Of a stretch of 41,249 nt of DNA, positions 1 through 41,249 are shown one piece after another; the first letter of the stretch is position 1, and every line of letters begins with the position of its first letter. This DNA is from Herpetosiphonaceae bacterium (GTDB lineage Bacteria > Chloroflexota > Chloroflexia > Chloroflexales > Herpetosiphonaceae), in assembly GCA_013538855.1 (NCBI GenBank), contig JABXJS010000181.1, positions 1-41,249 of the forward strand. Direction: 5' to 3'. The notes below the pieces were generated by a model, which was not told the origin of the DNA, searched no databases, and saw only the letters and a program-made list of their open reading frames with translations. The translations under genes and the position numbers were made by a program.

Positions 1-25
1 ATGCCGTAACGGCCATCTACGGCAT
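1..25. terminator. Hairpin downstream of the anti-sigma gene
   Basis: An 8-bp perfect stem (ATGCCGTA / TACGGCAT) encloses a 9-nt loop. It lies about 60 nt beyond the stop of the minus-strand anti-sigma gene. There is no obvious T-tract, so it may be a weak or factor-dependent terminator, or part of whatever lies left of the window. Confidence 0.35.
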
Positions 26-87
26 GGTTCGGGCTATCCCGCTCGCACCGTACCGACCCTACACGCCACCCGAGCCAATCCTGTGAT

Positions 88-453
88 CTACTGAGTATGC
101 CAGATTTCGCTCACCCCAACATACGAGCCGAGAATATACAGCCCGTAGATCAATACAGCCACCCCGATCACCGAGAGCAGGGCGCTAATGGCGAAAAATG
201 CCCGGCGCTGACGTAGCCAGCGCTTCGAGCGCACCATCGGCTGGGCCAGCCCTGGCACCAGTGCCAGCAGGCGCGCAGTCAAGTCATCGGGAACCATCGG
301 CATCACCGCCGACTGCACCACGGTGTCGAAGGCTGCCGCGCGCTTGGCTGCCTTGGCGCACTCAGGACAAGTTGCCGCATGCTGCGACAGCTCAGCAGTA
401 TCGCCATCGGGGCGCAGGGCCAAATTTGTGCGATATTCTTTGCAATGTTCCAT
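88..453 (-). CDS. Zinc-finger anti-sigma factor (zf-HC2 type), single-pass membrane protein
   Basis: About 121 residues. The N-terminal cytoplasmic part carries the anti-sigma zinc-finger signature HAATCPEC (His-x3-Cys-x2-Cys) with an upstream Cys in MEHCKEY. A hydrophobic helix near the C terminus (AISALLSVIGVAVLIYGLYI) anchors it in the membrane. The family binds and silences its partner ECF sigma factor until a signal releases it. A longer in-frame start exists, but the ATG at 453 has AAGGAGA about 8 nt upstream and lies 10 nt after the sigma stop, so the two are co-transcribed and probably translationally linked. The extracytoplasmic tail is only about 15 residues, so sensing of a large ligand is unlikely. 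The inducing signal cannot be read from sequence. Confidence 0.85.
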   Translation of the reverse strand: MEHCKEYRTNLALRPDGDTAELSQHAATCPECAKAAKRAAAFDTVVQSAVMPMVPDDLTARLLALVPGLAQPMVRSKRWLRQRRAFFAISALLSVIGVAVLIYGLYILGSYVGVSEIWHTQ

Positions 454-463
454 AGCGATCTCC

Positions 464-1138
464 TTAGCGCCGCCCCAAGGCCCAGGCAAAGCGAGCAAGC
501 CGTGGTTGGGAGACAGGTACATCTGACTTTGCCACTGTGCGCGGTGGTTGGATCTTTTCGGATTCCGACGAGGCCAAGATTGTTGCTAAGCGTTCTTTGC
601 CGCGGCGAATATAGCTTTTGACTGTATTCAACGGCACATCCAAAATCTCTGCGATATCATTGTACCGCAAATCCTCAAAGTAGTAGAGCGTCAGCGCCAG
701 GCGGTAGTGATCTTCAAGGCTATCGAGGGCCTGGCGGATCTCGCCCTGTAGCTCGGTGTTGGTGGCCACAGCAGCGGGATCGGCCCAGCGATCATCGTCG
801 GCGAGGCTTTGGAGTGGATCGATAACCTCGCCATCGTCATCGCTCATCGGCGGCATCTCGGGCACGCGGCGGCCACGACGGCGTAGCTCATCACGGCCAA
901 GGTTCACCACGAGCCGATACAGCCACGTGGTGAAGCGACTTTCGCCATTGTACTGGCCGATCACCCGCAGCAGCTTCATACAAGCCTCTTGGGTCAGGTC
1001 GGCGGCATCCTCGGGCTGGCGCAGCACACTCATGGCGATACTGTAGATATATTGCTGCTGACCAACAATCAGCGCGCCGAGCGATTCCGGATCGCCGCGC
1101 TGTGCTCGTTGGATCAGTTCAGGTGTTGGCTCGGCCAC
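464..1138 (-). CDS. ECF-subfamily RNA polymerase sigma factor
   Basis: A 224-residue sigma-70 family factor with only regions 2 and 4. Region 2 (about residues 27-95) contains DAADLTQEACMKLLR and FTTWLYRLVVNLGRDELRR, typical of -10 recognition and core binding. An acidic linker with MSDDDGEVIDP follows. Region 4 (about 135-185) contains the helix-turn-helix YNDIAEILDVPLNTVKSYIR, which reads the -35 box. A tail of about 30 residues is extra. Translation starts at GTG with AAGGAG 8 nt upstream. The anti-sigma gene follows directly, the usual ECF pair. A probable autoregulated promoter lies just upstream (1166-1199). Confidence 0.93.
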   Translation of the reverse strand: MAEPTPELIQRAQRGDPESLGALIVGQQQYIYSIAMSVLRQPEDAADLTQEACMKLLRVIGQYNGESRFTTWLYRLVVNLGRDELRRRGRRVPEMPPMSDDDGEVIDPLQSLADDDRWADPAAVATNTELQGEIRQALDSLEDHYRLALTLYYFEDLRYNDIAEILDVPLNTVKSYIRRGKERLATILASSESEKIQPPRTVAKSDVPVSQPRLARFAWALGRR

Positions 1139-1172
1139 GTTCTTTACTCCTTAGCCCAGTACTACAACCTTG

Positions 1173-1199
1173 GACGCCAAGGTTTGCGCAAAGGTTGCA
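1173..1199 (-). promoter_or_regulatory. Candidate ECF-type promoter of the sigma/anti-sigma operon
   Basis: Read on the minus strand, TGCAAC (1199-1194) is followed after 17 nt by CGTC (1176-1173). This resembles the ECF promoter layout with an AAC-containing -35 and a CGT-type -10. A perfect inverted repeat, AACCTTGG-ACG-CCAAGGTT (1166-1184), covers the -10. The sigma start codon lies about 35 nt downstream. ECF factors commonly activate their own operon through such an element. Assigned by eye. Confidence 0.5.
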
Positions 1200-1224
1200 T
1201 GCATCTGCCGCTAATCATCGCCGA

Positions 1225-1284
1225 TACGGTGCTCCAAGGCACCGTACCGTCTACGGGAGCGTGGCTCCGTCTTTCGGACGAGCC
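1225..1284 (-). terminator. Two hairpins after the M61 peptidase gene
   Basis: The hairpin at 1263-1284 (GGCTC, one bulged C, GTC; 5-nt loop; GAC GAGCC) abuts the stop codon of the minus-strand M61 gene. A second at 1225-1246 has an 8-bp stem (TACGGTGC / GCACCGTA) and a 6-nt loop. Together they probably separate M61 transcription from the sigma operon. Neither has a strong T-tract. Confidence 0.45.
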
Positions 1285-3123
1285 TTAGCTCCGCCGTTTC
1301 TGCGGCGCTCGGGAGATCTCTTCGGTTCCAACAGGTGTTGTGGCAGCGGCTGCAGGCTGTGTGGAGTTGGCTGGGGCCTGATTGAGCCAGCTGCGGTAGT
1401 TGGCCTCCTGCTCTGCTGATGGCTCAGCGCTACGCTCAAGCGTGAGCTGGTCGTACTCTGGCTTGGTAAACGTCAGCGGCAGTGTGTGCAGCACATCGTT
1501 GCGGAAGAACGACACCTCGACCGTCGCGCCGACGCTATAGTCGGCAAGGCGATTTTGCAGTGTATCGTGATCAACACGCCAGCCATCGATAGCGATAAGC
1601 TCATCGTTGGGGGCGAGGCCGGCCTGATCTGCCGCGCCACCGTCGAGCACATGCGTCAGCTTGATCCGGCCATCGACTGCCTTCGTACGCACGCCGAGGC
1701 TTGGCTGTGGCGCATCGCCGCCCTCGACGCTGTGCTTATAGCTCCAGTTCAGCGTGAGGCCGACGGTCTCCAGGGCGGCAGCGAAGGGCAGCTCGGCCAC
1801 ACCATCGACATACTGGGCCAGCAGCGCGCTCCAGTCGCCTGGTGCGATCTGCTCCAGCGCTTGCAGCATGCCATTGTCTTCGGGGATGCCTGGCCCGCTG
1901 CTGGGATAGGTTGCATACAGCAGGCGAATGAGATCATCGAGCGAGCGCTGGCCCTGCGTGCGCTGGCGAATCTCCATATCGAGGATCAAGGCCACCAGCG
2001 CACCTTTAAGATAGTAGGAGATCGTGGTGTTCGGCGTGGTCTCATCAGGCCGATAGAGCTTGACCCACGCATCGAGCGAGGCCTCGCTGACGCTCTGCAC
2101 GAGACGGCCAGGCGTTGTCTGGAGCGTCACGATGTCTTTGGCCAGGCGCGCCAAGTAGCGCTCGGGGGTGATCAAGCCGCCGCGCACCAGCAGCAGGTCG
2201 GTGTAGTACTCGGTAAAGCCCTCCATCACCCACAGCAGGCGCGTGTAGTTCTCGTTGGTGTAGTCGAACGGCCCCAGCGGCGCGGCGCGCAGACGCTTGA
2301 CATTCCAGGTGTGAAAGAACTCATGCGAGACCAGGCTCAGGTAGCGCTCGTAGTTGCTGCTCGGGCGGAAGATATGGCGTGGCAGCAGCAGAACGGTCGA
2401 GTTGCGATGCTCCAGCCCGCCACCAGCATTCGGGCCACCAAGCAGCAGAATAAAGGTGTAGTGCGCGTAGGGCAGGCTGCCCCAGAAGTCGCGCTCGGTT
2501 TCGACGATGGTCTTGGCATCGGAAACCAGCTGCTCGTCGTCCTCGTTGCCCTGGCCCCAGATCACGAGCGCGTGGCGCTTGCCATCGACATCCCACTCCA
2601 GCCGCCGCTGCACGCCGATCTCGAACGGCGCATCGACCAGGTGATCGAAGTCATCGGCGCGGAAGGTTGTTGCGCCAGGAGTAAGTGGATCAAGGCCCGT
2701 GGTGATCTGCCAGCCGTCGGGCGCGCTAATGCTGACCTCCAGCGGCTCGCTGCTGCGCTCGGGCACGAACATAAATGTGGCGGCTGGCGTCAGATGCGCG
2801 TGGGTGGCGTCGATGTGGTTGGTGCGCACAGTCAGATCGTGGCCGTACACAAGATAGCGCACCTGAACGGACTGCACGCCGCGCGTATCAATCTCCCACG
2901 ACAGCTTATCGAGCTTGCGGCAGGTCAGCGCCTGGGAGCCGCTAAATGCCTGCACGTTGCGCACATGGCGGGCATACTCGCGCATAAGATATGAGCCTGG
3001 TGTCCATGCAGGCATCTGCACGCGCAGCGTGTCCGCAGCAACACCGTCGATCTCAAAGGTGATCGCGGCGAGGTGCCGCTGAGGCTGATCAATATTCACC
3101 GAATAGCGTAGCGCAACAGACAC
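1285..3123 (-). CDS. M61 family glycyl-aminopeptidase-like metalloprotease with PDZ domain
   Basis: 612 residues. The N-terminal beta domain carries the family hallmark around MPAWTPGSYLMREYARHV (residues 37-54). The gluzincin motif HEFFHTWNVKR (His267, Glu268, His271) supplies two zinc ligands and the general base, and WVMEGFTEYY (Glu301) is the likely third ligand. A PDZ domain sits at about residues 470-555 (LGVRTKAVDG to VEVSFFRNDVL), followed by a polar, Ala/Pro-rich tail. M61 enzymes remove N-terminal residues, often Gly or Ala, from peptides. No signal peptide is visible, so it is probably cytoplasmic. The GTG start has AAGGAGA 7 nt upstream. It lies downstream of a tiny membrane-protein gene on the same strand. 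Confidence 0.92.
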   Translation of the reverse strand: MSVALRYSVNIDQPQRHLAAITFEIDGVAADTLRVQMPAWTPGSYLMREYARHVRNVQAFSGSQALTCRKLDKLSWEIDTRGVQSVQVRYLVYGHDLTVRTNHIDATHAHLTPAATFMFVPERSSEPLEVSISAPDGWQITTGLDPLTPGATTFRADDFDHLVDAPFEIGVQRRLEWDVDGKRHALVIWGQGNEDDEQLVSDAKTIVETERDFWGSLPYAHYTFILLLGGPNAGGGLEHRNSTVLLLPRHIFRPSSNYERYLSLVSHEFFHTWNVKRLRAAPLGPFDYTNENYTRLLWVMEGFTEYYTDLLLVRGGLITPERYLARLAKDIVTLQTTPGRLVQSVSEASLDAWVKLYRPDETTPNTTISYYLKGALVALILDMEIRQRTQGQRSLDDLIRLLYATYPSSGPGIPEDNGMLQALEQIAPGDWSALLAQYVDGVAELPFAAALETVGLTLNWSYKHSVEGGDAPQPSLGVRTKAVDGRIKLTHVLDGGAADQAGLAPNDELIAIDGWRVDHDTLQNRLADYSVGATVEVSFFRNDVLHTLPLTFTKPEYDQLTLERSAEPSAEQEANYRSWLNQAPANSTQPAAAATTPVGTEEISRAPQKRRS

Positions 3124-3194
3124 AGATACTCTCCTTACAGAACAAAAGCTACATCAAGGATTAAGCGCAGCGGCCAGCATGCACCTGCTGCTGA

Positions 3195-3362
3195 TCAAAG
3201 ACTGGAGCGTGTAACAATGGCCATGCTGACAATACCGCCGCTAATCGCCAGGCCCGCACAAATCAGCAGGTAGTTATTGCCGATGATCAGCGCCAGCAGC
3301 AGTGCGATAACGCCAGCATACCAGGTGATGCGGGCCAGACTCGCAACTTCGTTTTGGTTCAT
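3195..3362 (-). CDS. Small two-helix membrane protein, 55 aa
   Basis: A short gene with an intact frame. ATG at 3362 is preceded by GAGGGGG with a 4-nt gap, and the stop is TGA at 3195-3197. The product begins MNQNEVASLARITWYAGVIA and has two hydrophobic stretches (about residues 14-28 and 31-50) separated by Gly-Asn-Asn, consistent with a membrane hairpin. The tail is TRSSL. No family is recognised. It lies 72 nt upstream of the M61 gene on the same strand, so the two may share a transcript. The good ribosome binding site and clean membrane pattern are the support for a real gene. Confidence 0.65.
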   Translation of the reverse strand: MNQNEVASLARITWYAGVIALLLALIIGNNYLLICAGLAISGGIVSMAIVTRSSL

Positions 3363-3477
3363 TGATCCCCCTCGTATGGCTTGTGTAAGCCTAGTGTAGT
3401 GCTTCCACTCTGGCCCGTCAAGCGCAGCGGCAGGCTAAAATCTGGTAGGATATGCAGACCTATTTGTGGAGGTTTGC

Positions 3478-4506
3478 ATGGCTCGTTTCGTGTTTTTGTT
3501 CTGCCTTGGACTAGCGCTCGCGCTCGGCTCGGCACCGGCAAGTCAGGCCACCAGCCCCCAGCTGCGTGCAATTGCCGGGCCAGAGATCGTGCTCTATGCC
3601 GCCAAGGACGCTGCGCACACCCGAGTGATTGGCCCGGAGACGCGGCTGCGTGCCAAGGCCGCGTCAACAATGACGTTTCAGGTCACCTATGTTGGCAGCT
3701 GGCCAGCGGCAGCCCAGGCTGCCTTCGACTATGCGCTCAGCATCTGGGCCAGCACGCTGCGCTCCACGGTGCCCGTGCGCGTCGAGGCCAGCTGGGAGAA
3801 CCTGGGCGGCGGCGTGCTTGGCTCGGCTGGCCCATGGCTTAGCTCGGGCAATGCGCCAGGGCTTGATCCACAGGCGTTCTACCCCTATGCGCTGATCGAC
3901 GCGCGCCTTGGCTCTGATATTGATCCTAGCCGGGTTGATATTACCGCCCACTTCAACAGCAACCAGCCAAGCTGGTACTTTGGCACCGACGGCAACCCGC
4001 CGAGCGGCACGTTTGATTTCGTCTCGGTGGTGCTGCACGAGTTTGGGCACGGCTTGGGCTTTACCGGCTCAGCCAGCGTCAGCGGCGGGCAAGGGTCGTG
4101 GGGCTTTAGCGGCACCCCGTTCATCTACGACCGCTTTGCACAAAATGGAACGGGCCAGAACGTGCTCGATACAGCGCTCTTCCCCAACCCGTCAACAGCG
4201 CTCGCCACGCAGCTGCAAAGCGGCAGCCTGTTCTGGAGCGGCGCAGCCGCCCAGGCCAACAATGGCAACGCCAAGCCCAAGCTTTATAGCCCACCGGCTT
4301 GGCAGCAAGGGTCAAGCTTCTCGCATTTGGATGAGAGCACCTACCCAGCCGGAAACATCAACTCGCTGATGACGCCAGCGCTAGCCCCAACCGAGGTGAT
4401 CCACAGCCCTGGGCCGATCACGCGCGGCATCATGCAAGATATCGGCTGGCAGCTTCAGTCGCTCAACTTGCCCAACAAGCTCTACTTGCCCTATGTACGA
4501 AGATAA
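3478..4506 (+). CDS. Secreted HEXXH zinc metalloprotease with C-terminal YLP motif
   Basis: 342 residues from ATG 3478, which has GGAG 7 nt upstream; an in-frame GTG 12 nt earlier overlaps that Shine-Dalgarno and is rejected. A signal peptide (ARFVFLFCLGLALALGSAPA) with likely cleavage after ASQA marks export. The catalytic motif VVLHEFGHGLGFTG places His187, Glu188 and His191. HEXXHxxG resembles metzincins, but the position of their third His is Gly, so the third zinc ligand must lie elsewhere. Preceding features such as SWYFGTDGNPPSG belong to a family of extracellular bacterial proteases I recognise only loosely. The protein ends NKLYLPYVRR, the terminal motif shared with two other secreted proteins here. 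Probably extracellular or surface-attached protein degradation. Confidence 0.82.
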   Translation: MARFVFLFCLGLALALGSAPASQATSPQLRAIAGPEIVLYAAKDAAHTRVIGPETRLRAKAASTMTFQVTYVGSWPAAAQAAFDYALSIWASTLRSTVPVRVEASWENLGGGVLGSAGPWLSSGNAPGLDPQAFYPYALIDARLGSDIDPSRVDITAHFNSNQPSWYFGTDGNPPSGTFDFVSVVLHEFGHGLGFTGSASVSGGQGSWGFSGTPFIYDRFAQNGTGQNVLDTALFPNPSTALATQLQSGSLFWSGAAAQANNGNAKPKLYSPPAWQQGSSFSHLDESTYPAGNINSLMTPALAPTEVIHSPGPITRGIMQDIGWQLQSLNLPNKLYLPYVRR

Positions 4507-4511
4507 CACAA

Positions 4512-4529
4512 TATGCTAATATTAGCATA
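4512..4529. promoter_or_regulatory. 18-bp perfect palindrome upstream of the S9 peptidase
   Basis: TATGCTAATATTAGCATA is fully self-complementary and lies 5 nt after the stop of the metalloprotease gene and 63 nt before the GTG of the S9 peptidase. There is no T-tract or GC stem, so an operator is more likely than a terminator. A possible promoter (TTCGAC, 18 nt, TACTCT) follows at about 4531-4560. Confidence 0.4.
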
Positions 4530-4591
4530 ATTCGACAGAGCTAAGGGCATATGCTACTCTGTCGCACTAGCAACCAATGGAGGATGACACC

Positions 4592-6637
4592 GTGAGTGAA
4601 CCAAGGCGCTGGACGCCAGAAACCCTGCTTGATCTGCGATTTGTTTCGGATACTCAAATCTCGCCTGATGGGCGGACAGTCGCCTTCGTGTACAGCTGGA
4701 TCGAGGAGTTCACCCACTCCGATGGCGTATGCCGACCGGGCTACCGCTCGGCAATCCACACTGTGCCTGTTGAGGGCGGCACGCCGCACCGCAAAACCTA
4801 CGCCACCACCGGCCGCGACGCAGCGCCGCGCTGGTCGCCCGATGGTCGCAAGCTCGCGTTTTTGTCCACCCGCGACGGCGCGATCTTTCAGCTGTTCCTG
4901 CTCGATCTTGATCGTGGCGGCGAGGCCCAGCAGCTGACCAACCTGGCCTACGGCGTGGCCGAGGTCCACTGGCGTCACGACAGCCAGGCGCTCGTCTTTA
5001 TCTCACGCGGCGACAAAAACAAAGAGCACAAGCGCGTCGAGAAGCTGCGCGATGAGAAGATTATCGAGCGCCTGCCGTTTAAGTTCGATGGCGTGGGCTA
5101 TCTGCAGCCGGAGTACGCTAACCTGTGGATGGTCGAGCTGGGCCAGCCGCCGCGCCAGCTCTCCGCCGAGGAGTATGATCACTCCGATCCGATGTGGTCG
5201 CCCGATGGCAGCGAGATCGCCTTTGTGACGGTATCGCGGGCCGAGCTGGAGCACACGCGCCAGGCCGACGTGTATGTGTTCAACGTTGCCAGCGGCGAGT
5301 CGCGCCGCCTCACCAGCACCGCTGGCCCGGCCTACCACCCAACCTGGTCGCCAGACGGCACGCAGCTGGTCTATATCGGCCATAACAATCACACCGGCAA
5401 CGCCTCCAACGAGGCGCTGTGGGGCGTCAGCCGCAGCGGCGGCGATGCGCGGCTGCTATCGGCGGGCTTTGAGTACGGCCTGGAAAACAGCGTCGCCACC
5501 GACTCACGCCTTGGCCGTTTCCCGCAGCGTCCGATCTGGCGCGCAGATGGTGTCTACTTTATCGCCACAGCGGCGGCGCGCACGCGGCTCTACCGCTACA
5601 GCGACGGCGAGATCAGCCAGCTCACGCCCGACGATGCGCCGTCGATCTCCGGCTTCACCTGTGCCGAGGGCTACACCGCCTTTACCGGCTCGACGCAGAC
5701 GCAGCCCGACGCCGTGTATGTGCGCGAGCCAGGCGGACAGCTGCGGCTGCTGTTCGATCCCAACGCCGAGCTGCTGGAGACGCTGGAGACGCTGCCGTCC
5801 GAGCACTTCAGCTACACAGCCCACGACGAGCTTGATCTAGAGGGCTGGGTGCTCAAGCCAGCGGCCATGCAGGCGGGCCAGCGCTATCCTTTAATTCTAT
5901 ACATCCACGGCGGGCCGCACAGCGCCTACGGCCACAGCTTCTTTCACGAGTTTCAGATGCTGGCGGCGGCAGGCTTCGGCGTGCTCTATGTTAACCCACG
6001 CGGCGGCACAGGCTATGGCCAGGACTTCCGCGCGCTGGTGCGCCAAGACTTCGGCGGCGATGACTACCGCGACCTGATGCGCGCCATCGATGTGGCGCTG
6101 GAGTGGGACTGGGTTGACCCGCAGCGGCTGGGCGTGGCTGGCGGCTCGTATGGCGGCTATATGGTCAACTGGATTATCAGCCACACTGATCGCTTCGCCG
6201 CCGCCAACACGCAGCGCTGTCTATCCAACCTGATGAGCTTTTTCGGCACCTCAGACATTGGGCCATACTTCGGCGAGGACGAGTTTGGCGGCAAGCCGTG
6301 GGCCGATATCAGCAAGTTCATTGATCGCTCGCCGATCCGCTATGTCGACAAAATCAGCACACCCCTGCTGATCATCCACGCCGACGAGGATCATCGCTGC
6401 CCAGCCGAGCAGGCCGAGCAGCTCTACACAGCCCTCAAGGTGCTTGAGCAGCCGGTGCGCTTTGTCCGCTTCCCGCGCGAGGGCCACGAGCTATCGCGCT
6501 CTGGCGAGCCGCTGCATCGTATCGCGCGCATCGAGTACATTCTGGACTGGTTCGGCCACTACCTGCACAGCGACGATCTCACACCGGCAGACCAGTTCCG
6601 GCGCACGGTCGCCGGCGACTGGCGCGCCAAGGAGTAA
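4592..6637 (+). CDS. S9 family serine peptidase (acylaminoacyl-peptidase / dipeptidyl-peptidase type)
   Basis: 681 residues from GTG 4592. An ATG lies 15 nt earlier, but GGAGG falls inside that extension at the right distance for the GTG. The N-terminal two thirds form a beta-propeller with repeated WSPDG blades (RWSPDGRKLAFLS, MWSPDGSEIAFV, TWSPDGTQLVYI). The C-terminal alpha/beta hydrolase has the oxyanion region YIHGGPHSAYG, nucleophile elbow GGSYGGYM (Ser519), Asp600 in HADEDHRCP and His632 in REGHEL. All three catalytic residues are present. No signal peptide, so probably cytoplasmic cleavage of short or N-acylated peptides. The isoaspartyl peptidase gene starts 2 nt after its stop, a tight operon for peptide salvage. 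Confidence 0.93.
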   Translation: MSEPRRWTPETLLDLRFVSDTQISPDGRTVAFVYSWIEEFTHSDGVCRPGYRSAIHTVPVEGGTPHRKTYATTGRDAAPRWSPDGRKLAFLSTRDGAIFQLFLLDLDRGGEAQQLTNLAYGVAEVHWRHDSQALVFISRGDKNKEHKRVEKLRDEKIIERLPFKFDGVGYLQPEYANLWMVELGQPPRQLSAEEYDHSDPMWSPDGSEIAFVTVSRAELEHTRQADVYVFNVASGESRRLTSTAGPAYHPTWSPDGTQLVYIGHNNHTGNASNEALWGVSRSGGDARLLSAGFEYGLENSVATDSRLGRFPQRPIWRADGVYFIATAAARTRLYRYSDGEISQLTPDDAPSISGFTCAEGYTAFTGSTQTQPDAVYVREPGGQLRLLFDPNAELLETLETLPSEHFSYTAHDELDLEGWVLKPAAMQAGQRYPLILYIHGGPHSAYGHSFFHEFQMLAAAGFGVLYVNPRGGTGYGQDFRALVRQDFGGDDYRDLMRAIDVALEWDWVDPQRLGVAGGSYGGYMVNWIISHTDRFAAANTQRCLSNLMSFFGTSDIGPYFGEDEFGGKPWADISKFIDRSPIRYVDKISTPLLIIHADEDHRCPAEQAEQLYTALKVLEQPVRFVRFPREGHELSRSGEPLHRIARIEYILDWFGHYLHSDDLTPADQFRRTVAGDWRAKE

Positions 6638-6639
6638 GT

Positions 6640-7536
6640 ATGCCCCTAGCAATTGCCGTCCACGGCGGCGCAGGCAACATTCCCGACTCGCTGCGCGCAG
6701 AGCACGCGGCTGGCATCGAGGCGGCGCTGGACGCGGGCCAACAAGTGCTCCAGCAGGGCGGCTCCGCGCTAGAGGCCGTGATCGCCGCCACGCAGGTGCT
6801 CGAAGCGCTACCAGCCTTCAATGCTGGCTATGGCAGCGTGCTCAACGCCAATGGCGAGGTTGAAACCGATGCTGGGCTGATGGATGGGCGCACATTAGAC
6901 ATCGGCGCGGTTGCCGCCGTGCAGGGTGTGCGCTATCCCATCCGCGCCGCCGAGGCTGTGCTACACACACCGCATGTGCTGTTTGCCAAGGGCGACGCAG
7001 TGCAGATCGCCAGCGCCGCCGGCGTTGAGCTGTGTGATCCAGCCAGCCTGATCACCCCACGGCGCCTTGAGGACTGGCGCACAGGCAACAACGACTTCAA
7101 GGTCGACTCGGGGCTGGCCAGCGGGCCTGCCGATACGGTGGGCGCAGTCGCGCTAGACAGCCAGGGCAACCTGGCGGCGGCGACCTCGACCGGCGGCATG
7201 AGCGGCAAGCCGCCTGGGCGCATCGGCGACTCGCCCTTGCCTGGCGGCGGCTTCTACGCCGACAACAGCGCCGGAGCGTGCTCGACCACCGGCTGGGGCG
7301 AGACGATCGCCCGTGTCTTGATGGCGCGCCGGGCCATCGAGGGGCTAGAGCTTGGGCTAACCGCCCAGGAGGCGGCGGCGCGCGCCGTGCGCCTGCTCGG
7401 TGCCCGCATCGACGGCGGCGAAGGTGGCCTGATTCTGGTCGCACCAGACGGCCAGGTCGCAGCCAGCTTCAACTCCGACCGCATGACGCACGCGTGGTGG
7501 AGCAGCCGCGACGATAAGCGCCATATCGTGGCCTAG
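6640..7536 (+). CDS. iaaA: Isoaspartyl peptidase / L-asparaginase (Ntn-hydrolase type)
   Basis: 298 residues of the plant-type asparaginase family, which autocleaves before a Thr that becomes the N-terminal nucleophile. The cleavage site is visible in DTVGAVALD (Thr166). Flanking family motifs are HGGAGNIP at the N terminus, AGYGSVLN near residue 65, and the substrate loop TSTGGMSGKPPGRIGDSPLPG. The enzyme hydrolyses beta-aspartyl dipeptides and, less well, asparagine, clearing isoaspartyl products of protein ageing. It is coupled to the upstream S9 peptidase (stop to start 2 nt; AAGGAG lies over the S9 stop). Length and motifs are normal for the family. Confidence 0.93.
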   Translation: MPLAIAVHGGAGNIPDSLRAEHAAGIEAALDAGQQVLQQGGSALEAVIAATQVLEALPAFNAGYGSVLNANGEVETDAGLMDGRTLDIGAVAAVQGVRYPIRAAEAVLHTPHVLFAKGDAVQIASAAGVELCDPASLITPRRLEDWRTGNNDFKVDSGLASGPADTVGAVALDSQGNLAAATSTGGMSGKPPGRIGDSPLPGGGFYADNSAGACSTTGWGETIARVLMARRAIEGLELGLTAQEAAARAVRLLGARIDGGEGGLILVAPDGQVAASFNSDRMTHAWWSSRDDKRHIVA

Positions 7537-7563
7537 CGCCATCCGCACAATCAAACAGCGAAT

Positions 7564-7600
7564 CGGACGCCAGCCTAAATCAGCTTGAGGCTGGCGTCCG
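7564..7600 (+). terminator. Strong hairpin after the peptidase operon
   Basis: A perfect 13-bp stem (CGGACGCCAGCCT / AGGCTGGCGTCCG) with an 11-nt loop starts 27 nt after the iaaA stop and ends 24 nt before the next gene. It lacks a long T-tract but is the likely transcription end of the S9-iaaA operon. Confidence 0.6.
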
Positions 7601-7624
7601 TATGTTGGCAGGAAGGAGGTCACA

Positions 7625-8407
7625 ATGCAGATTGGACGATGGGCCTGGTACCTATACCTATTTTTATGGTTTTGGAGCGTGCCGCTGCTGGTGTTTGATC
7701 TGGTGCCGCCAAACACCGAGTGGATGGGCACACTGATCCTGGTGCTCAGCGGCGGGCTAGCAGGCTGGTGGCTGTATCAGCGCTTCCGCAGCGCTGGCCT
7801 ATTGGCAGCAGTGCTGATCGTACTGCTATCGTGGCTGGCAGAGCACATTGGTGTGACCACGGGCTGGCCCTTCGGCAGCTACAGCTACACCGCAGTGCTT
7901 CAGCCGAAGCTGCTAGGGACTGTGCCGCTGGCCATCCCCATGGCCTGGCTGCTGGTGGTGCCAGGCGCGCTAGAGGTGGCGCGACTCATGCTCGGGCCGC
8001 AGCGGCCGTGGCTGCAGGTGCTGCTGGCGGCCACGCTCGCACTGCTGCTCGACGTGACCATCGAGCCGGTGGCCACAACCATCCAGGGCTATTGGATCTG
8101 GCATGAGCCTGGCCCGCTGGTGGATGTGCCCACGGCCAACTTTATCGCCTGGTGGAGCCTTGCGCTGCTGCTCGCTGCCAGCACCAGGCTGGTGCTGGAT
8201 GCCTCGCGCTGGCGCGGACGCTTCAGCGGCGGCATGACGATCCCCGCCTGGATCTACCTGCTCACGCTGGGGCTATTCACGCTGGTTAATCTGAGCCATG
8301 GGCAGCTGGTGGCTGGCGCTGTCGGCAGCGTGACGCTGGCAGGCTGTGCTGGACGCTTGCAGCGGCGAACAAGCGCATGGCCGCTGCGCTTCGAGGCGCT
8401 GTGCTAG
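7625..8407 (+). CDS. CruF-like carotenoid biosynthesis membrane protein
   Basis: 260 residues, nearly all membrane-embedded (about seven helices). The family fingerprint is the stretch EHIGVTTGWPFGSYSYTAVL followed by GTVPLAIPMAWLLVVPGALE, and a later IWHEPGPLVDVPTANFIAWW. This matches the DUF422 family that includes CruF (carotenoid 1',2'-hydratase) and archaeal bisanhydrobacterioruberin hydratases, which hydrate psi end groups of linear or monocyclic carotenoids. Acidic and His residues within helices (WLAEHIG, DVTIEP) are probable catalytic residues. The ribosome binding site AGGAGG lies 6 nt before ATG. No other carotenoid genes are adjacent. Its stop overlaps the convergent histidine kinase by 4 nt. 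Confidence 0.8.
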   Translation: MQIGRWAWYLYLFLWFWSVPLLVFDLVPPNTEWMGTLILVLSGGLAGWWLYQRFRSAGLLAAVLIVLLSWLAEHIGVTTGWPFGSYSYTAVLQPKLLGTVPLAIPMAWLLVVPGALEVARLMLGPQRPWLQVLLAATLALLLDVTIEPVATTIQGYWIWHEPGPLVDVPTANFIAWWSLALLLAASTRLVLDASRWRGRFSGGMTIPAWIYLLTLGLFTLVNLSHGQLVAGAVGSVTLAGCAGRLQRRTSAWPLRFEALC

Positions 8408-9984
8408 CGCAGATCGGGCAGGCGTGGCAGCGTGATCGAGAAGGTGCTGCCAACCTGCGGCGTGCTCTTGACCGCGATGCTGCCGTGATGGCGATCGACG
8501 ATCTCGCGCACCAGATACAGGCCGATGCCAAGGCCGCGAATTTGATGCAGATGTGGGGTCTCGGCGCGCACAAAGCGCTCGAAAATTTTCGACTGTAGCT
8601 CTGGCTCGATGCCGATGCCCTCATCGCTGATATGCAGCTGCACATGCTGCTCGTCTTGCGTGACCGTGACGCAGATCAGGCCGCCGTCGGGGCTATACTT
8701 CACCGCATTGCGCAGCAGATTGTAGATCGCTAGCTCAAGCATCAGTGGATCAACCTCGACCCACACAGCAGCGAAGGGGCAGTCGATCTCAAAGGCATGG
8801 TTGGTGGAGAGATCTTCGATATCGTGGGCAACCTCGTGGACGAGCGGCACCAGATCGATGCGCTGCGGGTGCAGCACAAACTGACCGGTCTCTAGCCGCG
8901 AGAAATCCAGCAGCGAGGAGATCATGCGCTGGAGGCGGCGCAGCTGGGCAAAAAGCATCTGGAGACGCTGATAGTCGCGCTCCTGAAGCTGCTCGTCGCG
9001 GTCGAGGCGGCGCTGAATTAGCTGCATATAGCCGAGGATCGACGTAAGCGGCGACTTAATCTCGTGCGCGGCGACAGAGATAAACTCCTCGCGGTGGCGG
9101 ATCGCCGTCTGGGCCTCGTTGTAGAGCTGGCGATTGCGCAGCGAGAGCGCCAGGCGCTGCGCGATATCCTCAGCGAGCTGCTGATCCAGCGCCGAGAAGC
9201 TGCGGCGAGAGGGAGCCTGCAGCAGGTGCAGCACACCAAGCGCCCGATCGTATGCGACCAGCGGCACTGCCAGCACCGCGTGCAGGTCAATCTGATCGAG
9301 CAAGCGCCGCTGGTAATCATCGGGAACGAGGGATGGATCTTGCGCCTTAATCGGCGCATTTAAGCGCATGGTTTGGCGCTGCGCAAGCACAGCACGGGTT
9401 GGATTGAAGGATGTGCTGGGCGAGCGGTAGGCAAACAGCTCGTAGATCCAAGAACGCTGCACCGGCAGCGCGGCGCGCACCAGCGTCTGCTGGATCTCGT
9501 CGTGGTGATCGACAAGCTCGATCACGCAGACATCGGCGAGATAGGGCACCACGAGGTCGGCAAACTGATCGAGCATTTCGGCGCTGAGGGTAGAGTTAAG
9601 CACGCTGCTGACATTGGCGATCAGCTCAAGGTGTTGCTGCGACTGCTTGAAGTCGGTGATATCGCGCGAGATCACCAGCACCGACGCGACCTCGGCCTGC
9701 TCGCTGCCCAGCTCAGGCACAAAGTGGGACAGAAACCAGCGGCGACGGTTGCCGATGGTGATCTCGTACTCGTGCTGCTGTGCTTCGCCGGTGGTAAATG
9801 CACGCTGAAGGTAGCTGTCCCACTGCTGACACAAATAGGCTGGCAGATCTAAGTCACGGTAGTTTTTGCCCAACATCTTCGCAGGCGTCCAGCCAATAAT
9901 GTGCTCGATTGAGGGGCTAACATACGTATAGCAGTAGTGTGGGTCAAGTCTGACAATGATGTCAACATTGGACTGATCGATCAT
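8404..9984 (-). CDS. PAS-GAF sensor histidine kinase (soluble)
   Basis: 526 residues. Domains in order: PAS (about 3-113, ending ISRDITDFKQS), GAF (about 134-284, with HAVLAVPLVAYDRALGVLHL), HisKA with phospho-acceptor His307 in FISVAAHEIKSPLTS, and HATPase (about 400-524) with N box NLLRNAVKYSP, G1 DEGIGI, F box FERFVR and G2 GLGIGLYLV. No transmembrane segment, so it senses an internal cue such as redox, a small ligand or light through PAS/GAF; no chromophore Cys is evident in the GAF part. No response regulator is adjacent, making it an orphan kinase. AAGGAG lies 9 nt before ATG. The end overlaps the convergent CruF gene. Confidence 0.93.
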   Translation of the reverse strand: MIDQSNVDIIVRLDPHYCYTYVSPSIEHIIGWTPAKMLGKNYRDLDLPAYLCQQWDSYLQRAFTTGEAQQHEYEITIGNRRRWFLSHFVPELGSEQAEVASVLVISRDITDFKQSQQHLELIANVSSVLNSTLSAEMLDQFADLVVPYLADVCVIELVDHHDEIQQTLVRAALPVQRSWIYELFAYRSPSTSFNPTRAVLAQRQTMRLNAPIKAQDPSLVPDDYQRRLLDQIDLHAVLAVPLVAYDRALGVLHLLQAPSRRSFSALDQQLAEDIAQRLALSLRNRQLYNEAQTAIRHREEFISVAAHEIKSPLTSILGYMQLIQRRLDRDEQLQERDYQRLQMLFAQLRRLQRMISSLLDFSRLETGQFVLHPQRIDLVPLVHEVAHDIEDLSTNHAFEIDCPFAAVWVEVDPLMLELAIYNLLRNAVKYSPDGGLICVTVTQDEQHVQLHISDEGIGIEPELQSKIFERFVRAETPHLHQIRGLGIGLYLVREIVDRHHGSIAVKSTPQVGSTFSITLPRLPDLR

Positions 9985-10229
9985 CGCAAGCTGCTCCTTC
10001 TTCCTGCGGCCAAAGCGCAGCCGCAGTCATCAATACCTATGGTGAGGTCAAATTCGATCTGGACGCGCAAGCAGCCGCGCCAGGCCGCAATATGCTGGAA
10101 CAGTGCAAGATCATCAAGTGTTTGTCAGGAACGTGGGTGTATGTACTCTAATGAAGATTTGTACTCAGTGGTTCAAACACCGTCGGACTAAGAATATAGG
10201 TCATCATACCATCTTCCGTAGGTGCGAGC
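9985..10229. other. Non-coding stretch between kinase start and terminator
   Basis: About 245 nt that must hold the promoter of the minus-strand kinase. A 7-bp hairpin (CTGCGGC / GCCGCAG) lies close to the kinase start at about 10006-10028. I see no credible gene, tRNA or repeat in it. Confidence 0.4.
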
Positions 10230-10280
10230 AAAACGGGATCGGCGCATCAACGTTCTCTGTTGATGCGCCGATCCCGTTTT
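10230..10280. terminator. 22-bp perfect-stem bidirectional-looking terminator
   Basis: Arms 10230-10251 and 10259-10280 are perfectly complementary over 22 bp with a 7-nt loop (GTTCTCT). The stem begins with AAAA and ends with TTTT, so it gives a T-run on both strands. It starts 22 nt after the stop of the minus-strand nitroreductase and most likely ends that transcript. Confidence 0.85.
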
Positions 10281-10301
10281 CCTGTACAGCGTCTTTGACG
10301 T

Positions 10302-10925
10302 TTAGTCGATAAAGCGCGCGGTATAGTCGAGGTCGTGGCGATGGCTGGGGAAGCCTGGCTCAGCGGCGACGCCAAGGGCGATCAGCGCCGGGATCGCAAC
10401 GTGCTCTGGCAAGTTCAGAATCGCCTTGACCTTGGCGGGATCGAAGCCGAGCATCAGCGACGTATCGTAGCCGAGGCTGCGGGCGGCCAGCGACAGGTAG
10501 CCAAGCGCGATGTAGCTCTGACCAGCGCCCCAGGTCTCACGCTCGGCGGCGGAGCGGGCAGCAAAGGCCTTGCGCACGCCCTCGGCGCGCTCGGGGCGCT
10601 CGGCAGCGGGAATGCCTGGGTGCAGGGTATCCTCAACATGCTCAAGGGTGTGGGCCATATCGCTATAGAGCACAATCACGACCGGCGCAGAGCCAACCTG
10701 GCCCTGGCCATAGGCGGCCTCTTTGAGCTGCTCCTTGACATCGGGGTTGCGCACAACCACAAAGCGCCAAGGCTGTAGATTCCAGGCCGAGGGCGCACGG
10801 CCAGTCAGCTCAAGAATTTGCTCGAGGTCCGCCTGGGGCACTGGCTGATCAGTATAGCTGCGCACCGAGCGGCGCGTATTGATAGCATCAACAACGTTCA
10901 AAACATCGACAGACGACTGAGTCAT
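10302..10925 (-). CDS. Nitroreductase family FMN-dependent oxidoreductase
   Basis: 207 residues of the NfsA/FRP-like fold. FMN-binding signatures are TRRSVRSYTDQPV at the N terminus (Arg pair contacting FMN phosphate) and APSAWNLQPWRFVVV (residues about 44-58). The region AARSLGYDTSLMLGFDPAKV and C-terminal LGVAAEPGFPSHRHDLD are also typical. Such enzymes reduce quinones, nitro compounds or enones with NAD(P)H as cytoplasmic dimers; the substrate cannot be predicted. It is monocistronic between a strong terminator and a long upstream gap. ATG is preceded by AGGAACGATCCC, a modest ribosome binding site. Confidence 0.92.
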   Translation of the reverse strand: MTQSSVDVLNVVDAINTRRSVRSYTDQPVPQADLEQILELTGRAPSAWNLQPWRFVVVRNPDVKEQLKEAAYGQGQVGSAPVVIVLYSDMAHTLEHVEDTLHPGIPAAERPERAEGVRKAFAARSAAERETWGAGQSYIALGYLSLAARSLGYDTSLMLGFDPAKVKAILNLPEHVAIPALIALGVAAEPGFPSHRHDLDYTARFID

Positions 10926-11261
10926 GGGATCGTTCCTCTTCTACAACGGTTGTGCAACGCAACCGTGCAAGCTTTATTCCACTGCCGAGTATAGGCGGCC
11001 GCGTCCTTAGCGGCGTCCTTGGCTACGTCTCGCGCCCAATCGAACGTATTTTTTGGAGCCAAGCGCTAAGGCATGCATCCCCCCAACGCGTAAAAAAATC
11101 ACCCTAGGCGCGCAGCATGGCTTCGGCTATAATGGTCGCTTAATATTCCCATTCCACTCCAGCCATAGCTGCATTGCCGCCTAGAGCGCTCACCCAAGCC
11201 CCTGTTGGTGCTGAGCGAAAATATATGGCCTTCTCCTTAGACTTCGATGAGGAGGAATCCG
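10926..11261. promoter_or_regulatory. Divergent intergenic region with perfect -10 for the PPC-domain gene
   Basis: This 336-nt gap separates two divergent genes. On the plus strand a perfect TATAAT lies at 11128-11133, about 130 nt before the start codon, without a recognisable -35 at 17 nt. The intervening leader is long and ends in GAGGAGG. Nothing else is identified. Confidence 0.35.
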
Positions 11262-13565
11262 ATGGCGTTTCATCGGTTCAGGTCCATCATGCTCGTGTTG
11301 GTTGGTCTTATGCTCGTCTCGTTCGGTATCACCTCGGCGCAGCGTGGCGCACTCGCATCTTCTCAGCAGACTGATCCAGCACTGGCGCTGGCAGCGCAGC
11401 CAAGCATCGCGCAGCATCCAGTCAACACTGGCATGCGCGCACCAACTTGGCAAGACCTCGCCAGCGAGATTGAGCCAAACAACCTGCCGCTCTCGGCCAC
11501 GCTGATGCCTGTCAGCGGTGTAATCGAGGGCAACATCTATCAGGCCGGCGATGTTGACTACTTCAGCTTTAGCGCCAACGCCGGTGATCGCGTATACGTG
11601 GCCACCAACAGCGCCGCATCGCCCGCCAGCAGCGACACCGTGCTGCAGCTGCTGGCCGCCGATGGCACGACGGTGCTGGAGAGCGACGACAACGACGGCA
11701 CGTTTGGGTCCAACGCCTCAAGCATCGCCGGCACGACGGTGCTAACATCTGGCCTGCACTACCTGCGGGTCAGCGGATTTGGCACAGCCCAAATTCGGCC
11801 CTATCGGCTCTATCTGCAGGTGCAGAGCGGCAGTCCAACGGCCGAGATCGAGCCAAATGACATGACACTGCCACAGCCACTGCCGCCGAGCGGCTGGATC
11901 ACCGGCAGCATCAGCCCCATCACGGATACGGATGCCTTTGCACTGAGCCTCAATGCTGGCGACACCGTCTTCTTGAGCCTTGATGCCGACCCGGAGCGCA
12001 ACGCCCAAACATGGAATCCGCGCTTGGGCCTGGGCCTCTTCAACAACTTCATCTTGCTGGCGAATGACACCGCAACAGTATCGCCTAACTCCGAGGCGTT
12101 CTTCATCACGGTCAAACATTCAGGCACATACTCGGTCTACATCGACACCACATCGAGCACAGGCGCAAACTTCACCTACCATCTGAGCGCCAAGGTCATC
12201 CCAGCAGCGAGCACGGCAAACTGCACCACCTACAGCAGCACAAACGTGCCGCTGGCGCTGGGGCCAGGAACGGGCGTCACTCGCTCGACGATCAGCATCC
12301 CTGAGAGCATGCAGATCGCCAAACTAGCGGTCTCATTGAACCTGACGCATACAAATATGCCTGATCTCGACGTGACGCTCACCGCGCCAGCAGGGGTCAC
12401 ATCGAACACGGTTGTGCTCTTCACCGATATCGGCGCATCGACGCAGACAACCATGAATGTGACCCTGACCGATCAGGCGGCGCTTCCGATTAGCAATTTC
12501 TCGGTGGTTACAGGCCAGCAGAGCCAGCCAGAGGCCAACTATCGCCTCAACTGGTTCAACGGCCAGGACACGAGCGGCACCTGGACGCTGAGCCTCTACG
12601 ATGACACCGCCAACACCGGCAGCGGCAACCTGCTCGGCTGGAGCATCACGGCCTGCGCCGCGCCGCCGCTTGAGTGCCCGGCTGGCAGCAGCCTCACCAC
12701 GCTCTACAGCAGCGACTTCGAGGCCGATAACGGCGGCTTCACCCACTCCGGCACGCTCGACGAGTGGGAGTGGGGCGCGCCAACCCACAGCGTCATTCCC
12801 AGCGCCTACAGCGGTAGCAGCGCCTGGGCCACCGATCTGGACAATACCTATGAAAGCAGCAGCAACCAAGAGCTGCTCTCGCCAGCCATCGACCTAAGCG
12901 GCGTGAGCGGCCCGATCTACGCCAGCTGGGCGCAGAAGTACCAGATTGAGTCGGCCTCGTTTGACCATGCTACGGTCGATGTGCAGAGCGCTGGCGGCGG
13001 CAACCTGACCAACCTGTGGACCTGGTACGGTCAAACGATGAACGACTCGAGCGTTGGCTCCGGCGTGGGCACGATTCAACAGAGCGCTGGCTGGGGCTTG
13101 CACTCCGCCGACATCAGCAGCTACGCTGGCCAGTCGATTCAGCTGCGCTTCCATCTTGATAGCGACTCAAGTATAAACCTCAGCGGACTGGCCATCGACG
13201 ATGTGGCTGTGCAAGCCTGCACCGTTGACCCAACACCAACACCGACTGAAACGCCCATGCCCACCGAGACACCAACCGCCACTGCTACGCCGACAACGAC
13301 CGCCGTGCCGACCGATACACCGACGGTTGTGCCCACCGACACGCCAACTGCCACGGTGATCTCGACGTTCACGCCAACGCCGACCAACGGCCCGACCGCG
13401 ACCGCAACACCGACGCCAACCAGCGGCCCGACCGCAACGGCAACACCGACGCCAACCAACGGCCCGACCGCGACGCCGACCAGCACGCCAGCGGCGAGCA
13501 CGCCGACGCCGACGACACAGCCAAGTACACAGTTCACCCTCTATCTACCGGTAGTGCTCAAGTAG
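11262..13565 (+). CDS. Secreted PPC / P-domain protein with Thr-Pro stalk and YLP C terminus
   Basis: 767 residues from ATG 11262, preceded 6 nt upstream by GAGGAGG; an ATG 15 nt earlier sits on that Shine-Dalgarno and is rejected. A signal peptide ([19 protein letters not shown]) is followed by two pre-peptidase C-terminal domains, each opening with EIEPN (from about residues 68 and 198), then a proprotein-convertase P domain (about 315-465; features [34 protein letters not shown]). A galactose-binding/MAM-like domain (about 470-650) follows, then a roughly 100-residue Thr/Pro stalk and the ending [10 protein letters not shown]. No protease domain is present, so it consists only of accessory binding domains and is probably a surface adhesin-like or scaffold protein. 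Confidence 0.83.
13386..13481 (+). repeat. 36-nt in-frame tandem repeat in the Thr-Pro stalk
   Basis: About 2.7 copies of a 36-nt unit encode [24 protein letters not shown] and NGPTATPT (unit starts at 13386, 13422 and 13458). It lies in the extended Thr/Pro linker before the YLPVVLK ending. Such low-complexity stalks usually space a domain from the cell surface and can vary in copy number between strains. Confidence 0.85.
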
Positions 13566-13575
13566 CCCAAGCAGC

Positions 13576-13613
13576 CAGGCGGCCCCGGAGTCATCCAGGG
13601 CCGCCTGACTCCG
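13576..13613. terminator. Interlocked hairpins after the PPC-domain gene
   Basis: CAGGCGGCCC (13576-13585) pairs with GGGCCGCCTG (13598-13607). CGGAGTCA (13586-13593) pairs with TGACTCCG (13606-13613). The two stems interleave, so they are alternatives or a pseudoknot-like fold. The first, followed by GTTTAG, is the likely terminator of the upstream gene. Confidence 0.6.
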
Positions 13614-13764
13614 TTTAGCTGGCCGATTAAGCGCCAACCTTGGTCAAGGTTAACCCGCACGAGCGGGCTTGTACAAAGCCGCCCGCAGGGCAGCGCCGTG
13701 CCGCAGATAGCGCGCGCTCAACCAACAACGATTCTTTTTCCAAAACACGGGCCTGGAGCAGCGG

Positions 13765-14331
13765 CTAGGCGTCGGTGATTTTGCGCACCGTATCGCCAGC
13801 GCGGATGCTGCCAGACTGCACCACCTTGGCGTTGATGCCACGCAGGTGCAGCTGCTTGCCTGCTGGGGAGTTGACAAACTTCACCGCATCGACGCCGAAG
13901 CGCGCGGAGAACTTCTTGCAGCCGTTGTGGGGCACAGGCGTGATCTCGATGATTGCGCTGCCGATGGCGAGGCGGGTGCCTGGCGGCAGATTCGCGTCGC
14001 TGAGGTCCATGTCGATGAAGAGCTGATCGCCGGCCAGCTGCCAGCGCTCGCGCTCCTGGGCGATGAGGGCGATCGAGCGTGCGTTCATGATATTGAGCTG
14101 CATCTCCGGATGGGCTGAGCCATCGTCGGTGCGCGAGCTGCCGCGCGTGAGCCAGTTGTCGCCGACGAGGCCAGACTGCACATCGAGCTGACCTTCGAGC
14201 AGCACCTCGCGCTGGCCAACCGCTGGTCGGCGCACGATCATCTCCAGCACACCGCTAGCCTGCGGCGACTGGCGGATCACGGCCAGGCCCGCCTCCAGCG
14301 TGGACATGTCCACATACAGCGTATCGGTCAT
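13765..14331 (-). CDS. MOSC domain protein
   Basis: 188 residues from ATG 14331, with AGGAGG 7 nt upstream; an in-frame GTG 6 nt earlier overlaps the binding site. The MOSC fold is suggested by VRRPAVGQREVLLEGQLDV, by the Cys-containing HNGCKKFSARFGVDAVKFVN (about residues 135-155) and by the closing strand GINAKVVQSGSIRAGDTV. MOSC domains bind a sulfurated molybdenum cofactor or carry sulfur on a Cys; here the single prominent Cys in HNGCKKF is the candidate. Stand-alone MOSC proteins in bacteria often act on N-hydroxylated or detoxification substrates, but none can be named. No molybdenum cofactor genes are nearby. Confidence 0.8.
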   Translation of the reverse strand: MTDTLYVDMSTLEAGLAVIRQSPQASGVLEMIVRRPAVGQREVLLEGQLDVQSGLVGDNWLTRGSSRTDDGSAHPEMQLNIMNARSIALIAQERERWQLAGDQLFIDMDLSDANLPPGTRLAIGSAIIEITPVPHNGCKKFSARFGVDAVKFVNSPAGKQLHLRGINAKVVQSGSIRAGDTVRKITDA

Positions 14332-14539
14332 CGGCACACCTCCTAGTGATCAGGATAATTAACAGTGGTCAAATTATAGTTGCCAGAGCACGCTCAGCAC
14401 AGCGTCCAAAGCCTGAGATGTGGCTGAGAAACACCTGCACACTCGGTCACAAGCAGTATTGACAGAGACGAATATATGTTCTACTCTAGACGCGCAGCAA
14501 TGCACAAGCACATGGCTGTTTAGTGGAGGACACACACCT

Positions 14540-14953
14540 ATGCAAACGCAGTTTTCCCACATCCAATTCAACGTCAAGGCGGAGAATGTTGGCTTCTACA
14601 GCGAGCTATTTAGCTTCTTGGGCTGGCAAACCCTGCATGCCGGGGATGGGATGCTGGGCGTCGGCGACAAAAATGGCGGCAGCCTTTGGTTCGTCAACCA
14701 TCCGGGCATCAAAGAAGTCAGCAACGACTATGACGGGCCAGGCGTGAACCACGTCGCCATCGGCACCGCCGCCCAGGCCGACATCGACGCCGCCGCCACG
14801 TTTATGCGCGAGCACGATGTAGAACTGCTTTTTGACACCCCGCGCCACCGCCCCGAGTTCTCCGGCGGCGAGGGCACCACCTACTACCAGATTATGTTTG
14901 AGTCGCCCGACGGCATCCTCTTCGAGATCGTCTACATGGGCGCAAAATCGTAG
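14540..14953 (+). CDS. VOC (glyoxalase/dioxygenase fold) protein
   Basis: 137 residues from ATG 14540, with GGAGGA 9 nt upstream; a longer in-frame start has no ribosome binding site. Two beta-alpha-beta-beta-beta halves are visible: HIQFNVKAENVGFYSELFSF and, later, GVNHVAIGTAAQADIDAAATFM, ending YQIMFESPDGILFEIVYMG. Potential metal ligands are His7 in SHIQF, His in VNHVAIG and Glu in LFEIVY, the usual positions for VOC metal centres. Function is open: glyoxalase, fosfomycin/bleomycin-type resistance and dioxygenase are all possible. Monocistronic, with a strong terminator behind it. Confidence 0.85.
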   Translation: MQTQFSHIQFNVKAENVGFYSELFSFLGWQTLHAGDGMLGVGDKNGGSLWFVNHPGIKEVSNDYDGPGVNHVAIGTAAQADIDAAATFMREHDVELLFDTPRHRPEFSGGEGTTYYQIMFESPDGILFEIVYMGAKS

Positions 14954-14975
14954 CCTAAACAGCGGCACTCCCTGA

Positions 14976-15016
14976 GTGAATCGGCAGAATCCCACCGGTG
15001 GAGTCTGCCGATTCAC
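14976..15016 (+). terminator. Terminator hairpin after the VOC gene
   Basis: A 13-bp perfect stem (GTGAATCGGCAGA / TCTGCCGATTCAC) encloses a loop that contains its own palindrome, CCACCGGTGG. It begins 22 nt after the VOC stop codon. Confidence 0.75.
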
Positions 15017-15038
15017 GTTAGCGGCGCAAGAAGTTGCT

Positions 15039-15195
15039 ATGCAGATAGAGACTGACCAGCAGACGATCACATTCATCGTGCTTGAAGCGGCTCAGCTTTG
15101 CCTTTGAGTACGATCCCAGCCAGCTGCCACAGCTTGTGCGCGCTGTGGCAACGCTTCAGCAGCAAACAGGCGCTGCGCAAGCTAAGGAGCTGTGA
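15039..15195 (+). pseudogene. Possible frameshifted remnant of a small gene
   Basis: ATG 15039 opens MQIETDQQTITFIVLEAAQ and stops soon after. The next frame over continues without a start as SFAFEYDPSQLPQLVRAVAT and ends with AAQAKEL and a TGA at 15193-15195. A single frameshift near 15095-15105 would join them into a protein of about 52 residues. The ribosome binding site is weak and I do not recognise the family, so this could also be chance. Confidence 0.25.
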
Positions 15196-15213
15196 AGATA
15201 CGGACGGCGGCAG

Positions 15214-15804
15214 TTAGCGCAGAGGTGGGGCGGAAACAATACAGGCGACGACCGCAAACAGCTCAGCGGCCAGCGCATCGACGCTGCGGCTGGCGCTGTG
15301 CGGCTCCCACTCCAGGCAGGCCCCGAATATCGCCCAGCTCATCATCTTGGCCGTCAGATCGACACTGGCAGGCAGGTGCAAGCCCGCCGCTTGCTGGGCG
15401 TGCAGCCAGGCCAGCAGCAGCTGATATAGCTGTGTTTGCACCTGGACCTCCACCAGTGGCCGTGATTGGCGATCTGTTGGCGGGCAGGTTGTATTGAGCT
15501 GCTGAAAAAAGACGCACACAGAGCGGATTAGCCCGCGCAGGTAGGCGCTATCGAGTGCGGCGGATGCAGGCAGATGATCGGCCAGTATTTGGGTGAATAT
15601 CTTGCGCACAAGCTGGCGGTAGAGATCATACTTATCTTCATAGTGGTCATAGAATGTGACGCGATTGATGCCTGCACGAGCCACAATTTGCTGGATGGTG
15701 ATCGATTGAAATGCGTGCTGGCCCAGCAGCTCTAAGAATGAATCCTCAAGCAGCTGGCGTGTGCGCTGAACACGCGGGTCGAGCTGTACTGTTTTTGACG
15801 ACAT
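15214..15804 (-). CDS. TetR/AcrR family transcriptional regulator
   Basis: 196 residues. The N-terminal helix-turn-helix is clear: RTRQLLEDSFLELLGQHAFQ, then SITIQQIVARAGINRVTFYDHYEDKYDLY (about residues 33-61), the standard TetR layout. The C-terminal ligand-binding domain is all-helical and not assignable. It is transcribed divergently from a flavin amine oxidase gene 174 nt away, so the oxidase is the probable target and an amine or its product a possible inducer. TetR family members usually repress. Confidence 0.9.
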   Translation of the reverse strand: MSSKTVQLDPRVQRTRQLLEDSFLELLGQHAFQSITIQQIVARAGINRVTFYDHYEDKYDLYRQLVRKIFTQILADHLPASAALDSAYLRGLIRSVCVFFQQLNTTCPPTDRQSRPLVEVQVQTQLYQLLLAWLHAQQAAGLHLPASVDLTAKMMSWAIFGACLEWEPHSASRSVDALAAELFAVVACIVSAPPLR

Positions 15805-15978
15805 AGGGCCTCTTTTGTTGTAAAAACGACATATACCTGTGTTTGTCGGTTGTATTCTCCAGCTCTACTCCAGAGTATAGGCTACAACTGTTGCTATTAC
15901 AACAATTGTCGTCACTATTCTCTGGAGGCCACGTCAGCTATAATCAGCACACATTTTCCTGATGGTGCGGAGAAACCT
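15805..15978. promoter_or_regulatory. Divergent control region with TTGT/ACAA inverted repeats
   Basis: This gap between the divergent TetR and amine oxidase genes is A+T-richer than its surroundings. It holds TTGTTGTAA (15815-15823) and its inverse TTACAACAA (15897-15905), plus local palindromes CAACTGTTG and ACAATTGT near 15885-15909. These are candidate operators for the TetR protein. No single copy stands out as the binding site. Confidence 0.4.
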
Positions 15979-17391
15979 ATGCAGCTCTCACGACGAGACG
16001 TGCTCAAGCTGGCGGCACTGGCAGGGCTGAGCACATGGCTTCAGGCATGCGGATCAAACGATGCGGTCGATGATGAAGAAGATGTGAGCGCCGAGCTGGG
16101 CACAAGCCAACCTAGCCTTGCCAAGCCGCGCATACTGGTTGTTGGCGCAGGCATCGCTGGGCTAGCGGCGGCGGCCAAGCTTCAGCAGAGCGGCTACAGC
16201 GTGCAGATTCTCGAGGGTCGTGAGCGCATCGGCGGGCGCATCTGGACCAGCCATAGCTGGGATGATCTGCCGGTGGACCTTGGCGCGTCGTGGATTCACG
16301 GCGTCGAGGATAATCCGATCACGGCGCTGGCTGATCAGGCCAGCATTACCCGTGCGCCGACAGACTATGAGAACAGCGTCGTCTATGACCAGCGGGGGGC
16401 GGAGCTGAGCGACACGCAGGTTGAGCAGCTTGAGCGCCAGCTCGGGCAGTTGATGGAAGCGGTGGCCGAGCTGGTCGAGAACACCGACGATATGCCGCTG
16501 GCCACAGCTCTACAGCAGGTGCTCGCCGAGCTGCCAGACAAGCCCGATCAGGCCACGCTCAACTTCAGCCTTAACACCGTCATCGAGCACGAGTATGCCG
16601 CAGACGCCGAGGAGCTATCGGCGCAGGAGTGGGACAGCGGTGCAGAGCTCGACGGCGGCGATGTCATCTTCCCTGGCGGCTACGATCAGGTGCTTGAGCA
16701 GCTCACAGCCGGGCTGCGCATCAGCACCGCGCAGCATGTCAGCGCCATCGACTACACAGCAGCGCCCGTCAGGGTGACGACCGACAAAGGCGTGTTCGAG
16801 GCCGAGAAGGTGATCGTCACCGTGCCGCTCGGTGTGCTGAAGCACGCAAGCATTATGTTCACTCCAGCGCTCGCAGCCAGCAAGGCTAGGGCCATCGAGC
16901 TGCTTGGATCGGGGCTGCTCAACAAGACATGGCTGCGCTTTCCAAGCGCCTTCTGGCCACGCGAGCCAGAGATTATCAACTCCATCGATGCGCAGAAAGG
17001 CCGCTGGGCCGAGTTTCTGAACATCTACCATTATGTCGATAAGCCAGTGCTGCTTGGCTTCAACGCAGGAGCCTACGCACGCATGCTGGAGCAGCTCAGC
17101 GATGCGGAGATCATCAGCGACTGCATGAGCGTTCTGCGGACGCTGTATGGCGCTGACATTCCTGAGCCGGAGGCGTGGCAGATTACGCGCTGGGGCAGCG
17201 ACGAGCACGCCTTTGGCTCGTACTCATTTGTTGGCGTAGGCGCAACCGAGGCGCTGCGCGACACGCTGGCCGCGCCGCTAGATGGTCGGCTCTTCTTCGC
17301 CGGCGAGGCCACATCGCGCGAGTATCCGGCCACGGTGCATGGAGCCTACCTGAGCGGCCTGCGCGCCGCAGAGGAGGCCATGCAGCTATAA
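15979..17391 (+). CDS. Tat-exported flavin-containing amine oxidase, possible lipoprotein
   Basis: 470 residues from ATG 15979 (GGAG 8 nt upstream). The N terminus has a twin-arginine signal SRRDVLKLAALAGLS and a lipobox-like LQAC with Cys24, so the folded flavoprotein is exported and possibly lipid-anchored. FAD binding: RILVVGAGIAGLAAA (GxGxxG at 56-61) and ERIGGRIWT. The C-terminal FAD motif is LFFAGEATSREYPATVHGAY. LGASWIHG, FPGGYDQVLEQL and VTVPLGVLK are typical of polyamine and monoamine oxidases. The likely reaction is oxidative deamination of an amine with hydrogen peroxide release outside the membrane. The divergent TetR gene probably controls it. A one-helix membrane protein follows. 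Confidence 0.9.
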   Translation: MQLSRRDVLKLAALAGLSTWLQACGSNDAVDDEEDVSAELGTSQPSLAKPRILVVGAGIAGLAAAAKLQQSGYSVQILEGRERIGGRIWTSHSWDDLPVDLGASWIHGVEDNPITALADQASITRAPTDYENSVVYDQRGAELSDTQVEQLERQLGQLMEAVAELVENTDDMPLATALQQVLAELPDKPDQATLNFSLNTVIEHEYAADAEELSAQEWDSGAELDGGDVIFPGGYDQVLEQLTAGLRISTAQHVSAIDYTAAPVRVTTDKGVFEAEKVIVTVPLGVLKHASIMFTPALAASKARAIELLGSGLLNKTWLRFPSAFWPREPEIINSIDAQKGRWAEFLNIYHYVDKPVLLGFNAGAYARMLEQLSDAEIISDCMSVLRTLYGADIPEPEAWQITRWGSDEHAFGSYSFVGVGATEALRDTLAAPLDGRLFFAGEATSREYPATVHGAYLSGLRAAEEAMQL

Positions 17392-17421
17392 TGCGCTAGG
17401 ATATTTATCTGCGGAGGCCGT

Positions 17422-17802
17422 ATGCAAGGAATGACGATTATCATCTTAATCGGACTGGTCGGGCTGGTTGCCGTGTGGGTGATGCGCCACCGACCGCAGC
17501 AGACACGCAGCGCCGAGGCGCTGGTGCTTGGTCGCGGCGTCGCTCAAATGCAGCTTGATCTGCTCGGGCCAGAGGTGCGCGCCGAGCTGATCGACACCTA
17601 TGCCCACGCTGGCAGCGACGAGACGATCAAGCGGCTCCAGCAGCATACGCGCCTGCCGCAGCGCATTGCCGAGCAGGTTGTGCAGATCATCGCCGAGGAG
17701 TCAATGCGCCAGCAGCGCGACCGCTGGGAGAGCACCAGCGACGCTGCTGCACCAGCCCCACCGCCAGCAGCGCCGGATCCAGAGCACACTGCGGAGCGCT
17801 AG
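17422..17802 (+). CDS. Uncharacterised single-pass membrane protein
   Basis: 126 residues. ATG has GGAGG 6 nt upstream. The N terminus is a membrane helix (TIIILIGLVGLVAVWVM) followed by a basic stop-transfer MRHRPQQTR. The soluble part is predicted helical (LGRGVAQMQLDLLGPEVRAE; QRIAEQVVQIIAEESMRQQR) and the tail is Ala/Pro-rich. I do not recognise the family. It starts 30 nt after the amine oxidase and 40 nt before the broken VOC gene on the same strand, so one transcript is possible. Confidence 0.7.
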   Translation: MQGMTIIILIGLVGLVAVWVMRHRPQQTRSAEALVLGRGVAQMQLDLLGPEVRAELIDTYAHAGSDETIKRLQQHTRLPQRIAEQVVQIIAEESMRQQRDRWESTSDAAAPAPPPAAPDPEHTAER

Positions 17803-17842
17803 CCGAGGCCGCCTCGATTGGCAAAATCAGAAAGGAGCAGTC

Positions 17843-18244
17843 ATGCTGCGTGGAGTATGCACGATGAGTTTCTGGGCCGCAGATCTCGCTGCGGCAAAAC
17901 AGTGGTACACCGAGCTGCTCGGCTACGAGCCGTACTTCGAGCGGCCCGGCTACATCGAGTTTCGCATTGGCGATTATCAGCACGAGCTAGGCATCATTGA
18001 TAAGCGCTATGCGCCACCAGCGACGGCGACAACACCTGGCGGCGCGATTCTCTACTGACACGTCGATGATGTGTATGCGATGTATCAGCGCCTGCTGGAC
18101 CTTGGCGCGACGGCGCATGCCGAGCCGCTGGTGCGCGGCGAAGGCTTCATCACCGCCTCGGTAATCGATCCGTTTGGCAATATTCTTGGCGTGATGTACA
18201 ACGCCCACTACCTGCAGGTGCTCAGCGCAACGCAGCCCGCCTAG
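17843..18244 (+). pseudogene. VOC-fold protein interrupted by an in-frame TGA
   Basis: ATG 17843 has AAAGGAG 6 nt upstream and opens MLRGVCTMSFWAADLAAAKQ, a normal VOC first half. The frame meets TGA at 18056-18058 (codon 72), right after GGAILY, and then continues as HVDDVYAMYQRLLDLGA to DPFGNILGVMYNAHY and a TAG at 18242-18244. Family members read Tyr-Trp-His-Val-Asp-Asp-Val here, so the TGA replaces a Trp codon (TGG to TGA). The rest of the frame is intact and unbiased, so the mutation is recent, or an assembly error. A truncated 71-residue half-protein could still be made; VOC domains are built from such halves. Confidence 0.85.
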
Positions 18245-18258
18245 CATCCATCCCTGCG

Positions 18259-18303
18259 CACAAGCTCCACGTAGATTCGACCGATTCTCCTGTGGAGCTT
18301 GTG
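18259..18303 (+). promoter_or_regulatory. Hairpin enclosing the ribosome binding site of the MBL gene
   Basis: CACAAGCTCCAC (18259-18270) pairs perfectly over 12 bp with GTGGAGCTTGTG (18292-18303) around a 21-nt loop. The right arm contains TGGAG, the only Shine-Dalgarno candidate for ATG 18306. It may be a terminator of the upstream VOC gene, a translation-blocking switch, or both. Confidence 0.55.
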
Positions 18304-18305
18304 TT

Positions 18306-19193
18306 ATGCAACCGCATCCCGCAACCAACACCATCGTTTCGAGCAACAGCAGCGGCCTGCGCATCCACGGCATCCAGACCGGCTGGGTGCAGGTGAAGAC
18401 CGCCCACTACCGACTGCGGCATCCGGCAGCGCTGCGGCTGCTGTTCATCACGCTCGGGCGGCGCTGGACTGCGCCGCTGCCGATTTTGACCTGGCTGATT
18501 GAGCATCCCGAGGGCCTGATCCTCATCGACACCGGCGAGTCGGCGCAGGCGGCGACTGACCTGCACAACTACATGGCCTGCGACCCCGGCAGCCGCTGGT
18601 TTTTTCAGCGCAATCTGCGCTTTGCGCTGACGCCAGACGAGGAGATTAGCGCACAGCTCAGCAAGCTGGGCAAGCAGCCGGACGATGTGCGCTGGATCGT
18701 GCAGACGCACCTCCACTCCGATCATGCAGGCGGGCTACGCGCCTTTCCCAACGCGCAGATCGTTGTGGCGCGCAGCGAAGTGCAGGGGCATCAGCGCTGC
18801 GCGCTTGGCGGCGTGCCATGCCTATGGCCGCAGCCATTTACCCCACAGCTCGTCGACTATGCGCACCCGCCGGTGGGGCCGTTCAGTGCCAGCCAGCGGC
18901 TGACCAGCGATGGCGCGGTGGTGCTGGTGCCCACGCCCGGACACAGCTACGGGCATCAGTCGGTGCTGCTGCGGGCCGATGGTTGCACCTACTGCTTTGC
19001 AGGCGATGTGGTGTTCAGCGAGTCACAGCTGCTAAAGCAGGAGCTACAGGGCATCAGCCACGATGTGCGCCGGGCGCACGCGAGTGTCGCCGCACTCCAC
19101 ACCTACGTCAAGCACAATCCGACCGTAGTCTTGCCAACTCATGACCAGCAGGCGCTAGAGCGGCTCCAGCAGCGGCGCACCACACAACTATAG
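18306..19193 (+). CDS. Metallo-beta-lactamase fold hydrolase, lactonase-like
   Basis: 295 residues. The zinc-binding motif is THLHSDHAGG (His135, His137, Asp139, His140), with downstream ligands in PTPGHSYGHQSV and FAGDVVFSE and a final His in VLPTHD. The N-terminal LIEHPEGLILIDTGES is also typical. The order matches the quorum-quenching lactonase branch (AiiA-like) of the fold, which opens acyl-homoserine lactones, but many relatives act on other lactones or esters. No signal peptide. Its ribosome binding site lies in a hairpin shared with the end of the preceding VOC pseudogene. Confidence 0.85.
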   Translation: MQPHPATNTIVSSNSSGLRIHGIQTGWVQVKTAHYRLRHPAALRLLFITLGRRWTAPLPILTWLIEHPEGLILIDTGESAQAATDLHNYMACDPGSRWFFQRNLRFALTPDEEISAQLSKLGKQPDDVRWIVQTHLHSDHAGGLRAFPNAQIVVARSEVQGHQRCALGGVPCLWPQPFTPQLVDYAHPPVGPFSASQRLTSDGAVVLVPTPGHSYGHQSVLLRADGCTYCFAGDVVFSESQLLKQELQGISHDVRRAHASVAALHTYVKHNPTVVLPTHDQQALERLQQRRTTQL

Positions 19194-19347
19194 GATTTGC
19201 GTATCGGCTTATGGACGGCATTGTCTGTCTTGCCGGGTGATATTGCTTGCCTTTAGCGCCTACTGGAATCTGCTGCAGTTCTAAGCTGCATGCTTCTCCC
19301 TTCCATGGAGCGGGCGGGCATACGGCGCGTCTGCTTCATGGTTCACT

Positions 19348-19782
19348 TTAGCCGAGCTGCTCGGCAAGGCCGACGACGATGCCCTCAGGGCCGCGGATGT
19401 AGGCGAGCCGATACACATTCTCGTACTGCATTTCGCCAATGAGTTCAGCTCCGTGGGCGCACACGCGGCCAATAACGCGCTCGATGTCCTCGACGGCAAA
19501 CATGATGCGCCGGATGCCGAGCGTGTTCAGCGGCGCATCCACCGGCCCAAATCTGACTGGAGCCGGCGTGTGAAATTTATCTAGCTCAATGCCCTGCCCA
19601 TCGGGCGTGCGCAGCAGCACAAGTGTGGCCCGCACATCCTCAAGCCCAATCAACTTCCCGATCAGCGGGCCTTCGACTGTTGTCTCGCCCTCCAACGTCA
19701 GACCGAGGTCGATAAAAAATGCTTTGGTGGCGTCGAGATCATCGACAACGATGAGCACATTGTCCATCCGTTTAATGGTCAT
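19348..19782 (-). CDS. VOC-fold protein
   Basis: 144 residues from ATG 19782 (AAGGA about 7 nt upstream); an earlier in-frame ATG lacks a binding site. The paired-module fold is visible in MDNVLIVVDDLDATKAFFID and GIRRIMFAVEDIERVIGRV, with VYRLAYIRGPEGIVVGLAEQ at the end. The Glu in GIELDKF is a potential ligand; the usual first-strand His is Asn (DNVLIV), so the metal centre may be incomplete. Substrate unknown; glyoxalase-like or lyase-like activity is possible. Monocistronic, facing the MBL gene. Confidence 0.85.
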   Translation of the reverse strand: MTIKRMDNVLIVVDDLDATKAFFIDLGLTLEGETTVEGPLIGKLIGLEDVRATLVLLRTPDGQGIELDKFHTPAPVRFGPVDAPLNTLGIRRIMFAVEDIERVIGRVCAHGAELIGEMQYENVYRLAYIRGPEGIVVGLAEQLG

Positions 19783-20163
19783 AGTAGTTCCTTCTGATGC
19801 TAAACACTGTCCGTACTGCAGCCATTGTCGCACAGTTCTCGCTGCCGCACACCTGGGGTTAGTCGTGATTATAGCTTGGTTTATGGTTAATTTTTAGATT
19901 AACAATCATTTGTTCTGCTGGTAAGACTCTGGCAAGTGTTCCGTAAGCTCAGCGCAAGGTGTATTGTGTACAGTAGGAGCAGCGGCGCTGTGCGGGGATT
20001 GATGTGCGCAGTGATCTAAACGAGGTCTATGCCACGTATGCGTTTAAAACAGTCGGTGGCTTACAGTCCGCAGCGATCCCCCAGCGCGCCTTGAGCGCCG
20101 ATTGACGCTGTTTATTGTTAGAGCCTAGCACTCTAACGCTGGTGTTACTGGAAAGGAACTGGC
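19783..20163. promoter_or_regulatory. Control region upstream of the adenylation/membrane reductase operon
   Basis: This 381-nt gap holds the promoters of two divergent genes. Near the plus-strand operon, TTGACG (20102-20107) is followed after 18 nt by TAGCAC. An inverted repeat GTTAGAG-N7-CTCTAAC (20117-20137) covers that -10, a good operator position. Further up, GTTAAT-N6-ATTAAC (19886-19903) sits in A+T-rich sequence near the minus-strand gene. No credible gene lies in the gap. Confidence 0.45.
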
Positions 20164-21906
20164 ATGTTTAACACCACCAAGAATGCTCCGCTACTCAACG
20201 ATCACCACGAACACACCGCAGCACCACAATCCCACGCTCTTTTCACCGCCCAGCCCACGGCAACACCCGCCCGACCACAGCGCGTACACCACACCTTCAG
20301 CCGCGCCGCTATGCGCAACCTTAGCCCAGCGGACCAGCTGCTCTTCGAGTACTTCGGCCAGGGGCCGATTGTGCCCGCGCCATTCGCGTGCATTCACCAC
20401 GCCTTCGAGGCCCACGCCGCCGCCCAGCCCAACGCCATCGCCGCCGAGCACGCAGGCGCGACGATCACCTACGGCGAGCTTGAGCGCCAGGCCAACCGAC
20501 TGGCGCTGCTGCTGCACCAGCACGGCGTGCAGCCCGGCCACAATGTCGCTCTGTTCTTACAGCGCTCTATTCCAATGCTGGTCGGTATGCTTGGCATCCT
20601 CAAGGCGGGCGCGGCCTATGTGCCCCAGCACGTCGGCGTTGCGCCCGAGGCGCAGCTGCGGCATATCATCGACGTCGCCGCAACCAGCGTGATCCTCACG
20701 CAAACGCCGCTGCAGGATGACGTGCCGGTGCCAGATAACCACCTGTGCATCGCCATCGACGAGGTCATGCAGCAACCCTTCGCCGATGCTGCCGAGCACC
20801 GCACCGCCTTCATGCCCACGGCCAGCGTTGGCCGCGAGCACGCCTGCTACATCCTGTTCACCTCTGGCACCACCGGCACGCCCAATGGCGTCCAGGTAAC
20901 CCACGGCAACGTCAGCAACATTCTGCTGACCAAGCCAGGCAATTTAGGTATCAAGCCCGGCATGCGCGTGGCGCAGATCCTAAGCATCGCCTTCGATATG
21001 GCGGCCTGGGAAATTCTGGGCTGCCTCGCTAACGGCGGCACGCTGGTAATCCGTGGCCACGATGTGCTGCAGGCAGTGCAGCGCGCCGATGTGGTCATCG
21101 CAACACCTTCGCTGCTGGGCACGCTCGATGCGCAGCGCTGCCGCAATGTCAAGGTGGTGGCTGTGGCTGGCGAGCCATGCCCCAAGCCGCTCGCCGACGC
21201 GTGGGCCGCCTTCGCCGCCTTCCACAACTCGTGCGGGCCAACCGAGACCACCATCGTCAACACTGTCCAGCGCTACTATCCCTGGTCAGCCAGCCTCACC
21301 ATCGGCAGGCCCACGCCCAACAACACGGTGTACATTCTCAACGACAAGCTTGAGCCATGCGCCATCGGCGAGATTGGCGAAATGTGGGCAGGCGGCGACT
21401 GCGTGTCGGCGGGCTACCTGCACAACCACACGCTCAACAGCGAGCGCTACGCCCCCGATCCGTTCCTCGGCGGCGGCCGCATGATGTTCCGCACCCGCGA
21501 CCTTGGCCGCTGGACCAACAGCGGCGAGCTGGAGCACTACGGGCGCACCGACGACCAGGTCAAGGTGCGCGGATTCCGCGTCGAGCTGGACTCGGTGTCG
21601 GCGGCCTTGGAGACGGTGGAGCACTGCCGCCAGGCGGTCACGCTCAAGCTGGACTCACGGCGGCTGGTGGCCTTTGTCACACCAAGCAGCGTCGATGTCG
21701 CTGCGGCGCAGCAGGCGGTGGCAGCGGTGCTGCCCTACTACTGCGTGCCTGCGCTGGTGCTGGCGCTTGATAGCCTGCCGATCACCAGCCGCGGCAAGGT
21801 CGATAAAAAAGCGCTGCTGCAGCAAGCCATCAATCACCTGAGCACTCAGGCGGCAGCCACCGCCGAGCAGCCCGCGCTGAAACAGGCGGAGGTGGCGGCA
21901 TGCTAG
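20164..21906 (+). CDS. Stand-alone NRPS-type adenylation enzyme, TmpL N-terminal half-like
   Basis: 580 residues. After a His/Pro-rich leader (1-50) comes SPADQLLFEYFGQGPIV and then a complete adenylation domain: A3 LFTSGTTGTPNGVQVTH (231-247), A4 AFDMAAWE, A5 NSCGPTETT (355-363), A7 FRTRDLGRW, A8 GRTDDQVKVRGFRVE, A10 SRGKVDKKAL with the catalytic Lys545. Asp278 in the FD motif is the residue that normally grips the alpha-amino group of an amino acid. The usual A3 Lys is Asn241 and the usual A5 Tyr is Cys357. No carrier, condensation or reductase domain follows. The stop overlaps the next gene by 7 nt. Likely forms an aminoacyl- or acyl-adenylate; the acceptor is unknown. Confidence 0.88.
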   Translation: MFNTTKNAPLLNDHHEHTAAPQSHALFTAQPTATPARPQRVHHTFSRAAMRNLSPADQLLFEYFGQGPIVPAPFACIHHAFEAHAAAQPNAIAAEHAGATITYGELERQANRLALLLHQHGVQPGHNVALFLQRSIPMLVGMLGILKAGAAYVPQHVGVAPEAQLRHIIDVAATSVILTQTPLQDDVPVPDNHLCIAIDEVMQQPFADAAEHRTAFMPTASVGREHACYILFTSGTTGTPNGVQVTHGNVSNILLTKPGNLGIKPGMRVAQILSIAFDMAAWEILGCLANGGTLVIRGHDVLQAVQRADVVIATPSLLGTLDAQRCRNVKVVAVAGEPCPKPLADAWAAFAAFHNSCGPTETTIVNTVQRYYPWSASLTIGRPTPNNTVYILNDKLEPCAIGEIGEMWAGGDCVSAGYLHNHTLNSERYAPDPFLGGGRMMFRTRDLGRWTNSGELEHYGRTDDQVKVRGFRVELDSVSAALETVEHCRQAVTLKLDSRRLVAFVTPSSVDVAAAQQAVAAVLPYYCVPALVLALDSLPITSRGKVDKKALLQQAINHLSTQAAATAEQPALKQAEVAAC

Positions 21907-23273
21907 AGCTAGAGCGCTCGGTCAAGCTCGCCCGGCCAGCCAAGCCTGCCGTGGATTCGGCGCTACCACCGCAGCACCCGCTGTGGCGACGCATCGGCAA
22001 GCACCCGGCGCTGATGCATTACAACCGGCTGATCGCGCTGGTGGTGCTGGTCAATCTCGCTGTGCTCTGGCTGGGCAGCACGCGCTATCAGTGGTGGGCA
22101 AGCGCGAGCAGCGCGCTTGGGCCAATGGCGCGACTGGTGGTGTTCAACATCGCACTGGCGGTGATTATCCGTCAGCAATATGTGATCAACCTCCTGTTCA
22201 AACTTGCTACCAGCGTGCCAACCAGCTGGCCGCTGCGCATTCGCTGGCTGATGGGCAAGGTGTATCACTTCGGCGGCCTGCATGTTGGCGGTGCGGTCAT
22301 GGGCACCGTCTGGTTTGCACTCTTCGTCGGCACGCTCACCTACAGCCTGATCCAGGGCCAGGCCAGCCTCGCCGTGGGCACCGTGGCGATCACCTATGTG
22401 CTGCTGGCACTGCTGATTATGCTGATCGTGCTGGCGCTACCGCCGCTGCGCGCCCGCTCCCACGACCGCTTCGAGCGCTCACATCGCTTCGGCGGCTGGA
22501 TGGCGCTGCTGCTGTTCTGGGTGCACACGCTGCTGTTCATCAACGATCAGCGCGGCAGCGGCGGCTATCTCGCGGCGCTTAGCGCCGATCCCAGCTTCTG
22601 GCTGCTGCTGCTGGTTACGCTGAGCATCGCCCTGCCCTGGCTGCGGCTGCGCAAAGTGCCGATCAAGATCGAAAGCCCTTCAGCGCACGTGGCGCTGGTC
22701 GAGTTTGACTACGGCGTGACGCCCTTCGCTGGCTCGTCAACCACGATCAGCCGCAGCCCGCTGATCGAGTGGCACTCGTTCGCCAACGTGCCTGCGCCGG
22801 GCAAGTCCGGCTATCGCCTGACCATCTCGCGCGCTGGCGACTGGACCGGCCAGTTCATCGACGATCAGCCGTCGCACGTGTGGGTCAAGGGCATTCCCAC
22901 CGCTGGCGTCGGCAACATCGAGAAGCTGTTCAAGCGCGTGGTGTGGATCGCCACCGGCAGCGGCATCGGACCCACGCTGCCACACCTGCTGAGCCAAAAC
23001 GTCCCGGCGCGGCTGGTCTGGTCCACCCGTGCGCCGCGCGCCACCTACGGCGACACGCTCGTCGACGAGATCCTGGCTGTGCAGCCCGATGCGCTGATCT
23101 GGGATACCAGCGCGCAGGGGCGGCCCGACCTAGTGCAGCTGGCCTATGCAGCCTACCGCGACTTTGACGCCGAGGCGGTGATCTGCATCTCAAACAAGAA
23201 GCTCACCTGGGAGGTTGTGTACGGCATGGAGAGCCGCGGCATTCCGGCCTATGGCGCGATCTGGGACTCGTAG
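21900..23273 (+). CDS. Membrane NAD(P)-binding oxidoreductase, TmpA/TmpL reductase-half-like
   Basis: 457 residues. Six membrane helices (about 43-59, 76-92, 125-147, 157-181, 199-214, 231-248) precede a cytoplasmic domain. His195 and His209 flank helix 5 with 13 residues between, and His123/His128 precede helix 3; these are possible haem ligands. SRSPLIEWHSFA (285-296) and ISRAGDWTG (309-317) sit where ferredoxin-reductase-like proteins bind flavin; WIATGSGIGPTLP (349-361) is the NAD(P) loop. The ending YGMESRGIPAYGAIWDS is strongly reminiscent of fungal TmpA/TmpL. ATG overlaps the adenylation gene's end (ATGCTAG), implying coupled translation. Probably transfers electrons from NAD(P)H within or across the membrane. 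Homology recalled, not searched. Confidence 0.8.
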   Translation: MLELERSVKLARPAKPAVDSALPPQHPLWRRIGKHPALMHYNRLIALVVLVNLAVLWLGSTRYQWWASASSALGPMARLVVFNIALAVIIRQQYVINLLFKLATSVPTSWPLRIRWLMGKVYHFGGLHVGGAVMGTVWFALFVGTLTYSLIQGQASLAVGTVAITYVLLALLIMLIVLALPPLRARSHDRFERSHRFGGWMALLLFWVHTLLFINDQRGSGGYLAALSADPSFWLLLLVTLSIALPWLRLRKVPIKIESPSAHVALVEFDYGVTPFAGSSTTISRSPLIEWHSFANVPAPGKSGYRLTISRAGDWTGQFIDDQPSHVWVKGIPTAGVGNIEKLFKRVVWIATGSGIGPTLPHLLSQNVPARLVWSTRAPRATYGDTLVDEILAVQPDALIWDTSAQGRPDLVQLAYAAYRDFDAEAVICISNKKLTWEVVYGMESRGIPAYGAIWDS

Positions 23274-23316
23274 ACGCAGCGGCAGCGCTAGCCAAGCATA
23301 GATAGGAGCAAGAACC

Positions 23317-24099
23317 ATGAGTGTTGCCACACAACAGCATGTGCTGATCGAGCGCCACGGGCGGGTGGTGCTGGCGCGGCTCAACCGGCCAGCTGCACTC
23401 AACGCCCTCAACGCCGAGATGATGAACACGCTCGTCGATCAGCTGCAGCCGCTGGACGACGACCCCGACGTCGGCTGCTTCGTGATCACCGGCTCGGAGC
23501 GCTGCTTCGCCGCTGGTGCCGACATCAAGGAGCTGGCCAGCAAATCGTACCTCGAGCTGCTGCGCACAGATTTCTTTCGCGGCTGGGACACGTTCGCCGC
23601 GCTGCGCACGCCCAAGCTGGCCGCCGTGGCAGGCTTTGCGCTCGGCGGCGGCTGCGAGCTGGCCTTGATGTGCGATACGATCTACGCCGCCGACAACGCC
23701 AGCTTTGGACAGCCCGAGATCAAACTCGGCCTGATCCCAGGCATGGGCGGCTCGCAGCGGCTGACCAAGCTCATCGGCAAGGCCAAGGCCATGGACATGA
23801 TTTTGACCGGCCGCACCATGGACGCTGTCGAGGCCGAGCGCGCCGGGCTGGTTGCCCGCGTCATCCCCGCCGCCGAGCTGCTTGAAACAACGCTCGCCGC
23901 CGCCGCAACCATCGCCAGCTACAGCAAGACCACGGCGATCATCGCCCGCGAGGCCGTCGAGCGCGCGCTAGAGGGCGGGCTGCACGAGGGCATCATGTTC
24001 GAGCGCCGCACCTACTACGCCCTCTGGGCGACCAACGACGCCAACGAGGGCATGCGCGCCTTTATCGAGAAGCGCGCGCCAGCGTTCAGCGGCTCCTAG
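23317..24099 (+). CDS. Enoyl-CoA hydratase/isomerase (crotonase)
   Basis: 260 residues, full length for the family. CoA-binding and oxyanion-hole motifs are [11 protein letters not shown] (63-73) and [16 protein letters not shown] (105-120). The two catalytic glutamates of true hydratases are present: Glu114 in GGCELAL and Glu134 in [19 protein letters not shown]. So it should add water to trans-2-enoyl-CoA, or run the reverse reaction. It begins 43 nt after the membrane reductase with its own AGGAG, consistent with being third in the operon. The link to the adenylating enzyme suggests an acyl-CoA or related thioester is involved, but a plain beta-oxidation role cannot be excluded. Confidence 0.92.
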
Positions 24100-24154
24100 G
24101 CAGACTCACGCAATCCAGGTATACTCAGGTCATCTGCTACCAAGGAGCCACCAG

Positions 24155-24928
24155 ATGACCGACCTTGACGCGGCCCCCTATGCCGCCGCAGCCTGGCAAA
24201 CGCTGGCCCACACCAATACAACCCCGATCTGGCACAGCCAGCACAGCACCTTTGCCGCTGTGCTGGCTATTTTTCCCGATGGCATGCCCTGGTACAGCCT
24301 GCTCACCTGCATCGATGACACATGGCTGCTGGTCGCCTCGGCCCTCGTCGGCTGGATCGCCTTCGATCTCCAGCCACGCGGCGTGCTGCTTGACCTCACG
24401 CCGGTGGACCCGGCCGTCAGCGCCGGGCAGGTGCAGTATGGCGCGCAAACGTGTGTCAGCCCAGCCCGCCACGGCTATCTCTGTAGCACATTTTGGGATG
24501 TTGACCCACCTAGCCCACAGCAGCAGCTTCAGTTTCAAGCGCTGCACGTCGAGGCAGCATGGCAGCCGTGCATCGAGCCAAGCTACCCGGCGACGGCGCA
24601 GCAGTTTGCGTCCGCCTATCTGCGCTACTTTCAGCAGCGCGCCGAGGCCGACTGGTGGGCCGTCGATCTGCTCAGCGTGCCAGATCAAGCAGCGCGCCTG
24701 CGGCTGGTGCGCGCCGTCCTGCACCACGCCCAACTGCCCGCCGATGCATACGCGCTCGGCTGCCTGGGAGCCGGGCCGCTGGAGGAGCTACTGAGCGACT
24801 GGCTGCTCGACGAGCTAGAGCCAGAGATCGCCCATAGCCCCAACCTGCGCCATGCGCTTAGCACGGTGCGCCGCGAGAGCGAGCCGCCGCACATCCAGGC
24901 CCGCCTCGCCCGCCTGCTTGGCTCCTAA
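24155..24928 (+). CDS. Uncharacterised protein with DUF6869-like C terminus
   Basis: 257 residues; AAGGAG lies 8 nt before ATG. The N-terminal 150 residues are rich in Trp and aromatic residues (TWLLVASALVGWIAFDLQPR; STFWDVDPPSP) with no recognised motif. The C-terminal part, ADWWAVDLLSVPDQAARL then LGCLGAGPLEELLSDW and HALSTVRRES, resembles a small helical domain I know as DUF6869, often seen near immunity-type genes. No signal peptide. TATACT about 40 nt upstream of the start could be its own -10. Its stop overlaps the convergent membrane-protein gene by 4 nt. Function unknown. Confidence 0.7.
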   Translation: MTDLDAAPYAAAAWQTLAHTNTTPIWHSQHSTFAAVLAIFPDGMPWYSLLTCIDDTWLLVASALVGWIAFDLQPRGVLLDLTPVDPAVSAGQVQYGAQTCVSPARHGYLCSTFWDVDPPSPQQQLQFQALHVEAAWQPCIEPSYPATAQQFASAYLRYFQQRAEADWWAVDLLSVPDQAARLRLVRAVLHHAQLPADAYALGCLGAGPLEELLSDWLLDELEPEIAHSPNLRHALSTVRRESEPPHIQARLARLLGS

Positions 24929-25257
24929 ACCAGCAGCTGCGCACCGCCGAGCACCAGCAGCGCGCCGAGCAGCGGCACAGCAACGCCAGCGATCAAAACA
25001 CCCTTGGCCCAGACCAACCGCCTGCGCGCCCAGAGCAGCCCCGCCAGCAGCAGGTTGGCCGCCAGCAGCGCGGCGCACCCGTACAGCATCCACAGCACGA
25101 ACACCGCGCCATGCAGTGGTCCCAGCAGCAACTGCGCGTCGATCAGCCCGATCACACCTGCGGCGATGGCCAGCAGCGCACCGTTCAGCAGCGCCGCCAG
25201 CTTCAGCTTGGATGCATACTCGGCCTGCGCATCAATAGTATGTGGTTGTTCAGCCAT
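24925..25257 (-). CDS. Uncharacterised three-helix membrane protein
   Basis: 110 residues from ATG 25257 (GGGAAG 4 nt upstream, modest). An N-terminal polar segment AEQPHTIDAQAEYASKLKLA is followed by three hydrophobic helices (LLNGALLAIAAGVIGLIDAQ; VFVLWMLYGCAALLAANLLL; VLIAGVAVPLLGALLVLGGA). An upstream in-frame ATG has no binding site. No family is recognised. Its stop overlaps that of the facing gene. Confidence 0.65.
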   Translation of the reverse strand: MAEQPHTIDAQAEYASKLKLAALLNGALLAIAAGVIGLIDAQLLLGPLHGAVFVLWMLYGCAALLAANLLLAGLLWARRRLVWAKGVLIAGVAVPLLGALLVLGGAQLLV

Positions 25258-25454
25258 ACGCTTCCCGTTCTCAGCGGTCGCCGCCACACCCCGTGCGCTC
25301 ACGCCCCGTGATGTCCAGCGCCGCATGCTACAGCCTGTTCCTGCGGCTCAGCCCAGCAACAACAGGGCCGTGCAGGCCGCATGGAGAATAGAATGACCGA
25401 GAGAAGCCACAGAAGGAGCGCGCCCCATAACCAAAAACCAGCCGCCGCCTGTAA

Positions 25455-25784
25455 GAGCTAGAGCGCAGCGACTGGGGCGAGCCACGTTGCCCCTCGGCAT
25501 TGGCGACGAAGGTGCATCAGCTGCGCCGCGTGCCGCTCAACCAGCTCAGCGTTGACCATGTGCGCATAGTTATCGGCCAGGAGGTCGGGCGGCCCTAGCT
25601 TGTCCCGCTGGCGCTGGAGCATCTAGCGCTTGATCCGTTTATCGAAGGGGATTTCTACCCCGGCGATCTGCTGCGCAACGTCCTGCGGATCAACCCAGCC
25701 TTTTGGGATGCGCATCCGCACCGCAGGCCACAGCTGGTCGCCATCGAGCGCTTCGATCGGCTCGATATGTCCTTGCAAAAATAG
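25455..25784 (+). pseudogene. Degraded CDI-type immunity protein gene
   Basis: The frame reads ELERSDWGEPRCPSALATKV, then LRRVPLNQLSVDHVRIVIGQ, then EVGRP, a TAG at 25596-25598, then LVPLALEHLALDPFIEGDF and YPGDLLRNVLRINPAFWDA, ending MSLQK and TAG at 25782-25784. This order (WGEP; LR-x2-PL; IGQ; LVPLALE; EGDFYPGDLL) is that of contact-dependent growth inhibition immunity proteins as I recall the family. The internal TAG falls where relatives have Tyr or Phe (TAC/TAT to TAG), and a TAA at 25452 cuts off the 5' end with no start in frame. A decayed immunity gene; no toxin gene is visible nearby. Confidence 0.72.
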
Positions 25785-25834
25785 TTTGTGGATGTGCTAC
25801 TCACAGCGGCGGAGCAGTCTCCCATGCGCAAAAG

Positions 25835-25867
25835 CAGCGCCGCTAGCATCGTTTGCTAGCGGCGCTG
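25835..25867 (-). terminator. Rho-independent terminator of the FG-GAP gene
   Basis: A 14-bp perfect stem (CAGCGCCGCTAGCA / TGCTAGCGGCGCTG) has a 5-nt loop. Read on the minus strand it is followed by CTTTTG, and it begins 24 nt after the stop of the minus-strand FG-GAP gene. Confidence 0.85.
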
Positions 25868-25891
25868 AAGAGCCATATGCGCGCCGAAACG

Positions 25892-28800
25892 CTACGGTGT
25901 CTGCATAAACGGCAGGTAGAAGCGATAGGTTGGCGCAGGCGCGGCGTTGACGGTCACGATGACGGTATCGGGCGCAGGCGCGGCCAAGCCCAGGCTGTTC
26001 GTCACCGCCAGCGTGAAGGTCAGCACGCTGCTCGTCGCCGGAGCCACGAACGTTGGCTGCACCGCCGTCGCATCGCTCAGCGTCACGGCCGGGCCGCCGC
26101 TCTGCGTCCACTGGTAAGTCAGCGGCAGATTGCCACCGGCATCGCTGCTGGCGCTGCCATCCAGCGTCACCAGCGTCAGCGCGCTCACCGTCTGATCCGG
26201 CCCGGCGTTGGCCTCTGGGGCTAGAGGCGGCGTAGCAGCCGTGCGCAGATCGGTCTCGCGCCAGCCGTTCCAGGGCAGATGCACCCAGCGGCTCGCCGTC
26301 TGGCCGAGCACACTGCCAGCCTGATAGCGCAGGCGCACTCGCCAATGGTAGGGCGTGTCGCTCAGCAGGCCCGTGATCGGCTGCGTAAGCGCGACGCCGG
26401 TGGTCAGCACATCCGTCCATGGGCCAACACCGCTGTGCGCAGCAGGCGCATCAAAAGCACTACCCAGCGGAGCCACCTGCCACTCCAGACGCACTGGCGC
26501 ACGCCCAAGCGGCGTATGTGCCAGAACACGGAGCTGAAATGCGTCCATAGCGGTGGTCAGGCCCAGCGGCGCAATCGGTGTCTGGCCGTTGGGCTTGAGC
26601 TGCTGTGGGCGCACGGCGCGGCCAGCCGCCGCATTGCCGTAGAACAGCTGCACCTGCCCAGCAAAGGTCTGAGCATTGCTATAGCCGACAGCGCTCACGA
26701 GCACATCGCTGTAGCCGTCGCCGTTCACATCGCCGGCTGTGCCCACTGCGGTGCCAAGCACCGCACCAGCCTGTGTGCCAGTTATTGCCCAGCTTGGCGC
26801 GACAGCAAGACCACTCGCTGCGCCAAGATACAGCGTAGCGCGGCCAGCACCGGCCAGCTCGGACGCATACTGCGGCGCGCCGATGATCACATCGCTGTAG
26901 CCATCGCCATTCACATCGCCGACCGTGCCCACGGCAATGCCAAACAAGGCGGCTGACTGATCGCCGTCTATCGTCCAGTTAGCCATGCTCGACAGCCCGC
27001 TGGCTGCGCCATAGAAGACCTGCGCCCGCCCAGCATCGTTGCTCGGCGTATCGTAGCGACCAATGCCGACAATCACGTCGCTGTAGCCGTCGCCGTTCAC
27101 ATCGCCGGCGGTGCCCACCGACCAGCCAAGCTGCGCGTTGGCCTGATCGCTCTCGAACGACCACGCCGCAGTGCTTTCCAAGCCGCTCGTCGAGCCGTAG
27201 TAGAGCAGCACCTGGCCTTCTTCGGCTTGGTCCTGGCTGTAGCCGAGCGCGCCTGCGATAACATCGCTGTAGCCATCACCGTTCACATCACCGGCCGTGC
27301 CCACCGAGGAGCCAAGCTGCGCGCCACTGTGCGCACCAACAGCACTCCAGGTTGGGGTGTTGGCCAGGGTGCCTGCTGTGCCGTAGTAGACCTCAATGCG
27401 CCCGCGCTGGTCCTGATACTCCGGCGCGCCAATGATCACATCGCTGTAGCCGTCGCCATTCACATCGCCCGCCGTCCCCACCGACCAGCCGAGGGCCGTC
27501 AAGCCCTGATCGCTGGTAGCGCTCCAGGCCGGAGTGCTGGCCAGGCCTGCCGCCGAGCCAACGTAGACCTCCACGTGGCCCACAGACTGGCCGCTGAGGT
27601 AGACAGGCGCACCGATGATTACGTCGCTGTAGCCGTCGCCGTTCACATCACCGGCGCTGGCGACGGAGTAGCCAAACTGGGCCATTGGAACGCTGCCGTC
27701 GATGAGCCAGTCGGGCGTGCTGGCGAGGCCGCTGGCTGAGCCGTAGAAGACCAGCACGCGGCCCTCATCGCCTGCGCCAGCATCGTAGAAGGGCGCGCCG
27801 ATGATCACGTCACTGTAGCCGTCGCCGTTCACATCGCCCGCCGTCGCCACCACGGTGCCGAGCTGGGCCGACTGTTGAGCGCTCTCGACGCTCCAGACTG
27901 CCGCCTCCGAGAGCGCTCGCGGGCCGCCAAGATAGACAGCAGCGCGGCCAACCTGCACTTCCGTTGTGCCGTTAGCGAATGGTCTACCGATAATGATATC
28001 GCTGTAGCCATCGCCGTTCACATCGCCCGCCGTACCTATCGACATAGCCGGGCCGATCAGCCGCTCGTCGCTGACGATGGTAGAGATTGGCGCTTCTGCT
28101 ACACCCATGTGCCCACCATAGTAGATTCGGGCAACGCCATACGGCGGTATTGCGGTGACAGGCGCGCCTACAATCACATCGCTGTAGCCATCACCATTCA
28201 CATCGCCTACTGTCCCGATGCTCTGCCCAATTTGGGCATTCGGCTGACTATCGGTCACCGACCAGTCTGGCGTTGTACTCAGGCCAAGCGCACCACCAAA
28301 GTAGATCAATGCTTGGCCTTGATCAGTGGCACCGTCGTGCGGCGCGCCTACAATCACATCGCTGTAGCCGTCGCCGTTCACATCGCCCGCCGTGCTCACA
28401 GCGTAGCCCAACCATGTATCTCCCGTCGCGCCGGTCACGCTCCAGGCTGGCTGAGCCAGCAGTCCCTGTGCCGAGCCATAGTAGACATCCACGTGGCCAG
28501 CTTGGATAGAGCCACCATTATCACGATAGGGCGCGCCGATGATCACGTCGCTGTAGCCGTCGCCGTTCACATCACCGGCGGTGCCCACCGAGTAGCCAAA
28601 GCCATCATTAACATTGAGGCCAACGGCGCTCCAGTCGGGGCTAGCACCGAGGCCCGCTGAGGAGCCATAGTACACGCCGACGCGGCCAGGCTGGGTGGTT
28701 ACGGCTAAGCTGATGATGACATCGCTGTAGCCGTCGCCGTTCACATCACCGGCGGTGCCCACCGAGTAGCCAGCCAAACTCAAGCCCAGCTGATTGCCAA

Positions 28801-29911
28801 GACTCCAGTCTGGCTCTGCTGACAATCCATCAGCAGAGCCATAGTAGATCTCCGCAGCGCCACCAGTCGAGTCAGGACTACCGATCATCGGCGCACCGAT
28901 GATCACATCACTGTAGCCGTCGCCATTCACATCGCCCGCCGTCCCTACGGAGTAGCCAAACTGGCCCATTGGAACGCTGCCGTCGCTGAGCCAGTCGGGC
29001 GTGCTGGCCAGGCCGCTGGCTGAGCCGTAGAAGACCAGCACGCGGCCCTCATCGCCTGCGCCAGCATCGTACAACGGCGCACCGATGATCACATCACTGT
29101 AGCCGTCACCGTTCACATCGCCCGCTGTATCCACCGCAGTGCCAAGCCGCGTATCCTGCTGCGTGCCTTCAATGCTCCAGTCAGGTGTGCTGATCAGCGC
29201 CTCAACCGTCAGCGGGTAGCGCGCTGTAGTCGGTAGCGCAAGGCGCAGGGTGGGACTACTGGCCGCGCCTGCAAGCCGCAGCTGCACAGGCAGCGCCTGC
29301 CCCTCAGCATCATAGATTGAGCGGATAGTATAGTCCAACACATGGACACCAGCGGCGCTGCTCAATGCAATCGACTGGTTGGAACCATTGAGTGTTGGGG
29401 TCAAATTCGTCTTGAGGTTGATTGTCGCAGCCGCTGGATCGGCGGATGGAGCGCGCGACAGGATGAGCTGCTGCGTCAGCCCGCGCTCGCTGTTGCTGTA
29501 GCGCTCGACAGCATCAGAATGCTGGTAGACGATCGAGTGGGCGTCCGCTGCATGCTCTAGCGTAGCTGAACCTGCGCTCTGGAGCGCTATAGCAAGGTGC
29601 CAGGGAGCAGCAACACTAGAAAACATGCGCGGAGTGACCTGCACGCCATAGGCACCAAAGAAGGCGCGTAGATTATTTGCGCGGTTCGGGGCTTGGTAGC
29701 CGCGCTCTGCAACCCATGTGATTGAATACTCTTGATCTACAAGAGCATTTTGCGCCGCCATTAGCCAGTCAGCGGAGGCAACCGCAGAAGCCTGAGCCGT
29801 TGGAGACTGCACAGAACCCGATTCAGTAGCCAGCGCTTGTTTTTGATCAATAAGCGGAAAAAACGCCGTAATGATACATAAAATCATGCAGCGCACCATA
29901 AAACGTTGCAT
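25892..29911 (-). CDS. Giant secreted FG-GAP (integrin-like) repeat protein with YLP C terminus
   Basis: 1339 residues. A signal peptide (RCMILCIITAFFPLI) starts at ATG 29911, with GAGGGGG 8 nt upstream. After a roughly 230-residue N-terminal domain, 14 FG-GAP repeats of about 61 residues follow. Each holds a near-invariant Ca-binding loop GDVNGDGYSD followed by VIIGAP, and an aromatic VFYGSASGL-type strand. Fourteen repeats fit two seven-bladed propellers. A fibronectin-like segment (VRLEWQVAPL; TPYHWRVRLRY) and a PKD/Ig-like domain (NAGPDQTVSALTLVTLDGSA) come next, and the end is YRFYLPFMQTP. Likely an extracellular adhesion or carbohydrate/protein-binding protein. Upstream DNA is A+T-rich; a strong terminator follows. 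Confidence 0.9.
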   Translation of the reverse strand: MQRFMVRCMILCIITAFFPLIDQKQALATESGSVQSPTAQASAVASADWLMAAQNALVDQEYSITWVAERGYQAPNRANNLRAFFGAYGVQVTPRMFSSVAAPWHLAIALQSAGSATLEHAADAHSIVYQHSDAVERYSNSERGLTQQLILSRAPSADPAAATINLKTNLTPTLNGSNQSIALSSAAGVHVLDYTIRSIYDAEGQALPVQLRLAGAASSPTLRLALPTTARYPLTVEALISTPDWSIEGTQQDTRLGTAVDTAGDVNGDGYSDVIIGAPLYDAGAGDEGRVLVFYGSASGLASTPDWLSDGSVPMGQFGYSVGTAGDVNGDGYSDVIIGAPMIGSPDSTGGAAEIYYGSADGLSAEPDWSLGNQLGLSLAGYSVGTAGDVNGDGYSDVIISLAVTTQPGRVGVYYGSSAGLGASPDWSAVGLNVNDGFGYSVGTAGDVNGDGYSDVIIGAPYRDNGGSIQAGHVDVYYGSAQGLLAQPAWSVTGATGDTWLGYAVSTAGDVNGDGYSDVIVGAPHDGATDQGQALIYFGGALGLSTTPDWSVTDSQPNAQIGQSIGTVGDVNGDGYSDVIVGAPVTAIPPYGVARIYYGGHMGVAEAPISTIVSDERLIGPAMSIGTAGDVNGDGYSDIIIGRPFANGTTEVQVGRAAVYLGGPRALSEAAVWSVESAQQSAQLGTVVATAGDVNGDGYSDVIIGAPFYDAGAGDEGRVLVFYGSASGLASTPDWLIDGSVPMAQFGYSVASAGDVNGDGYSDVIIGAPVYLSGQSVGHVEVYVGSAAGLASTPAWSATSDQGLTALGWSVGTAGDVNGDGYSDVIIGAPEYQDQRGRIEVYYGTAGTLANTPTWSAVGAHSGAQLGSSVGTAGDVNGDGYSDVIAGALGYSQDQAEEGQVLLYYGSTSGLESTAAWSFESDQANAQLGWSVGTAGDVNGDGYSDVIVGIGRYDTPSNDAGRAQVFYGAASGLSSMANWTIDGDQSAALFGIAVGTVGDVNGDGYSDVIIGAPQYASELAGAGRATLYLGAASGLAVAPSWAITGTQAGAVLGTAVGTAGDVNGDGYSDVLVSAVGYSNAQTFAGQVQLFYGNAAAGRAVRPQQLKPNGQTPIAPLGLTTAMDAFQLRVLAHTPLGRAPVRLEWQVAPLGSAFDAPAAHSGVGPWTDVLTTGVALTQPITGLLSDTPYHWRVRLRYQAGSVLGQTASRWVHLPWNGWRETDLRTAATPPLAPEANAGPDQTVSALTLVTLDGSASSDAGGNLPLTYQWTQSGGPAVTLSDATAVQPTFVAPATSSVLTFTLAVTNSLGLAAPAPDTVIVTVNAAPAPTYRFYLPFMQTP
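27663..27842 (-). repeat. Near-identical 180-nt copy A, 7 repeats from copy B (28947-29126)
   Basis: This segment and 28947-29126 differ at only a scatter of positions, while neighbouring FG-GAP repeats match well only in the Ca-loop. The offset is 1284 nt, about seven repeat lengths. Both encode GAGDEGRVLVFYGSASGLAS and DGSVPM followed by QFGYSV. It points to duplication of a whole propeller or later gene conversion. Confidence 0.85.
28947..29126 (-). repeat. Near-identical 180-nt copy B, partner of 27663-27842
   Basis: Encodes FG-GAP repeats 1-2, the partner of repeats 8-9 at 27663-27842. Differences are mainly synonymous or single substitutions such as Leu/Phe in AP-x-YDAG and Ser/Ile in DWL-x-DGS. 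Confidence 0.85.
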
Positions 29912-30463
29912 GGAACATTCCCCCTCTTAATCTGAGCCTCGCTGCCCAGGATTAAGCTAAATCTCCGAAAAAATATCAAAATTCTATAAATATGTATACT
30001 ATTACAAATATTTCAAGGCATAGCAAAAATACCCAACAAATTATGAGAGTCTATAGATCGAACAGTGTACAATGATGTGGTTAAAATTAACTCAAAACAG
30101 CACCTCCTTTCTAGGAATAGACCTTTATCCGTGGAAACTCCAGATTCCCAAACGAAACGGACTATGAAAAGATATACGGGCATATTTCAAAAGCGTTACA
30201 TATTAACAGCGTACGTGGTTATAAATTACGTTGATTAGCGCTCTCTAGCGCTGCGCACGCACCAGCATGCAGTGTTCAGGTATGCGGACATCACGATGCT
30301 GTTGAGGCAACTGCGCCCAGCGCTGGCTGGCTGCCACCAGCGTGGCCCAGCTTATGCAGGCTGGCAGCGCTGGCAGCCTGCGCACAGCAGCGGCCTTTGC
30401 GCTGCAGCGCAGATGCGATTAAGCTGTACGCATAGCCGCACGATCATGAAAGGAGTCACACGC
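29912..30463. promoter_or_regulatory. Divergent region: A+T-rich half and structured leader
   Basis: This 552-nt gap separates the divergent FG-GAP and glucosidase genes. About 29950-30240 is strikingly A+T-rich against the surroundings and probably carries the FG-GAP promoter(s). From 30240 to 30420 the sequence is G+C-rich and self-complementary: AGCGCT-CTCT-AGCGCT near 30239-30254, CGCTGG/CCAGCG near 30320-30340, a 20-nt near-palindrome at about 30361-30380, and the perfect palindrome TGCGCTGCAGCGCA (30398-30411). No credible gene is seen; a reading frame through it into the glucosidase lacks a binding site. Confidence 0.45.
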
Positions 30464-32161
30464 ATGCAGAAAACCTGGTGGAAAGAAAGCGTCGTCTATC
30501 AGATTTGGCCGCGCAGCTTCAACGACAGCAACGGCGATGGCGTCGGCGACCTGCGCGGCATCATCGCCAAGCTTGACTATCTCAAGGAGCTAGGCATCGA
30601 TGTCGTCTGGCTCTCGCCGGTCTATCAGTCGCCCAACGACGACATGGGCTACGACATCAGCAACTACCGCGCGATCATGGACGAGTTTGGCACGCTGGAG
30701 GACTGGGAGGCGCTGCTGGAGGGGCTGCACGCCCGCGGCATCCGCCTGATCATGGACCTCGTGGTCAACCACACCTCGGACGAGCACCCTTGGTTTGTCG
30801 AGTCGCGCAAGTCAAAGGACAATCCCTATCGCGACTACTACATCTGGCGGCAGGGGCACGCAGGCCGCGAGCCAAACAACTGGCGCTCGTTCTTCACCGG
30901 CTCCACCTGGGTCTACGATGAGCGCACCGGCGAGTACTTTCTGCATCTCTTCTCCACCCGCCAGCCTGACCTCAACTGGGAAAACCCCAAGGTGCGCCAG
31001 GAGGTCTACGCGATGATGCGCTGGTGGCTCGACAAGGGCGTCGATGGCTTCCGCATGGACGTGATCAACATGATCTCCAAGGTGCCGGGCCTGCCCAACG
31101 CGCCAATTATGTTCAATAGCCGCTATCAGCCCGCCGGGCAGTACTTCCTGCATGGGCCACGGCTGCTGGAGTTCCTCGGCGAGATGCGCGCAGAGGCGCT
31201 TGACACCTACGACACCCTGACGGTTGGCGAGACGCCAGGGGCCACCACCGCGCAGGCTGTCGAGCTGACCAACCCCGACAGCGGGCCGCTCGATATGGTC
31301 TTTCACTTCGAGCACATGGACCTCGACACCGAGCCAGGGCTGCCGCTTGGCGTCAAGGAGTGGGACCTGCTCGAGCTGAAGCAGGTCACGTCGCGCTGGC
31401 AGGAGGACCTGGAGGGCCGCGGCTGGAATAGCCAGTACCTCTCCAACCACGATCAGCCGCGCCAGGTCTCGCGCTTTGGCAACGATCAGCAGTATCGCGT
31501 CGAGTCGGCCAAAATGCTCGCCACCTTCCTGCACATGCTTCAGGGCACGCCCTACATCTATCAGGGCGAGGAGCTGGGCATGACCAACGTCGCCTTTCCC
31601 TCAATCGAGGACTACCGCGACATCGCCACGCGCAACGCCTACCGCGAGCTAACCGAGGAGCACGCGCTTGATCACGAACACGTGATGGCGCGCATCCACC
31701 GCAAGAGCCGCGATAACGCCCGCACGCCGATGCAGTGGGACGCTTCAGAGAACGCAGGGTTCACCAGCGGCACGCCGTGGATCAAGCTCAACCCCAACTA
31801 TCGCGAGATCAACGCCGCGCAAGCGCTGGCCGACCCGAACTCGATTTTTTACTACTATCAAGCGCTAATCAAGCTGCGCAAGGCCAACCCGGTGATCGTC
31901 TACGGCCGCTACGAGCTGCTGCTGCCCGATGATCGCGAGATCTACGCCTTCACGCGCACGCTCGATGACGATCGCCTGCTGGTCATCCTCAACTTCAGCG
32001 CCAGCACGCCCACGTTCGAGCTGCCCGCCGCGCTGCCGGACACCAGCCCCCAGCTGCTGATCGCCAACTACGCGGTTGAGGACAGCGCAAGCATCCGCCA
32101 GATCACGCTGCGGCCCTACGAGGCGCGCGTCTATCGGCTTCATGGCCACGCCAGCCCATAG
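30464..32161 (+). CDS. malL: GH13 alpha-glucosidase (oligo-1,6-glucosidase type)
   Basis: 565 residues from ATG 30464 with AAAGGAG 8 nt upstream. The start WWKESVVYQIWPRSFNDSNG and DGVGDLRGI are classic for the family. The catalytic triad of the (beta/alpha)8 barrel is complete: nucleophile Asp199 in DGFRMDV, acid/base Glu256 in TVGETPG, stabiliser Asp330 in SNHDQPR, plus VVNHTSDEHPWF. Spacing is almost identical to classical oligo-1,6-glucosidases. ARTPMQWDASENAGFT and a C-terminal beta domain complete it. No signal peptide, so it hydrolyses imported isomalto- or malto-oligosaccharides, or related alpha-glucosides, in the cytoplasm. A kinase-fold gene follows 38 nt later. Confidence 0.94.
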   Translation: MQKTWWKESVVYQIWPRSFNDSNGDGVGDLRGIIAKLDYLKELGIDVVWLSPVYQSPNDDMGYDISNYRAIMDEFGTLEDWEALLEGLHARGIRLIMDLVVNHTSDEHPWFVESRKSKDNPYRDYYIWRQGHAGREPNNWRSFFTGSTWVYDERTGEYFLHLFSTRQPDLNWENPKVRQEVYAMMRWWLDKGVDGFRMDVINMISKVPGLPNAPIMFNSRYQPAGQYFLHGPRLLEFLGEMRAEALDTYDTLTVGETPGATTAQAVELTNPDSGPLDMVFHFEHMDLDTEPGLPLGVKEWDLLELKQVTSRWQEDLEGRGWNSQYLSNHDQPRQVSRFGNDQQYRVESAKMLATFLHMLQGTPYIYQGEELGMTNVAFPSIEDYRDIATRNAYRELTEEHALDHEHVMARIHRKSRDNARTPMQWDASENAGFTSGTPWIKLNPNYREINAAQALADPNSIFYYYQALIKLRKANPVIVYGRYELLLPDDREIYAFTRTLDDDRLLVILNFSASTPTFELPAALPDTSPQLLIANYAVEDSASIRQITLRPYEARVYRLHGHASP

Positions 32162-32199
32162 CGTGCGGCCCAACGAGCGAAAGTAGAAGCAGGCGACCT

Positions 32200-33153
32200 A
32201 TGCAGCAACCAGCCGAATCAACACTGACGACGATCATCCGACGCCACCAAGCCGCCCTCCAGCTCGCCCAGGTCACGCAGGTCAGCGCCACCGTGCTTGG
32301 CCAGGGCGAGGCCAATCTCAACATGCTGGTGCGCGTTAACCAGGCGCAGCACTTTAATGTGCGCATCGGCCTGCGCGGGCCAGAGTCAGCGCGCACGCTG
32401 CAGCAGGAGCAGGCAGCGCTCCAGCTGGTGCCGCCGGGTATCGGGCCACGCGCCTACGTTGTGGATGTGAGCGGGCGTGATCTCGCGCAGCCCTACAGCA
32501 TTTTGGAGTACCTGCCTGGCGTGATCAAGGCTGCCTGGAGTGATGCTGACTTGCTGCTGCACGCCCACACGTTGGCGCAGCTGCATCAGCGCACATTTAA
32601 TCAGCATGGCGATCTTGCGCAGCCGAGCGACTCAGCGCTAGACATGCTCCAGCGCTTCGATGCGGCTGTGCGCTACTGGGCCACGCGCGAGCCAGCCATC
32701 CTGGCGCTGCCCCACAATCAGCGCCTGCTGCCAACGCTGCGCGACTTCATCGCCACGCATAACCAGCTTTTTACCAGCCTGCGCAGCTTCACGCTTGTGC
32801 ACGGCGACCTGCACAAGCTCAATATTGTCTTTTCAGGTGCACACATCCGCTACATCGACTGGGAGAGCGCCCAGATTGGTGATCCGGCGCTTGATCTGGC
32901 CATGATTGGCTGGGATGTAGCGACAGCCTGGCAGATGGAGCTAAGCAGCCAGCGCCGCGAGCGCTTCCTGCACGCCTACCTCCAGCAGCGCGCCGATCCA
33001 ACCTTGATCACGCGCCGCGATGTCTGGATGGTCTACACCATGTTTTTCGATCAGATCTACCATCGCACCCAGATCGCCAGCGATACGAGCGGGCGGCAGG
33101 CGCACACCGTGCAGCAGATCGAGCGCTATCTGTGCGCCCGCTTCGCCATCTAA
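32200..33153 (+). CDS. APH-fold phosphotransferase (aminoglycoside/choline kinase-like)
   Basis: 317 residues. The catalytic loop LVHGDLHKLNIVF (about residues 198-210) and the metal-binding IRYIDWESAQIGDPALDLAM (about 216-235) define the family; note His-Lys-Leu-Asn rather than the commoner His-x-x-Asn spacing variants, and Trp-Glu after the Asp. A nucleotide-binding N lobe is present (VLGQGEANLNMLVRV; ILEYLPG). Substrates in the family include aminoglycosides, choline, hydroxy-amino acids and sugars. Being 38 nt downstream of an alpha-glucosidase, a sugar or maltose-related substrate is possible but unproven. The ribosome binding site is weak. Confidence 0.85.
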   Translation: MQQPAESTLTTIIRRHQAALQLAQVTQVSATVLGQGEANLNMLVRVNQAQHFNVRIGLRGPESARTLQQEQAALQLVPPGIGPRAYVVDVSGRDLAQPYSILEYLPGVIKAAWSDADLLLHAHTLAQLHQRTFNQHGDLAQPSDSALDMLQRFDAAVRYWATREPAILALPHNQRLLPTLRDFIATHNQLFTSLRSFTLVHGDLHKLNIVFSGAHIRYIDWESAQIGDPALDLAMIGWDVATAWQMELSSQRRERFLHAYLQQRADPTLITRRDVWMVYTMFFDQIYHRTQIASDTSGRQAHTVQQIERYLCARFAI

Positions 33154-33199
33154 TATGATTAAATTCTTGAGAGCAGCATAATCTAGCGAGGAGTAATGC

Positions 33200-33895
33200 A
33201 TGCATACAGCAGAGGAACAGAGCGCCCAGCACATCTATGAGCATTTAGCCGCCAAAGGCATTGAGCTTGACCTCAGCGGCACCACGATTCAACTGCGTGA
33301 CAATGTGCCGGTTATCCGCGTGCAGGAGGCCAGCGTCTGGAGCGTGGTCGAGGGCGCGTGGCTGGCACACATCTGGGTAGAGTTTTGGCTCAACCCGGCC
33401 CATCCTGTAAGCCAGCTGATCGACTGCTCGACCGGCTTTGGCAGCAACGAGGAGGCCGCGCTCAGCACCGCCGCCTACGCCTGGTGCGTCACCACCGCGC
33501 CACCGATCTTCTCACTGCTGGCCACGCGCGAGGTGCTGGACGCCGCCTGGGTTGGGCCAGATGATCCGCTTGGCGTGCCCGGCTGGCTGGGCTACACCGG
33601 CATGAACAGCATCAAGGGCGCAGATCGCGCTAGCATTCAGCACTTGCTGCAGTATGTGCAAGATCGGCCGATCCTGCGCCAGATCGCCCCAGCGCTGCCG
33701 CAGCAGCTGGGCAAGCCGGTGATGAACGGCATCAAGCTCTTCTACGGCGTTGTCAACGGCGCTGGCTATAGCTCGTATTATGTCAATGGCGAGCGAAGCG
33801 CAGCAGGTAAGCAGGCGCTCAAACAGCTCGTATGGCCGCCGCTGAGCGCCGACTACAGCTTCAGCCAGTTTACGCTGCTGTTTGCGCCAGCCTAA
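33200..33895 (+). CDS. Uncharacterised protein (DUF6348-like)
   Basis: 231 residues; GAGGAG lies 7 nt before ATG. Features are WVEFWLNPAHPVSQLIDCST, GFGSNEEAALSTAAYAWCVT and, near the end, KLFYGVVNGAGYSSYYVNGE. This pattern fits a bacterial family I recall as DUF6348, of unknown role. No signal peptide or membrane helix. It follows the APH-fold gene by 46 nt and may share its transcript, which a hairpin at 33899-33917 would end. Confidence 0.65.
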   Translation: MHTAEEQSAQHIYEHLAAKGIELDLSGTTIQLRDNVPVIRVQEASVWSVVEGAWLAHIWVEFWLNPAHPVSQLIDCSTGFGSNEEAALSTAAYAWCVTTAPPIFSLLATREVLDAAWVGPDDPLGVPGWLGYTGMNSIKGADRASIQHLLQYVQDRPILRQIAPALPQQLGKPVMNGIKLFYGVVNGAGYSSYYVNGERSAAGKQALKQLVWPPLSADYSFSQFTLLFAPA

Positions 33896-33898
33896 CGT

Positions 33899-33917
33899 CT
33901 GTGGCGCAGCGCCACAG
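33899..33917 (+). terminator. Short GC hairpin before the copper ATPase
   Basis: CTGTGGCG-CAG-CGCCACAG forms an 8-bp stem 4 nt after the preceding stop codon. There is no T-tract. It probably ends the glucosidase/kinase transcript; an operator role is the alternative. Confidence 0.45.
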
Positions 33918-33986
33918 CCACGGCATAGCCTCTGCAAGGCATAAGCAAAGAGCGATAGATCTGAACCGAAACGAAGGAGGAAGCGT

Positions 33987-36149
33987 ATGGAGCACCAGCA
34001 CCACAATCAAACCGGTGCTGAAGCCCATGCCGAGGATGCGGCTGCCGAGCTACAGGCTGCCGCCGTCCACGGCCATGAGCACATGCCCGCCGATGAGCAC
34101 GCCGCCCACACACAGCAGCAGATGGACCACAGCGGCATGCAGCATAGCCAGCACAGCGGGCACGCAGGCCACAGCACGGCGATGTTCAGTCGCCCGTTCT
34201 GGATCGCTCTCGTGCTATCGATACCGATCCTGGTCTATGCGCCGCTGATTCAGGATTTGCTCGGCTATAACGCGCCGCAGTTTGCAGGCGTGCGCTGGCT
34301 CACGCCTGTGCTGAGCAGCATCATCTACTGGTACTGCGGCTGGGTCTTTCTGGCTGGGGCATGGAACGAGCTGCGCTCGCGGCAGCCAGGCATGATGACG
34401 CTGGTAGCGCTCGCGATCTCGACCGCCTACTTCTACAGCTTGGCTATCACATTTAATCTGGTCAGCGGCCAACCATTCTACTGGGAGCTGGCAACGCTTG
34501 TGGCGATCATGCTGCTTGGCCACTGGATGGAGATGCGCGCCGTCGGCAGCGCCCAGAGCGCCCTCAACGAGCTAGCCAAGCTGTTGCCTGACACCGCCGA
34601 GCGCATCACCGCCGACGGCAGCGAGACTGTCCCGATCAGCGCGCTACAGGATAACGACCTCGTGCTCGTGCGCCCTGGTGCCCAAATTCCCGCCGATGGC
34701 CAGGTCGAAGAGGGCGAGAGCAAGGTCAATGAAAGCATGGTGACTGGTGAGTCACGCCCTGTGAGCAAGACAGCCGGCAGCGAGGTCATCGGCGGCACCG
34801 TCAATGGCAGCGGCTCGCTGCGCGTGCGCATCACCCGGACTGGCGATCAGACGATGCTGGCCGGGATTATGCGCCTTGTCGATGAGGCCCAAAACAGCCG
34901 CAGTCGGGCGCAGGCCCTGGCCGATCGCGCCGCGTTCTGGCTGGCCATTGTGGCAATCGGTGCGGCGCTGATCGCCCTGGTGGCTTGGACACTGGCCCGC
35001 GGCTTCGATAACTACACCCTAGAGCGCGTGGTGACCACCTTGGTCGTGGCCTGCCCGCATGCGCTAGGTCTGGCTATTCCGCTGGTCATCGCCATCTCAA
35101 CAACGCTCTCGGCACGCAATGGGATTCTGGTACGTGATCGACTGGCGCTAGAGAAAGCCCGCACGCTCAATGTGGTCGTCTTCGATAAAACGGGCACGCT
35201 CACTCGTGGTGAGCAGGGGCTGGTCGATATGCGCCGCACCGGCGACAGCAGCGCCGATGCGGCGCTAGGGCTGGCCGCCGCCATCGAGGGCGACAGCGAG
35301 CACATCATCGCCAAGGCGCTCGTTGCAGCCGCCAAGGAGCGCAATGTAACGATTCCTGCCGTCAGTGATTTCCAGTCGCTGCCTGGGCGCGGCGTGCAGG
35401 CGCGTGTCGCCGGACGCACGCTCCAGATCGGCGGCCCGCGCTTGCTGGAGCAGGAGCAGGTTGCGGTGCCCAGCGAGCTTCAGCAGCAGCTTCAGGCCTG
35501 GGGCGCACGTGGCCAGACGGTGGTGTACCTGGTTGAGCAGCAGCAGGTTGTGGCCGCTTTTGCGCTGGCCGACGTCATCCGCGAGGAGAGCCGCAGCGCC
35601 ATCGCCAGCCTCAAGGAGCAGGGTCTGCGCGTTGCGATGCTCACCGGCGACTCGGAGGACGTGGCGCGCTGGGTCGCCAGCGAGCTAGGCATCGACGAGT
35701 ACTTCGCCCAAGTCCTGCCAGAGCACAAGAGCGCCAAGATCAAGGAGCTACAGCGCGACGGCAGCCGCGTGGCCATGGTCGGCGATGGCGTCAACGACGC
35801 ACCGGCGCTGGCGCAGGCCGACGTTGGCATCGCGATTGGGGCCGGCACCGATGTGGCCCGCGCCTCAGCTGGCATCGTGCTGGTTAAAAACGATCCGCGC
35901 GATATTGCGCGCATCATCAAGCTCAGCACGGCGAGCTACCGCAAGATGGTGCAAAACCTGGCCTGGGCCGCTGGCTACAACATTATCGCCCTGCCGCTGG
36001 CCGCAGGCGTGCTGGCTCCAATCGGCTTCGTCCTGCCAGCCTACGTCGGCGCGCTGCTGATGTCGCTCAGCACCGTTATCGTCGCCATCAACGCCCAGAC
36101 GCTGCGCACACTGCACCTGCGCGAGCAGCCTGCACCTCAGACGACGTAG
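33987..36149 (+). CDS. copB: CopB-type P1B copper-translocating ATPase
   Basis: 720 residues. A cytoplasmic His/Met-rich N terminus (HQHHNQT; DHSGMQHSQHSGHAGH) replaces the usual CxxC metal domain. Eight membrane helices are expected. The transmembrane motif CPH (Cys356-Pro-His358), rather than CPC, marks the P1B-3/CopB group. Other hallmarks: TGES phosphatase loop, DKTGT with phosphorylated Asp400, SEHIIAKAL, MLTGDSEDVA and GDGVNDAPAL. Exports copper (probably Cu2+, possibly Cu+ or Ag+) from the cytoplasm at ATP cost. A strong GGAGGAAG precedes ATG by 5 nt. No adjacent copper regulator or chaperone gene is seen. Confidence 0.94.
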   Translation: MEHQHHNQTGAEAHAEDAAAELQAAAVHGHEHMPADEHAAHTQQQMDHSGMQHSQHSGHAGHSTAMFSRPFWIALVLSIPILVYAPLIQDLLGYNAPQFAGVRWLTPVLSSIIYWYCGWVFLAGAWNELRSRQPGMMTLVALAISTAYFYSLAITFNLVSGQPFYWELATLVAIMLLGHWMEMRAVGSAQSALNELAKLLPDTAERITADGSETVPISALQDNDLVLVRPGAQIPADGQVEEGESKVNESMVTGESRPVSKTAGSEVIGGTVNGSGSLRVRITRTGDQTMLAGIMRLVDEAQNSRSRAQALADRAAFWLAIVAIGAALIALVAWTLARGFDNYTLERVVTTLVVACPHALGLAIPLVIAISTTLSARNGILVRDRLALEKARTLNVVVFDKTGTLTRGEQGLVDMRRTGDSSADAALGLAAAIEGDSEHIIAKALVAAAKERNVTIPAVSDFQSLPGRGVQARVAGRTLQIGGPRLLEQEQVAVPSELQQQLQAWGARGQTVVYLVEQQQVVAAFALADVIREESRSAIASLKEQGLRVAMLTGDSEDVARWVASELGIDEYFAQVLPEHKSAKIKELQRDGSRVAMVGDGVNDAPALAQADVGIAIGAGTDVARASAGIVLVKNDPRDIARIIKLSTASYRKMVQNLAWAAGYNIIALPLAAGVLAPIGFVLPAYVGALLMSLSTVIVAINAQTLRTLHLREQPAPQTT

Positions 36150-36208
36150 CTAGCCATCCAGCGCACGTGTCCGCCGCCGGGCGACGCCTACAATTTTAGC
36201 CAGTGTGC

Positions 36209-36244
36209 GCTGTGTCAGCCGTTGACACAGCCGGTCGCTATACT
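36209..36244 (+). promoter_or_regulatory. Inverted repeat and -10-like box before a VOC gene
   Basis: GCTGTGTCA-GCCGT-TGACACAGC (36209-36231) is a perfect 9-bp inverted repeat with a 5-nt spacer, a good operator shape. TATACT follows at 36239-36244, about 42 nt before the start codon of the VOC gene. TTGACA lies within the repeat but only 11 nt from TATACT, too close for a standard -35. Confidence 0.45.
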
Positions 36245-36285
36245 CGAACACCTGTGTTTATTCAGCAGCGAAAGGAGCGACCTGC

Positions 36286-36681
36286 GTGCTGCAAACCCTG
36301 GGCCGATTGATCATCCTCATTCACGACTACGACGCCGCGCTCACGTTCTACCGCGACATACTCGGCTTTCAGCTGATTGTCGATATGACCAACGCCGAAG
36401 GCCAGCGCTTCGTCCATGTCGGCCTGCCCGGCCAGCCTGGCGTGGGTGTCTGGTTTTTAGAGGCCACCACCGCTGAGCAGCGCGACCGCGTCGGCAACCA
36501 GACCGGCGGCGAGCCGTGCTTCGTGGCCTACACCGACGACGTCCAGTCAACGTACCGCGATCTCCAAAGCAAAGGCGTGAAGTTCCGTGGCCCGCCGCAC
36601 GAGGACGCCGAGGCCGCCTTCGTGCACTGCTACGATCTCTATGGCAACGAGATTGTGCTCGTGCAGCTCAAGCGCACCTAG
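36286..36681 (+). CDS. VOC-fold (glyoxalase-like) protein
   Basis: 131 residues from GTG 36286, with AAAGGAG 8 nt upstream. The fold is shown by LIILIHDYDAALTFYRDILG and PCFVAYTDDVQSTYRDLQSK, ending CYDLYGNEIVLVQL. Likely metal ligands include the His in RFVHVGLP and the terminal Glu in NEIVLVQ. Substrate unknown. It has its own operator-like control region and lies between the copper ATPase and two minus-strand genes, with no clear functional link. Confidence 0.87.
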   Translation: MLQTLGRLIILIHDYDAALTFYRDILGFQLIVDMTNAEGQRFVHVGLPGQPGVGVWFLEATTAEQRDRVGNQTGGEPCFVAYTDDVQSTYRDLQSKGVKFRGPPHEDAEAAFVHCYDLYGNEIVLVQLKRT

Positions 36682-36745
36682 CGCCGCTTGTCGCCGCTCT
36701 AAATTTAAAAGCGCGCTGGAACTTCTATGTGCGGCGTCGGCGGCG

Positions 36746-37153
36746 CTACACGTACAAGCCGCGCACGCCCTGGAAGCCCGCCCCGTCGCGATAGCAGCAC
36801 CAGGGCTGCTCGGCGACGATGGCCTGCTGCCAGGCGGCGAGGTGCGCGCCAGCCTGGATGACCGTGATCAGCGGGTCGCGGATGGCGATGCTGAAGCTGT
36901 CCGCCCACAGCGTGTGTAGCTCCCAGCGCCCGCGCACGCCGATGTGCATAACAAGCGCGTAGGTGTAGCCATTCGTCTGGCGGATAGCAAGCTCGGCTGC
37001 GCCGTCGCTGCCGAGCACGAGCGCATAGCTGTAGTCGTCGCTCAGCGGGATGCTGCTATCGGCGCAACCATCGTGGGCGCTGCGCCAGGTCGGCGGCGCG
37101 TCAATAAATTCGGCAATCCAATGCTCGGCGTAGTCAGCGCGATCAAGCACCAT
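36746..37153 (-). CDS. Uncharacterised soluble protein
   Basis: 135 residues from ATG 37153, with GGAGG 6 nt upstream; an earlier in-frame start lacks one. Aromatic-rich (ADYAEHWIAEFIDAPPTWR; DDYSYALVLGSDGAAELAIR; GYTYALVMHIGVRGRWELHT; QPWCCYRDGAGFQGVRG). Alternating hydrophobic strands suggest a small beta-rich fold. No signal peptide, membrane helix or recognised family. The facing VOC gene ends 64 nt away, and complementary AGCGCCGC/GCGGCGCT segments between or across their ends may form a terminator. Confidence 0.65.
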   Translation of the reverse strand: MVLDRADYAEHWIAEFIDAPPTWRSAHDGCADSSIPLSDDYSYALVLGSDGAAELAIRQTNGYTYALVMHIGVRGRWELHTLWADSFSIAIRDPLITVIQAGAHLAAWQQAIVAEQPWCCYRDGAGFQGVRGLYV

Positions 37154-37343
37154 GGTGTTCCTCCGCGTAGTTGAACCAGAGCAGCGCCAAGCAACGTACA
37201 GGGCAGAAGCTATGGTCAACAGCTAGCGCTGGCCTGAGACTGCTACAGCACGAGCCATAGCCCAACCACATTGGTCGCATTCGAAATACCTTACCGCAGC
37301 AGCTTGCAGAGCGGCACAGAGCGCGATCACAGCCGAAGCTAGC

Positions 37344-38090
37344 TCAGCGCACTTGGCTTTGGGAGGCGCTATACTTCAGCGCTACAGCGCGCGCTGTTAT
37401 GAAGATTGGCCGCAGCGCACCCTGCACGAGCAGCGCCTCCGGGCTGGCAGCAGAGTCGAAGCAGCGATACATCCCAAGCAAGTCTTGCCTATAAGTTGGA
37501 TTGAGGGTGTAGGTGACATCGACGGGAATGCCGATCAACTCGTCGCCATAGACAAGCTGAATCTGCGCCTGCTCAGGTGGCGGAGCGGCAGCGCGCAGAT
37601 AGGTCGCTCCTTGTTTAAAGGTGATGGATTGGGCGCTCCCGCTGCCGATACGCAGGGAATCCACGTCCAGTTCAATGCTGTCACCAGTGGGCTGCCAGGC
37701 CGAGTCAGGTGCGCCAGTGGCGCTTGGCGAAGACCAGGAAAATGCTGCACCATCAGCGGACTTGAAGGCTGGCCCGTAGCCAGCGGCGAAGGTGATGCCA
37801 ATTGGCACAAAATTGGTCGCATCAGTCGCGAAGCGGGCGACCACGTACAGCGGTGTAGCGCTCGTGTTCTTAACCACAATCGTCTTGCTGGCTGACTGCG
37901 CAGGATGCGCATCCACCCGCTCCTCGATGGTAACACCAGCGGGCAGAGGCGGCACATGCAGCGTAGTCACAATGCTGTACCAGGGCGGCATAAACGTCGA
38001 GCAGGCGGCAGCAGGCTTGGATGTGCCAGCGTAGGCGAGCAGCACGAGCAGGGCGAACAGTGCGCCGCAGCGCTTGAGCAGATAATGCAT
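37344..38090 (-). CDS. Uncharacterised exported protein
   Basis: 248 residues from ATG 38090, preceded 5 nt upstream by AAGGAG; a GTG 6 nt earlier touches that site. A signal peptide (RCGALFALLVLLAYAGTSKP) is followed by AAAC, which could be a non-standard lipobox or just an Ala-x-Ala cleavage region. The mature part has many beta-strand stretches (SKTIVVKNTSATPLYVVARF; QIQLVYGDELIGIPVDVTYT) like a DUF11/immunoglobulin-type extracellular domain. No catalytic motif or YLP ending. Family not recognised. Confidence 0.7.
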   Translation of the reverse strand: MHYLLKRCGALFALLVLLAYAGTSKPAAACSTFMPPWYSIVTTLHVPPLPAGVTIEERVDAHPAQSASKTIVVKNTSATPLYVVARFATDATNFVPIGITFAAGYGPAFKSADGAAFSWSSPSATGAPDSAWQPTGDSIELDVDSLRIGSGSAQSITFKQGATYLRAAAPPPEQAQIQLVYGDELIGIPVDVTYTLNPTYRQDLLGMYRCFDSAASPEALLVQGALRPIFITARAVALKYSASQSQVR

Positions 38091-38324
38091 TTTCACTCCT
38101 TAAAGGTGCAGCGCTTACGCCGGCGGGCTACCTATGTCTCTGTGCTGGCGTTTTTGATCAAGAGTCGTTTGTTGATAATCACCACAGCTCAGCCAAAAGA
38201 GTTCACGCTGGTGCTCAGGCCACCGTTCAGCGGTGCAGCCGGGTGCGCTGCGGGTGATTCAGCGCAGGGCCTGTCCTCGCTCCAGCGCCGCGACCCTTCA
38301 GCGTACAGTGCAGCATACGCCTGC

Positions 38325-38375
38325 TTGCAGGAAAACAAATCTGTGCTACACTATTTTCTAACTAACTGGTTAGAA
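38325..38375 (+). promoter_or_regulatory. Promoter and operator of the TetR gene
   Basis: TTGCAG (38325-38330), a 16-nt spacer and TACACT (38347-38352) form a sigma-70-type promoter, with TGC before the -10 as an extended element. Immediately downstream, TTCTAAC-N6-GTTAGAA (38356-38375? arms 38356-38362 and 38369-38375) is a perfect 7-bp inverted repeat, placed to block transcription start. The TetR start codon is 15 nt beyond, so autorepression is likely. Confidence 0.7.
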
Positions 38376-38389
38376 TAAAAGGCGTAGTT

Positions 38390-39067
38390 ATGAGCAAAAC
38401 AACCAGGCGCACGCGGTCGTATGATGCGGCGGCGGCGCGCACAGCGATCCTCGACGCCGCCGAGGCCGTCTTTGCCGCCGAGGGCTTCGACGGGGCGCGC
38501 GTCGATGCCATCGCGGCGGCATCAGGCTACAACAAAAGCCTGATCTTCCAGTACTTCGGCGACAAGCTGCTGCTGTACGCCGAGGTGCTGCAGCGTGCCG
38601 ACCAGGCCGCCAGCGCGCTGCGGGCGCACGTGTTCGCGCCGCTGCTGGAGCACCCGCAGCTGGCCAGCGACGCCCAGCAGCTGCGCGCATTCTTTGAGCG
38701 CGCGTTCCACGCCATCTTCGATCACTTTGCCAGCCATCCGAACCTGCTGCGCATCCTGCTGTGGGAGATGGCCGAGGGCTGGCAGAGCTACCGCCAGATC
38801 AGCGGCCAGGCCGCCGAGGAGCACAGCGCACAGCTCGATCAGCTCTTCGCCCAGGCGCAGCAGGCCGGGCTGATCCGCTCAACCTTCGCGCCCGCCGTTC
38901 AGCTCACGCTGGCGCTCCAGATCTGCCAGACCAGCCTGGCGGGCCTGCCGCTCTACACAACACTCCAGCCCAGCGCCGCGCTCGACACGCCCGCCGGAGT
39001 AGCAGCACTGCGCGAGCAGGTCGTGCAGATGATCGTCAGCGGCCTGCTTGTTGATCAGCCGTCGTAG
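38390..39067 (+). CDS. TetR/AcrR family transcriptional regulator
   Basis: 225 residues. The N-terminal DNA-binding domain is unmistakable: ARTAILDAAEAVFAAEGFDG then ARVDAIAAASGYNKSLIFQY and FGDKLLLYAEVL (about residues 17-68). The C-terminal helical ligand domain resembles the TetR_C groups with conserved FHAIFDHFASHPNLLRILLW. A perfect inverted repeat overlapping its promoter indicates autoregulation. A glycosyltransferase gene follows on the same strand beyond a repeat-filled 450-nt gap and may be the regulated partner; such TetR-glycosyltransferase pairs fit antibiotic or xenobiotic response, but this is inference. The ribosome binding site is weak (AAAAGG). Confidence 0.9.
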   Translation: MSKTTRRTRSYDAAAARTAILDAAEAVFAAEGFDGARVDAIAAASGYNKSLIFQYFGDKLLLYAEVLQRADQAASALRAHVFAPLLEHPQLASDAQQLRAFFERAFHAIFDHFASHPNLLRILLWEMAEGWQSYRQISGQAAEEHSAQLDQLFAQAQQAGLIRSTFAPAVQLTLALQICQTSLAGLPLYTTLQPSAALDTPAGVAALREQVVQMIVSGLLVDQPS

Positions 39068-39107
39068 CGCTGGCGGTGGGCACGGCTAGGCGCGAGCAGC
39101 AGCGGCC

Positions 39108-39446
39108 GTCGAGCCACACAACGCTCATCGATCCAAAACACACACACGCACGCCCGCGCTAGCAATCAGCGGCATTATGCCGAGTCATACAGCGCGCTCG
39201 CACCGCCGGACTATCAACCATAACGCAACCCTGCTCCAGCAATCAGTGACGTTATGTCGATCCATACGGCGCGCTCGCACCGCCGGACTGATCGACTAAA
39301 AACACACGCAAGGCCATAGTCGAGCCACACGGCGCATTAGCACCGCCGGACTATCGACCAAAAACCGCACGCAAAAACACGTACCCTGCTTCAGCAACCA
39401 GCGCAGTTATGTCGAGCCATACAGCGCGCTCGCACCGTCGGAGCGC
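39108..39446 (+). repeat. Degenerate direct-repeat array between TetR and glycosyltransferase genes
   Basis: Four copies of a 32-nt core start at 39181, 39258, 39321 and 39413, and a partial copy lies at about 39108. The core runs from CGAG(C/T)CA(C/T)AC to CACCGCCGGACT. Copies differ by a few bases, and spacing is 77, 63 and 92 nt. The spacers also resemble each other (AAAACACACGCA-like segments after, CAGCAAxCAG-like segments before), so the original unit was about 75 nt. The stretch 39068-39518 contains no credible gene. Could be a mobile small repeat, a multi-site regulator target or a structured leader. Confidence 0.8.
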
Positions 39447-39518
39447 ACAATACAGAACGACTTCGTCAGCGTACGCCAGCAACGTCAACGCGCAGCGCAG
39501 CAGATAAGGAAACAACCG

Positions 39519-40787
39519 ATGCAGATAACAATACTGGCCATGGGCAGCCGTGGCGACGTGCAGCCCTACGTCGCACTTGGCAGCGGCCTGAAATCCGCCG
39601 GACACAGCGTGCAGATGTTGAGCACGCTTGATTTTCAGCCGCTCGTCGCCGCCCATGGCCTAGAGTTTGCCGCCATCGGCGACAGCGCCATAGCGCAGGC
39701 GCAGGCGCACATGAAAGACCTCGCCGAGCAGGGCAACCTGCTACAAATTTTGTCGGCCACCGGCCAGGGAGCCAGGCAGCTCGCCGAGCAGACAGCGCGC
39801 AGCGGCCTGCAGGCCAGCCAAGGCAGCGACCTGATCATCGGCGGCCTGGGATTTATGGGCCTGGCGCTGGCGGAAAAGCTCGGCACAGCCTATGTGCCAG
39901 CGTATCTGGTGCCGCTCACGCCGACGCGCACATTCCCCAGCGCCCTCGCGCCACTGCCGCAGAGCAAGCTCACCCGCTGGGCCAATCGTCTGTCGCACAC
40001 GCTCACCCAGCAGATGATGTGGCGCATGATGTTCCGCAGCGCCGACACCTACGCGCGCACAGAAGTGCTCGATCTACCGCCGCTGCCGCGCCCTGGGCCG
40101 TTCAAGCTGCTGGAGCAGCAGGACGCGCCGCTGCTCTACGGCTACAGCCCCGCCGTGCTGCCGCCGCCGTCAGACTGGAGCGCCAATATCCACGTAACCG
40201 GCTACTGGTTTCTGGATGCACCAGCGGGCTGGCAGCCGCCACAGGCGCTAGCGGAGTTCTTGGCAGCCGGGCCGCCGCCGGTCTACATCGGCTTTGGCAG
40301 CATGTTCAGCCGCGATCCACAGGCGAACACCGCACTGATGATCGCGGCGCTGCAGCGCACAGGCCAGCGCGGCATCCTCTACGGCGGCTGGGGCGGGCTG
40401 GCGCAAAGCGACCTGCCAGACAACGTGCTGATGATCGACGCTGTGCCACACAGCTGGTTGTTTCCGCACATGGCCGCCGTGGTGCATCACGGCGGCGCAG
40501 GCACCACGGCGGCTGGGCTGCGCGCAGGCGTGCCGTCGATCATCGTCCCATTCTTTGGCGACCAGCCGTTCTGGGGGCGGCGCGTGCAGGCGCTCGGCGT
40601 TGGCCCGCAGGCCATCCCGCGCCGCCAGCTCAGCGCCGCCAAGCTCGCCGCAGCGATTGACCAGGCGCTGAGCGACAGCAGAATGCAGCAGCGTGCGGCC
40701 GCCCTCGGTGCGCGCATCCGCGCCGAGGATGGCATCGGACGGGCGGTCGAGGTTATCCAACAGTGGGCGCACAACCAGCGGCGCTAG
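39519..40787 (+). CDS. GT1 family glycosyltransferase (MGT / sterol-glucosyltransferase-like)
   Basis: 422 residues, GT-B fold. The N-terminal acceptor domain opens MQITILAMGSRGDVQPYVAL with GHSVQMLSTLDF, typical of the UDP-glycosyltransferase/sterol glucosyltransferase branch. The donor-binding signature VVHHGGAGTTAAGLRAGVPS followed by PFFGDQPFWGRRVQALGVGP (about residues 323-363) is complete. No signal peptide; it acts in the cytoplasm or at the membrane face. Transfers a sugar from a nucleotide donor to a lipid, polyketide, carotenoid or xenobiotic acceptor; the acceptor cannot be read from sequence. AAGGA lies 9 nt before ATG. It may be controlled by the upstream TetR protein. Confidence 0.92.
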   Translation: MQITILAMGSRGDVQPYVALGSGLKSAGHSVQMLSTLDFQPLVAAHGLEFAAIGDSAIAQAQAHMKDLAEQGNLLQILSATGQGARQLAEQTARSGLQASQGSDLIIGGLGFMGLALAEKLGTAYVPAYLVPLTPTRTFPSALAPLPQSKLTRWANRLSHTLTQQMMWRMMFRSADTYARTEVLDLPPLPRPGPFKLLEQQDAPLLYGYSPAVLPPPSDWSANIHVTGYWFLDAPAGWQPPQALAEFLAAGPPPVYIGFGSMFSRDPQANTALMIAALQRTGQRGILYGGWGGLAQSDLPDNVLMIDAVPHSWLFPHMAAVVHHGGAGTTAAGLRAGVPSIIVPFFGDQPFWGRRVQALGVGPQAIPRRQLSAAKLAAAIDQALSDSRMQQRAAALGARIRAEDGIGRAVEVIQQWAHNQRR

Positions 40788-40845
40788 GCGATCTGGTGCG
40801 CAGCACGGGGTCTAGCGTGCACCACGTAAGCGGCCAGCCACACCA

Positions 40846-40881
40846 ACAGCCGCGGCGGATACAGCTATCCGCTGCGGCTGT
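40846..40881. terminator. Terminator between glycosyltransferase and the edge gene
   Basis: A 16-bp stem with one G-T pair (left arm 40846-40861, right arm 40866-40881) has a 4-nt loop CAGC. It sits between the convergent ends of the glycosyltransferase gene and the minus-strand gene at the edge and may serve both. Confidence 0.75.
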
Positions 40882-40921
40882 GTGTATCTAGCGCAGACTA
40901 TCGATGTAAGCGCGAGCCTGA

Positions 40922-41249
40922 CTAGCGCTGATCGACCTGGCCCGCTGGCAGCGGCCCATCTAGGTTGATTGGCGCAAGGCTGGGCCGTGCGGCCAGTACC
41001 ATGAAGCCCAGCTGGGTGTACGGATCAAGCGCGCGCCACACACCATCGAGGTAGCCTGCCGCCCACGCCCGGTACGTCCCCGCCGCCAGCGTGCGGCTGC
41101 CGTGGTAGGTGTAGCGCGCGCCAGGCTGCAGCGTCACATTCTGCACGCCGGGAAAGTCCACGTTGGCTCCGCTGCTATCGCGCACGCCTGCGAACAGCCA
41201 CGGCACCGTCAGCGGCTGCCCGCCGACATTCTCCACCGTGAAGCTCAGC
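40922..41249 (-). CDS. C-terminal part of an uncharacterised protein, cut by the window edge
   Basis: At least 109 residues with the start outside the window. It begins in-frame as LSFTVENVGGQPLTVPWLF and continues QPGARYTYHGSRTLAAGTYR and LDPYTQLGFMVLA, ending AGQVDQR. The VENVGGQPL-type phrase, followed by a strand that describes amplitude above a baseline, is typical of immunoglobulin-like extracellular domains (CARDB-type) that end secreted Chloroflexota proteins. It has no YLP ending. An internal GTG at 41236 is not a credible start. Confidence 0.6.
   Translation of the reverse strand, partial: LSFTVENVGGQPLTVPWLFAGVRDSSGANVDFPGVQNVTLQPGARYTYHGSRTLAAGTYRAWAAGYLDGVWRALDPYTQLGFMVLAARPSLAPINLDGPLPAGQVDQR

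Follow-up and report, generated by a model that had tools for sequence, protein, structure and literature searches.

The window analysed here, a stretch of 41,249 nucleotides from a Herpetosiphonaceae bacterium of the phylum Chloroflexota (contig JABXJS010000181.1), carries on its minus strand a gene for a 1339-residue FG-GAP protein, the features of which are collected in Table 1. The gene stands alone between plus-strand genes, with no operon that includes it suggested among the 10 neighbouring ORFs scanned, and the window contains no tRNA genes. An alpha-amylase family gene (PF00128; window 30272-32161, plus strand) is divergent from the FG-GAP gene, and its listed GTG start probably lies upstream of the true start. 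Also on the plus strand (26279-28660) there are long ORFs with repeated VAVAVAVHIA-like motifs, which look like an antisense shadow of the Ca-loop repeats rather than genes.

Table 1. Features of the FG-GAP gene, in window coordinates and in order along the coding strand
Feature	Position	Strand	Basis and remarks
Whole ORF, likely exported FG-GAP protein with a predicted double propeller, 1339 aa	25892..29911	-	ORF translation, loop count, Pfam
Putative Sec signal peptide, about aa 1-28	29828..29911	-	Translation judged by eye
N-terminal module, predicted all-beta, about aa 40-234, without Pfam model	29210..29794	-	Common to most stalk-bearing relatives
Predicted propeller 1, repeats 1-7, aa 241-665	27917..29191	-	Loop count and structure model
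Tract core copy A, repeats 1-2	28947..29071	-	Matches copy B at 122/125 nt; extends to 28890-29147 in the longest scored segment
Tract core copy B, repeats 8-9	27663..27787	-	Longest scored segment 27606-27863
Predicted propeller 2, repeats 8-14, aa 665-1095	26627..27919	-	Loop count and structure model
C-terminal stalk domain, without Pfam model, serves as family marker	26240..26623	-	Profile search
PKD domain (K319L-like, PF22352)	25952..26206	-	Pfam scan

The repeat array is regular. The Ca loop DVNGDGYSD is present in 14 exact copies, one in each repeat and spaced by 58-63 aa, and a Pfam scan finds 14 stretches of FG-GAP (PF01839, E 3.5e-108) with the signature in every blade; the exact count of 14 given in the initial annotation is therefore upheld. 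Judged from sequence, all 14 repeats carry a putative Ca-binding loop of the DxDxDG type. The PKD domain is placed by the Pfam scan near the C-terminus, downstream of the FG-GAP stretches. The same scan of the ORF gave no match to the thigh, calf or integrin alpha transmembrane/tail families, inspection of the translation by eye revealed no long hydrophobic C-terminal or transmembrane stretch, and an NCBIfam scan returned weak or off-target matches only. The gene product is likely exported, and its propellers most likely serve as a rigid head, stabilised by Ca, for ligand binding or adhesion, a role suggested by the fold and the likely export. By eye, the tails of four Chloroflexota FG-GAP proteins (window 25895-25921, L043, L044 and L045) appear similar: FYLPFMQTP, IFLPVILR, VYLPFVVRE and LYIPLLLK. 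A genome-wide C-terminal tail is unsupported by the one narrow DNA pattern used, which had 1 match in 21 genomes versus 1 in the reversed control.

Structure modelling points to two propellers in one chain. An AlphaFold2 model of aa 40-1230, built with 19 relatives, has a mean pLDDT of 84.7 and a pTM of 0.79; a second model of aa 40-668, cut by us at the propeller seam, has a pLDDT of 84.7 and a pTM of 0.76. Model positions 626-1056 (aa 665-1095, repeats 8-14) align with whole integrin-alpha propellers at Z scores of about 39-41 and an rmsd of 2.3-2.7 Å over 375-391 residues, and positions 202-626 (aa 241-665, repeats 1-7) do so at Z scores of about 39-41 and an rmsd of 2.5-2.9 Å. Overall, 368-391 residues of either half are superposed at 2.3-2.9 Å, a comparison to be read with the caveat that integrins belong to the AlphaFold2 training data; the structural matches cover the propellers and not the N-terminal module. 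According to these models, in which a closed seven-bladed fold is found for each half, the protein is two tandem complete seven-bladed propellers of the integrin-alpha type, repeats 1-7 and repeats 8-14. They agree with the two seven-bladed propellers proposed in the initial annotation, and repeats 1/8 and 2/9 would thus be equivalent blades.

Relatives of the protein are distant. A direct whole-protein look-up among genome contigs and viral contigs found none, while a whole-protein search gave matches, most of them partial, in 11 of 60 genomes and 29 of 400 phylum genomes, the bacterium's own genome counted. A stalk profile matches strongly in 4 of the 158 genomes from the class and in 12 of the 149 from the phylum to which the acidobacterial relative L050 belongs; other relatives belong to the Anaerolineaceae (L046), the Chloroflexaceae (L049) and the Chloroflexales (L048). 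L048 and L049 are close orthologues of each other. The best relatives are about 40% identical to the window protein, and no close orthologue of the window gene was found among the 60 relatives, 400 phylum genomes and 158 class genomes (own included).

The number of repeats in these relatives is nearly constant. Twenty-six stalk-bearing frames were examined, and 23, including the window gene, were countable; L107 and L116 are truncated where their contigs end, and L115, with 13 visible repeats, contains a run of unknown residues. The stalk matches L079, L093 and L098 were left aside as short frames or near contig ends. Fourteen repeats lie in one frame in 21 of the 23 countable genes, and in 22 if L118 is included (21 of the 22 relatives, one of them frameshift-split). 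By our reading, L118 (L118:2640-5460) has 10 repeats in one frame and 4 upstream in another, the result of a frameshift or a sequencing error. The only countable exception, L102 (G505:C157), has 11 repeats and a stalk with an insertion. A stricter loop pattern finds 12 to 14 loops in 20 genes, with the missing ones falling in doubled or tripled gaps. At least two phyla contain genes with 14 repeats. Among stalkless FG-GAP proteins (18 stretches, 16 frames with blade matches), 8 frames have 7 repeats, and the remaining frames have 3, 5, 5, 6, 6, 6, 11 and 11, weak repeats probably having been missed. In this sample a doubled propeller accompanies the stalk. None of the stalkless FG-GAP proteins tested has the N-terminal module; neither this module nor the stalk has a Pfam model, though both are common to most family members.

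Self-comparison of the window gene yields a sole outstanding diagonal, at an offset of 1284 nt or seven repeats. Its core (gene nt 841-965) is identical between repeats 1-2 and repeats 8-9 at all but three positions, and looser scoring extends the tract to 217 of 236 and then 233 of 258 identical nt. Outside it, on both sides, identity drops to the level of the other repeats, and the core of copy A begins just past the Ca loop of repeat 1 and stops just short of the loop of repeat 2. The tract scores 183 against a maximum of 123 among 300 synonymous-codon shuffles on the same diagonal, and 40 shuffles scored across many in-frame diagonals do not exceed 123 either; the next best real diagonal scores 55. 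This confirms the near-identity at 1284 nt reported in the initial annotation, whose estimate of about 180 nt falls between the 125-nt core and the 236- and 258-nt segments, and bears out its remark that other repeat pairs are much less alike. A donor elsewhere in the genome was considered, and no source was found in the 6.3 Mb draft, where 40 of 90 candidates were scored and a single 22-nt match lay outside the gene. Short repeats are known to cause assembly errors, and the draft consists of 285 contigs. As an account of the tract, such an error is nevertheless extremely improbable: the longest exact match on the diagonal is just 62 nt, 25 of 258 positions distinguish the copies, and collapse would reduce the repeat number, yet the number equals that of the relatives.

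Does the tract date from the origin of the second propeller? The initial annotation had offered propeller-scale duplication as one possible cause, and the offset of exactly seven repeats, together with the modelled halves as separate seven-bladed propellers, would suit a recent duplication of a whole propeller that was followed by rapid divergence of all but one segment. The other blades argue strongly against it. Whereas whole-repeat amino-acid identity is 79% for the pair 1/8 and 74% for 2/9, the remaining five pairs at i/i+7 share 55, 57, 50, 47 and 37%, a mean of 49% compared with 51% over all pairs except 1/8 and 2/9 (permutation p 0.64 for amino acids and 0.59 for DNA). As these five pairs are at the level of random pairs, the tract very probably does not derive from a recent propeller duplication; and since relatives at about 40% identity, another phylum included, nearly all have 14 repeats already, the doubling of the propeller is old and the tract local and recent. 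Blade similarity across proteins does peak weakly at offset 7 (19 proteins, L048 left out; permutation p 0.0017, or 0.0054 without the window protein), which lends the duplication some further support, but this signal is very small and owed mostly to 7/14 and 1/8, the repeats at the seams, where it fits an old doubling or a shared structural constraint. We consider a recent duplication very unlikely. The initial annotation had named as counting against its reading that repeats seven apart are no more alike in general together with a match explained by assembly collapse or error; the first is what the comparison shows, while the second is contradicted by the differences between the copies and the conserved repeat number.

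The synonymous positions are informative in another respect. Among codons for the same residue, 2 of 38 differ in the core as opposed to 14 of 39 in the two flanks combined, and over all 91 loop pairs the corresponding figure is 33.6%. Selection or functional constraint could in principle hold a blade segment alike at repeats 1-2 and 8-9, positions that are structurally equivalent in the two modelled propellers. It would hardly keep synonymous codons near-identical too, however; moreover, two of the three core mismatches change a residue, and relatives show no such likeness of these blades, the best blade pair of the 18 other proteins for which one could be named lying at offsets other than 7. 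Constraint is accordingly given next to no weight as the cause.

Similar exchanges seem to have left traces in part of the family. Of 20 family genes, 3 contain tracts of at least 95% identity over 100 nt: the window gene (offset 7) and 2 of the 19 relatives compared, L105 (offsets 3 and 4) and L112 (offset 1). In 10 of the 20 genes, the best repeated segment outscores five synonymous shuffles of that gene, and the other 10 have no repeated DNA segment at the listing score of 60; exchange is therefore not seen throughout the family. At the protein level, 74 of 279 blades have their nearest neighbour within their own protein (4.7% expected by chance), and 23 have it at the corresponding position of another protein. 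The L112 and L105 arrays are strongly homogenised at the DNA level over most of their length, more so than the window gene. That offset 7 plays a special part in exchange is unsupported, the tracts of the other genes lying at offsets 1, 3 and 4; by geometry alone, a random pair falls at offset 7 with a probability of 7/91 = 0.077.

Taken together, the sharply bounded, near-identical tract, flanks no more alike than background and a repeat number that has stayed at 14, as in the relatives, form the pattern looked for in gene conversion. In our judgement the segment in this double-propeller gene most probably stems from a single event resembling gene conversion, recent and within the gene, between blades 1-2 and 8-9. 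The initial annotation had put forward a recent conversion between equivalent blades as its second possibility, and the sharp tract, the contrast in codon differences and the dissimilarity of the other i/i+7 pairs speak for it. Mechanistically, the similar Ca-loop DNA of every repeat may supply the homology for pairing, as suggested by the ends of the tract just after and just before Ca loops, and the variable DNA that separates the loop of repeat 1 from that of repeat 2 would then have been copied to, or from, its counterpart in repeats 8-9. The same pattern would result if a duplication and a deletion had together replaced the segment. Unequal exchange, in which a two-repeat segment is duplicated and another lost, has a precedent in the blade amplification that alters propeller proteins, as described in the accessible part of PMC9218822. 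It is an unlikely source of the present tract: it would take two events that together leave repeat number and register unchanged, the tract spans only the stretch between two Ca loops and not whole repeats, and just one of the 23 countable genes, with 11 repeats, departs from 14.

Tandem integrin-type propellers in bacteria are already published, and the explanation of the tract is mostly ordinary repeat evolution. The portion of Chouhan et al. 2011 available to us (PMC3192720) describes bacterial integrin-type propellers of seven repeats, some with two tandem sets (14), and like the window protein they have FG-GAP repeats of about 60 residues, a Ca motif in each and seven repeats per propeller. 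Whereas that portion describes their presence, the family studied here adds a defined N-terminal module and stalk, a repeat number that hardly varies across two phyla, and an exchange tract at the DNA level. Compared with metazoan integrin alpha, a whole propeller of which (PDB 7ceb, 4wk0, 1jv2 and others) superposes on each half of our model, the window protein is predicted to have two propellers per chain and carries the Ca loop in all 14 repeats; it lacks thigh and calf matches in the Pfam scan, and by eye a transmembrane stretch. Pereira and Lupas 2022 (PMC9218822), in the part accessible, report ongoing amplification from single blades and a continuum of blade numbers. Their repetitive beta-propellers resemble the window family in the ongoing change of sequence at blade level inside a propeller, but differ from it in that 22 of the 23 countable genes here keep 14. 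Concerted evolution is documented in the accessible parts of work on the WD-repeat propellers of Podospora (PMC1805685, PMC2873952), the repeats of which are shaped by inter-repeat recombination, as is proposed for the window gene; they belong, in contrast, to a fungal non-self recognition system, and one title speaks of repeat instability. Further context is given by a paper on VCBS, seen in part (PMC8023676). We found no paper on a near-fixed count of 14 with this stalk in the open-licence PMC literature, which does not prove that none exists.

As a case of sequence exchange between matching blades of two propellers, the tract itself is small and clean. More interesting is a by-product of the analysis: the count of repeats is nearly fixed at 14 despite the exchange of blades, and deserves a wider survey. 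One tentative reading, which we put forward as possible rather than probable, is that the N-terminal module, 14 blades and stalk define a copy-number-locked family, in which selection for two closed seven-bladed rings keeps the count at 14 while conversion, with the Ca loops as anchors, redistributes the variable segments among blades. If true, the surface loops would diversify with the architecture unchanged. The near-fixed count itself makes it testable what sets the number of repeats in an ordinary environmental protein, by the addition or removal of a blade.
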